Source: Acidobacteriota bacterium (GTDB lineage: Bacteria; Acidobacteriota; Terriglobia; Acidiferrales; UBA7541). Taken from it: DNA of 64,000 nt. Within the stretch, counting starts at the first letter, position 1; every line of letters starts with the position of its first letter. The notes under the pieces are model-generated. The model was not told where the DNA came from and ran no database searches. It was given only the letters and a program-made list of their open reading frames with translations. Location: positions 1 through 64,000 of the forward strand of contig QHYI01000131.1 in the NCBI GenBank assembly GCA_003223245.1, given 5' to 3'. Below, piece after piece: positions 1 through 64,000 of this stretch. The translations under genes and the position numbers were made by a program.

Positions 1-312
1 TTGTACGTCAGCACGGCGAATTGCCTGCCGGTGTGCCACGCGATCGGAGCCGCCAGCCTGCGTGACAAAATCAAAGTGATTGCCACCGACTTGTTTAGGG
101 AAATGGTTCCTTACTTTGAGCGGGGCCCTATTCTGGCCTCGATTCACCAACGTCCCTACCTTCAGGGCCAAGTGGCAGTGCGTTTGGTGGTGGACCATCT
201 TGTGAATGACCGGCCCATTCCCTCCGCCTACTTTCTAACTCCTCACGTCGTTCTGCAATCGAACATGCATCTGTTTCGCGAGCTGCGCCAAGACGGTTTA
301 CCGGAAGGTTAG
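1..312 (+). CDS. LacI-type transcriptional regulator, C-terminal fragment
   Basis: The reading frame is open from the first base and ends at TAG 310-312, so only the last ~103 residues are in the window. The segment reads like the end of the periplasmic-binding-protein-like sensor domain of LacI/GalR regulators: a KVIATD strand, then ILASIHQRPYLQGQVAVR, which matches the family pattern of a default-binding loop followed by a helix that packs the C-terminal subdomain. The DNA-binding half would lie upstream. It sits 274 bases before a TonB-dependent receptor and a run of glycosidase genes in the same direction, which suggests a sugar-responsive regulator of that island. A stand-alone sugar-binding protein cannot be excluded without the N-terminus. 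Confidence 0.7.
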   Translation: MYVSTANCLPVCHAIGAASLRDKIKVIATDLFREMVPYFERGPILASIHQRPYLQGQVAVRLVVDHLVNDRPIPSAYFLTPHVVLQSNMHLFRELRQDGLPEG

Positions 313-410
313 GCACTTTTCGAGACCTAAAATGCGCGGCAACGTGTCGCTCGCGGCGCACTCGCGCGAGCCTTGTCTTTGGGCATCAGGAGATTTTTTA
401 GAAGTTTCGC

Positions 411-440
411 TTGACAAGTCCGAAGACGCTAGAGTAGTTT
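411..440 (+). promoter_or_regulatory. Putative sigma-70 promoter of the TonB receptor gene
   Basis: A consensus TTGACA (-35) lies at 411-416, with a TAGTTT-like -10 at 435-440 (18-base spacer; TAGAGT at 430-435 would be too close). It is the only good match in the 274-base gap after the LacI-type gene and lies ~147 bases before the receptor start, leaving a long 5' leader. Confidence 0.4.
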
Positions 441-586
441 TGCGCCGTGTCCGTTAACGAGATGCGCCGCTAAAGGGTGTCCGGATTATCTTCGCAGCGT
501 AATCCTTGATCGCCAAAGCCGTTTGGCTGGCTCGCTAAGCTGACCCGCCCTTGGGGTGGGAAGTCAAAAGCTGACAGGGGGCCAAA

Positions 587-3500
587 ATGTCGTCGTCGAA
601 ATCTCTCCTTCGGGTTACCTTCGGGATATTGGGAATCTCGACCTTGCTTTCCCTGGTGACGGGCGTAGCTTCGGCCCAGGTGGACACCGGGACGATCTTG
701 GGTACTGTCACCGACCAGTCGGGCGGGGTGGTCGCCGGCGCCTCGGTGACACTAACCAATCAAGGTACGGATCTCGAGCTCACCACCGTCACATCGAACA
801 CCGGCGATTACATTTTCACTCCCATCAAAATTGGGACCTACAAAGTCACTGTCAGTAAGTCCGGCTTTCGGACGTTCAGCCATATCAACATCGTTGTCAA
901 TGTGCAAGCTCAGGTGAAGGTGGACTTCGCGCTGGAACCTGGCGTGGTCACAGAGACGGTAGAGGTCACCGCTGCCGCCCCGCTCCTCCAGACCCAATCA
1001 GCGACCGTAGGGCAAACAGTTGGCTCACGCCAGATTACCGATCTGCCTTTGCCGAGCCAGAACTACACCTTTCTCGCACAACTCGCCGCCGGAGTGACGA
1101 CCGTGGCCACCGGGGGCGGGGGGCGCTTCAATAGCACCGGCGGCTTTGTTGCCAATGGCTTGCCGGCTCCCCTCAACAACTATATTTTGGACGGAATCGA
1201 TAACAACAACGATGAGGTGGACTTTCTGAACGGGACCGCTTACGTAAACCTTCCGCCGCCTGACGCCATCCAGGAATTCAAGCTTCAGACCAGCAACTTC
1301 AGCGCCGAGTTTGGGCGGGCCGGAGGCGCGGTAGTGAATGCGGCCATCAAGTCCGGCACAAACGATTTTCATGGAGATGTTTGGGAGTATCTGCGCAACG
1401 ATAAGCTGGACGCAAACGGATTTTTTGCGAACGCTCTGGGCCAGGAAAAGGGAGAATTGCGGCGAAACGAGTTTGGAGGGGCATTAGGCGGCCCGATTTT
1501 ACGGAACAAGACTTTTTTCTTTGGTGACTACAACGGGATTCGGATCCGCCAAGCCTCCCTACACACGCCCACGGTTCCCACCGCCGCGGAGGCTGCCAGT
1601 GGTTTCGCCAACTTTCAAGATTTGCTTGCAACGAATCCTTCCTCGAGCAGCGACCTACTGGGCCGAACCTTTCTGAACGAAACCATCTTTGACCCCGCCA
1701 CCACGCGGCCGGTGGTGTGCGGGGCGGCGGACCCGGTCACCGGACTGGTCGGGACATGCCCGAAAGGAGCTGCACCGGGGACAAGCGTGGGATATGTGCG
1801 AGATCCTTTCAGCTTCAACTCAGGTTCCGGAAACAACCTCTATGGAACCCCAGGTTGTCCCTTCGCCATGTCCGACTTTACCAGCGCTGCTGCGATTAGC
1901 GCCTGCAGCCTGAACAGCATCAACCCGAACCGCCTCGATCCCAACGCCATTAAGCTCCTTCAGCTCTACCCCACGCCAAACGCCTTTAATCCGGGGATTA
2001 AAGCGGTCCAGTTCATGAATACTTATGCGGTTAATCGCAGCCAGCCCGATGACACCAATCACTTTGACATTCGCATTGACCAGAACTTCAGCTCCAAGGA
2101 TCAGCTGTTCGGTGCTGTCAGCTACACCAAGCGGCACGCATTTTTTCCGGGCGACTTCGTCGGGTTGGCCTCGAACGCGGGGTTTGGGGCGGGGAACTTT
2201 GATGATTTGTCCATCAACTCTGCCATCAGCGAGACGCATGTCTTCTCGTCTACCATGATCAACGAATTTCGCATCGGGTACAGCCGCCTGCACACGATTT
2301 CGAACCCGATTCTGGTGAACCAACCGGGCATTCCCGCGCAATTCGGAATTCAGGGCGTTTCCCAGGCGAACGGTAACTATGGCTTGCCAGACATCCACTC
2401 GGACGGTTTGACAGACCTCGGCGCGGGAGCTTTCGCGAGCCCCAACACGCGGATTAGCAACACCGTGCAGCTTTCAGAGAACTTAACCAAGATTTACGGC
2501 AAGCATAATTTCAAGGGAGGCTTTGAGTTTCAGACGGTTCGTTTTCCGTGGACCGACCCTGCATGGTCCCGCGGACAACTCAACTTTGGAGGCTACACCG
2601 GCATTCCTAGCGTAACAGGCGGTGTCGGCATGGCCGACATGCTGCTCACACCGATAGCAGCAACCGTTCCCACGGGAATCAACGACGTAGGCGGGCCGAA
2701 CCGTGTCTTTGCCTCGAACATCACAGCCATCGACGACATTCGGCACTATTACGCTTCCTATTTTCAGGACGATTGGAAGCTGACCCCGAAACTGACCTTG
2801 AACCTTGGGCTGCGTTGGGAATTTTTCGGTCAAGTTCGGGAGACGGCGGGGGCGGACGCAGTCTTGTATCCCGGCGCGCCCAACGGGGCCGGCGCTGAAT
2901 ATGTGATTAACTCGGCGAGCAAGAATGTACCCTTATCCCCATCCTTTACTTCGCTGCTTGCGACGGATGGGATCAAGCTCGCGTATTCGAGCATCCCCGG
3001 CCTGACAAATACTCCGCTGACTGATTTTGCCCCCCGCACCGGCCTGGCATGGCAGGCTACGCGCAAGGCGGTCGTGCGTCTCGGCTACGGTATCTTTTTC
3101 GGAGGGTTTCAGGCTCTTGGCGGCGCGCCCGATCCCGGCTACAACTATCCCTTTGCGGTCAACTTATCGTTCTTTCGGCCCAATGACACCAGCCCGATTA
3201 CCTTCCCCGGCGGACAGAATGCGACGCTCGAAACCTCTCTCATCAACGCGAACCCCAACCCCGCCAGCCCAAACTTCAACGCCGAGGGCTTGGGCCTGAC
3301 CGGGTTCCAATATCCCTGGAAGACAGGCTATACCCAGGAGTGGAATGCAGCGTTTGAATACCAGTTCACGCCAAACCAAAGCATCACACTCCAGTATATT
3401 GGGAACACCTCGCGCCATTTGCTGAACGGCGATAAGCGAAACGTAACCACCGAGATTCTGCCGCCGGGCACGGCGTGCTGCAAATCTTATATTCCCTTCC

Positions 3501-4315
3501 CGGATTTCGGATATAACAGCGACTATGTTGCCGCGAACGGCGATGCGCATTATCACGCCTTTCAGGCCACCTTCGAGAGGAGATTCAGCGAAGGACTCCA
3601 AGCGCTGGTGAACTACACGCGCTCAGAGTGCATGACCGACGCAAGAAACATTCTTAACAGCTTCGGCGACAACATCTTTGCCCGCGCACCCTTGTTGCCG
3701 GGCTTCGGGCTGAAGGCCGATTACCGTCACTGTGGGTCAGACGTACCCAACATTTTCCATGCAAGCGGTATTTGGGGCGTCCCCTACGGAAAGGGCCGGC
3801 GCTTCGCAAACAATCTGGGCGGCCCCTTGAACCAGATATTGGGCGGCTGGGACGTGGTCGGGATTTTTACCGCTCAAAATGGCTTTCCGTTCAGTGTTGG
3901 ATGTGATCCCGGCACCACCGCAAACTTCAATTGCTACGCCAATTTGGTGCCTGGGATGGGTCCTTATGCGAACCAGGGGCCTCACGGCATCGTTCATTTT
4001 ATGAATATCGCGGCCTTTGCCGAGCCGCCCGCTGCCACAGCAATCGGTCAAACCGATTACTCCCCACTCGGCAGCAAGCCCGACCTGTTCCACGGGCCAA
4101 CCTTCAGCGAGCTCGATTTCTCACTGTTAAAACAATTCCAAACCACGGAGAGGACACACCTGGAATTTCGCGGCGAATTTTTTAACTTGCTCAATCATCC
4201 GAGCTTTAACAACCCAAGCTCGCTGGACATCAAGAACCCATCGAACTTTGGAGTAATCACCGGCACTCGCGGTATCGCGCGCCAAGTCGAGTTGGGTCTC
4301 AAGTTCTACTATTAA
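587..4315 (+). CDS. TonB-dependent receptor with carboxypeptidase-regulatory domain (Oar-like)
   Basis: This 1242-residue outer-membrane protein has a signal peptide ending near residue 30 (GVASAQ), a carboxypeptidase-regulatory-like beta-sandwich at ~33-115 (GTILGTVTDQSGGVVAGASV), a plug domain at ~120-250 containing ILDGIDNNNDEVDFLNG, and a long beta-barrel that ends in an aromatic residue (ELGLKFYY), as expected for BAM-recognised barrels. The domain order and length match the Oar-like receptors that are abundant in Acidobacteriota and are thought to import large ligands with TonB energy. ATG 587 follows a G-rich ribosome site (577-581). The downstream neighbours are glycosidases, so an oligosaccharide or glycolipid fragment is the likely ligand; this is inferred from context. 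No SusD-like partner is encoded nearby. Confidence 0.9.
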   Translation: MSSSKSLLRVTFGILGISTLLSLVTGVASAQVDTGTILGTVTDQSGGVVAGASVTLTNQGTDLELTTVTSNTGDYIFTPIKIGTYKVTVSKSGFRTFSHINIVVNVQAQVKVDFALEPGVVTETVEVTAAAPLLQTQSATVGQTVGSRQITDLPLPSQNYTFLAQLAAGVTTVATGGGGRFNSTGGFVANGLPAPLNNYILDGIDNNNDEVDFLNGTAYVNLPPPDAIQEFKLQTSNFSAEFGRAGGAVVNAAIKSGTNDFHGDVWEYLRNDKLDANGFFANALGQEKGELRRNEFGGALGGPILRNKTFFFGDYNGIRIRQASLHTPTVPTAAEAASGFANFQDLLATNPSSSSDLLGRTFLNETIFDPATTRPVVCGAADPVTGLVGTCPKGAAPGTSVGYVRDPFSFNSGSGNNLYGTPGCPFAMSDFTSAAAISACSLNSINPNRLDPNAIKLLQLYPTPNAFNPGIKAVQFMNTYAVNRSQPDDTNHFDIRIDQNFSSKDQLFGAVSYTKRHAFFPGDFVGLASNAGFGAGNFDDLSINSAISETHVFSSTMINEFRIGYSRLHTISNPILVNQPGIPAQFGIQGVSQANGNYGLPDIHSDGLTDLGAGAFASPNTRISNTVQLSENLTKIYGKHNFKGGFEFQTVRFPWTDPAWSRGQLNFGGYTGIPSVTGGVGMADMLLTPIAATVPTGINDVGGPNRVFASNITAIDDIRHYYASYFQDDWKLTPKLTLNLGLRWEFFGQVRETAGADAVLYPGAPNGAGAEYVINSASKNVPLSPSFTSLLATDGIKLAYSSIPGLTNTPLTDFAPRTGLAWQATRKAVVRLGYGIFFGGFQALGGAPDPGYNYPFAVNLSFFRPNDTSPITFPGGQNATLETSLINANPNPASPNFNAEGLGLTGFQYPWKTGYTQEWNAAFEYQFTPNQSITLQYIGNTSRHLLNGDKRNVTTEILPPGTACCKSYIPFPDFGYNSDYVAANGDAHYHAFQATFERRFSEGLQALVNYTRSECMTDARNILNSFGDNIFARAPLLPGFGLKADYRHCGSDVPNIFHASGIWGVPYGKGRRFANNLGGPLNQILGGWDVVGIFTAQNGFPFSVGCDPGTTANFNCYANLVPGMGPYANQGPHGIVHFMNIAAFAEPPAATAIGQTDYSPLGSKPDLFHGPTFSELDFSLLKQFQTTERTHLEFRGEFFNLLNHPSFNNPSSLDIKNPSNFGVITGTRGIARQVELGLKFYY

Positions 4316-4442
4316 TTACGGCCAGGCAGCGGATTCCCGGCCGTCGACAAAGCCCTCTTACCGAAGGACCCATCACACGCGTATCGGCTGGAGTCGGTTA
4401 CGGCCGAAGGAATTTTCAATCCGCCGAAGCCAGGAGGGCCCC

Positions 4443-6683
4443 ATGCATCATTTCCGCCTCGTAAGCTTCTTCGCCGTGGTTCTGGCGCTTGTGAGCGCGG
4501 AGGAAATTCGAGCGCAGTCGAGCCCGCCGGCCGGCAGCGGCTGCACGGTTGCCGCGTTGCCCGCCTTGCCGCTCGAGGTCCATGGTCGCTGGATCGTCGA
4601 TCACAAGGGCCATCGGGTTAAACTCGCGGGTGTCAATTGGTACGGCGCCGAGGAAAAGGATTTTGCGCCTGCCGGTCTTTCCCTGGCGCCTCTGGAACAA
4701 ATTGTGAACGAGATCCGCTGCATGGGGTTTAACGTAGTTCGCCTTCTTTGGTCGAACGAACTGTACGAATCGAACCCCGTCGTGAGCGAGGCGGCGGTAG
4801 CTGCCAACCCGCAGTTTCAGGGTAAGCACGCGATGGATGTCTTGGATGCTGTGGTTGGCGAGCTGGCTGGGCAAGGCCTGATGATCGTTCTCGACAACCA
4901 CATGAGCAATGCGGATTGGTGTTGCAGCAACACGGACGGTAACACCCTGTGGTACACCTCGCAGTATCCGGAAAGCCGCTGGATTGCCGATTGGCAGGGC
5001 ATGGCGGCGAGGTACCGAAACCTGCCGCAAGTGATTGCCGCCGACCTCCGTAACGAACCTCGCTCGAACGCCACATGGGGCGGTTCCGCCGCAACCGACT
5101 GGCATGCCGCTGCCGAACGCGGCGGCAACGCCGTACTCGACGCCAATCCCAACCTGATCATTTTCGTAGAAGGGGTCAACTATGCAGCCGACTTGACCGG
5201 CGTTCGGAATCTCCCGGTGGTCTTGAATCTTCCGGGTCATCTCGCTTACGAAGCGCACGACTATCCCTTCTACCACAGTCAGCTCACCAGCGAAGCGCAG
5301 CTCGACCAGCAATTGAATCAATCCTGGGGCTATATCCTCACTCCCGATCAGCCTTATACCGCTCCGGTCTGGGTGGGAGAGTTTGGAACTTGCCATACGC
5401 AATCGTCTTGCCTGGAAAGTTCGTCTCCGGGCCCGTACGGCTTCTGGTTCGAATCCTTGCTGCGCTATTTTAGCCAGTACGATCTGGATTGGTCGTACTG
5501 GGCGCTTAACGGCACTGCCGCTACGGGTACAAGCCGCCACTTTGGCGCGGAGGAGACATTCGGAATCCTCGATCCCTATTGGAACGCTCCCGCCATTCCC
5601 GACGAACTGGCTCCGCCGCCATCCATCAATCTCCTAGGGATGCTCCAGACCGCCATCCAGCCGCTTCAAGGCCCCGGCAACAGCGCTTCTTACCCACCAG
5701 TGGTTTATATGACTAGCCCAGTCAACGAGTCCGTCTTTGCTGCTGGCAGCACCATTACGCTTTCTGCGGATGCGACGACGTCGTACGGAAACGTGAGTGC
5801 GGTTAAGTTCTTCGCCAATGGTGAATTGTTGGGCTCGGTCAGCCAGGCGCCATTCGCGTTCGACTGGCTCAACGTGCCTGCTGGCATGTATGCTCTTCGC
5901 GCGGAAGCTGTGAGCTCAACCAGCACCGGCGCCACTACGAGTCTCGAAAGTGAATCTGCGCTGAGCGCAATCGATGTCGTGGACTATTCCGCAAGGCATC
6001 CTGCCTACGGCAAGAGCATCGCGATCAACTTTGTCGGTTGGTGGGGATTCCCGGGCACACCCATGAGCCAAAGTGAAGTCGCGGGCGTTGTGCCACAATC
6101 CAACTGGAATAACGCGTACGGAAATTCAGGAAGCCTATCTTCGTTGGCAGACAGCGCAGGCCATTTAACTACTGCTTCCGTGGATTGGACTTCTACTAAC
6201 ATGTATTCCACTTCGATCCCAGATGCACCGGGGAATTTCCGCATGATGAAAGGCTATCAAGATAATTCGAATACGATTCCCACCGTGATTCACCTGCGCG
6301 GCCTTCCGGATTCCCTCGGGCCGTACGATGTGATTGTTTACTTTGACGGGGGGAATGGGCGGGCGGCGCGCGCTGCCAATTACCGCATTGTGACCTCCGA
6401 AGCAAGTGCGGCAGGCTCAGCCTCCGCATTTTTCGGTTGCCCGCAAGGCGTTGCCGGACCGGCAACGATCATCAGTGGATTGGATGCGGCCAACCAGGAT
6501 TTTTCGGGCATTTTCACCCTTGCAGCTGGTGGAACGGCAGGCAATTACGTCCTTTTCCCTGATTGTCATGGGACAAGCTTCACCCTGCTCCCGGTTCACG
6601 GAGCTTCGACGGATAGTCAATACCGCGCTCCTATCAACGGTATACAGATCCTGTCGCTTTCGGACAATCAAGGAAGTCCGTAA
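4443..6683 (+). CDS. Glycoside hydrolase family 5 protein with Ig-like and C-terminal accessory modules
   Basis: This secreted enzyme of 746 residues has a signal peptide at ~1-25. The GH5 (beta/alpha)8 domain covers ~40-385, with the acid/base Glu205 in DLRNEP and the nucleophile Glu313 in VWVGEFGT. GH5 enzymes are retaining endo-beta-glycanases (cellulase, mannanase and others); the exact substrate cannot be read from the sequence. A Big_17-like bacterial Ig domain follows at ~418-492 (VKFFANGELLGSV is typical). The last ~240 residues form a separate module with NFVGWWG near its start and a beta-rich composition; it may bind carbohydrate, but I do not recognise a named family. The gene lies 127 bases after the receptor and in the same direction, so the two are probably co-expressed. 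Confidence 0.85.
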   Translation: MHHFRLVSFFAVVLALVSAEEIRAQSSPPAGSGCTVAALPALPLEVHGRWIVDHKGHRVKLAGVNWYGAEEKDFAPAGLSLAPLEQIVNEIRCMGFNVVRLLWSNELYESNPVVSEAAVAANPQFQGKHAMDVLDAVVGELAGQGLMIVLDNHMSNADWCCSNTDGNTLWYTSQYPESRWIADWQGMAARYRNLPQVIAADLRNEPRSNATWGGSAATDWHAAAERGGNAVLDANPNLIIFVEGVNYAADLTGVRNLPVVLNLPGHLAYEAHDYPFYHSQLTSEAQLDQQLNQSWGYILTPDQPYTAPVWVGEFGTCHTQSSCLESSSPGPYGFWFESLLRYFSQYDLDWSYWALNGTAATGTSRHFGAEETFGILDPYWNAPAIPDELAPPPSINLLGMLQTAIQPLQGPGNSASYPPVVYMTSPVNESVFAAGSTITLSADATTSYGNVSAVKFFANGELLGSVSQAPFAFDWLNVPAGMYALRAEAVSSTSTGATTSLESESALSAIDVVDYSARHPAYGKSIAINFVGWWGFPGTPMSQSEVAGVVPQSNWNNAYGNSGSLSSLADSAGHLTTASVDWTSTNMYSTSIPDAPGNFRMMKGYQDNSNTIPTVIHLRGLPDSLGPYDVIVYFDGGNGRAARAANYRIVTSEASAAGSASAFFGCPQGVAGPATIISGLDAANQDFSGIFTLAAGGTAGNYVLFPDCHGTSFTLLPVHGASTDSQYRAPINGIQILSLSDNQGSP

Positions 6684-6835
6684 GCCCCGGAAACGCTTCA
6701 TAAAAACAGCGGCCATCCAAGCTGCGGGGCCAGAGCTTTCTCACTTGGTTGATAGGGGCGTGAGTTCCAGAGGCTACAAGAAAAAGAGTCCTTCGGGCCT
6801 TCAAGTTGAATCTCTGGGGATCGCGGGTTTATGCC

Positions 6836-8026
6836 ATGTCGAAAATCTTAAGATTTCCGTGGGCGCATGCGCTTCTGGCGGGCTGGGCCATAACCTGGTC
6901 GGCTGCGCCACTTTGCGGGCAGACTTCTGGGCTCGCTGAAAATCCACCTATGGGATGGAACGACTGGTATCAATACGGTTGCCAGGTCTCTGACCAGATT
7001 GTCCGCGCCAATGCCTCGGCCATGGTAAAGAGCGGTATGAAAGCGGCCGGGTATACCTACGTCAACATCGATGATTGCTGGCAGGGACAGCGCGATGCCA
7101 AAGGCTTCATTCATCCGAATGATCGCTTCGCGAACATGAAAGAACTCGGCGACTATATTCACAGCCTCGGACTGAAATTCGGAATCTATTCCTCGCCAGG
7201 GCCAAAAACTTGCGCTGGGTACGAGGGCAGTTACGGTCATGAACAGCAGGATGCGGATACGTATGCTGGATGGGGAGTTGATTTCCTCAAGTACGATTGG
7301 TGCAGCGCGTCAAAAGTTTACCAGCCCGATCAGATGCAGGCCGCCTACCGGAAAATGTACGAAGCCATTCGCAGCACCGGCCGCCCCATGGTTTTCAGCC
7401 TTTGTCAGTACGGGCTGGAAACGGTCTGGCGCTGGGGAGCTTCGGTGGGCGGCAACATGTGGCGCACTACCGATGACATCGGCGGCGACTACAACAGAGT
7501 TTCGCTCTTCGGATTCCAACAAAATGGCCTCGCAAAGTTCGCTGTCCACGGCCATTGGAACGATCCGGACATTCTTCAAGTCGGGCTGGGCCACCTCAAC
7601 CACGAGGAACAGCTTACCCAGATGAGTTTGTGGTGTCTTTTGGCCGCCCCACTGCTGGCCGGCAACGATCTGACCAAAATGACAGAGGAAACGCTTCAAA
7701 TTCTGACTAATCCGGAAGTTCTCGCAGTTGATCAGGACCCCGATGGCGTTCAAGGGTACAGGGTTTCGCAAGAGGGACCGCTCGAAATCTGGGCCAAACC
7801 GCTCTCGGGAAACGCTATCTTAGTGGGGTTGTTCAACCGCAGTGAATCTGCCGTTCGCATGGAGATTCCCTTCAAAGCTCTCGGGATGAATGGGCCTCTT
7901 CAAGGGCGCGATCTATGGCAGAGGAAGGATCTCGGAGTCCTCCAGGAGCATTTCTTCGATGAAGTCCCGCGCCACGGCGTGGTCCTCATCAAGCTGAAAG
8001 CATCGTCCGGCAAGTCAGGTTCTTAA
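6836..8026 (+). CDS. Alpha-galactosidase, glycoside hydrolase family 27
   Basis: The product (396 residues from ATG 6836) removes terminal alpha-galactosyl residues by a retaining mechanism. GH27 hallmarks are clear: NPPMGWNDWYQYG at the mature N-terminus, YVNIDDCW at ~75-82, the nucleophile Asp154 in LKYDWC, and the acid/base Asp214 in WRTTDDI. After the barrel comes LAVDQDPDGVQG and a C-terminal beta-sandwich. A signal peptide precedes residue ~30, so the enzyme is exported. The frame also allows TTG 6806, but ATG 6836 starts directly at the signal peptide (MSKILRF) and is preferred. It lies 152 bases after the GH5 gene and before the GH59 gene, all in the same direction. Confidence 0.9.
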   Translation: MSKILRFPWAHALLAGWAITWSAAPLCGQTSGLAENPPMGWNDWYQYGCQVSDQIVRANASAMVKSGMKAAGYTYVNIDDCWQGQRDAKGFIHPNDRFANMKELGDYIHSLGLKFGIYSSPGPKTCAGYEGSYGHEQQDADTYAGWGVDFLKYDWCSASKVYQPDQMQAAYRKMYEAIRSTGRPMVFSLCQYGLETVWRWGASVGGNMWRTTDDIGGDYNRVSLFGFQQNGLAKFAVHGHWNDPDILQVGLGHLNHEEQLTQMSLWCLLAAPLLAGNDLTKMTEETLQILTNPEVLAVDQDPDGVQGYRVSQEGPLEIWAKPLSGNAILVGLFNRSESAVRMEIPFKALGMNGPLQGRDLWQRKDLGVLQEHFFDEVPRHGVVLIKLKASSGKSGS

Positions 8027-8196
8027 TGGAGCAAAAAAGGAGCGTCTCAGGCAGCCACAAGCCCAGCTATTTGTCAGGCGAGTTCTCAGATGCCAGGTTG
8101 ATCGTCGAACCTGGAATCGAGTTTGCTCCCCGGTGACCCTTGCCGGTGGGGTTGTTCAGAAATAGGGAAAATTTTTCTCTCAAACGAGGCTTCGTT

Positions 8197-10209
8197 ATGG
8201 ATCCAAGCTACACAGGCGGCCGGCGAAAGAGCGTGGTGGGCGGAATTCTGCCGGGTGCGTTGGCAATGTTGTGCCTGCTCTCGGGATGCACTTCACGAAA
8301 GTCAGCGCCCGAAACGACGCGGATCACCGTAGACGGCCATGGCGCGGGCCGCATTTTTGACGGCATCGGCGCTCTTAGTGCCGGGGCGTCCTCACGGCTG
8401 CTCGTCGACTATCCTGAGCCTTTTCGTGCCCAGATTCTTGACTATCTCTTCAAACCTGATTACGGCGCTGCTCTCCAGCATTTAAAAGTAGAAATCGGCG
8501 CCGATGTGAATTCGACCGATGGCGCCGAACCGAGTTTTGCGCGTACACGCGCTGAAATGGCTCATCCCAATTTCAACCGCGGCTATGAATGGTGGCTGAT
8601 GGAGGAGGCAAAAAAGAGGAATCCGGAGATCGCGCTCGACTCGCTCGCCTGGGGGGCGCCGGGATGGATTGCCAATGGTCACTTTTATTCACAAGATATG
8701 GCCGACTACACCGGCAAGTTCATCGAGGGGGCGAAGACAGCGCACGGCCTGGATATAAAGTACACAGGTATTTGGAACGAAAAGCCCTATGAGGCGGATT
8801 ACGTGGTTCGCCTGAAGAGAACGCTATTGAAGAACCAGCTTTCGACCGGGATTGTATGCTGCGATCTTACTCCGAACGAAAATCAATGGTCCCGCGTCAC
8901 TGACGACATGGGGAAGGACCCTGAATTCCGAAATGCAATTAGTGTGATTGGCGTCCACGCGCCCAACGTTGTCGAGGGAGCAACGGTTCCATCAGCAGCG
9001 CGCGAGAGCGGGAAGCCCTTGTGGGCCTCTGAGGATGAGTTTTTTTACTACACAAGCGGCCTTTCAGAGAAATGGTCTCCGTTTGCGGAGTCGCTGGCTA
9101 TGATTTACAACCGAAACTACATCCAAGAAAGAATCACCGCCACAGAGATTTGGAGCCCGGTGACATCGTACTACGACAACCTCGCGGCTCCGGGATCAGG
9201 CCTCATGCTCGCCAATACTCCCTGGTCTGGGCATTTTGAAATCTCCCCCATGGTCTGGGTCACGGCTCATACCACACAGTTTGCCGCCCCGGGCTGGCAG
9301 TACATCGACAGCTCCTGTGCACCTCTCGCAGGCGGAGGGAGCTACGTCACACTGAAATCCCCTTCCAATACGGGCTACAGCATGATCGTGGAAACTATCA
9401 ATGCCAAAGAAGCGCAGCGCATCGAGGTTCACCTCACGGGAGGGCTTTCACAGGGTCCGGCTCACGTCTGGGAAACCAACGCTAGCAAGACTTTCGAGCA
9501 CGTTGCGGACATCTCTCCGCGAGACGGCACTTTCAACCTCATGCTCGATCAAGACTCCATTTATTCCATAACCGATACCACTGGCCAAGCAAAGGGAGCG
9601 GCAGCACCCCCTCCCCCGGCGCCTTTTCCGTTTCCGTACGCCGATGATTTTGAGCACACTGAAGTTGACCGTTCCCCGCGTTACTTTGCGGACCAAGATG
9701 GGGCCTTTGAAGTTCGTCCCTGCAAGCAACGGCCGGGACGCTGTCTCGATCAAGTCATCACGCGTCAACCCATACCGTGGAGTCCGCTGCCCGATCCGTA
9801 CACATATCTCGGGGACGCCCATTGGCAGGACTACACCTTAAGTGCGGATGCGCTGCTCTCTGGCCTCGGAGACATTACGCTCCTCGGCCGTATCGATGAC
9901 GCCGATGTTTTTAAAGATCATAAAGCGCGTTTCCCGAGCGGTTACATTCTGCTCGTGGATCAAAACGGAAGTTGGCAGCTCGACAGCGCTGCCTATAAAT
10001 TGCCCACGGTAAAGCTCGGCTCCGGGAAAGTGTCTTTCGACCTCAGGAAATGGCACCACCTCGTTCTGGCCTTCCATGGCGAGGACCTTGTTGCTTCAAT
10101 CGATGGTACCCAACTCACGCACTTGACCGACACACGCCATAAACAGGGCATGGCAGGCATAGGTTCCGGCTGGAACCGAGCAGAGTTCGATAATTTTGAC
10201 GTTCATTAG
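8197..10209 (+). CDS. GH59 galactocerebrosidase-like lipoprotein
   Basis: The 670-residue product resembles galactosylceramidase (GALC, GH59), which cleaves beta-galactosyl bonds in galactolipids. The pattern GRIFDGIGALSAGASSRLL opens the catalytic barrel. The two catalytic glutamates can be placed as Glu195 in GIWNEKP (acid/base) and Glu279 in LWASEDE (nucleophile). A C-terminal ~170 residues fits the lectin-like/LamG-type sandwich of GALC. The start ATG 8197 has ACGAGG at 8184-8189. It yields a lipoprotein signal with lipobox LSGC (Cys31), so the enzyme is probably anchored in the envelope. An upstream TTG (8140) would bury the signal peptide. GH59 is well known in animals and sparse in bacteria, so activity on a galactan or plant galactolipid is only inferred. 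Confidence 0.85.
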   Translation: MDPSYTGGRRKSVVGGILPGALAMLCLLSGCTSRKSAPETTRITVDGHGAGRIFDGIGALSAGASSRLLVDYPEPFRAQILDYLFKPDYGAALQHLKVEIGADVNSTDGAEPSFARTRAEMAHPNFNRGYEWWLMEEAKKRNPEIALDSLAWGAPGWIANGHFYSQDMADYTGKFIEGAKTAHGLDIKYTGIWNEKPYEADYVVRLKRTLLKNQLSTGIVCCDLTPNENQWSRVTDDMGKDPEFRNAISVIGVHAPNVVEGATVPSAARESGKPLWASEDEFFYYTSGLSEKWSPFAESLAMIYNRNYIQERITATEIWSPVTSYYDNLAAPGSGLMLANTPWSGHFEISPMVWVTAHTTQFAAPGWQYIDSSCAPLAGGGSYVTLKSPSNTGYSMIVETINAKEAQRIEVHLTGGLSQGPAHVWETNASKTFEHVADISPRDGTFNLMLDQDSIYSITDTTGQAKGAAAPPPPAPFPFPYADDFEHTEVDRSPRYFADQDGAFEVRPCKQRPGRCLDQVITRQPIPWSPLPDPYTYLGDAHWQDYTLSADALLSGLGDITLLGRIDDADVFKDHKARFPSGYILLVDQNGSWQLDSAAYKLPTVKLGSGKVSFDLRKWHHLVLAFHGEDLVASIDGTQLTHLTDTRHKQGMAGIGSGWNRAEFDNFDVH

Positions 10210-10397
10210 CCCCTTATTCGGCTTGCCGCTCCGCCCGAAGTATCGAATGTCACCTGAGTGTCTCCAAAACGGTTCGTCCATGGCGAGAGCCGAGGCGCGT
10301 ATTTTCCCGGAAACGCCAGTGCAGGTGAAACAAAGTAAACCACAGAAAGAAAGTCTCCAGGTTCCAAGTGAGCATTTTGTTATTTGGCCTGAATCGT

Positions 10398-12182
10398 TTA
10401 GGCGCTCGCTTTCATACGATGGATAATCCCGGAACCTTCTTTGATTGTGAGGATTCTGTTGACTTCGAGATTCGTGAAGGTTTCAACCTCTTGGGTCGTT
10501 GGCCATTTGACCTCCAGGCGGTCTATGTTTTCTGCGTCGCCCAACCCAAAATGCAGGCGTAAGTCGCTCTGGGACATAACGCTTGTGCCACTATGAACCT
10601 CATCCGTTTGCGAGTGCTTTCCGGTTACCACGCGCACGCGGGCGCCAATGGCTGTGCGGTTGCATTTCGTTCCGACCAGTTTGATCTTGATCCAATTCTT
10701 TTTGTTCCCTCCGTCGTTGCGCAACAGAGAAGGATAGTCGTTCATATTGTTCACCACGACGTCCACATCCCCGTCGTTATCGTAATCCCCAAAAGCACAT
10801 CCGCGGCTTGAAAAGCGTTGCGTAATCCCTGGCCCCATCTCCGCGGAGACGTCCTTGAACCTTCCCGTGCCGAGGTTGTGGTACACCAGGCGCGTTTCTT
10901 TAAAAGTCTGGCCTAATTGATGTTGGTCGATTTCCGGGTAAACATGGCCGTTGATTTGGATAATGTCTAGCCAGCCGTCATTGTCATAATCGACGAACCC
11001 GGCGCCCCAGCCAACATATTTAGTGTTGCCGCCGAAGCCGGCCATGGCCGTCGCATCCCGGAACGTCCCATCACCGTTGTTGCGGTAAAGGTCGCACGTG
11101 TCGTTGGAAAAATTCGTCTTGAAAATATCGAACCAACCGTCGCAGTCGTAGTCACCCACCCCCACGCCCATGCCGGCCTGCTCCTCCCCATCATCGTTGT
11201 AAGCAACTCCGGCCAAGATGCCTACATCCTCGAACGTTCCGTTATGCCGGTTTCGGAACAGAATGCTTGGCATCGAATCCACAGCCACATAAATATCTGG
11301 CCAACCGTCGTTATCGAAATCGTAAGAGACGGCGGTGATGGAATAACGCGGCCCTGGCTTCAAGATTCCCGCTTTCTCGGTCACATCGGTGAACGAGCCG
11401 TCTGCATCATTGTGATAAAGCAGATTGCTGCCAGGCGGGAGCCCGCGGGGACCGCACATCACAGGAATTCCTTCCCACTGGCAGTGGCTCCCGTGTCCTG
11501 CGGGGGGGACTTTGGACACGTCAAGAACGATGTAATTGGCCACAAAGAGGTCAAGGAAGCCATCGCGGTCATAATCGAGCCAGGTGCAGCCCGAACCCCA
11601 GCGCACTTGGTCTTTCCAAAGGCCTGCCTTGCGCGTCACATCCGTAAAAGTTCCATCGCCATTGTTCCGGAACAGAATGTTGTGTCCCCAAAACGTAAGA
11701 AAGAGATCATCCCATCCGTCGTTGTCATAATCGCCTATGCATACGCCGGTCTGCCAGCCGGTTCGCCCGATGCCCGCTTTTTCCGTGACGTCGGTGAACG
11801 TGCCGTCCCGGTTATTTTTGTAAAGGTGCGTCGTTGGCGCCTGCCCAGGAGCCCACTTCTCCCCAAGCCTTGTCCCATTCGTCAGATAGATGTCGATCCA
11901 GCCGTCCTGGTCGTAATCAAAGAACGCAATGCCACTCCCCTTTGCTTCGATGATGTAGTTCTTGTGGTGGACGCCGCCCCAAACATTCCGCGTGTTGAGC
12001 CCGGCCTCGCGTCCTACATCCACGAAAGTGACCGGTGAGGGATCTTGAGGACCCGCCGCTACTTTCGTTCGCAACTCGGGAAGTGTCCTCCACCTCCAAA
12101 TAGGAGTGCGCAGGAAATCAACCAGGCCGGAACCCAGTAGAACAGCGGAATTGCGCAATAGCTGGCGCCGCGAAAATCTCAT
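10398..12182 (-). CDS. CRTAC1-like FG-GAP/VCBS propeller protein with ASPIC-UnbV domain (Tat-exported)
   Basis: The 594-residue product starts with a twin-arginine signal (SRRQLLRNS). It is then filled by repeated calcium-binding loops of the type DYDNDGWLD (for example DYDQDGWIDIY and DYDNDGWDDLF), each followed by LYKNNRDGTFTDV-like strands. This is the FG-GAP/VCBS beta-propeller pattern. The last ~90 residues form an ASPIC/UnbV domain (AIGARVRV, LHFGLGDA, VKWP). Proteins of this build are extracellular or periplasmic with unknown function; some are neighbours of polysaccharide-degradation genes. It converges with the GH59 gene (188 bases apart) and diverges from a second protein of the same kind. 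Calcium-dependent ligand binding is an inference from the loops. Confidence 0.85.
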   Translation of the reverse strand: MRFSRRQLLRNSAVLLGSGLVDFLRTPIWRWRTLPELRTKVAAGPQDPSPVTFVDVGREAGLNTRNVWGGVHHKNYIIEAKGSGIAFFDYDQDGWIDIYLTNGTRLGEKWAPGQAPTTHLYKNNRDGTFTDVTEKAGIGRTGWQTGVCIGDYDNDGWDDLFLTFWGHNILFRNNGDGTFTDVTRKAGLWKDQVRWGSGCTWLDYDRDGFLDLFVANYIVLDVSKVPPAGHGSHCQWEGIPVMCGPRGLPPGSNLLYHNDADGSFTDVTEKAGILKPGPRYSITAVSYDFDNDGWPDIYVAVDSMPSILFRNRHNGTFEDVGILAGVAYNDDGEEQAGMGVGVGDYDCDGWFDIFKTNFSNDTCDLYRNNGDGTFRDATAMAGFGGNTKYVGWGAGFVDYDNDGWLDIIQINGHVYPEIDQHQLGQTFKETRLVYHNLGTGRFKDVSAEMGPGITQRFSSRGCAFGDYDNDGDVDVVVNNMNDYPSLLRNDGGNKKNWIKIKLVGTKCNRTAIGARVRVVTGKHSQTDEVHSGTSVMSQSDLRLHFGLGDAENIDRLEVKWPTTQEVETFTNLEVNRILTIKEGSGIIHRMKASA

Positions 12183-12423
12183 TTCCTGCTAATGCCGCGG
12201 AGAATTCTTGTGAAGGTGACTTTAAGACGCCTTAGGTCATTCTTGCAGCGGGGCGATTATAGCACAGCCCGGGTCGCCATCTCGTCTCTGTCGACGACCG
12301 ACCAAATCGCGGCTTAGGACCTGCTGGCTTGTGCCCGGATGATTCATTTCCTTGATTGAGCAAGCCCGGAGCTTGGCGCTATAGTGAGACGTTGCTGCGT
12401 CGGGGAAACTGCGAGCGGTCTCG
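12183..12423. promoter_or_regulatory. Divergent promoter region between two CRTAC1-like genes
   Basis: This 241-base gap separates two diverging genes. On the minus strand a consensus TATAAT reads from 12261 to 12256, ~74 bases before the minus gene, with no convincing -35. On the plus strand TATAGT at 12380-12385 lies ~39 bases before GTG 12424, again with a weak -35. Dependence on an activator or an alternative sigma factor is possible. Confidence 0.4.
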
Positions 12424-14193
12424 GTGAATAGGCGACTTGCCAGAACGAAAGGGCGGAGGTCACGCCGCGAGTTTCTTAGAGCCTCCGCCACGCTATTGGC
12501 TGGAACCGCCTGCGGCACGATCTCATCGGGCATGTCGTTCAGCCGGACAGTTCCGGCCGTCTCTCCAGCGATCTCAATTCCCGTCAAGTTCACCGATGTG
12601 CGCAAGCGCGCCGGAATTTCCTTCGAGCAGGACTCCACCGGAAGCTCTGAGAAATATTACCTTGAAACGATGGGCTCTGGCGTTGGCTGGCTCGACTACG
12701 ACCAGGATGGCCTTATGGACCTCTTCTTCGCCCAAACAGCGGCCACCGCTGCCTACACCCCGCCGCACGCGCTTCGGTCCTCGCTCTACCGTAACAATGG
12801 AGACGGCACCTTCACTGATGTGACTGAGAAAGCTGGGGTTGGAGGTGAGGGCCACTATGCTCAGGGCATAGCCGTCGGTGATTATGATAATGACGGGTAT
12901 CCGGACCTCTATGTGACGGGTTATGGTCGCGCCATTCTTTACCACAACAACCGTGACGGCACCTTTACCGACGTGACGGATAAGGCGGGAGTGTCGGATT
13001 TAGGGCAGTGGTCCACCAGCGCCGCATGGTTCGATTACGACAGGGACGGCTGGCTCGACCTCGTGGTCTGCAATTACGTGAATTGGTCCCCCAAACATAA
13101 CCTCTGGTGCGGCGAACACCGGCCCGGCCTTCGCGCCTACTGCAGCCCAAACGATTATTCCGGCCAGCGCATCGCTCTGTTCCACAACAATCACGATGGA
13201 ACATTCAGCGATGTTAGCCTGAAGTCCGGAGTGGGCAAGCCGGAAGCCAAGGGCATGGGCGTCGTCACAGCGGATTTCGATAACGACGGCTGGCCCGACA
13301 TTGCCATCGCCAACGACACTTGGCCGAACTTTCTCTTCCTTAACCAGCACGATGGCACGTTCAAGGATGTCTCCTTCATTTCGGGCGTCGCGGCAAGCGA
13401 AGACGGAAAATACGAGGCTGGTATGGGCATCGACGCCGCCGACGTCGACGGCGACGGCTGGCTCGACATTTACATTACGCATCTCGACTTCGAGCTCAAC
13501 CGCTTGTATCTCAACAACCGTGACGGAACGTTTACCGATGACACCTTCGGATCGGCCATCGGTTCCACCGCTATTTTACTGAGCGGCGTCGCCATGAAGT
13601 TCATGGACTACGACAACGACGGCTGGGAAGACATCGTGCAGGCGAACGGAGCCATGCTCGACAACATCCGCTTGTACCACAGCGAGGTTAACTACCGGGA
13701 GCCGATGCTCATGTATCGAAACCTTGGGGCCGGTAAGTTCGCTAAGGTATCTGGATTGCTCGGATCCGATTTCAACCAACCCATTGCCGGTCGCGGATTG
13801 GCAGTGGCCGATTACGATAATGACGGCGATTTGGACGTCGCCGTCGTGGACCGCGGAGGTTATCCTCTGCTCCTGCGCAATGACGGCGGCAACGCCAACA
13901 ACTGGGTCAGTGTCCGGCTGATCGGCACAAAGTCGAACCGCGACGGCAATGGCTCCTTGCTCCGCCTGACGTCAGAAGGGTTCACGCAGTCGAAGCAGTC
14001 AAAGGGAGGAATGAGTTATATGTCCGCACAGGATCCGCGCATTCATTTCGGACTCGGCAAGCGCAACAAGATTGATTCGCTGGCGATCGCCTGGCCGAGC
14101 GGCCATGAGGACAAGCTAACGAATCTTCCCATCAATCGGATCCTGACTATCAGAGAAGGCGAAGGCGTTGTGCCGATGAAATCCTATATGTGA
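12424..14193 (+). CDS. CRTAC1-like FG-GAP/VCBS propeller protein with ASPIC-UnbV domain (Tat-exported), second copy
   Basis: This 589-residue paralogue of the divergent neighbour begins at GTG 12424. It carries a Tat signal (RRSRREFLRASATLLAG). Repeated DYDNDGYPDLY-type calcium loops with YRNNGDGTFTDV strands follow through ~residue 480. The C-terminal ASPIC/UnbV-like segment contains IHFGLGKRNKIDSL and IAWPSG. One divergence from its partner is that the ASPIC start (GNGSLLRLTSEG) lacks the usual AIGARV. Being paired head-to-head with a paralogue inside a glycosidase cluster suggests the two act together in the periplasm on the same substrate, but no enzymatic residues can be named. Confidence 0.85.
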   Translation: MNRRLARTKGRRSRREFLRASATLLAGTACGTISSGMSFSRTVPAVSPAISIPVKFTDVRKRAGISFEQDSTGSSEKYYLETMGSGVGWLDYDQDGLMDLFFAQTAATAAYTPPHALRSSLYRNNGDGTFTDVTEKAGVGGEGHYAQGIAVGDYDNDGYPDLYVTGYGRAILYHNNRDGTFTDVTDKAGVSDLGQWSTSAAWFDYDRDGWLDLVVCNYVNWSPKHNLWCGEHRPGLRAYCSPNDYSGQRIALFHNNHDGTFSDVSLKSGVGKPEAKGMGVVTADFDNDGWPDIAIANDTWPNFLFLNQHDGTFKDVSFISGVAASEDGKYEAGMGIDAADVDGDGWLDIYITHLDFELNRLYLNNRDGTFTDDTFGSAIGSTAILLSGVAMKFMDYDNDGWEDIVQANGAMLDNIRLYHSEVNYREPMLMYRNLGAGKFAKVSGLLGSDFNQPIAGRGLAVADYDNDGDLDVAVVDRGGYPLLLRNDGGNANNWVSVRLIGTKSNRDGNGSLLRLTSEGFTQSKQSKGGMSYMSAQDPRIHFGLGKRNKIDSLAIAWPSGHEDKLTNLPINRILTIREGEGVVPMKSYM

Positions 14194-14335
14194 AATTCGC
14201 GATTCCCAAAAGCCCGTTTTTTGAATACCGTCCGCAGCCGAGACCGGCCGCGCTACAGGTAGCCCTGGTTTCTCGCGTATGCCCCCGGCAAATCGTTGGA
14301 AGCTCACGGTGTGCTGCTCGTCCTTGTCGGGCTAT

Positions 14336-16549
14336 TTATATCCCGCGAAGAGCGAAGAGGGCGGCCTGAGCGGCCTCGAGCTCGACAGACATCCTCCCAA
14401 CAGCGATGGAAGAGGTGCCGTTCCAAAGATCTGTGGCGCGGTAACGCGCGCCCGGTTTTAGGCCGGCACGTTTCAAGTCAATGGCCTTCGTTGCAGGTTC
14501 TTGCTGATAATTGAACACTGCGAGGTAGCAGCCCGGCCCTTCTTCGGACACGAACGTATCGGTCGCCCGGTCCCCCGTGTTGTTTTCCACAGGACGGAAT
14601 GTCTTGCCTCTTCGCGCCAATGCCAGGATAGCCGGGCGCGTCAACAATTCCACAGCCCGCTCGCGCGCATTGGAGTCAGCCGCAAGGGGATCGCTGTCAA
14701 GAAACATGCCCGTGATGGCCGAGGCAATAACGCGGCTTCTCGCTGCGTTAAGAGAATTAGGCCCGACAACAACAAGGTCGCCATCGTTATATCGGTAATA
14801 ATTGCCGAGCCACCACCCGTATGTGACCGAATTCAGCATATATTCCGTGTCGTGGATCGAGCCCGAGGCGTCGCACGAAATCCGCCGCGAGTGGCCGTAC
14901 TCCGCTCCTGGGAAAAGCGGCGCAATGGACAGACTGACGAACATCTTTCCCGCGATGGCCTCGCGAATATATCGCATGCCGTGGTTATATGCTTTGATGG
15001 CTGTCATACCGCCGAGGAAGCGCCGGCCTTCCATGGCACCGTGGGATAGGAAGTCGAGTTTTACGAACTCATAGCCCCACTGTTTGAATTGTTTCAGCGT
15101 GCTTTCCACGTACTGTTGGGTACCTGGATGCGTGGGGTCGAGCGCTCGCCCGCCGTCGGTGGCAAGTGGAACATTGTTCGGATCGCGAAGAAAAAGATCA
15201 CTCCAACTGTATTGAGGCTCGGTCCCGGGCACGGGCTCATGGTCGTTCATCGCATTTCCGAAATGCGCGAATGGCACGAAGTAGATTCCAGGACGCTGGC
15301 CATTTCTTCGAATGTGGTTTGCTACTCCTTCATAGTCGGGTTTCGGACCGGCGCCGCACGCGGAGTCCCAGTTGGCATAAACCACCCCTCCATTGCCGTA
15401 GCCGCGACTTTCTAGATCATTTCGAATGAAATCCGAGACCGAGATCATTGTTTCCGATTTGATGTTGCAACGGTACGCGTACCAGCTATTCCAACCGACT
15501 GGCATACCGCCAACCCACGGCAACCGAGGAGACATGATTTGGTTCGCCCCTCCATATTCTTCCATGCCGTTCCGCCAATCGTCGTAATAGCCCATGAATA
15601 TGCGCGGCGAGACCACCTTTGTTCCGTGTACCATTCCATGCGGCAGGCTATCCTGCGTGACCGGAGACGAAGCGCCGCCGTAAACGGTGAGAGCATTGAT
15701 CTTTCCATTCAAGCCCCGGTAATCAATGCCGGTTTTCCAGATGTCGTGGCTGACCGAGCCCACTACCAGTCCCTTGCGGCTCCGATTGTCGTAGATCGCT
15801 GTCACTTCATAGCTTGATCCCGTTCCGTTGATCGGTGCGCCTCGAAAGCGAATGAAATGGTCGTTATCCCAGGGCACGATCAGCACGCGAGGATCGAAGG
15901 CGCTGCCGATATCCAGGCCCTTGAACCCTTCCCATTGCAACGGCGCAACCCAGTTGGTCTGGATCTCGGCGGTACTTTCCACGTGGACCTCCAGCAAGAG
16001 GTATCGTTTTCCCTCGTAGAAATAGTAAGTTTGCCGCAGGGCGGGCTTTCCCACCTCCGCGGTATGCAACAAGCCCAATTGGATGCCCTTTCCGAAACCG
16101 TCAAGAAGCGGGCGAACGTCAGAAGATAAAAACATGTGCTTTGCGTAGTCCGTGCTTTTCAGCAGCGTATCCGTTCTGGCACCGCAGTACGCATTAGGGA
16201 TCCGATCTATCCCATCCCATGCGTAGCTGGTCAATCCTGTAGTCCAGAAAAAGGAAAACTGCATTGGCCCGGTGTCAACCACGAGTTTGTCGGCGGCTTG
16301 TGAAACCTGGATGTTTCCGTATTTTGTGGCTGAATCTCGTGCGAGGTTGTTGAAAAGTCGATCCGATGGCGCTTCCGACGGTCGGGCAATGGCCAGGTGC
16401 AGGGCCGCGGCACCCGCTGCTGACGACCTCTTGAGGAACTCGCGCCGAGTCAGACGAGCATCACTGCTCGCTTGATCGAGCGCCACGCTGTTTTCCTGGA
16501 GCTCGACTGCTGTTGGCTCTGGCTTTCGACAACATCGTTTTTGCCTCAC
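14336..16549 (-). CDS. GH36-like (clan GH-D) alpha-galactosidase-type glycosidase, Tat-exported
   Basis: The 737-residue product has a twin-arginine motif (TRREFLKRSSAAGAAAL, ~34-50). An N-terminal beta-sandwich covers ~75-340. A catalytic barrel starts at PVGWNSWYAYRCN and contains FVKLDFLSHG (probable nucleophile Asp499) and RISCDASGS (probable acid/base Asp560). This is the arrangement of clan GH-D enzymes, GH36 more than GH27. A small C-terminal beta domain ends the protein. Substrate specificity beyond alpha-galactoside-like is not certain; distant GH36-like proteins can act on other sugars. It converges with the second CRTAC1-like gene and closes the glycosidase island. Confidence 0.75.
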   Translation of the reverse strand: MRQKRCCRKPEPTAVELQENSVALDQASSDARLTRREFLKRSSAAGAAALHLAIARPSEAPSDRLFNNLARDSATKYGNIQVSQAADKLVVDTGPMQFSFFWTTGLTSYAWDGIDRIPNAYCGARTDTLLKSTDYAKHMFLSSDVRPLLDGFGKGIQLGLLHTAEVGKPALRQTYYFYEGKRYLLLEVHVESTAEIQTNWVAPLQWEGFKGLDIGSAFDPRVLIVPWDNDHFIRFRGAPINGTGSSYEVTAIYDNRSRKGLVVGSVSHDIWKTGIDYRGLNGKINALTVYGGASSPVTQDSLPHGMVHGTKVVSPRIFMGYYDDWRNGMEEYGGANQIMSPRLPWVGGMPVGWNSWYAYRCNIKSETMISVSDFIRNDLESRGYGNGGVVYANWDSACGAGPKPDYEGVANHIRRNGQRPGIYFVPFAHFGNAMNDHEPVPGTEPQYSWSDLFLRDPNNVPLATDGGRALDPTHPGTQQYVESTLKQFKQWGYEFVKLDFLSHGAMEGRRFLGGMTAIKAYNHGMRYIREAIAGKMFVSLSIAPLFPGAEYGHSRRISCDASGSIHDTEYMLNSVTYGWWLGNYYRYNDGDLVVVGPNSLNAARSRVIASAITGMFLDSDPLAADSNARERAVELLTRPAILALARRGKTFRPVENNTGDRATDTFVSEEGPGCYLAVFNYQQEPATKAIDLKRAGLKPGARYRATDLWNGTSSIAVGRMSVELEAAQAALFALRGI

Positions 16550-16701
16550 GATTGCTCTGCCCTTTGTTAATTTCAGTTCAAGGGCTCACATTAACACATC
16601 AGACTGGCGTAGTATTCTCGCGGAAAATCCGCCGCGCCGCACTTTGCCGGAAAACTTTCCTGCCTCCATCTTTACCGTGTTCTTTGTAAATGAAGCGGGC
16701 T

Positions 16702-16869
16702 ATGATGACTTCAGTTGAGATGCAGCCTCAGACAGAGGCGGCAAAGAATCTGGTCTCTCCGGTCGCTTCTGCGGGAACAATGCGAATTTCCCGGCAGTCT
16801 GGCGTGGACAAGGTTAGGAACGAAATCCTGGCCAATGGTTTCTGCTGTGAAGTTGAAGGAATAGCATAA
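16702..16869 (+). CDS. Possible small protein or leader peptide before the methyltransferase gene
   Basis: An ATG at 16702 (or 16705) opens a 55-codon frame ending at TAA 16867-16869, a few bases before the methyltransferase start. The product is soluble, without a signal peptide or recognised domain (MMTSVEMQPQTEAAKNL at the start). The close coupling to the next gene is the main support. A weak GAAGCGGG lies just upstream. It may be translated as a leader or may be chance. Confidence 0.25.
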   Translation: MMTSVEMQPQTEAAKNLVSPVASAGTMRISRQSGVDKVRNEILANGFCCEVEGIA

Positions 16870-16880
16870 TTGCCTTGCGG

Positions 16881-17516
16881 ATGGCCCTCACACCTCATAC
16901 ATCCTGGCCGCTATCTTGGATCGGACGCTGGCATTACGCGTTTGTTTTTCAGCGCCGGGCGCGCGTCCTTGCAGAACTTCTTGCTGCTCAAATCCCGCAA
17001 CGCGCTTCCGTCCTGGATGTCGGCTGCGGTGACGGGACCATCGGCAGTCTCATCGCGCGACTGCGTCCTGACATTTTCATCCAGGGTGTGGAACTCCAGC
17101 TGCGGCCTGGGTGCAGAATCCCGTGCAAGGCGTTTGACGGCGAGAAGCTCCCATTCGATGAAGCATCCTTTGACGTATGCCTTTTCGTGGATGTCCTGCA
17201 TCACACGCAGGATCCGACCATCCTGCTCCGCGAAGCGGTTCGCGTCGGCCGTTGCTTTGTGCTGATCAAAGACCACCTGGCTGAAAACTTTCTTGATCAT
17301 TTGACCCTGCGATTCATGGATTGGATCGGGAATCGCCCGCATGGAGTCGTCCTCACTTATAATTACCAAAGCCGCGAACAATGGAAGCAAAGCTTTTTGG
17401 CGTGCGGTTTGACCGAGGTCAGTTGGACCGCGGATGTGCCGCTTTACCCCGCGCCGTTTAGCCTTTTGTTCGGGCGCGGTCTGCATTTTGTGTCGCTGCT
17501 GATGAAAAACATTTAA
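16881..17516 (+). CDS. Class I SAM-dependent methyltransferase (Methyltransf_11 type)
   Basis: The product is ~211 residues. It has the Rossmann-type SAM site VLDVGCGDGTIG (motif I) at ~43-54, GVELQ after the second strand, LPFDEASFDVCLFVDVLHH (motif II/post II) and a C-terminal lid region. A short hydrophobic C-terminus (FVSLLMKNI) may touch the membrane. The substrate is unknown; similar proteins methylate quinones, lipids or small metabolites. ATG 16881 is chosen; TTG 16875 two codons earlier is possible. No operon partner explains its role. Confidence 0.8.
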   Translation: MALTPHTSWPLSWIGRWHYAFVFQRRARVLAELLAAQIPQRASVLDVGCGDGTIGSLIARLRPDIFIQGVELQLRPGCRIPCKAFDGEKLPFDEASFDVCLFVDVLHHTQDPTILLREAVRVGRCFVLIKDHLAENFLDHLTLRFMDWIGNRPHGVVLTYNYQSREQWKQSFLACGLTEVSWTADVPLYPAPFSLLFGRGLHFVSLLMKNI

Positions 17517-17986
17517 TCGTGTCCTTCACCGTTCTGCTTCGCGTGAAGCGCGTGGATTTGCCCGGTTGTCGCCCGACTACCCATGTGCCGACAGCGCGGG
17601 TCGTTTGGCTTGTTTCTTGCGACCCTGTTTAACCCTTCCGGGGTCACTTTGTCCCCTCTCAGGAAGGTTCGCCATTTCGCAATCGCCGTGGGCCTGTCCG
17701 GAGCGCGCGCAGAAGATGTCCCTTGCTTTGTTTTTGGGACGCTGCCGCGCCTCTGTTCCCGCCGGCCCGTTTTGTACGGCACGGTGTCCCTAACGCCGGC
17801 AGAGTCCTGATCGATCCCGATCACTTCCGGATTCGTCAGGAGTTCGAGAGTTGACCGGCTCAGATTTGTGAGGTCGTTGCCGGCAAACTCAAGGAGCTTA
17901 TACCTGGCCGCAAGTAGGTCGACACGCGGTCATCGAACAGCAGATCGAGCCCGGTGGCATCAACGCCTTATTCCTCTTGCGTTATT
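17517..17986. other. Intergenic stretch without a convincing gene
   Basis: The 470 bases between the methyltransferase and proA contain only short frames with atypical composition. The plus-strand frame near 17862-17910 (EVVAGKLKELIPGRK before a stop) reads like coding sequence, and could be a relic of a lost gene, but no family could be assigned. Confidence 0.5.
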
Positions 17987-19351
17987 TCAAAGGTCACTCG
18001 TAGAGGGACCATCGGGAGGCTCGATGGCGCGGTGTTTGAACTGACGGGTGCCGTTCGCGTATTCCGCAACGATCTGGCCGTTGCCAAAAAGCTTGTATTT
18101 GTACGTCGTCAATCCTTCCAGCCCCACGGGGCCGCGAGCATGGAGCTTACCTGTGCTGATGCCAAGCTCTGCGCCCAGTCCATAACGAAAGCCGTCGGCA
18201 AAACGCGTCGAAGCATTGTGAAAAACCCCGGCGGCATCCACTTCTTCCAGGAATTTCTTGGCTGCTTCTCCATCTTCCGTGACAATCGTTTCTGTGTGAC
18301 GCGAGCCATATCGATGGATGTGCGCGATGGCCTCATCAATGTCAGAAACAGTTCGGACGGACAGAACCAGGTCTGAATGCTCCGTCGCCCAGTCGGCCCC
18401 TTCTGCCGGTGTAATGTCGGACCGTCTCACCAGCTCAACGGTTCGCGAGCAGCCGCGGATCTCAACAGCGGCTGCTCTCAATTCAGTGACCACAGCAGGC
18501 AGAAATCGCAGCGCGATGTCTTGATGCACCAGCAAAGTCTCTGCCGCGTTGCACGCCGCCGGATATTGCGTCTTCGAATCCAATGTAATCTTAATGGCCT
18601 TTTCGACGTCTGCGGCGCGGTCCACATAAACGTGGCAGATGCCTTCGCCATGTCCCAGAACCGGAACGCGGCTGTTTTTCGCCACAAATTCAACAAATTC
18701 GCGCGAGCCTCTCGGAATAATGAGGTCCACCTCGCGGTCCAGCGTCAAAAGTTCCATCACGTCCGCGCGTGTGTGCAAAAGTTGCACCGAATGTGCTTGC
18801 ACGGATGAAAACTGTTCCAGGCAGCCGCGCCAAACTTCAACCAGAGCTTCGCTGGTGTGCGCCGCCTCCGCTCCGCCTTTGAGGATGAGCGCATTGCCGG
18901 ATTTCAGCGCCAGTGATGCTACCTGCGGGATGACGTCCGGCCGTGATTCAAAAACGATGCCTACCACGCCGAGTGGGCAGCTCTCCTTATGAAGAACCAG
19001 GCCGTCATCAAGTTCAGTCGCGGCCAACCTGCGCCCCAGCGGGTCAGGCAAGCGGGCTACATCGCGCACGCGCGCTGCCATCTCTTCGATTCCCTTGGCC
19101 TTCACGCGCAAGCGGGCAAACATCGCGGCGGACATCTTTCCCGCTTCCACAGCGAGTTGGGCTGCGCGGCAATCCCTCTCGTTGCCGTTCAGAATTTTTT
19201 GCGCTCCGCTTTCAAGGGCGCTCGCCGCCGCCATCAATATCTCGTTCCGGTGCTCATTCGAGAGCCTGGCTAGGCTGCGCGAGCTAGCCCTGGCTCTCTT
19301 GGCCACCTCTTGTACAGGAGGCTGTGAGGTTTCGATGGAATTTGTCGTCAT
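17987..19351 (-). CDS. proA: Gamma-glutamyl phosphate reductase
   Basis: ProA reduces gamma-glutamyl phosphate to glutamate semialdehyde with NADPH in proline synthesis. The 454-residue product shows the aldehyde-dehydrogenase-like fold motifs of the family: VGIVFESRPDVIPQVASL, NALILKGGAEA, LIIPRGSREFVEFV, the catalytic Cys in TQYPAACNA, and a C-terminal HARGPVGLEGLTTYKY. The start is set at ATG 19351, which overlaps the proB stop as ATGA. A longer frame to 19474 would run into proB coding sequence and is rejected. The overlap implies translational coupling with proB, in the usual B-A order. Confidence 0.95.
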   Translation of the reverse strand: MTTNSIETSQPPVQEVAKRARASSRSLARLSNEHRNEILMAAASALESGAQKILNGNERDCRAAQLAVEAGKMSAAMFARLRVKAKGIEEMAARVRDVARLPDPLGRRLAATELDDGLVLHKESCPLGVVGIVFESRPDVIPQVASLALKSGNALILKGGAEAAHTSEALVEVWRGCLEQFSSVQAHSVQLLHTRADVMELLTLDREVDLIIPRGSREFVEFVAKNSRVPVLGHGEGICHVYVDRAADVEKAIKITLDSKTQYPAACNAAETLLVHQDIALRFLPAVVTELRAAAVEIRGCSRTVELVRRSDITPAEGADWATEHSDLVLSVRTVSDIDEAIAHIHRYGSRHTETIVTEDGEAAKKFLEEVDAAGVFHNASTRFADGFRYGLGAELGISTGKLHARGPVGLEGLTTYKYKLFGNGQIVAEYANGTRQFKHRAIEPPDGPSTSDL

Positions 19352-20544
19352 CGCTGTTCCATTAACACGATGTTGTCGCGGCGGATAAGAATGTGAGTCC
19401 CCGTGGCGCCTTGCGCCTTTTCGGGAGCAGCCCTTCTTTTTTGCACGATTTGTTCGGCCTCTTGACTCGCGCAATTGGCAATGCCGCGGGCAATCTCTCG
19501 GCCTTCTCCATCCACAATGCTTACCACATCCATGGGAGAAAAGTGACCGTCGACTCGTTCGACCCCCGAAGTAAGCAAGCTGGCTTTGCCATGCGTGATC
19601 GCCCGCCGGGCTCCTTCATCCACGACCACGCGTCCACTCACGCCGGCAGCGTAAGCAATCCACCGCCGCTTGCCCCGAATACGCTTGGTTTGCAGGAAGA
19701 CCGTTCCGACTCGCTCTCCCGCAAAAATCCGGTCCAGAATATCCGGCTTCGTTCCGTTCGCAATCACCGCGATCCGCCCGCAATTCATGGCGATTTCCCC
19801 GGCCTCGAGCTTTGTCAACATTCCCCCGCGCCCGCCGGTGTCAGGCCCGGAAGCCAAGGCCTTGAGTTCCGGCGTCACTTTAGCAATCAGTGGAATAGGT
19901 TCAAGTTCGACGGTCTCTGCGGAGTTTGCCGGCTTCTTTTGAAGAAACCCATCCACGTTGCTCAGAAGAATGAGCGCATCTCCATCCAAGCCGCTCATGA
20001 CCAGCGCAGCAAGCCTGTCATTGTCGCTGAAGGCGTTTGCTCGTCCCCCTTTGTCGAGAGATTCGATCTCGGCGGTCGAGACGGTATCGTTTTCGTTGAT
20101 GATGGGAAGCACTTTGAGGCTGAGCAGCTTCTCCATTGTGCGGCGGAGATTGGTGTAGCGCCGCCAGTTGCTGAAGTCTTCGCTCGTCAAAAGGACTTGG
20201 GCGGTCTTGATGTTCCATGCAGAGAACATTTCCCTGTAAGCGTTCATAAGCAGGCTTTGCCCTACAGCCGCGCACGCCTGCTTGGTCACCAGATCATCGA
20301 GCCTCGAGCGATGCAGTCCGAGCCATCCTCTTCCCAGGCCAATTGCTCCTGACGACACGAGTACCACTTGCTTTCCCGCAGCATGCAGGCCGGCAACGGA
20401 TCTCATGAGAGGTTCAACGCGCTCCCGGCACAAAGTTCCGTCCGGCGCGGTTACCGTGCTCGTGCCCAATTTAATGACGATGCGAGACGCGGCTTTCAGA
20501 ACTCTTTTGCGCTCAGCCTCCAATTTGGAATGGTCGGATTGCAT
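19348..20544 (-). CDS. proB: Glutamate 5-kinase with PUA domain
   Basis: ProB phosphorylates glutamate, the first and feedback-regulated step of proline synthesis. The 398-residue product has the amino-acid-kinase domain at ~1-270 (IVIKLGTSTVT, VLVSSGAIGLG, INENDTVST, FSDNDRLAALV, GGMLTKLEAGEIAM) and a C-terminal PUA domain (~290-375, VSGRVVVDEGARRAI). This is the longer class of glutamate kinases. It precedes proA with a 4-base stop/start overlap. A GAGGAG lies ~25 bases before ATG 20544, too far to be ideal, and no better start is in frame. Confidence 0.95.
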   Translation of the reverse strand: MQSDHSKLEAERKRVLKAASRIVIKLGTSTVTAPDGTLCRERVEPLMRSVAGLHAAGKQVVLVSSGAIGLGRGWLGLHRSRLDDLVTKQACAAVGQSLLMNAYREMFSAWNIKTAQVLLTSEDFSNWRRYTNLRRTMEKLLSLKVLPIINENDTVSTAEIESLDKGGRANAFSDNDRLAALVMSGLDGDALILLSNVDGFLQKKPANSAETVELEPIPLIAKVTPELKALASGPDTGGRGGMLTKLEAGEIAMNCGRIAVIANGTKPDILDRIFAGERVGTVFLQTKRIRGKRRWIAYAAGVSGRVVVDEGARRAITHGKASLLTSGVERVDGHFSPMDVVSIVDGEGREIARGIANCASQEAEQIVQKRRAAPEKAQGATGTHILIRRDNIVLMEQR

Positions 20545-20857
20545 TTGATAAGTTTGGACGAAAACCAGCTCCTCAGAATTTGAAAAGCGTGCTCCCTCCT
20601 AAGACAAACCAAGTCCGCTGCAACAGAACGTATTCGAAGAAACTAGACGCAAATCCCTCTCACAAGATTTTACCGGAATCTCCGGCTCGATGTTGGCTTA
20701 AGCAGTTCTCCTAGGCGGCCACCTGCTGTCCTTGAGCTGTCCGAAAATGCCGGTAGCTCCTTCCTTCTGCTCCCCGAGTTTTCCTCAGCCTCCAAAAATT
20801 CTCCGTGAAATTCTCCTTTAAGAGCCGTTACAATTGCCGCATCGGACTCCGCATCGA
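20545..20857. other. Divergent intergenic region proB / yjjX-like gene
   Basis: 313 bases with no gene. TACAAT at 20829-20834 is a reasonable -10 for the plus-strand gene and would give a leader of only ~15 bases with no Shine-Dalgarno site. No terminator or repeat was seen. Confidence 0.4.
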
Positions 20858-21511
20858 ATGTCCAAAATTATCATGGCTATCGGCAGCAAGCGCGGCCCGA
20901 AGCTCAACGCCGTCCAGCAGGCATTGGAATCCTTGTCTCCCTTCTTTCCTCCGGCCACCGAATTCGAGCTAGTCGGCCTGGAAGTTGACAGCGGCGTCAG
21001 CCACACTCCCTCGTCCCGCGAAGAACTCATGCGCGGCGCCCGCCAGCGCGCGGAAACTCTCGTGCAAATCGCGCAGAAAAGCGCTTTGCGGTGGCACTAC
21101 TTCGTCGGTTTGGAGGGCGGGCTCGACGTAATTCACGAGACTGCCTCGCCCCTCCCAATCCGTGGTCATTCGGATGTTCCTCCAAACGCGCGCCGCCGCG
21201 TTTTCCTTGAGAGTTGGGCTTATGTTTCGGATGGTAAGCGCGGCCACTACGGTCGCTCGGGTGGTATCGAACTCCCCGAACCGCTCGTGCGCGAAGTCCT
21301 TGAAAATGGCACCGAGCTTGCCGTGGCCATCGATCGGTTTGCCGGCACGGCGGGCATCCGAGATGCGCAAGGCGCCTGGGGCGTTCTTTCGGGCGATCTC
21401 ATCAGCCGCCAGGAAGCGTTTCGCGTGGCCGTGATTGCTGCCTTCGCCCCGTTCTATAATGCAAAGATGTACCGTGCCGCCGCCGTTGGCGCTTCCGGCT
21501 CGGTCTTATGA
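20858..21511 (+). CDS. yjjX: Inosine/xanthosine triphosphatase (YjjX/DUF84 family)
   Basis: The 217-residue product should hydrolyse non-canonical purine nucleoside triphosphates (ITP, XTP) and clean the nucleotide pool. Family motifs are visible: AIGSKRGPKLNAVQQAL (the N-terminal TNPAK-like loop that binds phosphate), VDSGVSHTPSSREE with GARQRAETL, YFVGLEGGLD, and a C-terminal AFAPFYNAKMY. The start is set at ATG 20858; an earlier TTG is unlikely. Its neighbour tdk also works on nucleotides. It has some extra length before the central RFAGTAGIRD compared with the E. coli protein. Confidence 0.85.
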   Translation: MSKIIMAIGSKRGPKLNAVQQALESLSPFFPPATEFELVGLEVDSGVSHTPSSREELMRGARQRAETLVQIAQKSALRWHYFVGLEGGLDVIHETASPLPIRGHSDVPPNARRRVFLESWAYVSDGKRGHYGRSGGIELPEPLVREVLENGTELAVAIDRFAGTAGIRDAQGAWGVLSGDLISRQEAFRVAVIAAFAPFYNAKMYRAAAVGASGSVL

Positions 21512-21607
21512 TTGCGTGTCAAGGAGTGTCAAACCGGGCTTTTTTGTGGAACATCAAATGGAAAGGTCTATGCGCAACAAAGAGCACGCGAAGGAATTTG
21601 TTCCTTA

Positions 21608-21630
21608 ACTGACAACGAAGGACTTACAAC
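21608..21630 (+). repeat. Short element ACTGACAAC..AGGACTTA before tdk
   Basis: This 23-base segment nearly matches the element before pgk (29103-29125) and, less closely, the one before frr (39318-39342, minus strand). All three lie within about 30 bases of a start codon. No function is known to me. Confidence 0.6.
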
Positions 21631-21657
21631 TTAGGACTTTTTCGGACAGGAGCCACC

Positions 21658-22287
21658 GTGGACATCGTCAAAGGCAATATGGGCTGGATCGAAGTCATCG
21701 TCGGCCCGATGTTTTCCGGCAAGAGCGAGGAACTGATTCGCCGACTGCGCCGTGCGGAGATTGCGCGCCAGCGCGTGCAAATCTTCAAACCTGCCATCGA
21801 CGAACGCTACGCCGCCAACGAAATTGTTTCGCACTCCGGCCTGGGTATTTCCTCAGACAACATCGCCAAGGCCTCGGAAATCATAGACAAGCTCTCTCCG
21901 CGCACCGAAGTCGTCGGCATCGACGAAGCGCAATTCCTTGGTGAGGAACTCGTCGATGTTTGCACCAAGCTTGCCAACCTTGGCAAGCGCGTCATCGTAG
22001 CCGGCCTCGATACTGATTATCGCGGCCGCCCTTTCGAGCCCATGCCCCGCCTCCTGGCCATCGCCGAGGAAATCACCAAGCTCCTGGCGATTTGCGTTCG
22101 CTGCGGCAATCCCGCGGTCCACACGCAGCGCCTCATTGAAAGCGAAGAATTGATTGTTGTCGGCGCGATGGGCGCTTACGAAGCTCGCTGCCGCCGCTGC
22201 TTCGAGCCCAGTCCCGCGCTCGCCGTGAAAAAGACAGACGGCCCGCAACTCATCGCTCGCAACCGCGCTGCCACCGCTGGCGATTAG
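21658..22287 (+). CDS. tdk: Thymidine kinase (type II)
   Basis: The enzyme phosphorylates thymidine in the salvage pathway. The 209-residue product has the Walker A motif [11 protein letters not shown] at ~14-24, Walker B-like [10 protein letters not shown], the lasso-region [15 protein letters not shown], and a zinc ribbon (CVRCGNP and CRRCFEP). These mark the short, TK1-like class. GTG 21658 is preferred because AGGAG at 21648-21652 sits five bases ahead; ATG 21679 would begin right at the catalytic domain and has no such site. Confidence 0.95.
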
Positions 22288-22430
22288 TGCGCGATCAACT
22301 CTCCGTACTTTTTTTTGAAGACCGGCATTACCTTTCCGCCAACTCCCCCCTTTCTTTCCTTGAGGTTGCGGCTCCATTCCGTCAAACTGTTCCGTCCTTG
22401 AATATCCAAAAATTAGGCTGACTCGCAGCT

Positions 22431-23435
22431 ATGATCATCGAATCGAAGGCGCCAACCCGTGTGGACTTCGCCGGCGGAACGCTCGACATTTGGCCGCTTT
22501 ACCTTTTCCATCCCGGAGCCGTCACCGTCAACGCCGCCATCTCCCTCTACGCTTCCTGCCGCATTGAAACTAATGGCAGCGAGAGTATTCACCTTATGTC
22601 TCGTGACACGCAGCGCGAAGAAACCTTCTCCTCTTTCAACATGCTCATGAAAACCAAGCGCTATCGTCTTCCTCTTCTCGCAGAAATCGCCAAGTTCTTT
22701 CGTCCTCAGGGCGGCTTCACGCTGATGACGGACTCCGAAGCCCCGGCCGGTGCGGGAATTGGCGGCTCCAGCGCCATGGCCGTGGCTATTTGCGCCGCTC
22801 TTGACCGTTTCACTGGAGCAGGGAAGAGCAAGGTCGATTGGATTCACATCAGCCGCGACGCCGAGGCCATCGTCATCAACGTTCCCACCGGCACGCAGGA
22901 TCACTACCCTCCGGCCTTTGGCGGTGCCGCTGCGATTGAGCTGCCTGCCGGCGGTGAGCATCGCGTCGAGCTTCGCGTCAATCTTGATGAGCTGGAGCGC
23001 CGCGTGGTGGTCTGCTATACGGGCAAGCCCCGCCAGCATGGCATCAACAACTGGGAAGTTTTCAAAGCGCAAATCGGGGGCAAGCGCGCCGTGCAACAAA
23101 GTCTCGAGCGAATTTCCGAGGTTGCCCAATGCATGCGCGTCGCTTTTGAGAGGCCCGACTGGAGGGAAGCCGGACGCCTCATGCGGGAGGAATGGTCCTT
23201 CCGTAAACGCAACCTCCCCACCATCTCGACCAAAACCATCGACCGCGTCATTGAAAACGCCCGCCGCAACGGCGCTCTTGCGGGCAAGGTTTGCGGTGCG
23301 GGCGGTGGCGGCTGCGTGGTTCTCCTCATCGAGCCCGAAGCGCGCGACCGCGTCGAAAAAGCTATCAGGGAAGCGGGCGGCGAGGTTCTGCGTACCACGA
23401 TCGACCGCCAAGGCGTAAACGTCGTTTCCCGCTAA
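22431..23435 (+). CDS. GHMP-family sugar kinase
   Basis: The 334-residue product has the three GHMP motifs: APTRVDFAGGTLD (motif 1), GAGIGGSSAMAVAICAAL (ATP-binding motif 2) and LAGKVCGAGGGGCVVLL (motif 3). The N-terminal half resembles the D-glycero-D-manno-heptose 7-phosphate kinase/fucokinase branch more than galactokinase. Members phosphorylate a sugar or sugar phosphate; the exact substrate is unclear. Near-neighbours (tdk upstream, a hypothetical protein downstream) do not point to a pathway. A role in heptose or fucose activation for envelope glycans is possible, given that the family is often tied to those. Confidence 0.8.
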   Translation: MIIESKAPTRVDFAGGTLDIWPLYLFHPGAVTVNAAISLYASCRIETNGSESIHLMSRDTQREETFSSFNMLMKTKRYRLPLLAEIAKFFRPQGGFTLMTDSEAPAGAGIGGSSAMAVAICAALDRFTGAGKSKVDWIHISRDAEAIVINVPTGTQDHYPPAFGGAAAIELPAGGEHRVELRVNLDELERRVVVCYTGKPRQHGINNWEVFKAQIGGKRAVQQSLERISEVAQCMRVAFERPDWREAGRLMREEWSFRKRNLPTISTKTIDRVIENARRNGALAGKVCGAGGGGCVVLLIEPEARDRVEKAIREAGGEVLRTTIDRQGVNVVSR

Positions 23436-23617
23436 GCTCTACGGGAGAAAACTGCTCATTTTCGGGGTTGCTGTCTTCCGCCCGTCCCACCGTACAGTTC
23501 GGCGCCCGCCCCGTACAGTTAAACAAACTGCCTCTCGCCACACCCGAGCACCTGTTCAGCGGCTTCCGAGCATCATAGAATAGGTAACGCGGGCACCCAG
23601 GAGGCGCCTGCCCAAGT

Positions 23618-24529
23618 ATGCCGAACTGGTATGCCATTCCTCTGGCTTTGCTGCTTTTGGGCGATGCGGACATCCCGCGCGTGAATAGCCTTCGTCCGCC
23701 CGAAAAGTCTTCCCTGAACTTTCCTTCAGACGAAGAAATTCCCATTTTTCCCAGCACGGAAGACTTTTCCGCTGACGGACAGACCCAGACAAAGCCCGTC
23801 AACAATCCCAACGAGCCGCTGCAAGAGACCTCGAAACTGACCTTGATTCGCTTTGTCTCCGGTGAATTTGCCAAAGCCCTCAAGTCTTTGCCCGCGGGCA
23901 AAGAAGGTTTCAACTTTCCTGTAGGCAAACCGCTTGACGCGCAGCTTCTCGACCGTGCCGTGGCCACGCATGGCGCTGCCGTCAATTCCGGCGACAATGT
24001 TCAAATCACCGGGCTGCAATTTCGCGCTCACCAGATCATCGTCGACATCAACGGCGGCGGTCGCGGCAAGCATCACTGGCGCGATCATCTCCAAATCGGC
24101 ATCGGCGGCCCTCATCCTACGGTGCAATCCAGTTCGACCCAGGAAACCGGCCCGCCGGGTTTGCAGCCGGGCATGGGCAGCACCATTTTTCTGGACTTTA
24201 TTAAGTTCGTTCCGGACATGACTCCGGACGAATTGAAGAAGATTCTCTCGCCCTTCCTCAATTTTCAGAACGAGCGCTCCGCCTCCGTGCAGTGGATTGA
24301 TACTTTGCCACCGGAGATGAAGAAAGCCATTCAGGAGCGCCGGCCCGTCGTCGGCATGGACCGCGAAGAAGTCGTGGCTGCCATGGGCAAACCGGATCAC
24401 AAAGTGCGCGAACGCGATTCGGATGGGAACGACATCGAGGATTGGATCTACGGCCAGCCCCCGTCCAAAACCGTCTTCGTCCGTTTCACCGGCGACCACG
24501 TCACCAAAATCGAGCAATTCCCTCAGTAG
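23618..24529 (+). CDS. Hypothetical protein with hydrophobic N-terminus
   Basis: I do not recognise this 303-residue product. It starts with a short hydrophobic stretch (WYAIPLALLLLGDA) that may be a signal or anchor. A low-complexity Pro/Ser/Thr segment follows to ~80. A middle part contains DINGGGRGKHHWRDHLQIG and a Gly/Pro-rich loop. The last ~60 residues (VVGMDREEVVAAMGKPDHKV, then DWIYGQPPSKTVFVRF) have the shape of the SmpA/OmlA (BamE-like) fold, in which a helix-turn with GxPD is followed by a strand pair. That suggests an envelope protein. Confidence 0.6.
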   Translation: MPNWYAIPLALLLLGDADIPRVNSLRPPEKSSLNFPSDEEIPIFPSTEDFSADGQTQTKPVNNPNEPLQETSKLTLIRFVSGEFAKALKSLPAGKEGFNFPVGKPLDAQLLDRAVATHGAAVNSGDNVQITGLQFRAHQIIVDINGGGRGKHHWRDHLQIGIGGPHPTVQSSSTQETGPPGLQPGMGSTIFLDFIKFVPDMTPDELKKILSPFLNFQNERSASVQWIDTLPPEMKKAIQERRPVVGMDREEVVAAMGKPDHKVRERDSDGNDIEDWIYGQPPSKTVFVRFTGDHVTKIEQFPQ

Positions 24530-24620
24530 GAAATGGGTTCCGTGCGAAAACCCCATGAATGCCCTCGATTTCAGGGTGTTTTTATAACCATCCACTGCGC
24601 TCCAATTTTTGAAGCTGTTT

Positions 24621-26306
24621 TCATTCTCGAGGCTCCCGCGTCTGCGGCCATTGCAATACTACGATTCTGCCGTCGGCTTCCCGTTCCAAGGTCGGCGCAT
24701 ACAATCCCAACTGCTCTCGCCGCCACCACATGCCCGTCGCGCGCTTTTCCTCTGGCGTCGTGAACCAGTATTGCCATAGCACCGCCCGTACCTCTTTCGG
24801 TGGAGCTTTCGGAAAGGGATTGCCAGCGAACAACTCCAGCACATCTTGCGAGCCTCGCAACAAGGCCTGCTCCGTTCTCGGCACAATCATCGACTCATCC
24901 CGCCAAGTGCTTAGCGAAGCAAACCACAAATTCCAATCGAAGCGCGGCTGATATGGGGCGTAAATCCCCGGCGCCTTCGCGGAATTCTGCGGCTTGAAGC
25001 GGAACGGATAAACCAGCCAGTTCTGCCCATCGTCTGAGCCTTGGAACTCAATCTCGTATCGTCCCCGCGCTAGCGCCGCGACAGGCGTGGTAGGCAGCTC
25101 TACCGGCCGCACCATCCAGATCATCTGCACGGTTGTCGCATAGAAAATCCATGTCAGCATCACCGCCGTCAACGCCAGCTTCAACGCTGCCCATTGCTTC
25201 TGCGCCGCCTTCCTCCAATTTTTTCCTTGGTTCGATTCGGCCTTAGGCTTCATTCCCTCCGGTTCAACAACTTTGTTGCTGTCGAGCCTCTCGGATGCCA
25301 ATGGTGGTGTGTGCTCTAGAGCAAGGCCCAACGTCACCGGTTTTTCTCCTAATTCGTTTTTTCCTCCGTCAGAGCTAGCTACACCGAGGCTATCTTTCCA
25401 GCGTTTCGGCACGAATCGTTTCAGCACCTTGTCATCTAGCAATAAGAACCCGAGCACCAGCACCAAATAATTCAAAAACGTGTAGTTCGCCGAGAGAATG
25501 ATTCCGACCTGCCACGGCGTCACAATGCAAAAACACGCGATCCGAAACCGCCTGGGAAAAAACATCGTCCACACCAGGGCCAGTTCCAGTGCCAGCGTCC
25601 CGAACGCCATCGCCGCCTGAACCCTGTGCGGCCAATGTTGCATGTACCATCCAATCCAAGTCGGCAGCGGCCCGTTCTGGTAGTAATCATCGAGCGCCGT
25701 GAAGTTCCGCCACTCCGGGTCGCCTCCCATAATTTTGGCCACGCCCGATTCGAAATAGATGCGGAAGCATTCCCACAGGAGCAAAAACCAGCTCGCTCGC
25801 GAAGGTGGGCTCGCCTCGCCCCAGCCCGGACGAAACCCCTTCGGCGCGTAAAATAGGGCAATAAATCCCGCCTCCAGAAGCATTCCATCCGATTGGTACC
25901 CGGAAAAATCCCGCGCTGCACTCACAAACGAAAGGAAACACACGAAGCAGATCGCCAGCATTCCGCGCGGCCATAAATTCAACACCAGCAGCACCGACGC
26001 GATCATCCCCACCCAGCAAATCGCCGTCAGCATGTGCCGCCCGCTCGAAAACCATAGCAGTGTCGGCGCATACCAGTAACCCACTCTGCCAAGCTGTTCC
26101 GTCACCGCGCGCAAATATTCGGCAGCCGGAAGAATGCCTTGCGGCCCGATCAATCCTTTGATTTGAAAAACCAGGGAGAAAAGCGCGGAGTAATAAATTA
26201 GCCCCAGCGCGCGTAGGAAAATCCAGCGCGGCAGCAGCCCGTCAGGTTTGCCTGGTTGGGAAGCAAACAGCCAGCGCACCGCCGACGCCGGTGACCAGTC
26301 CTTCAT
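24621..26306 (-). CDS. Lipase maturation factor (LMF1) family membrane protein
   Basis: The 561-residue product has several transmembrane segments in its first ~320 residues (for example YYSALFSLVFQIKGLIG and CFVCFLSFVSAARDFSGYQS). A charged low-complexity linker follows at ~325-375, then one more membrane segment, and a C-terminal globular domain with WLVYPFRFKPQ and APYQPRFDWNLWFASL. These two last motifs are characteristic of the LMF1 family, which in animals helps lipases fold in the ER; bacterial members are uncharacterised. The gene diverges from the next membrane-protein gene and converges with the hypothetical gene at 23618. Confidence 0.8.
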   Translation of the reverse strand: MKDWSPASAVRWLFASQPGKPDGLLPRWIFLRALGLIYYSALFSLVFQIKGLIGPQGILPAAEYLRAVTEQLGRVGYWYAPTLLWFSSGRHMLTAICWVGMIASVLLVLNLWPRGMLAICFVCFLSFVSAARDFSGYQSDGMLLEAGFIALFYAPKGFRPGWGEASPPSRASWFLLLWECFRIYFESGVAKIMGGDPEWRNFTALDDYYQNGPLPTWIGWYMQHWPHRVQAAMAFGTLALELALVWTMFFPRRFRIACFCIVTPWQVGIILSANYTFLNYLVLVLGFLLLDDKVLKRFVPKRWKDSLGVASSDGGKNELGEKPVTLGLALEHTPPLASERLDSNKVVEPEGMKPKAESNQGKNWRKAAQKQWAALKLALTAVMLTWIFYATTVQMIWMVRPVELPTTPVAALARGRYEIEFQGSDDGQNWLVYPFRFKPQNSAKAPGIYAPYQPRFDWNLWFASLSTWRDESMIVPRTEQALLRGSQDVLELFAGNPFPKAPPKEVRAVLWQYWFTTPEEKRATGMWWRREQLGLYAPTLEREADGRIVVLQWPQTREPRE

Positions 26307-26548
26307 CGCGCGCCATTATAGTCCTTGCCCACACAACGATTTACTAACTTGAGAGAAAACGATGCCGTACTGCCGTCATTCCGAGCGAAGCGCGGCATGG
26401 GCAGCGCCGCTGCGATCACCGTTCTTGGGTGTCGTTTTTTCTTGTAGTGGCGCGTCTTCAGACTCGTGCTTTTCTTGACTCGACCGAACTCTCGTCCGTG
26501 AAGTATGATTCGCGCTGTTTTGGCGTTACTTGTGAAACAGAGTCCGTC

Positions 26549-27052
26549 ATGAGCGCGCAAAATCCATCTACTGTGGGCGTGACTGGAAAACCGATCGCGT
26601 CGAGTCCCAAATCGACCGTTCCCATTTACGTGGCAATCTGCTGCCTTGTCATCGTCCTAGCGTTGGTGCTCGGCGTTGGATTGGCCGCCAACGAGGTTCT
26701 ACGCCACCTTGTTCAGACAGCGCCGCTCTGGGTTGGAATCGCGCTTGGTTTCCGCGGCTCAAACGCAGCCTATTGGGTGGCGCTTCCCTCCTTTCTTGTT
26801 TGGCTCGTTTTAATGGCCCTTATTTGGGCCTATCTGCTCGGCATTTCCCGGATTGTGACTGGGCACTTCTCTCCCATCGAAGTCGGCATGACGATTATCG
26901 TTGGAGCAGCCTCGATTCTCGGAATCTTGAGCTTCGTCAGTTCCAGGTCGAGCTTTTCATCCACTGCCAAGTTAGCGCTGTTCGTCGGTTTCCTAGCTAT
27001 CCAGTTGATTTGCTTGCGGATTAGTTTCTTGCCTTCCATTGCGCATCGGTGA
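26549..27052 (+). CDS. Small polytopic membrane protein of unknown function
   Basis: The 167-residue product starts at ATG 26549 (MSAQNPSTVGV) after a frame that is open upstream but unlikely to be translated. About four hydrophobic segments are visible (VAICCLVIVLALVLGVGLAA, ALPSFLVWLVLMALIWAYLL, IIVGAASILGILSFV, LFVGFLAIQLICLRI). No catalytic motif is seen. It converges with a frameshifted membrane-protein gene 19 bases away. Confidence 0.6.
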   Translation: MSAQNPSTVGVTGKPIASSPKSTVPIYVAICCLVIVLALVLGVGLAANEVLRHLVQTAPLWVGIALGFRGSNAAYWVALPSFLVWLVLMALIWAYLLGISRIVTGHFSPIEVGMTIIVGAASILGILSFVSSRSSFSSTAKLALFVGFLAIQLICLRISFLPSIAHR

Positions 27053-27071
27053 GTCGGCAAAAATGACTTAT

Positions 27072-27544
27072 TCAACGCCCTCCACCGTCAAACGCGCCAG
27101 CTAGGCTGAATCCGTAGAGGCCGGGTTTTAACCCGCCCGGCTTTGCGGCAGATTGCGAAGCTTTGCGCCTAGCCCAGACCGCGGTCAACAGGAACGGTGT
27201 CGCCAGAGCAACCACCATCAGGTGCTCGACCCACGGCGTCGTAATGCAGAAGGTTCTAATGCAAAAGGACCGTTCGGCGTTCCACACACCCGGTAAAACG
27301 CTGGACATTGTAAAGAACCCGAACGAGCAGTAAGCCTCGAGAAGTTCTGCGCAAAGTCTCCCCCTCCGCCACAACAGCACGCCCGCCAATCCAACAAAGG
27401 CTGGCAGAAGCGTGATCCAGAGTCCCGACCGTCCGGTGGTGCGAAGAGGCCGATCGCGAGCGGAAAGCCGTGACAACTCGTAAGAACGATCCAGAAGAAC
27501 CCGAGCAGAGTTCCAAGCGGCGTCTTAGGCTTCAACGCCTGCAT
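27072..27544 (-). pseudogene. Membrane protein gene with a frameshift
   Basis: ATG 27544 opens MQALKPKTPLGTLLGFFWIV and reads FPLAIGLFAPPD. Near 27430-27445 the sensible frame jumps by one, continuing as TTGRSGLWITLLPAFVGLAG and on to TAVWARRKASQ. Joined, the two parts give a smooth ~150-residue protein with four membrane segments. Either the gene is decaying or a single base is wrong in the assembly. No named family was recognised. Confidence 0.55.
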
Positions 27545-27622
27545 GGTGCGAGTATGCTCCTGGAATCTCTCGCCGCATTCCCCGAATGGACTGACAAATC
27601 CTGTGGCCGACCCAAATCGTGC

Positions 27623-27650
27623 TTGACGAAACTTGCTGAGGTACTAAAAT
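27623..27650 (+). promoter_or_regulatory. Candidate promoter of the gap leader
   Basis: TTGACG (27623-27628), a 16-base spacer and TAAAAT (27645-27650) make a good sigma-70 promoter ~320 bases before gap. The resulting long leader would carry the palindromic repeats at 27793-27889. No competing gene lies between. Confidence 0.45.
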
Positions 27651-27792
27651 ACTTTATAGTGAGCAGGGCGAAAGACTTTTGAGAACGGCTGGATTGCCGC
27701 CTCTCTTCTTAGGGTTTTATTTCTGCTCTCAGGCCCGTGGCGCGATGTGCGGTGTGATAAGCCACCGTGATTCTTGGTGACCTGGCGCTCTA

Positions 27793-27889
27793 TAACCCCT
27801 TTAGAATCAACACTGCTGCGATTCCTTGCAACTGTTGATTCCAAAGCACTTACAGTAGGCGCTAACCCCTTTAGAATCCGCACTTACAA
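27793..27889 (+). repeat. Palindromic repeat cluster (GATTCYAAAG family), locus 1
   Basis: Two direct copies of TAACCCCTTTAGAATC (27793-27808 and 27863-27878) flank one inverted copy, GATTCCAAAGCACTTAC (27837-27853). CTTTAGAATCAACA and TGTTGATTCCAAAG can form a 14-base stem with one G-U pair. The same units occur at 44527-44626 and, degenerate, at 45088-45120. It lies in the gap leader. Confidence 0.75.
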
Positions 27890-27975
27890 ACAAATATGGG
27901 GGGAGGGGCCCCTCTCGTTTTGCAAGAATTTCAAGTTGCCGCACGGAAGTCAACGATTCCTGTTCGGAGGACAGC

Positions 27976-28980
27976 ATGCCCATCAAGGTCGGCATTAACG
28001 GCTTCGGCCGTATTGGACGCAACATCATGCGGACGGCGATCGACGACAAGGATATTCAGTTCGTCGCGGTGAACGACATCACGGACGCCAAAACGCTCGC
28101 GCATCTGCTGAAATACGATTCCGTGCTCGGCAATCTGCCGCATAAGGTGACCCACACGGAAGACAGCATCTCGGTAGACGGCAAAACCTTCAGGGTATTC
28201 CGCACGAAGGACCCTGCGGAGCTCGACTGGGCTTCGGTTGGCGCGGAAATCGTTGTTGAATCCACCGGCCTGTTCACCAGGGGCCCGGATGCCAAGAAGC
28301 ATCTGCGCCCGCCCGTGAAGAAAGTCATCATCTCCGCACCCGCGGACAGTCCCGACGCCACCTTTGTCCTCGGCGTGAACGACAAGTGCTACGATCCGGC
28401 AAAGCATCACGTCATTTCTAACGCCTCCTGCACCACTAATTGCCTCGCGCCTGTCGCCAAAGTCATCCAGGACACTTTTGGTATCCAGAGCGGCACCATG
28501 ACCACCATCCACTCCTACACCAACGACCAGCGCCTGCTGGATTTGCCGCACAAAGATCTGCGTCGCGCCCGCGCGGCCGCGATCAACATGATTCCGAGCT
28601 CTACGGGCGCCGCCAAGGCTTTGCATCTCGTCATTCCCGAGCTGAAGGGCAAGCTTGACGGCTACGCCATGCGCGTTCCCACGCCGAATGTCAGCATCGT
28701 GGACCTTACCGTCTTCGTGGATAAGCCTGCGACCAAAGACTCCGTCAACGCCGCTCTTAAGGCCGCTGCAAACGGTCCGATGAAGGGCATTCTCGGTTAC
28801 ACGGAGGAAGAACTCGTTTCCGCCGACTTCAAAGGCGACTCGCATTCCTCTATTGTCGATGCCGGCTACACCAAAGTCGTCGGCGACCGTTGCCTCAAGG
28901 TTTTGGCCTGGTACGACAACGAGTGGGGCTACTCCTGCCGCTGCCGCGACCTGATCAAGCTGCTTGCGTCAAGATTCTAG
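27976..28980 (+). CDS. gap: Glyceraldehyde-3-phosphate dehydrogenase, type I
   Basis: The enzyme oxidises glyceraldehyde 3-phosphate to 1,3-bisphosphoglycerate with NAD(P) in glycolysis. The 334-residue product is the usual length. It shows the Rossmann start KVGINGFGRIGRNIMR, the catalytic Cys152 in SNASCTTNCLAP, the active-site His in TTIHSYTNDQR, and the C-terminal WYDNEWGYSCR. It leads the glycolytic cluster gap-pgk-tpiA and has a GGAGG ribosome site (27967-27971). The long leader contains palindromic repeats. Confidence 0.97.
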   Translation: MPIKVGINGFGRIGRNIMRTAIDDKDIQFVAVNDITDAKTLAHLLKYDSVLGNLPHKVTHTEDSISVDGKTFRVFRTKDPAELDWASVGAEIVVESTGLFTRGPDAKKHLRPPVKKVIISAPADSPDATFVLGVNDKCYDPAKHHVISNASCTTNCLAPVAKVIQDTFGIQSGTMTTIHSYTNDQRLLDLPHKDLRRARAAAINMIPSSTGAAKALHLVIPELKGKLDGYAMRVPTPNVSIVDLTVFVDKPATKDSVNAALKAAANGPMKGILGYTEEELVSADFKGDSHSSIVDAGYTKVVGDRCLKVLAWYDNEWGYSCRCRDLIKLLASRF

Positions 28981-28993
28981 AAAGGTCTCGGCG

Positions 28994-29125
28994 GTTCTAA
29001 GTCTTTAGCCCTCAGTTGTCAGTGCAAGACAACAGAGAATGCGAGAGGTAAGCGAACAGGAAATTATCGCTTTGTGGAGCGTTGAATACGTCTTGACTAA
29101 AAACTGACAACTGAGGACTTAGAAC
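28994..29125. repeat. Inverted repeat in the gap-pgk spacer
   Basis: The right arm 29103-29125 (ACTGACAACTGAGGACTTAG and three more bases) has its reverse complement on the left at 28994-29023, interrupted by seven extra bases (29004-29010). The arms enclose ~80 bases and the right arm ends eight bases before the pgk start. It may form a large hairpin in the gap-pgk transcript or be the ends of a small mobile element. Confidence 0.6.
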
Positions 29126-29133
29126 TTTCACTC

Positions 29134-30330
29134 ATGTCCAAGCTCACCATCAGCGACCTGGACCTCAAAGGCAAACGCGTTTTCATCCGCGTGGACTTCA
29201 ACGTTCCACTGAAGGACGCCATCGTCACCGACGACACGCGCATTCGGGAAACGCTTCCCACGCTTCGCCTCGCCATCCAAAAAGGCGCCCGCCTAGTTCT
29301 CGCTTCGCATCTTGGCCGCCCCAAGGGCGGTCCCGATCCAAAGTATTCCTTGCGGCCCGCCGCGAAGAAACTCGAAGAACTTCTCGGCAAGCCTGTGGCT
29401 TTCGCGCTCGATTGCATCGGTCCTGGCGCGGAAGGCCAGAGCAAGGCGCTGCGCGACGGCGAAGTGCTGGTCCTCGAAAACGTGCGCTTTCATCCTGAAG
29501 AAGAAAAGAACGACGAAACCTTTTCCAAACAGCTCGCTGCTCTCTGCGACGGAGTTTTCGTTTGCGATGCGTTTGGTTCCGCGCATCGCGCCCACGCGTC
29601 CGTGGTTGGCATCACGCGCTTTGTCCAACAGGCTGCCGCCGGATTGCTCATGGAAAAAGAACTAGCCTATCTCGGCAAAGCGGTCACGAACCCTGTGCGC
29701 CCCTTTGTTGCGATCCTGGGCGGCGCAAAAGTCAGCGACAAAATCGAAGTTGTCGAGAACCTGATGAAAATTGCCGATGCGATGCTCGTCGGCGGCGGCA
29801 TGGCCTACACTTTCCTCAAAGCCGATGGCCAGCCCATTGGCAAGTCCTTGGTGGAAGACGACAAACTCGAGCTCGCGCGTCGCCTACGCGAAGAAGCCCA
29901 GAAGAAGAAATTCGCGTTGCTTCTTCCCGTGGATCACGTGGTTGGCGCCGAATTCAAAGCCGACACAGCGACAAAAACCGTTGCCGTTTCTGCGACTCCC
30001 GACGGCTGGATGGGCTTGGACATCGGTCCGAAAACCATCGAAACGTATAAGCAGAAAATTGCTGGGGCGAAAACTATTGTGTGGAACGGTCCGATGGGTG
30101 TGTTCGAGATGCCCGCTTTCGCGAAAGGCACCCTGGAAATTGCCAAGGCTGTCGCTGAAGCCACGACCGGCGGGGCGACTTCGATTATCGGCGGCGGAGA
30201 TTCTGTTGCCGCCGTTCATCAATCCGGTGTAGCCAATAAAATCTCACACATTTCAACCGGTGGCGGCGCTTCCCTCGAATTTCTCGGCGGCCGCAAACTC
30301 CCCGGCGTCGAAGCTCTCACGAACAAATAA
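29134..30330 (+). CDS. pgk: Phosphoglycerate kinase
   Basis: The enzyme transfers phosphate from 1,3-bisphosphoglycerate to ADP. The 398-residue product has the expected two-domain pattern: [29 protein letters not shown]-type [27 protein letters not shown], the hinge/ATP region [11 protein letters not shown], and the C-terminal [11 protein letters not shown] and [12 protein letters not shown]. It is the middle gene of the glycolytic cluster. Its start codon has no strong ribosome site (the element ACTGACAAC.. ends just before it). Confidence 0.97.
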
Positions 30331-30340
30331 TGAACGCGAC

Positions 30341-30381
30341 CCTTCTCTGCGAATCCTCTCGGTCCTCTGTGTCTCTGCGTT
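30341..30381 (+). repeat. Remnant of a CTCTGTGTCTCTGCG-type interspersed repeat
   Basis: The pgk-tpiA spacer contains a CT-rich stretch, reading on the minus strand as AACGCAGAGACACAGAGGAC and so on. Such CAGAG-rich repeats occur between genes in several phyla and give spurious peptides like NAETQRTE. I recognise the type but cannot confirm the family here. Confidence 0.45.
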
Positions 30382-30415
30382 ATCGTCTTCTTTCTTGTTC
30401 TGTTCGGAGGTTTGC

Positions 30416-31171
30416 ATGCGTCGCCGCGTGATTGCCGGCAACTGGAAAATGTTCAAGACGCAGGCGGAAACGCGCGCGTTCTTCGCGGCGTTTGCCCCGC
30501 TCGTGTCCCGCGCGAAGCACTGCGACATGGTCATCGCTCCGCCTTTCACAGCGATTCGCGCCGCCGTCGAAGCGGCGAGAAACACCGACATCGCCATCTC
30601 CGCGCAGAACCTCCACTGGGAAAAAGAAGGCGCCTTCACCGGCGAAATCTCCGCTGCGATGCTTGTCGAAGCGGGCTGCCGCTACGTCATCATAGGCCAC
30701 TCCGAGCGCCGCCAATTCTTCGGCGAGACCGACGAAAGCGTGGCTAAGAAAACCAAAGCGGCGCTTGCCGCGGGCCTCCTTCCCATTGTTTGCGTCGGTG
30801 AGACCTTAGCTCAGCGCGAGTCCGGCCAGACTCATAAGGTCTGCAAAACACAATTCCTTGATGGGCCTGGCACTCTGACGCCCGAAGAATTCTCGCGCAT
30901 CTTGATCGCTTACGAGCCGGTTTGGGCCATTGGCACGGGGCGAACTGCCACTCCGGAGATTGCCGCAGACGTTCACAAGTTTCTCCGCGAGTGCGCTGCC
31001 GAGAAATTCTCCGCCTCTCCTGCTTCTGCGTTACGCATTCTCTACGGCGGCAGCGTCAAGCCGGACAACATAAAGGGACTGATGGCGCAGGAAGAGCTGG
31101 ATGGAGCCCTGGTGGGTGGAGCGAGCCTTGACGCGAAATCCTTCGCTTCTATCGTAAATTTTGCGTCGTAA
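30416..31171 (+). CDS. tpiA: Triosephosphate isomerase
   Basis: The enzyme interconverts dihydroxyacetone phosphate and glyceraldehyde 3-phosphate. ATG 30416 gives 251 residues, the normal size; the open frame upstream (to 30260) overlaps pgk and is ignored. GGAGG at 30406-30410 fixes this start. Active-site residues are seen: Lys in GNWKM, His in IIGHSERRQFF, Glu in AYEPVWAIGTG, and the phosphate loop LYGGSVKPDN. It completes the gap-pgk-tpiA cluster. Confidence 0.97.
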   Translation: MRRRVIAGNWKMFKTQAETRAFFAAFAPLVSRAKHCDMVIAPPFTAIRAAVEAARNTDIAISAQNLHWEKEGAFTGEISAAMLVEAGCRYVIIGHSERRQFFGETDESVAKKTKAALAAGLLPIVCVGETLAQRESGQTHKVCKTQFLDGPGTLTPEEFSRILIAYEPVWAIGTGRTATPEIAADVHKFLRECAAEKFSASPASALRILYGGSVKPDNIKGLMAQEELDGALVGGASLDAKSFASIVNFAS

Positions 31172-31252
31172 ATCGCGTGGCGAATTTCATGAGCTTATTG
31201 GAAAGACCGGCAAACTGTGGAGGTTAAGTCCGGGGGCCTGTCAGCGCCTGCG

Positions 31253-31271
31253 GGCGGGCATAATTCCCGCC
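31253..31271 (+). terminator. Possible terminator after tpiA
   Basis: A 6-base GC stem (GGCGGG / CCCGCC) with a 7-base loop is followed by TTGTT. The U-run is short, so termination may be weak. Confidence 0.35.
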
Positions 31272-31353
31272 TTGTTGGCCTTGTGGTACGATTCTGGCCG
31301 AAAACGCCATTCCTGCTAAAATTGAAATGGGGACCATGCTAGAGGCAACCAAT

Positions 31354-31749
31354 ATGGCAGAAAAAGTCAAAAAGGACGAGCGCGCCTGGAAGAAACAGCT
31401 CACGCCGAACCAATACTACGTGACGCGTGAAAAAGGAACCGAGCCTCCTTTTACAGGCGAATACGAAGATACCGAAACGCCGGGAACCTACAAGTGCGTC
31501 TGCTGCGGCCAGCCTTTATTCCGTTCCGAGACCAAATATCACTCCGGCTCAGGTTGGCCCAGTTTCTACGCTCCAGCCAGCGAAGAAGCCGTCAAGGAGG
31601 AATCGGACACAAGCCACGGCATGCGCCGCGTCGAGGTGAAATGCATGCGTTGCGATGCGCACCTTGGGCACGTTTTTGATGATGGACCTCAGCCCACAGG
31701 CTTGCGCTATTGCATTAATTCCGCAGCATTACAACTGGATGAAGACTAA
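31354..31749 (+). CDS. msrB: Peptide-methionine (R)-S-oxide reductase
   Basis: MsrB reduces methionine-R-sulfoxide in damaged proteins. The 131-residue product has the zinc pairs CVCCGQ and CMRCDA, the substrate pocket motif [30 protein letters not shown] and the catalytic Cys in RYCINSAAL. The start chosen, ATG 31354, follows GAGG at 31343-31346; ATG 31327 and 31336 are in frame and would add nine or six residues. A strong terminator follows directly. Confidence 0.93.
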
Positions 31750-31750
31750 A

Positions 31751-31786
31751 GAAAGCGCCCCGATTCTGATCGGGGCGCTTTCTTTT
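31751..31786 (+). terminator. Strong intrinsic terminator after msrB
   Basis: A perfect 14-base stem GAAAGCGCCCCGAT / ATCGGGGCGCTTTC with loop TCTG (31751-31782) is followed by TTTT. It starts two bases after the msrB stop. The A-rich left flank is too short to make it clearly bidirectional for the converging small gene. Confidence 0.92.
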
Positions 31787-31807
31787 GCTCAAGGGAAATC
31801 AGGAAAC

Positions 31808-32074
31808 TTAAGCTGCCGGGCAAGAACAAGCCACCATTTCTGCAATGGGGTCGCGCTCCCACACAGCAAGAAGAAGCACTTTAACGCCAGAAGGATACTT
31901 GAACACGTAGTAGGTGTGAGAGCAGCCTTCCACTTCATAAAAGCCAGGCCGGCGTGGATCGGGCCGCGACGGCGCCCCGATGGTCAAAAGCTGGCGCAAT
32001 TCCGCAACCTGCTCCTGCGAGTGGTTTCGCAGATCCTCCAATAGGGGTGCTTGTTTTGTGATGGGCATCGTCAT
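31808..32074 (-). CDS. Small hypothetical protein
   Basis: The 88-residue product starts at ATG 32074 (MTMPITKQAPLLEDL) behind GGAG, ten bases upstream. It is soluble, with an N-terminal helical half and a C-terminal beta half (GFYEVEGCSHTYYVFKYPSG, VKVLLLAVW). It ends in ACSCPAA. No family was recognised; it may be an uncharacterised acidobacterial protein. Confidence 0.5.
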   Translation of the reverse strand: MTMPITKQAPLLEDLRNHSQEQVAELRQLLTIGAPSRPDPRRPGFYEVEGCSHTYYVFKYPSGVKVLLLAVWERDPIAEMVACSCPAA

Positions 32075-32346
32075 TGTTCTGCTCCGCCACATTCCAGCTT
32101 ACCTTCTTCTCATCTATACAGACGAAAGAAACCGAAAAATGTTTCATGGGCGGCAATAATTTCTGCTCCGTCAGTAGACAATTTGGCCCGGCGTGCCCAT
32201 TTTTTGCATGGTCTATGAAAACGGCCTTTTTACGCCCCCCAAAAGCCTGGTCGCAGGCTTTGCCCACCTTAACGGCGACCAAGGCCCGTCGGATGCGGCC
32301 AGGCCCAAAAAAGTTAGTGTACTCCGCGTTCACTTTTCGATCTAGC

Positions 32347-32421
32347 GAGTCTCGCAAAACATTTCGACCATGCCCTTTGGAGTGCGCCAGCCCCGCGGCC
32401 GCTTTTCCGCCTGCTCACACG
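32347..32421 (+). repeat. Direct repeat copy 1 (~75 bases)
   Basis: Starting GAGTCTCGCAAAACATTTCG, this segment is repeated 295 bases downstream with ~6 mismatches. Inside it, GTGCGCCAGCCC..GGCCGC can form an imperfect hairpin. The short GC hairpin after TTTGGAGTGCG is a pattern I associate with dispersed acidobacterial repeats. Confidence 0.7.
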
Positions 32422-32569
32422 GCTCGTACTTTGCGATCCTCAATAAGTGCCTCACTCTTTCATCAAATCAATGCGAATCGCTCCTCGCGGACAGCAGGCA
32501 GCGCTGTGAGAAGGGCTTCGCGGAGCAGTCTCATGAGACTTCCCCCTTCTGGCAATGGAGCAGGGCCGT

Positions 32570-32598
32570 TTGACGGTTATATCGTAATACGATATATT
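32570..32598 (+). promoter_or_regulatory. Promoter with 19-bp perfect palindromic operator
   Basis: TTGACG (32570-32575), a 17-base spacer and TATATT (32593-32598) form a near-ideal sigma-70 promoter. The perfect palindrome TATATCGTAATACGATATA (32578-32596) fills the spacer and overlaps the -10. This is the classic layout of a repressor-controlled promoter. The next gene downstream is the DUF4142 gene at 32762, ~155 bases away. Confidence 0.7.
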
Positions 32599-32641
32599 TA
32601 CAGTTTGAAGGAAGTTCCATACCGATATGTCCTTTCCTACT

Positions 32642-32716
32642 GAGTCTCGCAAAATATTTCGACCATGCCCTTTGGAGTGCGCCAGCCCTGCTGCCGCTTT
32701 TCCTCCTGTTCACACC
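32642..32716 (+). repeat. Direct repeat copy 2 (~75 bases)
   Basis: Second copy of the segment at 32347-32421. Identity is high for ~75 bases and then fades. It ends ~45 bases before the DUF4142 start, between that gene and the palindromic promoter. Confidence 0.7.
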
Positions 32717-32761
32717 GCTCTGTATTTTAAGATCTCAGTAATGTCCCCAAGGAGGTCATAA

Positions 32762-33352
32762 ATGATTAAGATCGCCACGTACCTTACCGCGTTCGGCCTG
32801 TTCGGCTTTCTGGCCGTAAGCCCGGCCGCTGCCCAATCAAATACGAAACCCGGCAAAACATCAACCAGCGAAGCCACTTCATCCAAACACACGACCAAAA
32901 TGATTTCCGACGCAGCCTTCGCGCGCGAAGCCGCCGAAGGTGGCATCGCCGAGGTTAAATTGGGCCAATTGGCGGAAGAAAAGGGTTCCTCTCAGGAGGT
33001 GAAAGATTTCGGAAAGCGCATGGTTACCGACCATACCAAGGTGAACGACGAACTGAAGGCCGACGCCGCCAAGGAGAAGTTCACCCTTCCAACCGAGATG
33101 AGCAAACGGGATCAAATGGCTTACGATCGGCTTTCCAAGTTATCCGGCGCTGCCTTTGACCGCGCTTATGCTCGCGATATGGTGAGCGACCACCGCGCAG
33201 ATATCGCCGAATTCCTGAAGGAAAGCAAGAACGGCAAGCAGGAGTGGGCAAAAGACTTCGCTTCGCAGACCCTGCCCACGCTTCGTGAGCACCTGAAGCA
33301 AGCCGAGGAAGTGCTCCACGCGGTTGAGCCCGCCAAAACCAAGAAGTCCTAG
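32762..33352 (+). CDS. DUF4142 family exported protein
   Basis: The 196-residue product has a signal peptide (to ~24, SPAAAQ), a Ser/Thr/Lys linker, and a four-helix DUF4142 domain at ~45-185 (DAAFAREAAEGGIAEVKLGQ, VKDFGKRMVTDHTKVNDEL, then DHRADIAEFL). The family is ferritin-like in outline and periplasmic, with unknown function; it is often stress-associated. A perfect AAGGAGGT at 32750-32757 sets the start. The operator-like promoter at 32570 may control it. Confidence 0.85.
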   Translation: MIKIATYLTAFGLFGFLAVSPAAAQSNTKPGKTSTSEATSSKHTTKMISDAAFAREAAEGGIAEVKLGQLAEEKGSSQEVKDFGKRMVTDHTKVNDELKADAAKEKFTLPTEMSKRDQMAYDRLSKLSGAAFDRAYARDMVSDHRADIAEFLKESKNGKQEWAKDFASQTLPTLREHLKQAEEVLHAVEPAKTKKS

Positions 33353-34043
33353 CTTTGTTTGTCGGAAACGGATTCACCTGGGGCGGGTGGCCCCGCAGGC
33401 GCAGGGTGCAGCACCCACTTCGAGGACTTGGTCTGTGCCCCACCCGGCTTACACTCTTTTTATCCGGGCACTGGCGTTCCAAGAACGCTTGGCAACACGG
33501 CAAGGGTTAACCGACCGCTGCAAGAGGGCACGATATGTCGTGTTCCTGCCACCCGAAGAGCCGGCAGAGTAAAAGCGGCTCGGGCGGGCTCAGGGCGAAG
33601 CAATGCGAAGTCGACTCGCCCGTTGCTCATCGCGCCAACCGGCTCGCGGCGTTCCCCTTTGAGTTCGTGACCAAGCCCGAGCAATCCGCCAACGCTGTCT
33701 CGCACCTTCCCGCGGCGATCCGATCCGGATTGGAAGACATCGCCGGTTTCGCCGCCAGCCTCGACATGGTGTGCGACCAGGAAGCTCGCCGTGCTCATTT
33801 TCTGGACGGGCAGCGAACCCGCGCGGAATTGCGCCCAGAGCGTGCGCCGTGTCCGTGCGCTGCTCGCCCCCTAACATGGACTGCTGTTTGCGCTTGCAAA
33901 ACATGTTCGCGCACATCCCCGAGCAGCGCGATCTGCCAACGTCGAAGGGCCTTCCAAGCGAGCCTAGTTCTATTGACGCGCGCTTTATAACCGGCGACAG
34001 TACTGCTCAGGAAGATAACGTCTGCGTGGCCTAGCGCAGCTTA
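33353..34043. other. Region without a secure gene; weak ORF at 33535-33990
   Basis: A plus-strand frame 33535-33990 (151 codons) contains a credible middle part (AIRSGLEDIAGFAASLDMVC) but an unusual Cys/Arg-rich start and end. A second frame (33876-34034, MDCCLRLQNMFAHIPEQRDL) begins where the first loses sense, which would fit a frameshifted gene. No family was recognised. The first ~150 bases hold GC-rich short palindromes. Confidence 0.35.
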
Positions 34044-34571
34044 TTGAAAAAGAAAGAGAAACCGGCGAAATGGGGGCGCGCAGAGTTACCAGGCGGGGGT
34101 TCGGTGGATAGGAAGCTCGCAGAACGGAATTGCAGCGAGGCTGCTTGCCCGAGCGCCGCGGCTACTTCCCTCGATCAGCAGGCTCTTTGCCTGAAGCATT
34201 TTCTTATGCGCTGTTACGCCAAGCTGGAGGCACTCGACCCGCGCGGCGAAAAATCCAGCGAACAGCGCGCCGATTTGGCCGCCATGCGCGCCTTTATTGA
34301 GGAATGCTCGCGCTCCACGCCTTGCTTTTGCGGAACCCGCCATCTCCGCGAACCCCTACGCGAAGAAGCGCTCGGCTTCACGGCGCTTCTAACTTTCGCT
34401 TTGCTTGGTTTTTCTTGTGGCGTGCCAGCGGGACTTGAGGCTCAGTCTAAGTGCTGCCATTGTGGCGGGGAGGCTTTCCCTGCTTGGTGGTTGCGGTTAC
34501 ACAGGCCTGTGCTCCACGTCACAGCGACTGGTGCGCCCCTTCCCTCAGACTTTGCCGAGGGAGGCGGGTGA
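34044..34571 (+). CDS. Cys-rich hypothetical protein, C-terminal part doubtful
   Basis: The reliable part is the first ~115 codons: Lys-rich start, then RNCSEAACPSAAATSLDQQA with LCLKHFLMRCYAKLE, a CxxxxC..C..H arrangement like a small zinc-binding fold, and a helical segment. From ~34370 the frame reads TALLTFALLGFSCGVP and then Cys/Trp-rich residues that look unlike coding sequence, so a frameshift or earlier stop in the ancestor is possible. TTG 34044 or GTG 34101 are candidate starts. Function unknown. Confidence 0.4.
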   Translation: MKKKEKPAKWGRAELPGGGSVDRKLAERNCSEAACPSAAATSLDQQALCLKHFLMRCYAKLEALDPRGEKSSEQRADLAAMRAFIEECSRSTPCFCGTRHLREPLREEALGFTALLTFALLGFSCGVPAGLEAQSKCCHCGGEAFPAWWLRLHRPVLHVTATGAPLPSDFAEGGG

Positions 34572-34572
34572 G

Positions 34573-34986
34573 ATGGCTAAGGAAAAGAAGCACACACTCT
34601 CAAACTTAAGGGCGGAACTGGCGTTTTTGGAACTAGGCGGCTACCGTTCTCCGCAGCAGGCCGCCTGGCGGCCGCAGTTTATTTTTGAGGATTCGCCGAC
34701 GTGTTTGAACTTCCGAAACCTTGGCAAGCCGCTTCCCTGCAGCGAATGTGCGCTCATGGATTTCGTTCCCGACGGATTCAAACGGGAACGGTATCCCTGC
34801 CGGCATATTCCTCTGGATGAATCCGGCCACACTTTGGATTCGCTCTATCGCATCGCAACGGAAGAGGAAGCACACACGATTGTCGCGAATTGGCTGAAGA
34901 CCACTGTCGCGCAGTTGGAGCGCGAACCGCACGGGAAGCTCTCCGACGACGCCGCGAGCGCGCTCTTCAGCAAATCGGCTCACTAA
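34573..34986 (+). CDS. Hypothetical protein with Cys pair
   Basis: The 137-residue product starts at ATG 34573 (MAKEKKHTLSNL) after a GGAGG-like site at 34559-34563. It contains PTCLNFRNLGKPLPCSECAL and YPCRHIPLDE, a CxxC plus further Cys/His that may bind a metal. The C-terminal half is helical (VANWLKTTVAQLE). Its stop TAA overlaps the stop of the converging M28 peptidase gene. Confidence 0.6.
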   Translation: MAKEKKHTLSNLRAELAFLELGGYRSPQQAAWRPQFIFEDSPTCLNFRNLGKPLPCSECALMDFVPDGFKRERYPCRHIPLDESGHTLDSLYRIATEEEAHTIVANWLKTTVAQLEREPHGKLSDDAASALFSKSAH

Positions 34987-36524
34987 TTCTGAGGGCTGTC
35001 TTTCTTTTCCTCTGCCCCGAGGTTGCCAAAGGGCCAAAGGTTGAACGCTTTGAGTTCCTCATACACGTGCTGGGCACGCAGCATGCGCGCGGTGCGCTCC
35101 GCTGGCCATGGCGAAGCGAACCGCTCGGGCCGGTCGGCAATCCAGAAGGCCGCTAACGCCATCAACGTGGCATTGTGCGTAAGAACATCCGGCTTTTGCG
35201 CCTCCAGCGTGTCTGCTGCCGAGTGATGCGTGTACCGGTAGTCGGAAGTGTCCTGCAACATGTTGATCCCTGGCAGTCCGCCCATGGAAAACGGCAGCGT
35301 GTCGGTCCCCGATTCCACTTTGTCGTCGACCTGCAGGGGCTGGAAATTGGCAAGCGTCTTCAAAAACGCCTGGAACGCCGGCACCAAATCGTCGCGGCCG
35401 CCCAACTGAAAACCTTTCACCGGCCCTTGTCCATAATCCAAAATCAAGTCGCCAAGATGATTGGGCAGTTCGTCTTTGTGCTGTTTGACATACGCAAAGG
35501 AGCCATCGAGCCCTTGCTCCTCGCCAGTGAACAGCACAAAGCGGATGGTGCGGCGCGGCCGTTGCCCGGAATGCACGATGGCTTCGGCAGCTCCGAGGGT
35601 TGTTGCGGTCCCCGAGCCATTGTCTGTAGTTCCCTCGGCCAAGTCCCAGGAATCGAGGTGCCCGCCGACGACTAAGATTTCTTCGGGATGTTCGCGCCCG
35701 CGAATTTCCCCCACGATATTCGCGGTCTGGACGGGACCGTTGGTAAATGTGTTCTGGACGTTGAACCGAACCCGCGGCGTAAGCCCGCGATCCAGAAAAC
35801 GCTCCAACTGTCCCTGGTCTTCCGCAGTCATCGACACCACCGGAACAGCAAAATCCGCGTTGAAGCCCAGAATCCCCGTGTGCGTTAGGTTCATGCCGGC
35901 GGAACTTCCGCCGCCCTGCCCACCGATAACCGCGATTACTCCAGCGGGGCCCGCAGCCTTGAGAAAGTCGCCGAACATCGCGAAAAGATTCATCTCGTTT
36001 TGCGTGGGCTGGCCTTTTTCCGTGACCAGCGCCACTTTGCCTTTTAGGCGCGAAATGTTTTTGATTTCGTTCTCGATGTCGAACATGTTCACTGCCACCA
36101 CGTCGCCTTCGGCGCCTCTGGCCGGTGTCGAACCCGTCCAGCCCATCGCATCGATGTGCAGCTTGTGATGCACGGGGGAAAGAAGTTCGCCCTCCGCAGA
36201 ACCGCGCGTCCAGCCGCGCCAGATCGTGTATTTTTCCGTGTGCACGTTTTCCAGGCCGAGGGACTTCATCTTGGCGACGCCCCACTCTTCCGCTTGGCGA
36301 TCTGCCGGAGTGCCTGTCACGCGCCCGCCAATGTCGTCGCTTAACTCCTCCAGGAAACCGTAGGCGTGCGAATTGAGCAGCCCTTCGCCGGCAATGCGCA
36401 CGAGCGCGGGCTTTGTGCCATCTTCGTCCGGGCCCTTTGGCGCTGCCCGATTATCCGCGCGAACTGGCAACCCCGGCAGGCTCAGGCCCGCCGCAACAAG
36501 CACACCCACGAAAATACCTCGCAT
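34983..36524 (-). CDS. M28 family zinc metallopeptidase with PA domain
   Basis: The product (~513 residues from ATG 36524) has a signal peptide (MRGIFVGVLVAAGLSLPG). An inserted PA-like domain at ~120-260 includes GKVALVTEKGQ. The M28 catalytic domain has the co-catalytic zinc ligands in VVGGHLDSWDLAEGTTDNGSG, the Glu pair in FTGEEQGLDG, and the last His in THHSAADTLE. Such enzymes are secreted aminopeptidases or carboxypeptidases. ATG 36524 follows AGGAG by eight bases; longer starts would precede the signal peptide. Stops of this gene and the converging small gene overlap. Confidence 0.88.
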   Translation of the reverse strand: MRGIFVGVLVAAGLSLPGLPVRADNRAAPKGPDEDGTKPALVRIAGEGLLNSHAYGFLEELSDDIGGRVTGTPADRQAEEWGVAKMKSLGLENVHTEKYTIWRGWTRGSAEGELLSPVHHKLHIDAMGWTGSTPARGAEGDVVAVNMFDIENEIKNISRLKGKVALVTEKGQPTQNEMNLFAMFGDFLKAAGPAGVIAVIGGQGGGSSAGMNLTHTGILGFNADFAVPVVSMTAEDQGQLERFLDRGLTPRVRFNVQNTFTNGPVQTANIVGEIRGREHPEEILVVGGHLDSWDLAEGTTDNGSGTATTLGAAEAIVHSGQRPRRTIRFVLFTGEEQGLDGSFAYVKQHKDELPNHLGDLILDYGQGPVKGFQLGGRDDLVPAFQAFLKTLANFQPLQVDDKVESGTDTLPFSMGGLPGINMLQDTSDYRYTHHSAADTLEAQKPDVLTHNATLMALAAFWIADRPERFASPWPAERTARMLRAQHVYEELKAFNLWPFGNLGAEEKKDSPQN

Positions 36525-36687
36525 CCGCTCTCTCCTCGCGCTTTCAGCGCTCATAAAGATTACCATGCACTCAGACGCGGCTGCGGCGGGTTTGTTTCTT
36601 TGGCTGCTTCTCCGCCAGTGTTGCCGCAGCAACTGGCATCGACTCGCAGCTTTACCATGGCCACCCCTCCCTCTACACTTCTTCGGG

Positions 36688-38736
36688 ATGAAAAGGAAAC
36701 TCTTCAACAGGTTCCGGCCGCGCTGTTCCAATCCGCTGAGAGCGGGCGTTTTGATAGTGGGCCTGTTGTCCGGCATCGGATGCATGGATTCGTTTGCGCA
36801 AGAGCTGCAGCAAAAACCTTTGGCTGAACCAAAGGCCCAACGCGCGGAAAAAGCCGAGAAGGCGGATAAAGCAGAGAATCCGGCGCAAATTCAACTGCTT
36901 GAAACCGCAGTGCGATTCGAAGCCAACGGGGACAGCCACAAAGAAGTCCACGCGCTGGTGAAAATCAACAGCGAACTGGGGGTACGCCAATTCGCGCAAC
37001 TCAACTTTGATTTCAACCGCTCGTTCGAATCGATCGAGATTCCGATGGTGCGCATCACCCACGCGAACGGCGGCACGACGGACATTTTGCCGAGCGCAAT
37101 CACCGACCGCCCCAATCCCGCCGTCGTGAATGCTCCCGCGTATCAGGACGTCCGCATTAAATCCATACGCATCCTCGGCCTTCAGCCCGGCGACACGCTC
37201 GAATATCGCGTCACCCGAACCGTATCGCACCATCCCCTTGCGCCTCAGTTCTGGCTTGACCATTCTTTTGACCGCTCCGGCGTGGTCTCGCGCGAAATCT
37301 TCGAACTCGATCTGCCCTCGCCGTCGAGCCTGCGCATTCAAATCAACCCAGAGACTCCACCCGATGAGCCTCCTGCCCGCTCAAACGAAAAAGGCGAGCG
37401 AATTGTCTACCACTGGACCAGGAAACAGTCTCCTGAATCTGGCAAAGAACCGGCCAAATCGGCGCCTGATATTTCTCTGACTACCTTTTCATCCTGGAAT
37501 CAGCTGGCGGACCGGCTTGCCGTTTTGTTGATCCCTTCGGAACAAGAGTCGCGGCAGCTTTACGACAAAGCCCTTTCCATCACCTCCAAAGAGGCGAATG
37601 GCGATCAAAAAATGTCAGACTTCTACGACTTCGTCTCAAAGAAGATTCGCACCGTGGATCTGCCGCTTGGCGCCACGGGATTCCGTCACCGGAAACCCGC
37701 CGACATCTTTGCCGGGAATTACGCAACTGCCGAAGACAAGTTCGTTCTCTTCGCGGCACTAGCCAACAACTTCTTCGGCCCCGCGCACCTGGGCTTCGCT
37801 TCCAGTTCGGGAACCGTTGGCGCCAAGGACCTTCCTTCGCCGGCGAAGTTCGATCATCTCCTCACGATGTCGGGCGACCCTTCGGTAAGTTTCTGGATGG
37901 ACCTGAACATGGAGGTTGCGCCCTTTCTCATGATTCCGTCGCAATTCCGCAACAAGGCCGTTTTTGTGGTGGGCCCAGCTGTCGAAAACAGATGGGGGAC
38001 TGTCGTGGGATCGTTCCCTTTTCCCGGAAGACAGCACGTGCTTGTAGATGCCGCGCTCTCCGCACAAGGAACACTCGCCGCCAAAGTTCATTACATGATG
38101 CGGGGGGACAACGAATTAGCGCTGCGCGTGGCGTTCCACCAATCCGCAAAAGGAAAATGGAAGGAGCTGGCCCAGCTGCTCTCGCTCACGGACGGCTTTC
38201 GCGGGCAAGTGACCAGCGCCAACGTGTCGGATCCCTACGCCACTAAAGAGCCGTTTAGCGTTGAGTACGAGTTGACTCAACCAAAATTCGTGGATTGGTC
38301 GTCGAAGAAAACCGTGCGCATTCCCGCGCTGCTGCCGCAACTGGGTTTGCCCGATCCACCCGCGTGGTCCGCGTCGGGCGCGGCAAACGCTCCCATCGAG
38401 CTTGGTACGCCGCTCCAAGTCGAGACGAGCATGACCCTGCATCTTCCTCCGGGCACCAAGGTCAGTACTCCGGCTGGCACATCGGTCGAACGCGACTATG
38501 CCACATACGCCTCACAATATTCTGCGAACGGTTCGACGATTACCGCGTCCCGCCACATCAAATTCATTTTGAGAGAAGTGCCCGGCGATCGCGCGGCTGA
38601 CTACAATGCCTTCCGCAACGCTGTTCAGAGCGACGAGGCCCAGGATTTCACGCTCGAACGGACCGAAACCGCTCCATCAAAAACAAATTCGGCGGCGCCA
38701 ACCGGCGCGCCACAAAAGGTTCCGCCCAAACGTTAG
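36688..38736 (+). CDS. DUF3857/transglutaminase-like exported protein
   Basis: The product (682 residues from ATG 36688) has a signal peptide (VLIVGLLSGIGCMDSFAQ). A DUF3857 domain at ~55-230 (YQDVRIKSIRILGLQPGDTL) is followed by a transglutaminase-like region with YDFVSKKIRTVDLPLG and HRKPADIFAGNYATAEDK. The usual catalytic Cys of transglutaminases (GxCxD/E) is replaced by GNYATAEDK, so peptidase activity is doubtful. The C-terminal third is beta-rich. Function unknown; envelope location expected. It diverges from the M28 gene and converges with frr at five bases. Confidence 0.75.
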   Translation: MKRKLFNRFRPRCSNPLRAGVLIVGLLSGIGCMDSFAQELQQKPLAEPKAQRAEKAEKADKAENPAQIQLLETAVRFEANGDSHKEVHALVKINSELGVRQFAQLNFDFNRSFESIEIPMVRITHANGGTTDILPSAITDRPNPAVVNAPAYQDVRIKSIRILGLQPGDTLEYRVTRTVSHHPLAPQFWLDHSFDRSGVVSREIFELDLPSPSSLRIQINPETPPDEPPARSNEKGERIVYHWTRKQSPESGKEPAKSAPDISLTTFSSWNQLADRLAVLLIPSEQESRQLYDKALSITSKEANGDQKMSDFYDFVSKKIRTVDLPLGATGFRHRKPADIFAGNYATAEDKFVLFAALANNFFGPAHLGFASSSGTVGAKDLPSPAKFDHLLTMSGDPSVSFWMDLNMEVAPFLMIPSQFRNKAVFVVGPAVENRWGTVVGSFPFPGRQHVLVDAALSAQGTLAAKVHYMMRGDNELALRVAFHQSAKGKWKELAQLLSLTDGFRGQVTSANVSDPYATKEPFSVEYELTQPKFVDWSSKKTVRIPALLPQLGLPDPPAWSASGAANAPIELGTPLQVETSMTLHLPPGTKVSTPAGTSVERDYATYASQYSANGSTITASRHIKFILREVPGDRAADYNAFRNAVQSDEAQDFTLERTETAPSKTNSAAPTGAPQKVPPKR

Positions 38737-38741
38737 AAATC

Positions 38742-39317
38742 TTACTTAATCTCCAGAATCTCTTTTTCTTTGGCGGCAGAAAGGTCTTCGATCTTCTTCG
38801 TTTCCGAGTGCGTGAACTTCTCCATCTCTTCGAGGGCGCGCTTTTGTTCGTCCTGGCTGATTTTCTTTTCCTTTTCGAGCTTATCGATGGCTTCCTTGAT
38901 GTCGCGGCGGATGTTGCGCACGGCGGTGCGATGGTTCTCCAGGATTTTGTGGAGATGCTTGACAATTTCCTTGCGTCGTTCCTCGGTAGGCGCGGGCATC
39001 GGCACGCGAATCACTTTTCCATCGTTCGTAGGATTCAACCCGAGTTCGGAAGCGCGAATCGCTTTGTCGATGAGCGGAACCACGCTGGGGTCCCATGGCG
39101 CAATCACCAGCAACGTCGCCTCGGGGACCGTAACAGTCCCCAATTGGTTCACAGGCATCGGCGTGCCGTGGTAATCCACGCGTATCGAGTCAAGAACGGC
39201 CGCGTTCGCGCGTCCCGTGCGCAGGGTGGCAAGCTCTTTGCGGAAATCCTCGACCGCTTTTTCCATGCGCGTCCTGGCTGCCGCCATCGCGTCTTTGGTT
39301 GTTGCAATTGTCGTCAT
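38742..39317 (-). CDS. frr: Ribosome recycling factor
   Basis: RRF splits post-termination ribosomes together with EF-G. The 191-residue product has the family start MEKAVEDFRKELATLRTGRA, the hinge region VNQLGTVTVPEATLLVIAPWD, LIDKAIRASELGLNP and the helix EERRKEIVKHLHKILEN. Length and motifs are standard. It follows pyrH, as is common (rpsB-tsf-pyrH-frr order). Confidence 0.97.
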   Translation of the reverse strand: MTTIATTKDAMAAARTRMEKAVEDFRKELATLRTGRANAAVLDSIRVDYHGTPMPVNQLGTVTVPEATLLVIAPWDPSVVPLIDKAIRASELGLNPTNDGKVIRVPMPAPTEERRKEIVKHLHKILENHRTAVRNIRRDIKEAIDKLEKEKKISQDEQKRALEEMEKFTHSETKKIEDLSAAKEKEILEIK

Positions 39318-39342
39318 TTTTCAAGCCCTCAGTCTTCAGTAG
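39318..39342 (-). repeat. Short ACTGA..ACTGAGG.CTT element before frr
   Basis: On the minus strand ACTGAAGACTGAGGGCTTGA lies directly before the frr ATG. It resembles the elements before pgk and tdk. Between it and pyrH lies an A-rich stretch (39343-39426) with no gene. Confidence 0.5.
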
Positions 39343-39426
39343 ATGGAAATCGGAAATTTGAAATTAGAAAAGAAAACCAAGCCCGCGCAAGTATCCATTT
39401 TCTATTTTCTGATTTCCAATCTCCAA

Positions 39427-40185
39427 TTAAGCTGGCGTTACCTTCGAGCCCACGCGCTCGCCCAGCACCACGCGCTTGATGTTGCCCGGCCGGTTCATGT
39501 TGAAGACCACGATGGGCATGCCGTTGTCCATGCACAGCGAAATCGCGGTTGAATCCATCACTTTCAGATTCTGGCTCAGCACTTCGCGGTAGGAAATCGC
39601 CGCGAAAAATCGCGCGTCCGGAAACTGTTCGGGATCCGCGTCATAGATACCCTCAACCCGTGTGGCCTTGAGGATCGCGTCCGCTTTGATTTCCATCGCG
39701 CGCAACGCTGCCGCGGTGTCTGTTGAAAAATACGGGTTCCCTGTTCCCGCAGCGAAAATGACCACGCGGCCCTTTTCCAAATGGCGCATGGCGCGGCGCC
39801 GGATGAACGGCTCACAAACCTCTTTCATTTCGATGGCGCTCAGCACGCGCGTGAACACGCCTTCTTTTTCCAGCGCATCCTGCAAGGCCAGGGCGTTGAT
39901 GACCGTCGCCAGCATGCCCATGTAATCGCCGGTGGCACGATCGATCTCAAAACCTTTTTGCCGCGCGCCGCGAAAGATGTTCCCGCCGCCGACCATGATC
40001 GCGGTTTCTACCCCGAGCGCGTCCACGTCTTTCAACTCGCGCGCGATGGACAGAATTGTTTCACCGTGAATGCCGAAACCTTGCGGTCCCTGAAACGCTT
40101 CGCCGGAAAGTTTTAGTAAGATGCGGCGATAAGCTGGCTTGTGTTTCTTCGCAACTCGAGTGATGCCATTCTTCTTCGAGGCCAT
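39427..40185 (-). CDS. pyrH: UMP kinase
   Basis: The enzyme phosphorylates UMP in pyrimidine synthesis; the bacterial hexameric type belongs to the amino-acid-kinase fold. The 252-residue product shows [63 protein letters not shown] and a C-terminal [13 protein letters not shown]. It is followed by frr and preceded by the FecR-domain gene with a terminator between. Confidence 0.97.
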
Positions 40186-40396
40186 GAGTCTCCGATTTAC
40201 GTCTCCAAAATCCTCGGAATTGTAGCAAACTCCGCTCGCTCTCGCACAACGCGATCAGGGGAAGGCGAACGGAGGCTACCTTGGCATCTTTCGAGCGCAG
40301 CAGGCCCTCCTGAGACGGGCCTGTTCGAGGGGCTCGGGCTGCGGGTATGTGAAACAACCTTGGCGCAAAATCGGCTCCAAGCGCGCAAGTGCAAAA

Positions 40397-40429
40397 CGGG
40401 CTCGACCGCGGTTCATGCGATCGAGCCCG
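40397..40429 (-). terminator. Intrinsic terminator after the FecR-domain gene
   Basis: On the minus strand, CGGGCTCGA pairs with TCGAGCCCG (9-base stem) and TTTT follows. It separates the FecR-domain gene from pyrH, so pyrH needs its own promoter or read-through. Confidence 0.75.
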
Positions 40430-40456
40430 CAGGAGGGGAGCTGCTTGTGACACAAC

Positions 40457-41563
40457 TCAGTGCCGATGAAATCCGCCGCCGTGGAAACTACCGCCGTGGA
40501 AACCGCCGCCATGGAAGCCTCCGCCGCCTGCTCTAAAGCCTCCGTGGATGCCGCCTCCGCCGAAACCACGTACACCGGGGAACCTGGCCCCGGAATGAAA
40601 TCCACCCGAAGAACCTGGTCCGCGGTAAATGCCGCTAGCGTATTTGGGGCTTGTGACATAGTGCGTTCCGGGTCCCCAGTTGTGGTTGTTGGGGCTGAAG
40701 TGGTAGCGGACACCAGGGTGGTAGCCGCTGACAAAAACCCCGTAATACGGCGCGTTATAGACAAACCACGGCGAATAGAATCCCCAGCCAAATGGGCTGT
40801 AAAAGATTCCGTCGCCGGGGATGAAAGTGAAGCAGTCAAAACAAGGATCCCAATACCAGCCAAAGCCCCACCAACCGGGACCCCAAGGACCCCATCCGTT
40901 AACCGCATAGAGGCCGGCCGCATTGACGTTGGCCTCCGCTACATAAGCGGAGCGCAAGCTGCTCCAGCGGTACAGGTCACTACCGTAGTAGGATTTCTTG
41001 TCGAACTTGCGGGCCTTGAGTTGCTCCCCGGCTTCCAAGGGCACTTCGCGTCCGCCCTTGACGTCCATATGCCGGTCATCGTATTGAACGCGGACTTTTC
41101 CATCAAAAACACGAAGCTCCGCTTGCCCCAAATCAAAATCGTAAAGGCCGGTCTTCAAAAGTCTTGTCGTTTCGCCCGCCGCCTCGACGCGAATATCGTT
41201 TTCGGGGTGGATTTCGGCGACCTCAAACATTGCGTGGCCTTGATTGAGGCCGACTTCCGTATCCGTCAAACTGGACGATATCATTCTTACCGAGCTGTTG
41301 TCGTCGACGCGCAGAAACACGCCAGGCGTCAGCAGAATTTCCGCTTTGCCTTTTGCGGTCCTGAGCGATTCACCGGTCTGGAGTTCTGCCGACCCGATGG
41401 ATTTGGAGCTTAAGGGCTCCGAGCCAATATAAACCGCCCCTTCCAGGTAATTGATTGTTCCGGGCATGGCTGGTTCAGGGCTTGTATCGCACGCCCAGGC
41501 GGGAACAGATAAAGTCGCTGCCAGGAAGAACCCGGCAATTCCTGCCAGCTGATGGAGTCTCAT
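40457..41563 (-). CDS. FecR-domain exported protein with aromatic and Gly/His-rich tail
   Basis: The 368-residue product has a signal peptide (to ~24, PAWACD). A FecR-like beta domain covers ~30-190 (GTINYLEGAVYIGSEPL, QTGESLRTAKGKAEILLTPG). A Trp/Tyr/Phe/Gly-rich region follows at ~215-300 (WGPWGPGWWGFGWYWDP). The end is a repetitive GGGFHGG tail. This layout is frequent in Acidobacteriota, function unknown; surface attachment or metal binding by the His-rich tail is a guess. AGGAGG at the right distance supports ATG 41563. It sits between tsf and pyrH but is insulated by terminators on both sides, so it looks like an insertion into the translation cluster. Confidence 0.8.
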   Translation of the reverse strand: MRLHQLAGIAGFFLAATLSVPAWACDTSPEPAMPGTINYLEGAVYIGSEPLSSKSIGSAELQTGESLRTAKGKAEILLTPGVFLRVDDNSSVRMISSSLTDTEVGLNQGHAMFEVAEIHPENDIRVEAAGETTRLLKTGLYDFDLGQAELRVFDGKVRVQYDDRHMDVKGGREVPLEAGEQLKARKFDKKSYYGSDLYRWSSLRSAYVAEANVNAAGLYAVNGWGPWGPGWWGFGWYWDPCFDCFTFIPGDGIFYSPFGWGFYSPWFVYNAPYYGVFVSGYHPGVRYHFSPNNHNWGPGTHYVTSPKYASGIYRGPGSSGGFHSGARFPGVRGFGGGGIHGGFRAGGGGFHGGGFHGGSFHGGGFHRH

Positions 41564-41787
41564 CGTGCTACCTCCTCAGCCAACACCTTCTCATCACTCA
41601 TATGTTTAGATGGGTTTGCGAAGATGTACGTTGCGTCTTGTTAATGATACCGTCCGAGACCATCGGGCGTACTCTGGAGGGAAGCCAATATCAAAAGGTC
41701 AGCACTCGGACTTCTGCCTGGATTAAAGTTCGGCCATTTTTGCAGGTTGCGCGGCGCGGGAACAGCGCGCTTCGCCTGCAAACAAAA

Positions 41788-41816
41788 AGAGCGTTCCAGT
41801 TGCGCTAGAACGCTCT
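41788..41816 (-). terminator. Intrinsic terminator after tsf
   Basis: AGAGCGTTC and GAACGCTCT form a perfect 9-base stem; on the minus strand it is followed by TTTTTGTTT. It closes the rpsB-tsf transcript. The 276-base gap to the FecR-domain gene is otherwise empty. Confidence 0.9.
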
Positions 41817-41839
41817 AAAACATCTTGTTTGGCTGCTCG

Positions 41840-42502
41840 TTAAGGTTTTGCAGGAGCGGCTTCCGGACCTGCGGAAGGCCCGCCGCTCACTTCGCCGACT
41901 TTGAAGCGCACAAAGCGCCGGATGGAAATGTTCTCCCCAAGCTTGGCCACCGCTTGAGAAATCATTTCGCCGATTGTTATGCTTTCGTCTTTGATGTAAT
42001 GCTGCTCGTAGAGGCAGTTCTCCTCGTAAAACTTTTCCATCTTGCCAGCGACGATTTTCTCGACGACCTGGGGTGGCTTGCCGGAAGCCAGCGCCTGGGC
42101 GCGATAGATTTCGCGTTCCTTCTCGAGCATGTCCGGCGTGACTTCCTCGCGGCGCACGTAGCGCGGATCGAGCGCGGCGATGTGCATGGCGATGTCGTGC
42201 GAAAGTTGTTGGAACGCCTCGGTGCGGGCCACGAAGTCCGATTCGCAGTTCAGCTCTACGATCACGCCGATCTTTCCTCCGGCATGAATATAGCTCCCGA
42301 CGAGCCCTTCGCTGGCTTCGCGCTGCGCCTTTTTCGCGGCAGCCGCCTGACCTTTCTTGCGCAGAATCTCGATGGCCTTCTCGATGTTTCCGTTCGCTTC
42401 TACTAGAGCCGCGCGGCAGTCACTGAAGCCGGCCCCGGTCCGCTCGCGTAGCTCTTTCACTAGCTTGGCTGGAATTTCCATAGCGGTGTTTGGTGTACTC
42501 AT
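41840..42502 (-). CDS. tsf: Elongation factor Ts
   Basis: EF-Ts recycles EF-Tu-GDP. The 220-residue product has the UBA-like N-terminus and the family signature [19 protein letters not shown], then [20 protein letters not shown] and ETDFV-like [13 protein letters not shown]. At 220 residues it is shorter than the E. coli protein (283), matching the short class with a single core repeat. A short Ala/Pro-rich tail ends the protein ([15 protein letters not shown]). It follows rpsB. Confidence 0.96.
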
Positions 42503-42566
42503 CCTTCTTTTCCTTGTCCTTGCTCTCTAAATTCTTGTTGCCTGCCACTTCCTGTTCTTGCAAAAC

Positions 42567-42596
42567 GGCCCGCCCCCGAGCCGTCCGGGGCGGGCC
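42567..42596 (-). terminator. Terminator or attenuator between rpsB and tsf
   Basis: A GC stem (GGCCCGCCCC with GGGGCGGGCC) is followed on the minus strand by GTTTTGC. A smaller perfect stem (42619-42635, GCCTGCC/GGCAGGC) lies nearer rpsB. They could reduce tsf expression relative to rpsB. Confidence 0.7.
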
Positions 42597-42642
42597 ACTA
42601 GAAATTCCCACCCACGCCGCCTGCCGTTGGCAGGCAGGTTCT

Positions 42643-43512
42643 TTAGCGCTCTTCTTCGTCCGGAGGCACGGTGGTCTCCGCGCCTTCTACCTGGGCTTCC
42701 GCGCCTTCCACGTAGTCGCCTTCCTGCTTTTCGTATTGTTCGTATGCGCTGGTGTCCACGTACTCGACACCCTCGACCAGGGCTTGGTCTTCCGCTGACT
42801 TCTGCTCCGCCACCTGAGATTGCTGATAGGCGTTGCGTCCCTCGGCGACAGCATCCGCAATCTTTGTGGTAAACAGCCGAATGGCGCGCAACGCGTCGTC
42901 ATTTCCCGGAATGATCCAGTCCACTACGTCCGGGTCGCAATTCGTGTCCACCACAGCGACCACGGGAACGCCCATGCGGCGCGCTTCCTTCACAGCGATT
43001 TCTTCGGCGTTTGAGTCGACCACAAACATGGCGTCCGGCAACTGCGTCATGTTCTCAATACCTTCCAAATTTTGGTGGAGATGCTTCATCTCGCGGTCCA
43101 GGCGCGCGCGTTCTTTCTTGGAGAGTTGTTCCATGCGCCCGTCTTCGGTCATGGCTTTCAAAAGTTTCAAGCGCTTGATGGATTTCTGCAGCGTGGCCCA
43201 GTTGGTCAGCGTCCCGCCCAGCCATCGGTGATTTACGAAATAGGCCCCGCAGCGCTTGGCCTCTTCAGCCACGGCTTCCTGGGCTTGGCGCTTGGTACCC
43301 ACAAACAAAACGGTTCTGCCTTGAGCGGAAATATCGCTCACGAAGCGGCTCGCTTCGCGAAACATTTTTAAGGTTTTCTGAAGGTCGATAATGTGGATGC
43401 CGTTGCGTTCCCCGAAAATATATTCTTTCATTTTCGGATTCCAGCGGCGCGTCTGGTGACCGAAGTGGACTCCGGCCTCCAGCAACTCTTTCATCGTGAT
43501 TTCTACTGCCAA
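42643..43512 (-). CDS. rpsB: 30S ribosomal protein S2
   Basis: S2 binds the small subunit late in assembly. The product has ~289 residues with the family motifs [60 protein letters not shown] and [14 protein letters not shown]. The start is set at TTG 43512, preceded by AGGAGG (43516-43521) with a four-base gap. A frame to 43605 exists but lacks support, and the internal ATG six codons on has no ribosome site. An acidic C-terminal tail extends beyond the usual length. Confidence 0.96.
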
Positions 43513-43515
43513 GTT

Positions 43516-43521
43516 CCCTCC
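43516..43521 (-). promoter_or_regulatory. Ribosome binding site fixing a TTG start for rpsB
   Basis: AGGAGG on the minus strand, four bases before TTG 43512. This is the only good site near the conserved N-terminus. Confidence 0.8.
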
Positions 43522-43838
43522 TAAAGAAATTGCTGTTTGCGGCAGCGCGTTGGACGGGGCTTCCCGGTAAGAACCGGGACGCAAAAACCGAGCAAGACCC
43601 GCCACTACAACTGCAGAACAGCCTTCTTGCCGGCAGCTTGCCGGCCATGATCTCGGTCAGAGCCTGTGCTCTCACCGGAGCTCTTGTGTAGCAGCGGCTT
43701 TGGGCCGCTGCCTTGCGCCTGCCTCAGAAGGCAGCCGCAACTGAATCGAGCGGGAATAAACCCGCTGCTAGAAAACCCCGCGCCGCATCAGGCGCTCGTT
43801 CACGCCAAGAGCAAGCGGCAGCAAAGCGCACTCCAAAA
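43522..43838 (-). other. rpsI-rpsB spacer with hairpins
   Basis: 317 bases without a gene. A perfect 8-base stem GCAGCGGC / GCCGCTGC is present at 43691-43711, and further GC-rich palindromes occur near 43629-43645. None has a clear U-tract on the minus strand. Confidence 0.5.
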
Positions 43839-44258
43839 CTAGCGCTTGGTGAACTGGAAGCGCTTGCGCGCGCCCTTTTGCCCGTACTTCTTGCGCTCCT
43901 TCATCCGGGAATCGCGCGTCAAAAATCCGTTCTTCCGCAGCGACGGCCGTAGCTCAGCATTGAATCGTGCAATCGCGCGAGACAATCCCATGCGCACCGC
44001 GCCAGCCTGTCCGCCTATGCCTCCACCAACGGCGCTCACAACTACCTCTACTTGGTCGGTCAAGTTAGTGAACTTCAACGGCTCGGTCGCCTCGTGCTTC
44101 CAAGCATGATTCGGAAAATATTGCTCGACGGGGCGGTCGTTCACCGTGAATTTGCCCGAACCCGCGCGAAGAAATACGCGCGCGATGGCCTCCTTGCGCC
44201 GTCCAGTTCCCATAAACCAGGTTTGCGTGCCCGCCAGGGGCGTACCTGCTGTGCTCAA
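43839..44258 (-). CDS. rpsI: 30S ribosomal protein S9
   Basis: S9 contacts the P-site tRNA through its C-terminal tail. The product has 139 residues from TTG 44258: MSTAGTPLAGTQTWFMGTGR, the family motif GTGRRKEAIARVFL, VGGGIGGQAGAVRMGLSRA and the conserved C-terminus RKKYGQKGARKRFQFTKR. AGGAGG (44263-44268) lies four bases before this TTG, so it is chosen over ATG 44213 (which would cut the protein at GTGRRK) and over the longer frame to 44372. rplM lies upstream, but unusually 346 bases away. Confidence 0.96.
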   Translation of the reverse strand: MSTAGTPLAGTQTWFMGTGRRKEAIARVFLRAGSGKFTVNDRPVEQYFPNHAWKHEATEPLKFTNLTDQVEVVVSAVGGGIGGQAGAVRMGLSRAIARFNAELRPSLRKNGFLTRDSRMKERKKYGQKGARKRFQFTKR

Positions 44259-44262
44259 CGTT

Positions 44263-44268
44263 CCTCCT
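44263..44268 (-). promoter_or_regulatory. Ribosome binding site fixing a TTG start for rpsI
   Basis: AGGAGG on the minus strand with a four-base spacer to TTG 44258, the same layout as rpsB. Confidence 0.8.
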
Positions 44269-44526
44269 GACTCTGAAAAACCAGAAACCGTGGCCCGGGC
44301 TGCTGGATCGTTCAATGGCTCGCGGCGCCCACCAATGGCACCGAGACCTGGCAACAGCCCCAGACACCCCACGCTTTGGACTGCTCCACGCCTAGCTGAT
44401 TCCCCGCGAAGGCCTGCACCGGACCCACGTAGATAGGAACAGCAACGTGCGGAAAAACAACAAATCTCTTCTACAGCTGGGCGTCTACCGACCTACTAGC
44501 CCCCCGCCACTTTTGCGTAAGTGCGC
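44269..44526 (-). other. rplM-rpsI spacer, unique part
   Basis: No gene seen. In most bacteria rplM and rpsI are almost contiguous. Here this stretch plus the palindromic repeats separate them by 346 bases. No clear promoter was found. Confidence 0.5.
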
Positions 44527-44626
44527 ATTCCAAAGGGGTTAGTTTTCACTGTAAGTCCTTTAGAATCCGCAGTTACAAGAGGTCAACTGTTGATTCTAAA
44601 GAACTTACACTTGCCCCTTTAAAACC
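44527..44626 (-). repeat. Palindromic repeat cluster (GATTCYAAAG family), locus 2
   Basis: Units: ATTCCAAAGGGGTTAG (44527-44542), GTAAGTCCTTTAGAATC (44551-44567), GATTCTAAAGAACTTAC (44592-44608) and a degenerate CCCCTTTAAAACC (44614-44626). The middle two are inverted with 16 of 17 matches (the exception is a G-U pair in RNA) and enclose a second stem CAGTT/AACTG, giving a long two-part hairpin. The rplM stop codon lies inside the repeat (44605-44607). The stretch 44585-44609 matches 27830-27854 closely. Confidence 0.8.
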
Positions 44627-45069
44627 GCCACTGCTTGCGGCTTTTGTCCGGCATGCCTCGCCAAACCCGTCGCATCGCGGTACACGCGCAATTTCTTTGC
44701 CCGGCGCGCCTGCAGCTTATTCTTCGGGAGCATCCCAAGAATCGCCTCGCGCACGACCCATTCCGGCCGGTTCTCGCGCACGCGCTTCACCGGCACGGTC
44801 TTCAATCCGCCGGGATATCCGCTGTGCGAGCGGTAAACTTTTTGCTCCAGCTTGTTGCCCGTCAGGCGGATCTTGTCCGCATTAATTACCACTACATGGT
44901 CACCGGAATCCAGATAAGGAGTAAAGCTCGGCTTATCCTTGCCAATCAAAATCCGGGCCACGCGAGTGGCGAGCCGGCCCAACACAGCGTCCGTGGCGTC
45001 CACCACATACCAGTTCGCGCCCGTTTTCAGGGCCTCCGCCTCAGCTCCTTTGGCTACGTAGGTCCTCAT
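44605..45069 (-). CDS. rplM: 50S ribosomal protein L13
   Basis: L13 is an early-assembly large-subunit protein. The 154-residue product has WYVVDATDAVLGRLATRVAR, YLDSGDHVVVINADKIRLTG, YRSHSGYPGGLK and the C-terminal AILGMLPKNKLQARRAKKLR. The last codon and stop (CAAGTGTAA) merge into a palindromic repeat. It heads the translation cluster on the minus strand. Confidence 0.96.
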   Translation of the reverse strand: MRTYVAKGAEAEALKTGANWYVVDATDAVLGRLATRVARILIGKDKPSFTPYLDSGDHVVVINADKIRLTGNKLEQKVYRSHSGYPGGLKTVPVKRVRENRPEWVVREAILGMLPKNKLQARRAKKLRVYRDATGLARHAGQKPQAVAVLKGQV

Positions 45070-45087
45070 CGCGTCTAGTCACACCTT

Positions 45088-45120
45088 CCCCTTTAGAGAC
45101 AAATGTTAATTCTAGAGTAG
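45088..45120 (-). repeat. Degenerate GATTCYAAAG-type palindrome, locus 3
   Basis: CCCCTTTAGAG (45088-45098) faces AATTCTAGAG (45108-45117), a diverged form of the units at 27793 and 44527. It lies ~20-50 bases before rplM, in its likely leader. Confidence 0.4.
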
Positions 45121-45262
45121 CATTGGGTCGCTGTCAACGCGCGATTTACGAGGTTTTACGAGGTACCGAGTTCAAATAGCCTGGGAACATCGTACCCCTG
45201 ATGGCTTGAGGAGTTCGGAGCGTCGCGATGTTTGGCGTAGGGTCAAGAAAACGTAGCCCGGG

Positions 45263-46251
45263 CTACAAGTTCCGCAGGTGCGTCAGCCGGAACGGCGAGC
45301 CAAGATTTTCGCGCAGCTCGATCCAATGCTGTTCGCGGATGGACATAAAAACCCTGACCACTTCCGGATCGAACTGGCTGCCGGAGCAGCGTCTGATTTC
45401 TTCGCGGGCATGTGACAGCGGCAAAGCACGACGATAGGGCCGGTCGCTGATCATGGCATCGAGCGAGTCAGCAATTGTGAAGATGCGCGCCCCCAGCGGA
45501 ATCTGATCGCCTCTCAGGCCGCGAGGATAGCCGGAGCCGTCATAAAATTCCTGGTGCGCCAGCACGATTTCCGCCGCATCGCGAAGGAACGGGATGCGAA
45601 TGAGCATGGTGTAGCCTATTTCGCAGTGTGGAGAAACGCGGCACGCGCGAGAATCGGCAAATAGGTGTCGGGAACCGGCATGGTCTTCGCGATGGAGATG
45701 CAGAAAGCGGTAACACGCTGGCAATGCCCTTCGGTTTCCGCGTCCTTTAAGTCCAGCGCGCTGCCGAGGGCTTCCAAAGTGTCGTCGTAAGACTGTTCGA
45801 GTTGGTCGAGAGCCTCTTGAAGGCGCGCCGTGCGATCTTCGACTTGTTGTTCGAGGTCGCGTTGATATTTTCGATTTTCGTTGACCAGCCGGCGGTGCTG
45901 TAGCGCGCGGCCGACACCCAGGAAAAGCTGGTCCTTTTCAAAGGGCTTCAGGATGTAATCGTAAGCGCCGCGGCGGATGGCTTCGAGCGCCGTGGAAATG
46001 TCATGGATCGCGGTCACCATGATGACGGGCACGTCGGGGTCAAATTCGCGCACCCATTCGAGAAGCTTGATGCCGTCCATCTCCGGCATGATCATGTCGC
46101 TCAGGATCAGGTCGGGGGTAGTGCGTTTGATCTGTTCTTGCGCGACGCGGCCGTTGTGCGCCACGGTGCAACGATAGCCCTTCGATTCGAGCATCGTTGA
46201 AACGACCTCTCGGATCGCTTCTTCGTCATCCACGACGAGTATGTTCTCCAT
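45263..46251 (-). pseudogene. HD-GYP response regulator broken by an internal deletion
   Basis: The gene starts at ATG 46251 (MENILVVDDEEAIREVVSTM) with an intact receiver domain (LILSDMIMPEMDG, VTAIHD, LKPF) and a coiled linker. It then enters an HD-GYP domain (DAETEGHCQRVTAFC, ILARAAFLH). At ~45626-45632 the sequence jumps from AFLH straight to CEIGYTML in another frame. The ~25 residues that normally carry the HD metal pair (HDIGK..) are missing. The rest follows in the new frame with HQEFYDGSGYP and FTIADSLDAM. HD-GYP proteins hydrolyse cyclic di-GMP; this one cannot. A short CAC repeat at the joint suggests slippage or recombination. Confidence 0.8.
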
Positions 46252-46443
46252 ATCCACCCTGGTCCGCTCCAAGCACACATTATAAGGGACGGCACACGCT
46301 ACTGTACGGCCCCTTGCCCTGTCGGAAAATAGCATGTTAGCGTCAAGGGAGCTCGTCCATTCAGAGCTTCTCGCCGTCTACCCAGAATTTGCTATAGCGT
46401 AAACGCCACAGGGACGGCACGTCCGGCAGGAAGGCGACGCGTC

Positions 46444-49400
46444 GTGTTGCAAAACCAGGGCCTGCTCGGAATCGCTTTCTTCGAAGCCAGCGCCTTCGTC
46501 ATTCTCCTGGTACTTTTCTTTCTTTTTCGCCGCGAGCAGCAGGGAAGCGATTTCCGCTTCTGGCTTGCCGGATGGTTTTGCTTCACGTTTTCGGCAATCT
46601 GTGAAGTCGCGTTACTCGTGCAGCCGCTCGCGGGTTTGCGGCTCACAGGCTTGATGGCCCAGGCCGCTGCCTTGCTGCTTTTCCTGGTGGCCGTAGTGAA
46701 CCGCATCGCCGGGTCAGACCGCCAGACTCATTTCGCGCTTCCTCTTGTCACTTTAGTTCTGGCCGCGGTCTATTACGTCGAGGCAAGCGGGCCCCAGCGA
46801 TTTGCCTCCATCCATTGGGGAACCTCTGTTTTGGAAAGCGTGGTGAGCCTGGCCGCCGGTTTTCTGCTGCTGCGATCTCCCGCGATTCGGAAGGGACATG
46901 GTTTGCAGCTTCTTGCCGGGGCGTTTCTGCTCCTTGGCTTGCATGGACTCGACCGCCCCAATTGGCCGCAGCACCCCTATTTTTTGTTGCGCATCGCTTT
47001 CGACCATATTTTGGGTGTGGCGCTGGGCATTGCCATGGTCGTGGTGGTGCTCGAGAGCGAGCGTACCCGGAGCGAAGAATTAAACGATAAGATGCGCCGG
47101 CTGTCGCTGCTTACCGCAGCCAGCACGCAGACTCTTTCGGTGCAGGATGTAATTGACCAAGTGCTGACGCAATTGGTCGGAAGCTTAGACGCGACGCACG
47201 GGATCGTGCGCTTGAAGGAAGGCGAGGGCAAGGACATGCAACTGGTTGCCCGCGCCTCGGTAGGTTATGCGCCGGATTTTCTCGCGAAGTACGCTAAGAT
47301 CTCCGCCTCAGAGCCTTGGGCCCAGCGCGTTTTGAAAGAAGAATGCCAGTTCCTGGAATCGCACGACGAGTGGGACCCTGCTGCACAAAAACGGTTGGAC
47401 GAAGCAGGGTTGAAGTCCCTGGTAACCCTGGGGCTTCCGGGAAAGAATGGCGCCTTGGGCATCCTGGCGATTGGTACTGCTAAGAACAAACGCTTGGCTC
47501 CCGGCGAACTCTCGTATCTCGTGAATATGGCTAACCTGCTCGGAATGACGCTGGAAAATGTGCGTTTGTTTGAGCAGGTTGCCACGGTGCGGCGCCAGTG
47601 GGAATACACCTTCGATTCCATTGGGGACCCTATTCTGGTCCACGACGGGCAGGGGCGCATCTTACGTAGCAACCAGCGATTGCGCCAGCTTCTGGGCCGG
47701 GAACGCGAGGCCATCGTCGGCCGCAGTGTTGCCGAACTTCTTCCCGCAAAGAATGCCGGCTTCAAGGTTTGCCCCTTTTGCGAAGGAGTTGCCGGTGAAG
47801 GAGACAATCCCGACCCCTGGCTTTCTGGATATTTTCTGGCGTCCAACTCCAAATTTGCCGATCCCAGCGGGCAAGACCTGGGCACGGTCCATGTTTTAAA
47901 AGACATCACGGAACGCAAGCGAGCGGAAGAAAAATATCGCACGCTCGTTTCCAACGTGCAGGAAGGCGTTTTCATTTCTACACCGCAAGGCCGGTTCCTG
48001 GACTTCAACGATGCCTTGCTGCGCATGTCCGGCTATGACAGCCGCGAAGAGTTGCTGGCCATTGACATTCCAACCCGCTTCTACAAGAACGCGGCCGATC
48101 GGGAGAGGCTCAAAAAGCTGCTGCAAGAACACGGCGCAGTGGCCGATTTCGAATTCGAAATGCGCCGTAAAGACGGCGAAGCGCGCACCATGCTGGAGTC
48201 CTCCATTACCGTGCGCGACGCGGCGGGAAACGCCACTGCCTACCAGGGATTTCTTCAGGACATTACCGAGCGCAAACAGGCAGAATTGGAAATCCGCAGA
48301 CGCAACCGCGAACTCATGGTGCTGAATTCCATCGGCCAGACTTTGACGGAATCGCTGGATCTCACCGATTCGCTGCATCGTACCCTGCGTCAAATGGCCG
48401 AACTCTTCAACCTGGATGCGACTTCGCTTTACCTTTTCGATGAAAGCGGGACCAGATTGCGGCGCGCAGCCGCTGCAGGCCACCGCTCCGAATATTCGCG
48501 CCATTTTCCTGCGGTACCCGTCAAGCCGGAATTGCTGCAACACATCAAAGATGCGCACGCAACCTTTATCTCGGCGCAGGGCCTTCCGTTACCGGCGGTG
48601 TTTCGCGATGCCCAGATCAAGGAGGGAATTGCCACCGCGTACATTGTGATTCTCTGGTCTAAGGACCGCGTGATCGGCGCCTTAGTCGTAGGAACACGCA
48701 CGCCGCGCGAATTTTCTCCGGCCGATGTGAACCTGCTTATTGCTGTCGGCAGCCAGATTTCCAGCGCCATAGACCGGTCAATCCTCTATGAGGAAACGCG
48801 CCAGGCTTATGAAAACCTGCGCAAAACACAGGAGCAGTTGCTTCACAGTGAAAGGCTCGCCGCTGTCGGACAGCTCATCTCCGGTGTTGCTCACGAGCTG
48901 AACAATCCGCTCACCGCCATCCTGGGATACAGCCAGCTACTGATCTCCAGCGGACAATTAGGGCCACAGGGCATGGAATATTCAGAAAAGCTCTATAAGC
49001 AAGCGCAGCGCACGCACCGCATCGTACAAAACCTCCTGAGTTTTGCCCGCCAGCACAAGCCAGAGAGAATTCCCGTAAAAATAAATCAGGCCCTTGAGGA
49101 AACCCTGGCGCTTCGAGACTACGACTTGCGGATGAACAACATTCGTGTTCACCTTGACCTGGCTGCGGACCTGCCGATAACGGCTGCGGATCCCCATCAA
49201 TTGCAACAGGTTTTTCTAAACATGGTGAACAATGCCGTGGATGCCATCTTAGAGTGCTCTCGTGAAGGTGATCTTTGGGTCCGCACAGCCATGGAGGACG
49301 ACCGGCTGATCATCGAATTCACCGACAATGGACCCGGTGTTAAGGATCCCTCGCGGGTGTTCGATCCCTTCTACACCACCAAACCGGTCGGAAAGGGAAC

Positions 49401-49962
49401 CGGTCTCGGTTTGAGCATCTGCTACGGCATCGTTACCGAGCACGGTGGAACGATTCGCGTGCGAAATGTGCCCAGCGGTGGAGCGAGCTTCACCATCGAT
49501 CTTCCGTGTCAGCCTGTTGCTGCTACTGGTTCTGCTTTTGACGCCCCCAAAGCCGATCCCATCAGAAATGCCCATGTCCTCCTGGTGGATCACGACGAGT
49601 CCCTGCTGGAGGCCGTAAGCACTTTCCTGCGCGGCCGGGATCATCACGTTCACGCGGCAAGAAACATGGAAGAAGCCTTCTCGTCTCTCGAGAAGCAGAA
49701 CTTCGACGTGATTGTGGCGGATTTTCAGCTGGCTGACGCGTCCAATGGATGTGGACTGGAGCATTGGCTGGCCCAGAATAAGCCTGAGCTTTCCCGCAGG
49801 CTGATTTGGATGTGTGCAGTAGCGCCTTCTGGGACAGCCGCAGAAAAGCTTGCTGAAAGTAGTTTGCCGATCTTGCAAAAACCTTTCAAGGTGAATGAAT
49901 TGCTTGCCGCCGTAGACGAAATGCTTCTAAACAAGGTGAATGCCGCACCGATCGGGGGCTGA
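46444..49962 (+). CDS. Hybrid sensor histidine kinase (membrane, GAF, PAS, HisKA, HATPase, receiver)
   Basis: The 1172-residue product has ~6-7 membrane helices in the first ~200 residues, a GAF domain (~225-375), two PAS domains (~380-500 with a Cys pair FKVCPFCEG, and ~505-620), and a second GAF (~640-790). Then come HisKA with His817 in SGVAHELNNPL, HATPase (NMVNNAVDAI, TDNGPGV, GKGTGLGLSI) and a C-terminal receiver (~1055-1165) with phospho-Asp1093 in VIVADFQL and Lys in LQKPF. AGGAAGG precedes GTG 46444. It diverges from the broken HD-GYP regulator, a likely former partner. The sensed signal is unknown; the CPFC pair in PAS1 might be redox- or metal-sensitive. Confidence 0.88.
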   Translation: MLQNQGLLGIAFFEASAFVILLVLFFLFRREQQGSDFRFWLAGWFCFTFSAICEVALLVQPLAGLRLTGLMAQAAALLLFLVAVVNRIAGSDRQTHFALPLVTLVLAAVYYVEASGPQRFASIHWGTSVLESVVSLAAGFLLLRSPAIRKGHGLQLLAGAFLLLGLHGLDRPNWPQHPYFLLRIAFDHILGVALGIAMVVVVLESERTRSEELNDKMRRLSLLTAASTQTLSVQDVIDQVLTQLVGSLDATHGIVRLKEGEGKDMQLVARASVGYAPDFLAKYAKISASEPWAQRVLKEECQFLESHDEWDPAAQKRLDEAGLKSLVTLGLPGKNGALGILAIGTAKNKRLAPGELSYLVNMANLLGMTLENVRLFEQVATVRRQWEYTFDSIGDPILVHDGQGRILRSNQRLRQLLGREREAIVGRSVAELLPAKNAGFKVCPFCEGVAGEGDNPDPWLSGYFLASNSKFADPSGQDLGTVHVLKDITERKRAEEKYRTLVSNVQEGVFISTPQGRFLDFNDALLRMSGYDSREELLAIDIPTRFYKNAADRERLKKLLQEHGAVADFEFEMRRKDGEARTMLESSITVRDAAGNATAYQGFLQDITERKQAELEIRRRNRELMVLNSIGQTLTESLDLTDSLHRTLRQMAELFNLDATSLYLFDESGTRLRRAAAAGHRSEYSRHFPAVPVKPELLQHIKDAHATFISAQGLPLPAVFRDAQIKEGIATAYIVILWSKDRVIGALVVGTRTPREFSPADVNLLIAVGSQISSAIDRSILYEETRQAYENLRKTQEQLLHSERLAAVGQLISGVAHELNNPLTAILGYSQLLISSGQLGPQGMEYSEKLYKQAQRTHRIVQNLLSFARQHKPERIPVKINQALEETLALRDYDLRMNNIRVHLDLAADLPITAADPHQLQQVFLNMVNNAVDAILECSREGDLWVRTAMEDDRLIIEFTDNGPGVKDPSRVFDPFYTTKPVGKGTGLGLSICYGIVTEHGGTIRVRNVPSGGASFTIDLPCQPVAATGSAFDAPKADPIRNAHVLLVDHDESLLEAVSTFLRGRDHHVHAARNMEEAFSSLEKQNFDVIVADFQLADASNGCGLEHWLAQNKPELSRRLIWMCAVAPSGTAAEKLAESSLPILQKPFKVNELLAAVDEMLLNKVNAAPIGG

Positions 49963-50087
49963 AACCAGTTCGTTTTAGGCCGGTTTCAACTTGGGACTTT
50001 GCGGATCGCTTAGAAGGGACTCTCGGAGTCGGACTTGGGCGCAAGCCGGCGGCACGCCAATCTCGATTCTGCTATCCTGCTGAGGAT

Positions 50088-51497
50088 ATGGAATTGCTTT
50101 CAAAACGAGCGCGAAGGGTGCTGCTCGCCCTGTTCTTGGGCTTTTGCTGCGGTTCGAGCGCGTCAGAAGGCTACGCGCAGGATAGCTCTGCCGCTGCGTC
50201 TCACGCGGCTTCCAAATCGGCGAATAACGCGGAGTTTATCGCTGCCGCCGACGAAGTCCTCCAGCAGATGAGCGAAATCACCGGATTGAAGCTTCTCACG
50301 CCTTTGAAGAAATCCTTGCGCTCGCGCGAGGAAATTCGTGCTTATGTGATCAAGCAGATGAACGAAGAGAAGAATCCTGCCGAGCGTTATGCGGACGCGC
50401 GCACTGCGGAAGCTTTCGGCCTTCTCCCCAAGGGATTCGATCTGGATACGTTCATGGTCAACGTGCTTACGGAGCAGGTCGAAGGTTTGTACGACCCCAA
50501 GGCTCAGGAATTTTACATTGCGGATTGGAGCCCACCTTCTGACCAGCGCATGGTTATGGCTCATGAGTTGACTCACGCGCTCGAAGACCAGCATTTCCAC
50601 ATTGAAGCGTGGAGCCGCGCCGCACGCCCAAATGAAGACGCCGAACTTGCCCGTGATGCCGTGCTCGAGGGCAGTGCCATGGCCGCCATGGTGGATTACC
50701 TGATGCAGGGGACCGGCCGCTCGCTCAAGGATCTGCCGGAGTTTGACCCGTCCATGCTTCTCGGCGAGCTGGAGAACACGCCGACGCTCAAAAGCTCGCC
50801 GCCCTTTCTCAGGGATGCGCTCATCTTTCCCTACATCAGTGGCCTGAATTTCTCTGCGGCGGTCCTGAAAAATGCTGGTTGGCCCGCGCTGTCCGGGGTC
50901 TTTGAAAAGCCGCCTGTTTCCACGCAGCAGATTTTGCACCCCGCTTTGTACAAATCCGGCAAAGGTCCTTCGACGGTCTCGCTCCCGTCATTCGAAAAGA
51001 TGCTTGGCAAAGAGTGGGCAAAACTCGATGAGAACATCCTGGGTGAATTCGGTTGGAGGGAAGTCCTGAAACAGTTCCTGGATGACGATCGCGCTAAGGC
51101 GCTGGCGGCCGCATGGGACGGCGACCGCTATGCGACTTACGAGCAAAAGGAGACCAAGAGGCTGATCCTTCTGACCCGCCTGCACCTCGACAGCGAAGAG
51201 CGCGCCGGCCGTTTCTTCGGGCAGTATTCCGAAGCGCTCGAGAAAAAGCACGCCGAGCGCTCAAGCCTGATGAGGCGCCCGAATTTCTTTCAGTTCGACA
51301 CGCCTGATGGCAGCGTGTTCTTGTATTGTTTCGGCGATAGTTGCGTAACGATGGAAGGCGCCACACGCAAGCTCTTTGACGCCTTCACCAAAGCGCTGAA
51401 TTGGCCTTCGGCTCCGCCGCCTCCCGAGCACCCCGACGTCGTGACGGAGAAGACGGCTGCGACGCTTTTCTTTCCAGCCGAGCAAGCCGCTCTCTAA
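50088..51497 (+). CDS. Putative HExxH zinc metallopeptidase, exported
   Basis: The 469-residue product has a signal peptide (to ~31, GYAQDS). A helical domain follows, then the zinc motif HELTH at 159-163 in MVMAHELTHALEDQHF. Glu in RDAVLEGSAMAAM, about 30 residues later, may be the third ligand as in gluzincins. The C-terminal half is alpha/beta with unknown role. No well-known family name fits. The last 113 bases overlap the converging yprB-like gene, and both frames look real. Confidence 0.7.
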   Translation: MELLSKRARRVLLALFLGFCCGSSASEGYAQDSSAAASHAASKSANNAEFIAAADEVLQQMSEITGLKLLTPLKKSLRSREEIRAYVIKQMNEEKNPAERYADARTAEAFGLLPKGFDLDTFMVNVLTEQVEGLYDPKAQEFYIADWSPPSDQRMVMAHELTHALEDQHFHIEAWSRAARPNEDAELARDAVLEGSAMAAMVDYLMQGTGRSLKDLPEFDPSMLLGELENTPTLKSSPPFLRDALIFPYISGLNFSAAVLKNAGWPALSGVFEKPPVSTQQILHPALYKSGKGPSTVSLPSFEKMLGKEWAKLDENILGEFGWREVLKQFLDDDRAKALAAAWDGDRYATYEQKETKRLILLTRLHLDSEERAGRFFGQYSEALEKKHAERSSLMRRPNFFQFDTPDGSVFLYCFGDSCVTMEGATRKLFDAFTKALNWPSAPPPPEHPDVVTEKTAATLFFPAEQAAL

Positions 51498-52761
51498 GAG
51501 TTTTTTCTAGGCGTTCCATCCTGGCCCTCCTGGCTGCTAAATAGGGATCGCGTAAGCCGCCGAAGGAAACAGCACGTTCTCGCTTGAGTTTGGCGAGGCC
51601 CAGTTTTGCATATTCCACGGCACGCCCGAAGTTCTTGACTCGACGCTCGTAATACATTGCAAGTTCCCGGCAGGCGTGAACTGCATCCTGAGAACTCCGA
51701 ACCATCTCTTCCCAGATTTCGGCGGAGCGCTCATATTGGCCGCGCCGTTTTGCCATCAGCGCTAGTTGTTTCTGCGCCCGGGGACGAACATCGGCAGGAA
51801 GCCCGATCGCCAGCGCTTGCGCGCACGCCGCTTGTGCGCGTTCCGGGTGGCCGCGTCGCTGCAAAAAGCGCGATAAGCCGAAAAGGTCCAGGCTTTCGCA
51901 TTCCTCCGCGACGTCCGGCGATTCAGTGAGCGTCTGATTGATTTTGCCGAATAAGGCTGCCAACCCGCGCAAGTCCATCTGATTGTGCCGCACGATTCCG
52001 GCCAGCGGAGCCAGCGGGCCGCCGTGCAAATAATCGAAATACCGCTGCGGGATCAGCGCCGAATCCACATCCTCCTCGCGATGCCAGCCGAGCCGCTGGG
52101 GATCGAGGACGCTGCGCTCGAGTTCCACCAAACGCACGCTGGCCAGTCGCAATTTCCAGAGCGCTCGAGCCGGGTGCAACAGGTCCAAATGTGCGGCGAG
52201 TTGGGGCGCGGCGATCGAGCGCGTCATGGCAAAGCGATTTTCGAGCAGCGGCCAATCAAACGATTTCCCGTTAAACGTCAGAAGCACAGGTCTCTCCCTG
52301 ATGCGCGCTGCCAGCTCTTCGAGCAGCGAGTATTCTTCTGTGAAATCGCGCATGAAGAACTGCTCGACCTGCAATCCCCCGGCGTCCCACCACGCAATTC
52401 CTATGAGAAATGCGTAAGTTCCGGTTCCACCTGCGAGTCCTGTCGTCTCCGTATCGAGGAAGAGCCATCGCGATGGATCTTCCAATACTGCGCGCGTTCG
52501 CCGCGAAAGGGATTCGTCGCGTGTGTGCGAGAGAAGCTCCATGGTAGTGCCGGAAGGCTCTGCATATTCCGGCGTGGAATACCAATTTCGAATAACCAGG
52601 TGCTCGCCGAAATGATTTCTCGCCACCCCCGCTCCAAGAAGTTGGCCGAGCGCATCCTCTTCCTCCGGAGCGCGCAGCACGGCTTTTTCTGCGGGCCTCG
52701 CACTCGGCCGCGCCGGTTTTAGCGCTGCGAGGCGAGAAAACTTGTCAGTTATTGCAGCCAT
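51385..52761 (-). CDS. mrfB: YprB/MrfB-like RNase H-fold 3'-5' exonuclease with TPR tail
   Basis: The 458-residue product has a DEDD-type exonuclease core at ~95-270: FLDTETTGLAGGTGTYAF (first D/E), LLTFNGKSFDWPLLENRF (second), DLLHPARALWK and IVRHNQMDLRGL (last His/Asp). TPR-like helical repeats follow at ~290-410, and a basic tail. The gene starts right after the yprA stop (TAG then ATG), so the two are co-translated. In Bacillus subtilis the pair MrfA/MrfB repairs mitomycin C damage in a UvrA-independent pathway; the same role is inferred here. Confidence 0.85.
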   Translation of the reverse strand: MAAITDKFSRLAALKPARPSARPAEKAVLRAPEEEDALGQLLGAGVARNHFGEHLVIRNWYSTPEYAEPSGTTMELLSHTRDESLSRRTRAVLEDPSRWLFLDTETTGLAGGTGTYAFLIGIAWWDAGGLQVEQFFMRDFTEEYSLLEELAARIRERPVLLTFNGKSFDWPLLENRFAMTRSIAAPQLAAHLDLLHPARALWKLRLASVRLVELERSVLDPQRLGWHREEDVDSALIPQRYFDYLHGGPLAPLAGIVRHNQMDLRGLAALFGKINQTLTESPDVAEECESLDLFGLSRFLQRRGHPERAQAACAQALAIGLPADVRPRAQKQLALMAKRRGQYERSAEIWEEMVRSSQDAVHACRELAMYYERRVKNFGRAVEYAKLGLAKLKRERAVSFGGLRDPYLAARRARMERLEKTLRERLARLERKASQPSSPSRRRGAREAAEPKANSALW

Positions 52762-55113
52762 CTAGTTGTTACACAATCGCTCGAGAATGGCGAGCGCGGC
52801 TTCCTTGGCCCGCGGCGCAAGATCGCCCGCGGGACCTACGCACGAAGGGCAGCCCTGTTCGCATTCACAGGAAGAGATTAGTTCGCGCGTTTTCTCGACT
52901 AGCAGATCGTGCGCGCGAAAGAGCGGTTCGGAAAAGCCGATCCCGCCGGGATAGGCGTCGTAGAGATACAGATTTGGCTCGAAGAACTCTCTGGCATTTG
53001 AGGAAACGGCATTCTCCATGCGTACTGCGACGAGACCGTGGTTTTCGGACTCGGGGCTCGGGGGCCGTTCGCCGATGGCTGTGCCCAGATCGCGCCGATC
53101 GCACATTAGCAGCAGCGTCGCGACCGATTCAAGCGCACGCAGCAAACCGAACATGCCCGACTGGCGTTCACCGATGGAGAAGGGAAGCGATTCAAGCAGC
53201 GGCCGCTCCAGTGTGATCCAGTAGGAAGTCGTGTGCATTTCGTTTTCTGGCAGTTCGAGCTTCCCGTCGCCAATGGTTTCGTTGGTGAAGAATTTAATCT
53301 TCTTGAAGCCCACGACTTGCGAGCGCACGAGAACGTCCCCATGAGAATGGGAGGTAAAGGTGGGCCAGGAAGTAGAGGATTCAGAAGCGGCAACTTCCAG
53401 CACCCGGACCTGCGTGTAGCGAACTGCATCGGTGTAGTAGTCTACTTCGACGCGTTTCACATAAGCTTTGCGCTCTTTGAAATCGAGATGCTCGACGTGA
53501 TATTGCGTGCCGCCATGCAAATAGATGGCTTTTTCGTGCACGAAAACAAGAGCGCTGGGAAAATCAATTTCACCGACGACGTTCGGATTTCCGGTGATAT
53601 CAATGATCACGAAATTGTCGCTCGAGACCGATCGCAGGCTGATGGCATCGGCGGGATACGCTTCGTGCGTCCAATGATAATTTTCTCCCGCAAGGTGCAG
53701 AAAACCGGTCTCCGCCAGCCGCGCGCAAAGATCCGGAAGGTCCACGTCGCCAAATTTTTCCTTGGGCGCAATTGGCAATTCGAACGCCGCGCACTTCAGG
53801 TGATTAATGAGAATTTCCAAGTTGTCGGGCTGAATGAATGCATGCTCCGGCGTGTGGCCAAAGAAATAATCCGGATGACGCACCATGAATTGATCGAGCG
53901 GCGCCGAAGAAGCGACCAGCACGGCCAAGGAGCTTCCGCTGCGGCGTCCCGCGCGGCCCGAGCGCTGCCAAGTGGCGGCAATCGTTCCGGGGTAGCCTGC
54001 CAGCACCGCCGCATCGAGGGAACCGACGTCGATTCCCAATTCCAGAGCGCTGGTCGAAACAACTCCGCGAATTTTTCCTTCGCGCAGTCCGCGCTCAATT
54101 TCGCGCCGCTCGTTCGGCAAATATCCGCCGCGATAGCCGCGAATCGTTTCCGATCTTCCTGGGAATCGCGGATTTGCCTTCTGCAAGTAAGTCAGCAGAA
54201 TTTCCGTGTGTAGCCGGGAATTTGCGAAAACGATGGTTTGCAAATCGCGTTTCAAAAACTCTTGAGCGACCCGCGCCGATTCATTGATATAGCTCCGGCG
54301 AATGCCGAGGGCGCGGTTAACCACCGGCGGATTGTAAAAGACAAAAGTCTTCTCCGCAGCGGGTGCGCCGTTCGAATCCAGAACTTGGACTTCTGTTTCA
54401 AGCAACCGCGAAGCCAACTCGCCGGGGTTCGCGATGGTCGCGGAACAGCAAACGAATTGCGGCTCACGTCGGTAGAAGCGCGCGATGCGGCGCAACCGGC
54501 GGAGAACGTTGCAGAGGTGGCTGCCCAAAACGCCGCGATAGGTGTGCAGCTCGTCCAAAACGATATAGCGCAGATTTTCGAACAGCCGCGTCCAGCGCGT
54601 GTGGTGGGGAAGAATCCCAGTGTGCAGCATATCCGGATTGGTCAAAACGATGTGGCCCTTTTCGCGGATGACCTTGCGCGGGTCGGCGGGAGTGTCGCCG
54701 TCGTAGGTAAACACACCGAAGCAGTTCTCAAGCCGCTGGTTCAGGTCATGGAGTTCAGCCAGCTGGTCCTGCGCGAGGGCTTTCGTGGGGAAGAGATACA
54801 ACGCGCGCGTGTCAGAATTTTCCAAAACGGAGTTCACCACCGGCAGGTTGTAGCAAAGCGTTTTTCCAGAAGCCGTGGGGGTAACAATCACCACATTTTT
54901 CCCGGCATGCACCGCTTCGGCCGCTGCTGCTTGATGCGTGTACAAGCGGCTTATGCCTTTTGTCGCATATGCCGAAACTAGATTCGGTCTCACCCAGGCT
55001 GGAAAATCCGCCCACTGGGCCTCGCGCGACGGAAAATGCCGCACGGTCGTCAGGATTTCGCCAGCGTGGTCGCGCTTCGCCAAAGCGTCCAGCACTTCAT
55101 GGATGCGTGTCAT
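52762..55113 (-). CDS. mrfA: YprA/MrfA-like DEAD/DEAH helicase with DUF1998
   Basis: The product (~783 residues from ATG 55113, MTRIHEVLDALAKRD) has YTHQAAAAEAVHAG (Q motif), Walker A TPTASGKTLCYN, IVLDELHTYRGVLGSH (DExH box), CCSATIANP, TIVFANSRLHTE, VSTSALELGIDVGSLD and QRSGRAGRR. A DUF1998 C-terminal domain ends in CECEQGCPSCVG, four Cys that should bind a metal. ATG 55158 (MPESLAVRR) is an equally good start. This helicase family unwinds DNA 3'-5' and works with the YprB nuclease in the same operon. Confidence 0.88.
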   Translation of the reverse strand: MTRIHEVLDALAKRDHAGEILTTVRHFPSREAQWADFPAWVRPNLVSAYATKGISRLYTHQAAAAEAVHAGKNVVIVTPTASGKTLCYNLPVVNSVLENSDTRALYLFPTKALAQDQLAELHDLNQRLENCFGVFTYDGDTPADPRKVIREKGHIVLTNPDMLHTGILPHHTRWTRLFENLRYIVLDELHTYRGVLGSHLCNVLRRLRRIARFYRREPQFVCCSATIANPGELASRLLETEVQVLDSNGAPAAEKTFVFYNPPVVNRALGIRRSYINESARVAQEFLKRDLQTIVFANSRLHTEILLTYLQKANPRFPGRSETIRGYRGGYLPNERREIERGLREGKIRGVVSTSALELGIDVGSLDAAVLAGYPGTIAATWQRSGRAGRRSGSSLAVLVASSAPLDQFMVRHPDYFFGHTPEHAFIQPDNLEILINHLKCAAFELPIAPKEKFGDVDLPDLCARLAETGFLHLAGENYHWTHEAYPADAISLRSVSSDNFVIIDITGNPNVVGEIDFPSALVFVHEKAIYLHGGTQYHVEHLDFKERKAYVKRVEVDYYTDAVRYTQVRVLEVAASESSTSWPTFTSHSHGDVLVRSQVVGFKKIKFFTNETIGDGKLELPENEMHTTSYWITLERPLLESLPFSIGERQSGMFGLLRALESVATLLLMCDRRDLGTAIGERPPSPESENHGLVAVRMENAVSSNAREFFEPNLYLYDAYPGGIGFSEPLFRAHDLLVEKTRELISSCECEQGCPSCVGPAGDLAPRAKEAALAILERLCNN

Positions 55114-55230
55114 GGCATTTGAAACTCCGGCTCTACGCACCGCGAGCGATTCCGGCATGATGCCCCCGAGGAAAAGGCGACAGGTCACTTGTATTCGCCT
55201 TTTGTTCGCCAACAATAACATCTGCCCCCC

Positions 55231-55460
55231 GGCGAAGCAAGCGAGAAGGTGCAGGAAAGTTCCTCAACGCTGCTTCACAAATTGACGCCGCCAGCAAAAC
55301 CCTCCGAATTGGGCGCGCTTCTCAATGCCCTTAGTTCTATCTACCTTATCCCGCTCGACGGTGATGTGGTTCTTAGGGCCGTGGAAGCTCACGCCGAGTA
55401 GGGGCTCCACTTCTATGAAGGAATGATTGTGGCGACCGCCGCACGCGGCGGATGCCACTA
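55231..55460 (+). pseudogene. PIN-domain (VapC-like toxin) relic
   Basis: The plus-strand frame from 55231 reads LTPPAKPSELGALLNALSSI, then YLIPLDGDVVLRAVEAHAE, a TAG stop (55399-55401), then GLHFYEGMIVATAARGGCH. The order matches the C-terminal half of PIN ribonucleases (..RAVELH.RYGLSFYDAMIVAAA..). The metal-binding Asp is replaced by Glu in FYEGM, the N-terminus is missing, and the stop breaks the frame. It lies between the helicase and MFS genes. Confidence 0.5.
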
Positions 55461-56669
55461 GTGAGAGCCGGGTGAGAGCGGTTGAAGACGCAAGATTAAA
55501 AGAGCTCCCGCAAAAAATAGGAGGGCGGAGGCGGCGAAGGCGGTTTGTACGTTGAAGGCGCTCCAAAGGGACCCCACCAGGAGACTAGAGGCGAAGTCGC
55601 CGACGGCGTTGACCGCAGCGAGCGTTCCGAAGGCCATGCCGTGCTGTTCCTGAGGCACGAGTTCGGCGGAGAGGGAGTCTTCCAGGGCTTCCTCCGTGCC
55701 AATGTAAAGACCTGCCAGGACGAAAATCACAGCCAGCAACGGCAGCGAACGCGCTCCGGTGCAAAGGAGAATCGCGGTGATTCCTGCAAGTGCGTAGCCT
55801 GCTGCAAGAACGAACTTGCGTTGCGCAATATGATCGCTAAGCCAGCCGCTCGCATAAGCCGAGCCGGCGTAAAACACGTTGTGGAGCGTATAGAGGCCGA
55901 TGGCGAGGCTGGCGGCGTCCTTCTGGCCGTGCGCGGGCGCGAGCATGCGTGAAGCGTAGAGAATCAGAAGCGAGTGAGAGAAATCGCCAGCACCAAAGAT
56001 TCCGACACCGACAAGCAAACGCCGGAAGGGAATCGGGAGCGCCTGCAGTCCGTGAAAGAACGAATGTTTCCTACGAGCAGCGATAGCCCGCTCGCGCACC
56101 AGTAGCCAAAAGGAGGCAACGGCCACAAGGCCGGGAAGGAGCGTCCAGAAAAACACTTTGCGGAACGAATGATCGGTCACATCGAGAAGCCAGAGCGCGG
56201 TGAGCGGGCCGACGATGGCGCCAAGTGTGTCCATCAGGCGCTCAAGGCCAAATGCGCGACCGTAGGCGTTTGGCGGCACGTCAGCCGCGAGCAAGGCTTT
56301 CCTTGCGGGGGTACGCACGCCGCGTCCGAGCCAGGCAGCGGCGCGTCCCATCAGCACGTGGTAGGCTTGCGTGGCAAATCCGAACGACGCGGTCGAAACC
56401 GCGGTGAGTGCATAACCAAGCACTGCAAGCGGTTTGCGATGTTTCAGTCTGTCCGTGTAATGCCCGGCGATGAGTTTCGCGAAACTCGACAGCCCGTCGG
56501 CGACGCCTTCGATCGCTCCGAGCCATGCCGGGCCCGCGCCAATCGCCGCGAGAAACGTGGGCAAGACCGCGGTCGCGGTCTCATGGCTCCAGTCGCTGAA
56601 CAGACTGGTGAGCCCGACACCGAACACGGTGCGATTGAGCCAGGATTGTTTGTCTGCGGATTCGGGCAC
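55458..56669 (-). CDS. MFS transporter
   Basis: The 403-residue product has 12 predicted membrane helices. Typical MFS features are VFGVGLTSLFSDWSHETATA at the N-terminus, TDRLKHRKPLAVLGYAL as the loop 2-3 motif, and a repeat of this in SDHIAQRKFVLAAGYALAG for the second half. The substrate is unknown; the start resembles MFS members linked to drug or metal efflux. The gene is alone in its direction between the GTPase pseudogene and the PIN relic. Confidence 0.85.
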   Translation of the reverse strand: MPESADKQSWLNRTVFGVGLTSLFSDWSHETATAVLPTFLAAIGAGPAWLGAIEGVADGLSSFAKLIAGHYTDRLKHRKPLAVLGYALTAVSTASFGFATQAYHVLMGRAAAWLGRGVRTPARKALLAADVPPNAYGRAFGLERLMDTLGAIVGPLTALWLLDVTDHSFRKVFFWTLLPGLVAVASFWLLVRERAIAARRKHSFFHGLQALPIPFRRLLVGVGIFGAGDFSHSLLILYASRMLAPAHGQKDAASLAIGLYTLHNVFYAGSAYASGWLSDHIAQRKFVLAAGYALAGITAILLCTGARSLPLLAVIFVLAGLYIGTEEALEDSLSAELVPQEQHGMAFGTLAAVNAVGDFASSLLVGSLWSAFNVQTAFAASALLFFAGALLILRLQPLSPGSH

Positions 56670-56739
56670 AAGCAGGCAGTTTACCGATGTCCGTCCGCAG
56701 TGAAAAGGCGCGGTAGAAGACCGTCTTTCCTAACACTCT

Positions 56740-58429
56740 TCAAGCCTGCTGTTGCTTTGTGGAGAGATTCTCTATTTCCGCCCAAAGTTGCTCGAGATGG
56801 TTGTGAATCGAGACGCTGCCCTCGACCGACTCGGTCGAAAGAAGGTGTCGAACAGTCTCGAGGAGCTCCTCGAACCGTCGGAGCGACGCTTTTTCGGCCG
56901 ACCGGATCGATGCGATGATGGATTGCTCCCACTGCGAAGTCAGCCGCGACAAATTCTTGAACACTTCGCTTTCTACTTTCTCCACAAAACGCCTTCGCAC
57001 CAGGCTGCGCATTAGGGACATAGGGATAAGCGCCGAAACCAGCTCCCAGTTGTGGTCAAAAATCCTGCCCACGCTGATATCTGGGGCGCGCGGCGGCACG
57101 ACTTCGATTTCGGTCTCTGTAGTGCGCAACTTTACACCAAAGAGGCGGGAGATTTTCTCGGCAAGTTGATCACGAAACTTTTGCAAGATGCCCTGGCATT
57201 GACGCCGCATGTCCTCGAGCGGTTCAAGAACGGCGGCGTGCTCCGCTGCCGAAATCGCGCTGAGCTCCTCGCGTAACTGAATCCGCAGCCATTGCTCATA
57301 ACGGCTGAGCAGGGAAGCGAAACTGCTAGGCCAGCCGGCAAATTCTTCTTCGAGGCGGGCCTCAAGCGTCTTGCAAAGAGGACGAAACGCAACCTGGTGC
57401 AAGCGGCTTTCGATAAAGGGCCGCGTTCGGGCAGTTGCATGCTTGGCAAGCAGATGGAATTGGAGCTGCGCATCGGGGACGGCCCGCGCCGAACCGAGAA
57501 TTTCCTCTCGAACCTGCTCCCACTCTTCCTTTCTCATTTCGGCGGAGTTGCGCGCCAATTCAGGTAACCCGCTGCGGAAGAGAGCAGAGTATAAAGCTTT
57601 CGCGAGATGGCCGCCGAATCTTCCTTCTCGAATTGTGCGAGCGATTTTGCGAGATGCTCTGCTTTGAAGGTCTGCCGGAATTCCTCGTAGCCCGGCTTTA
57701 CGGAATACGGGAAGACACGCAGGCCTTCGGGGAACTTCGTGCGAAGTTGGGAAGTTACGAAGTCCAGCACTTCCTGTTGCTCCGCGGCGCCGAGCAGGTC
57801 CATGTTTGTCAGAAGCACGGAAACATTGGGAGTAAGCCGCCTCAATCGCTCGATCAAGGAAACGTCTTGTTGCGTCAGAGGAGGATCAACGCCAATGGCT
57901 ACGAGCGCAAGATCGGTATTGGGGCTCCAGGCGAGGGAAGCCTCGGCATTGTGAGCAAGAATGCTTTCCAACCCAGGCGTATCCACGAGACGAAGCTGCC
58001 GGCAAGGAGCCATCTCCGGCAGGAAGACGCAAACGGCTTTAACACCGCGGCGATTCTCGGGATTTTCCGATTCTGAAATATAGGCGTGGATTTCACTGAG
58101 CGGAATCTTCTCGACCTTATCTTGCTGCGGGAAAATTACCTCCGCGAATTCTTGCGGTGCGTAACAAATGTCGGTCACAACCGAAGTGACGGGAACTACG
58201 CCCACAGGAAGAACGGGTCTGACGAGAAGATGATTCAGGAAGCTGCTTTTCCCTGCTTTGAAACGGCCAAAAACCGCCACGTTTAGGTATTGTCGACGTA
58301 ATTGACGCCGATCGCATGCAACAGCGGCTGTAAGTCGGTCAGGTGATATTCGCGAATCACCTCTGCGGCAACAGAAATCGCCTTCTTGTTTTGATTCTCC
58401 AAACCAATCATTGAACGAAGTTCACTCAT
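56740..58429 (-). pseudogene. Dynamin-like GTPase gene with two frameshifts
   Basis: ATG 58429 opens MSELRSMIGLENQNKKA with IREYHLTDLQPLLHAIG, then the frame ends. Shifting by one at ~58286-58300 gives YLNVAVFGRFKAGKSSFLN (P-loop) and a GTPase domain with VDTPGLESI and LLTNMDLL, ending at 57534. A second shift at ~57555-57570 continues as LARNSAEMRKEEWEQ into a ~270-residue helical C-terminus (56740). Joined, the parts make a typical bacterial dynamin-like GTPase of ~560 residues. Two breaks argue for a dead gene unless the assembly is faulty. Translation of the pieces as separate proteins is possible, since GTG 58280 and TTG 57558 exist. Confidence 0.7.
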
Positions 58430-58563
58430 GGCGATCTGCTTCGAAAACGGTGGGAGGCGCGGCTTCGGAGCGCATTAAAACGTCGACCGCTAGCGTGTGC
58501 AGTTTAACGTGGCCGCCGGATTGATATGTGCTCTGGGAAGCGAGTTCGCAAAGCCGCCGCCAA

Positions 58564-60801
58564 TCAATAACGGAAGCGGTAGCGGAGTTGGGCGAAAATT
58601 TCGCGCGGCTTGAGGTAGTGTGTGCCGCCGAAGGTAAAACTGTTGTCGAGCAGCACGCGGCGGTTGGCAACATTGATGGCCTGTATGCTGGCGGAGATTC
58701 GTTCGCCAAACCTCCTGCTGAGCGAAAGGTCAAAAGTGGTGTGCGGTGGAAGGTGCCCGCCGGGATTTGCCGGAGTGGGATTCCCGTTGGCGAAGCCGGA
58801 GGCATAGGAAACATCCGTCGAAGCCAAGACGCGCCACGGAAGTGGGAACTCGCCGCCGATGTGAAGAGTATTGCGCTGATCGTGGTCAAGGAAACCGAAG
58901 CCAGGTGGCCGCATGGGGCAAGGTTCTACAAGCCCCCCTGTAATGCAGCCAAAACTGAGTGCCAGTTGGTTGGAGTACGTGAGGTAAAGCTGTGTGCGAT
59001 CGCGGATGCGCGGTGAGCGGAGCGTAAGTTCCCATCCGTTGATGCGGGCACCTTGAATCGTAATCGGGAAAAACAGATCGGAATTGTTGAGATTGTTGTG
59101 ATCGAAGAAATTGTTCGCGCGGGTAAGGAAATTGTCGGCATCAAGCGTCCAACCACGAAATGGGATAGTTACGCCGAACTGATGTTCTTCGTCGCGCTCG
59201 CCGTGCAGGGGAATAAAGCTTAGATTCTGCGCGCTAGCTGCTTGCAAAAGCGGGCCGGAAACGGTGAGAAGGGGCGGCGCCTGATAGAAATGGCCATAGA
59301 AGCCGCGGAAAACCCACTTGAGTTTGGGAATGCGCAGCGACGCGCCCAGGCGGGGGCTCGCTGCGTTTTCCACTGCACCACCCGAGAAATGCGTTTGGCG
59401 CACGCCGGCGTCCAGCGTAAGCCAGGAAGTGGCCTTGAGCTGCTCTTCCACATACGCGGCAACGAGGCTTCCGGTCGAGCTGCCAATTTCCGGAGCCAGG
59501 CCCACACACTGTTGCGGATCGTGACAGTCTAATCGAAAGAGCTGACTATCCTGCTGGACAAAACCGTACCATCCCACGCGTAGGTTGTTACGCTCCTCGA
59601 CCCAGGAAAGAGTCGCTTGGCCACCTTCATACTTGGAGGTACGTTTCTCCGTGGCCGAAGAGGGAAAATCGTGCCCGCTGCTTTGATAGTTTGCAGAATT
59701 GTAGTGGTAAAAGGGCGAAACCGTGAGGAGCAAGCTAGGGCTGATTGTGCGTACCCAGGAAAAAGCAGCGAAGGAGTCGCTCTCGCGATTGGCGTCGCGG
59801 AGGAATTGGCCCGGCGTGTTGTTAACATCGTTCGGGTCAAAAGGAACTTGATAGAAATCGCGCCGTGACTGCGCAACGAAACGAAGCTGGTCCCGAGGAG
59901 TCGCATTATAAATGAGCGAAGTGAACCCGCCGAAGCCGTTGGCGGCGTCGTGAATCACGGCCGCAGTAGGCGGCTCGAGTCCGAGATTCGTGCGGTTGCC
60001 GTTCAGGCTGGCGTAGTAGGCGAAGCGATTTGAGTGCCCGCCGAAATTGAGCTGATCGTCGGTCTGATAAAAATCCCCGGCGGAGAGCGTTAACTCGGCT
60101 TCGTTGTTGCGCTCGAAGCCGGTGCGCGGTACGACATCGAAGATTCCGTAAGTGCGGTCGCCATAATCGGCAGAGTAGCTGCCACGCTGGACTTCGAGAG
60201 CGTCAATGTCTTTGGGATCGATTTGCGGGCCAAGGTTGCTAGCGATGTTGGTGTTCGGAATAGGCACGCCATCGATGAGCCAGCTCATCGGATGCCCGCC
60301 ACGAATGTGAAGTTGGTCGTGGACGAGATAAGCGCCGGGGACGAAGTCAGTGATCATCGAGAGACTGTTCGAACGCGAAGCGCCCGGTGTCTCCTGAATT
60401 TGCACGCGGTCGACCAGAGTCGAAGGCGTAACGGTTTCCGATTGGCCTGCTTCGGCGGAAACGGTAACCGTCTCTTTTTCTGAAGGAAGGCGCAATTCGA
60501 TATGCAGGATAGGCGCAGCGCCAGAAAGCACGGTGATGTTTTGCGGCGCAGCGAGGAAAGTCGCGTCGGAAATGGATACGGTATATTCACCCAGCGGGAC
60601 GGCCTCGAAATGAAATTCACCGGCGGTGTTGGTTTGCTCCGTTTGCGTGAATTCTGAATTGCGCGCTTTCAGAATTACGGTAATGCCCGGAACGGGGCGG
60701 TGTTGCGGATCGTGAACAATGCCGCGGACGGTGCCGAAAACGGTGGCCAGAGCGCCGGAAGTGGCAACGAGCAAGACTGCGGAAAGCCAAAGGTGTCGCA
60801 T
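58564..60801 (-). CDS. TonB-dependent receptor with carboxypeptidase-regulatory domain
   Basis: The 745-residue product has a signal peptide (to ~20), a carboxypeptidase-regulatory-like domain (~24-105, RGIVHDPQHRPVPGITVILK), a plug (~110-240, LHIRGGHPMSWLIDGVPIPN and DIDALEVQRGSYSADYGDR) and a 22-strand-type barrel ending in FAQLRYRFRY. At 745 residues it is closer to classical siderophore/cobalamin/copper receptors than the 1242-residue Oar-like receptor at 587. It is preceded on the same strand by a Cys/His-rich membrane protein. This arrangement suggests metal uptake, perhaps copper, but ligand assignment is only inferred. Confidence 0.9.
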   Translation of the reverse strand: MRHLWLSAVLLVATSGALATVFGTVRGIVHDPQHRPVPGITVILKARNSEFTQTEQTNTAGEFHFEAVPLGEYTVSISDATFLAAPQNITVLSGAAPILHIELRLPSEKETVTVSAEAGQSETVTPSTLVDRVQIQETPGASRSNSLSMITDFVPGAYLVHDQLHIRGGHPMSWLIDGVPIPNTNIASNLGPQIDPKDIDALEVQRGSYSADYGDRTYGIFDVVPRTGFERNNEAELTLSAGDFYQTDDQLNFGGHSNRFAYYASLNGNRTNLGLEPPTAAVIHDAANGFGGFTSLIYNATPRDQLRFVAQSRRDFYQVPFDPNDVNNTPGQFLRDANRESDSFAAFSWVRTISPSLLLTVSPFYHYNSANYQSSGHDFPSSATEKRTSKYEGGQATLSWVEERNNLRVGWYGFVQQDSQLFRLDCHDPQQCVGLAPEIGSSTGSLVAAYVEEQLKATSWLTLDAGVRQTHFSGGAVENAASPRLGASLRIPKLKWVFRGFYGHFYQAPPLLTVSGPLLQAASAQNLSFIPLHGERDEEHQFGVTIPFRGWTLDADNFLTRANNFFDHNNLNNSDLFFPITIQGARINGWELTLRSPRIRDRTQLYLTYSNQLALSFGCITGGLVEPCPMRPPGFGFLDHDQRNTLHIGGEFPLPWRVLASTDVSYASGFANGNPTPANPGGHLPPHTTFDLSLSRRFGERISASIQAINVANRRVLLDNSFTFGGTHYLKPREIFAQLRYRFRY

Positions 60802-60887
60802 GGAACTTCCTCTCCAAAGTGACTAGTCTCGCGGACAAAAAGACGCGGAGCGAATGAATTAGTAAGTTCTGAGGAGCAAGCCGCGGC

Positions 60888-61337
60888 TCAGGCGGCAGCG
60901 GCGCGGATTCGAGGAGGGGGAGAGAGAGGTTCGACCGAACAAAGAGTCCTTAGTGATCCGGGAGCAAAAACCAAAGCTTCGGAGTTGCTGGCTGCGGAGA
61001 CCCTGAAAGGCACGGGAAGCACGAACAGGATGGGCGTCAGCGCCGGCCGTTCCGAATTGTGACAGCACGACATGCTGCATTGGGCCATCGCAGGCAGGTC
61101 ATGACCGCAGTCCATGGTGTGATCGGGAACGGCAGGCGCATGTTGCGCACGGTGCCCGTGAGTTGGGCATTGGCCGGAGGTGCAGCAAGCCGCCGAATAG
61201 AGAGACCAAACAGCGCCGCCCAGGGGTGCGTAAAGCAAGACGACGGCGACAAGCGAGAGCGTCGCGAAAAGCGATCGAAGACGATTATGAGGCCGCCTGG
61301 TCACGGGAATCCCAAACTTTGTTCCATGATACGCCAA
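60888..61337 (-). CDS. Cys/His-rich small membrane protein
   Basis: The 149-residue product has one strong membrane segment (LFATLSLVAVVLLYAPLGGA) followed by a segment dense in Cys and His (ACCTSGQCPTHGHRAQH, then MDCGHDLPAMAQCSMSCCHN). A second weak hydrophobic stretch (LTPILFVLPVPFRV) follows. The composition suggests binding of a soft metal such as copper. It lies 86 bases before a TonB-dependent receptor on the same strand and probably shares its promoter. No family name is certain. Confidence 0.6.
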   Translation of the reverse strand: MAYHGTKFGIPVTRRPHNRLRSLFATLSLVAVVLLYAPLGGAVWSLYSAACCTSGQCPTHGHRAQHAPAVPDHTMDCGHDLPAMAQCSMSCCHNSERPALTPILFVLPVPFRVSAASNSEALVFAPGSLRTLCSVEPLSPPPRIRAAAA

Positions 61338-61468
61338 AAATCATTAGACGGCAGCATGCCTTAGGAAAGCTCAGGAAAGCTTCCAAAAAAGCGAGTCGGC
61401 CGGGACCCGCAGGCGCAGGAAAACGGTCAAATCTTGACTTGGCGTGCCCAGCGTCGCAGACTCGAAGC

Positions 61469-61993
61469 ATGGCTCACGCACAAGGCATCTATATTAGCTT
61501 CGATTTTGGGACCGACGAGGAAAAGGCCCAGCAAGCGCGGCACAAACTCGACGGCTGGAGGCAGGCGTTCCGGTTGGACAAGCGGGTCCAATATAAGATG
61601 GACCGCCCAGAGAGCGCTCCAACGGAAGCCATCGCAAAACCTGCTGCAGCTGAAAAGGCTGCTGCTGCGGGCAAAACGAAAGAAAAACCTGCGGGAAAGG
61701 CCGCCAAAGCAGGGAAATCCGGCGATTCCAGAGCAGCAAAAACGGAAGCAGCAAAGCCAGAAGGCAGCAAGCCAGAGACTAGCGCCAATGGTAAGGTGGG
61801 TTTGCTCGTCCGGCTCTATTTTTCTCCGCACGAAAAACTTTCCGAGCAGCGATGGCTCGCCCGGATTCCCGCTGAGGAGCCGTTCAAAAGTGCGTCACCG
61901 AAAGTCATTCATCAGAATGATCCGGAATTCGAAGCAACCGACCAGCAGTTCGAAGCGATCCCGATCGGCGAGGCGGGTGGACGCTCGAGTTGA
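61469..61993 (+). CDS. Hypothetical protein with Ala/Lys-rich linker
   Basis: The 174-residue product begins at ATG 61469 (MAHAQGIYISFDFGTDEEKA); the frame is open further upstream but that part overlaps a divergent gene. A globular N-terminus (to ~50, KLDGWRQAFRLDKRVQYKM) and C-terminus (VGLLVRLYFSPHEKLSEQRW) are joined by ~60 residues of Ala/Lys/Glu-rich linker. Function unknown. Confidence 0.6.
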   Translation: MAHAQGIYISFDFGTDEEKAQQARHKLDGWRQAFRLDKRVQYKMDRPESAPTEAIAKPAAAEKAAAAGKTKEKPAGKAAKAGKSGDSRAAKTEAAKPEGSKPETSANGKVGLLVRLYFSPHEKLSEQRWLARIPAEEPFKSASPKVIHQNDPEFEATDQQFEAIPIGEAGGRSS

Positions 61994-62076
61994 ACCCAGG
62001 CCAAATTGGACTGAAATTCTTGAGTCATGAATCAGCAGAAGGAGAGCACACGAGGGCTGGGCAAAGCGGAATCCGG

Positions 62077-62082
62077 TATAAT
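62077..62082 (+). promoter_or_regulatory. TATAAT -10 element before the E1 gene
   Basis: A perfect TATAAT lies 50 bases before ATG 62133; the -35 region is weak. Confidence 0.45.
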
Positions 62083-62132
62083 CGGGTCCCGCTAACCCTC
62101 AACCTCTGATTCCAAACACGAGGATGGAACGA

Positions 62133-64000
62133 ATGGCGCTTCACACACGCGTCAGACTGGCCAAGCTTGACTCCTGCAAAGTTCCGGACCTTGATCGCGA
62201 TACTCTCATCCGCATCTACCGAACCATGTATCTCTCGCGGCGGCTTGACGACCGCGAAATCCAGCTCAAGCGCCAGAACAAGACTTTTTTCCAAATATCC
62301 AGCGCCGGACACGAAGCGGTCTGTGCAGTTATGGGGTTACTTTTGCGTCCGGGCGTGGACTGGCTGTTTCCTTACTACCGCGACCGCGCGCTCTGCCTGA
62401 TGCTGGGCATGACGCCTTATGAAACACTCCTGGCGGCGGTTGGCGCGAAAGATGATCCCAGTTCCGGCGGGCGGCAAATGCCGTCCCACTGGGGACATCC
62501 GCGGCTGAACATCGTCAGCAAATCGTCCTGCACGGGAACGCAATTCCTGCATGCAGCGGGCGCTGCGGAAGCCACGCAGTATTACCAGGGGCACGCCAAG
62601 GCGCTCGCGCAAGCCAAGAAAGCGCCGCTCGGTCAAAACGTTCGGCATCATACCGACGAGATTGTTTACGTTTCTGGCGGCGACGGCGCGACGAGCGAAG
62701 GTGAGTTCTGGGAATCGCTGAACGTCGCCTGCGCGAAAAACCTGCCGCTGCTTTACCTCATCGAAGACAACGGCTACGCCATCTCCGTGCCTATCGAGGT
62801 GCAGACGGCGGGCGGGAACATTTCGAAATTAGTGCGCGGATTCCCGGGGCTTCAGGTCGCCGAATGCGATGGAACCGATCCCTTCGAAAGCTATTCGGTC
62901 TGCAAAGAAGCCATGCAGTATTGCCGCGAGCGCCGCGGGCCCGCGCTGGTCCACGCGCACGTAACGCGTCCTTATTCGCATTCGCTGTCCGACGACGAAA
63001 AGCTTTACAAAACGCCGGAGGAACGCGAAGAGGAGGCGCGGCGCGACCCGATTTCGAAGATGGCGCTTCGTCTGGTGCGCGATGGGATTCTCGACCAGAA
63101 GCAAATCGAAAGCCTGGAAACGGAAGTGGACGAGGAAGTCCGCGTGGCCACAGACCAAGCACTCGCAGCGGAGCAGCCGCCGGCTGATTCCATTTTTACA
63201 AACGTCTATTCGCCGGAAATCGATCCAACCTCGGTGACCTTCGAAGCGCAACCGCATTTTCACAACGCGCCCAAGACCATGGTGGAAATGGTGGCTTTAA
63301 CGCTTTCCGACGAAATGGCGCGCGACGAACGCATCGTGGTGTTTGGCGAAGATGTGGCCGACGCCAGCCGCGAAGAAAACTTGAAGCACGTGAAAGGGAA
63401 GGGCGGTGTTTTCAAGGCAACTTCCGGATTGCAGCGGAAATATGGTCACGATCGCGTGTTCAATTCGCCCCTGGCAGAAGCAAGCATTGTAGGTCGCGCC
63501 ATCGGTATGGCCGTGCGCGGATTGAAGCCCGTCGCCGAAATTCAGTTTTTTGACTATATCTGGCCGGCGATGATGCAGCTTCGCAATGAGCTGGCGGTGA
63601 TGCGCTGGCGTTCGAATGGCGCGTTCAAGGCGCCCGTGGTGCTGCGCGTGCCCATCGGCGGTTACTTGACCGGCGGCGGCGTGTATCACAGCCAGAGTGG
63701 CGAATCGATCTTCACGCATTGTCCAGGTTTGCGCGTGGTGATGCCGTCGACGGCGCTGGATGTGGCGGGGCTGCTGCGCACAGCGATTCGCTCGGATGAC
63801 CCCGTGATGTTTCTCGAACACAAGCACCTCTACCGGCAGCCGTACAATCGCTCGGAAAATCCTGGCCCGGATTTCACCATTCCGTTCGGCAAGGCGCGCG
63901 TGGTGAAAGAAGGCAGCCACTTGAGCATCATTACTTACGGCGCGGTGGTGCACCGGGCGGAAGTCGCTGCAGCGCAACTCCAGCGCGAGGGCATCAACGT
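62133..64000 (+). CDS. Fused 2-oxoacid dehydrogenase E1 alpha/beta (branched-chain type), 3' end outside window
   Basis: The frame is open from ATG 62133 to the window end (622 codons). The alpha part (to ~360) has [24 protein letters not shown], and the thiamine-diphosphate motif [18 protein letters not shown]. The beta part (~375 on) has [40 protein letters not shown] and [17 protein letters not shown]. In this branch alpha and beta subunits are fused. It should decarboxylate branched-chain 2-oxoacids or pyruvate with an E2 partner not seen here. ATG 62133 is chosen because GAGG (62120-62123) precedes it; ATG 62124 is in frame. Confidence 0.93.

Follow-up and report, generated by a model that had tools for sequence, protein, structure and literature searches.

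A composite glycosidase block in an Acidobacteriota genome contains a putative TonB receptor-coupled galactoside operon

The window analysed here comprises 64 kb from the start of contig C23, part of a 6.3 Mb Acidobacteriota assembly of approximately 96% completeness from a soil bacterium, such that window position 1 is the first base of the contig. A preliminary description of this stretch listed a regulator, a receptor, glycosidases and exported propeller proteins at its start, and all of those gene calls and coordinates were confirmed (Table 1). These genes span at least three transcription units of alternating orientation, meaning that “one block” denotes proximity only. Within it, the receptor, GH5, GH27 and GH59 genes lie on the same strand, separated by intergenic gaps of 113-127 bp, while GC content is nearly flat over the whole block. 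Scans for promoters and terminators returned site counts below those of shuffled sequence. The right boundary at position 16549 is sensible, as a methyltransferase gene, ProA/ProB-like genes and others of housekeeping type lie downstream of the GH36-like gene. Further into the window, positions 24621-26306 encode an LMF1-like lipase maturation factor protein, here in a bacterium, which has no link to the glycosidase genes.

Table 1. Genes at the start of the window, with domain matches (E values) and the place proposed for each.
Feature	Position	Strand	Domain match	Proposed place
LacI-family regulator, C-terminal 103 residues	1..312	+	Peripla_BP_4 (9.7e-9)	core
Oar-type TonB-dependent receptor, CarboxypepD_reg domain and OMP_b-brl_4 barrel	587..4315	+	OMP_b-brl_4 (8.7e-196)	core
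Secreted GH5 enzyme, endoglucanase-type, Big_7 domain and C-terminal extension	4443..6683	+	Cellulase (2.1e-37), Big_7 (1.5e-15)	optional member
GH27 alpha-galactosidase, first ATG at residue 11	6806..8026	+	Melibiase_2 (2.6e-60)	core
GH59 galactocerebrosidase-type beta-galactosidase, predicted lipoprotein, likely start at residue 20	8140..10209	+	Glyco_hydro_59 (6.6e-103), middle and C-terminal domains	core
FG-GAP/ASPIC-UnbV propeller protein, RR (Tat-like) N-terminus	10398..12182	-		neighbour, not core
Second FG-GAP/ASPIC-UnbV protein, RR (Tat-like) N-terminus	12424..14193	+		neighbour, not core
Clan GH-D (GH27/GH36-like) enzyme, predicted Tat export	14336..16549	-	Melibiase_C only	neighbour, not core

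All eight catalytic residues named in the preliminary description are present. Those of the GH5 enzyme (E205 and E313) and the GH36-like enzyme (D499 and D560) occur at exactly these numbers, whereas those of GH27 (D154 and D214) and GH59 (E195 and E279) are correct when counted from the first ATG, corresponding to residues 164 and 224, and 214 and 298, of the respective longer open reading frames. The GH27 protein combines its domain and both catalytic aspartates with the galactose-binding DD motif (DDCW), and its nearest relatives are alpha-galactosidases (6f4c, 5e-84; 1uas, 3e-81). The regulator was correctly recognised as LacI-type, although the gene is incomplete, as the contig start cuts it and leaves only a C-terminal fragment that matches Peripla_BP_4 and no other Pfam model. 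An intact homologue of 354 residues is found at another GH59 locus (L074), with LacI-family regulators among its best NCBIfam matches.

The GH59 protein is a bacterial cousin of the enzyme underlying human Krabbe disease, as it matches all three Pfam domains of mammalian galactocerebrosidase (GALC), and aligns with mouse GALC (4ccc) at 2e-108 with both ends covered. The resemblance extends to the checked residues of the active site: all 32 bacterial GH59 sequences compared conserve both catalytic glutamates, along with the residues aligned with GALC T93, W135, N181, E182, E258 and W524, positions assigned to the galactose site of the GALC structure. Unlike mammalian GALC, this bacterial protein is a predicted lipoprotein, with a lipobox (LSGC) ahead of the mature sequence that recurs in the homologues at L073 and L074 and is absent from most other relatives.

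The context of this gene was compared with approximately 60 other GH59 loci in all, 49 of which came from a scan of named genomes, using a script to compare gene order and Pfam to name the neighbouring genes. Strong GH59 matches occurred in 11 of 396 genomes sampled across the phylum, window genome included. Within the order of the window genome, the only full match was the window copy, with the matches in the other 94 genomes searched being weak and mostly partial; hence the operon is sporadic. Where it does occur, the arrangement can be closely preserved. The order at L074 is LacI, receptor, GH27, RhaT-like sugar transporter and GH59, with identities to the window proteins of 76% (LacI, across the C-terminus shared with the window fragment), 57% (receptor), 77% (GH27) and 69% (GH59). 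When the L074 receptor was searched against the window genome, the top match was the window receptor (59%), ahead of two paralogues (53% and 51%). The GH27-transporter-GH59 series is also kept at L073 and L076, and L090 retains GH27 and GH59 with one unscanned gene in the transporter position, while at L072 and L075, which belong to the same GH59 subclade, GH27 is missing beside GH59. A sister version in the Acidobacteriaceae joins GH59 to an MFS sugar transporter, a DUF5107-TPR protein, and LacI, a receptor or both (for example L141, L146, L147, L077, L079, L082 and L088), in the case of L147 as receptor, TPR protein, DUF5107-TPR protein, MFS sugar transporter, GH59 and LacI. The DUF5107-TPR proteins are approximately 1100 amino acids long, and form a recurring cassette with the adjoining MFS transporter and GH59 at L077, L079, L082, L141, L146 and L147.

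The GH59 sequences of both locus versions fall in one fully supported Terriglobia clade of 27 in a quick tree. It is therefore unlikely that the core was recently acquired by horizontal transfer from a distant phylum, as the flat GC content also indicates. Separately, the two GH59 copies of genome G446 (L140 and L145) group with actinobacterial GH59 sequences rather than this clade, which suggests that they crossed between phyla; both have receptors nearby, and one of them is accompanied by GH38 and GH92.

These comparisons uphold the earlier proposal of a receptor-linked system for galactose in two anomeric linkages, since other Acidobacteriota share the order LacI, receptor, GH27, (transporter), GH59. 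They do not uphold its extension to a single island covering the whole of positions 1-16549. The comparison of gene order across acidobacterial genomes, which the preliminary description had itself suggested, found the core order in related metagenome-assembled genomes, but not conservation of the other members: GH5 adjoins GH59 at some loci, an ASPIC-type gene does so only at L086, and homologues of the GH36-like enzyme were beside none of the GH59 loci examined. Judged by gene content and synteny, the 16.5 kb block is a composite of a conserved putative galactoside operon, an optional GH5 gene and unrelated neighbours, with a predicted core of LacI, Oar-type TonB receptor, GH27 and GH59. That even the core might be an accident, with its members sharing no function, is conceivable in a genome this rich in receptors and glycosidases, as approximately 65 receptor barrels and 36 ASPIC matches are spread over the 6.3 Mb assembly, and neither the ASPIC pair nor the GH36-like gene is conserved with GH59. 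Yet receptor, LacI, GH27 and GH59 recur together on independent contigs, with the order of the core conserved, making chance assembly very improbable.

Both propeller proteins have the N-termini expected from the earlier report of two Tat-exported proteins, but the predicted Tat substrates number three, as the N-terminus of the GH36-like enzyme is also a Tat signal. The catalytic domain of this enzyme matches no Pfam model; the Melibiase (GH36) catalytic model did not match the window protein, whereas the true GH36 at L152 scores 2.5e-118. The alignment with TmGalA (1zy9) reached 2e-8, and a profile built from six homologues matched both GH27 and GH36 structures (best 4nx0, 4e-17), with D499 and D560 invariant in all six. 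The protein is thus a predicted enzyme of clan GH-D, the GH27/GH31/GH36 superfamily, that is not assignable to GH36. As its homologues recur in the receptor loci of related genomes, it may represent an undescribed family. Those loci (L150-L152), of an Acidobacteriaceae type, contain GH95, a GDSL esterase, GH27-CBM35 and GH36. They resemble the window in having a receptor, a homologous GH36-like enzyme and, in one case, LacI, but they lack GH59, while the GH36-like gene of the window closes the block, with an orientation of its own.

Half of the genome's ASPIC/UnbV matches (18 of 36) lie no more than 8 kb from an Oar receptor, against approximately 6.9 expected (p ~ 3e-5 in a rough binomial test, which takes no account of contig ends or of clustering among ASPIC genes). 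This moderate enrichment suggests that, in this lineage, ASPIC genes and receptors are in part functionally linked. Despite this genome-wide association, only one relative has an ASPIC gene near GH59, and a role for the pair as the SusD substitute of this locus was rejected. Alongside the core, the ASPIC pair and the GH36-like gene are, on the evidence of synteny and orientation, putatively separate transcription units that became neighbours by chance.

The absence of SusD itself, remarked on in the preliminary description, was borne out genome-wide: neither of the two main SusD models (PF14322 and PF07980) found a match in the block or the whole assembly, while both detected a Bacteroides control. 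This is a property of a genome that nevertheless encodes approximately 65 Oar-type barrels, and is therefore uninformative about this locus. Receptor-linked sugar loci without SusD have long been known in Proteobacteria. The window locus is of this already known kind: TonB-receptor carbohydrate-utilisation (CUT) loci likewise comprise a receptor, a sugar regulator and exo-glycosidases without SusD, and here a TonB-dependent receptor, regulator and glycosidases are adjacent. It differs from CUT loci in its Oar-type receptor, which carries a CarboxypepD_reg domain, and in having no inner-membrane sugar transporter in the block, although its relatives have one. A search of the window genome with the RhaT-like transporter found a single relative, only 28% identical. 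The likeness to the SusC/SusD loci of Bacteroidota lies in the grouping of glycosidases and a regulator with an outer-membrane receptor, whereas the window has no SusD, and an Oar-type receptor instead of SusC.

The GH5 gene raises the question of whether the substrate is a polysaccharide backbone. Its product retains the glutamates of the NEP and GEFG motifs and, through its best relatives in the PDB, CelE2 (6e-56) and endocellulase E1 (8e-51), resembles an E1-type endoglucanase. Hence, as a relative of these endo-beta-1,4-glucanases, it is predicted to be a glucan-type endo-enzyme, not a galactosidase. The alternative that GH5 is an endoglycoceramidase, and that its combination with GH59 serves glycosphingolipids, was also considered and rejected, given the endocellulase relatives and a weak, partial match to the NCBIfam endoglycoceramidase model (21 bits against a cut-off of 700). 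As GH5 lies inside the same-strand run, the whole block could instead be one hemicellulose island, in which GH5 would cut a beta-1,4-glucan or glucomannan backbone while GH27 and GH59, perhaps with the GH36-like enzyme, trimmed galactose side chains. Consistent with this, nearly full-length GH5 relatives adjoin GH59 at L086 and L087, the only such cases among the GH59 loci compared; however, these are sister sequences in the quick tree, and so may represent a single further event. GH5 was present in 6 of the 396 phylum-sample genomes, including the window genome, and both GH59 and window-type GH5 are held by G224 and G265, though at separate places in the genome. L074 and most other GH59 loci lack GH5, and the GH36-like homologues belong to other loci, such that a hemicellulose island is an unlikely explanation. 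GH5 is rather, by this comparative evidence, a putative optional addition to GH59 loci, present in only some.

The pairing of alpha- and beta-galactose enzymes in the conserved core makes galactolipids, which are abundant in plant litter, an attractive substrate. GH27 would cut the alpha-1,6-galactose of digalactosyldiacylglycerol (DGDG) or digalactosylglycerol, and GH59 the beta-galactose of the resulting monogalactosyl product, matching the two linkages of alpha-Gal-(1-6)-beta-Gal-glycerol. Moreover, GH59 is a full-length relative of the lipid-acting GALC, and the window, L073 and L074 proteins resemble lipoproteins. However, the scanned genes beside GH59 included no recognisable lipase or esterase, the Acidobacteriaceae version lacks GH27, and a search of the open-access literature found no link between GH59 and bacterial galactolipid use. 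Furthermore, GH59 is accompanied in other lineages by GH42, GH38/GH92, GH2/GH3/GH78-like or GH30 genes, which point to polysaccharides or glycoproteins, and GH59 consequently appears to be a general exo-galactosidase module. Use of galactolipid headgroups by this operon is accordingly an improbable reading, and it is a long shot that GH27-transporter-GH59 forms a dedicated bacterial pathway for the headgroups of plant DGDG, monogalactosyldiacylglycerol (MGDG) or their deacylated glycosides, employing a full-length GALC-type enzyme without saposin.

Hence the conserved unit, comprising LacI, Oar receptor, optionally GH5, GH27 and GH59, is probably a LacI-controlled, TonB receptor-coupled operon for scavenging galactosides. 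Starting from the gene content, domains, catalytic residues and synteny observed, we infer its substrate, localisation, transport and regulation as follows. The receptor would import small galactosides across the outer membrane; GH27 would remove terminal alpha-galactose, and the lipid-anchored GH59 terminal beta-galactose. An inner-membrane symporter, encoded by the operon in relatives but not in the window, would then carry the freed sugar into the cytoplasm, and the presence of the sugar would relieve repression by LacI. The window strain has a gene for a secreted, endoglucanase-type GH5 between the receptor and GH27. Elsewhere, approximately 2 kb upstream of a close paralogue of the window receptor (L155; G000:C127:14000-33900), a Melibiase-type gene lies on the opposite strand, a hint that galactosides may be what receptors of this subfamily handle.

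This analysis therefore corrects the boundaries of the proposed island, leaving a small unit (receptor, GH27, GH59 and sugar transporter) found repeatedly among Acidobacteriota, whose carbon sources are poorly known. As no characterised bacterial GH59 was found in the open-access literature, an assay would give this GALC-like family a function. Should the galactolipid reading prove true, soil bacteria would be connected to a major pool of plant membrane lipid.
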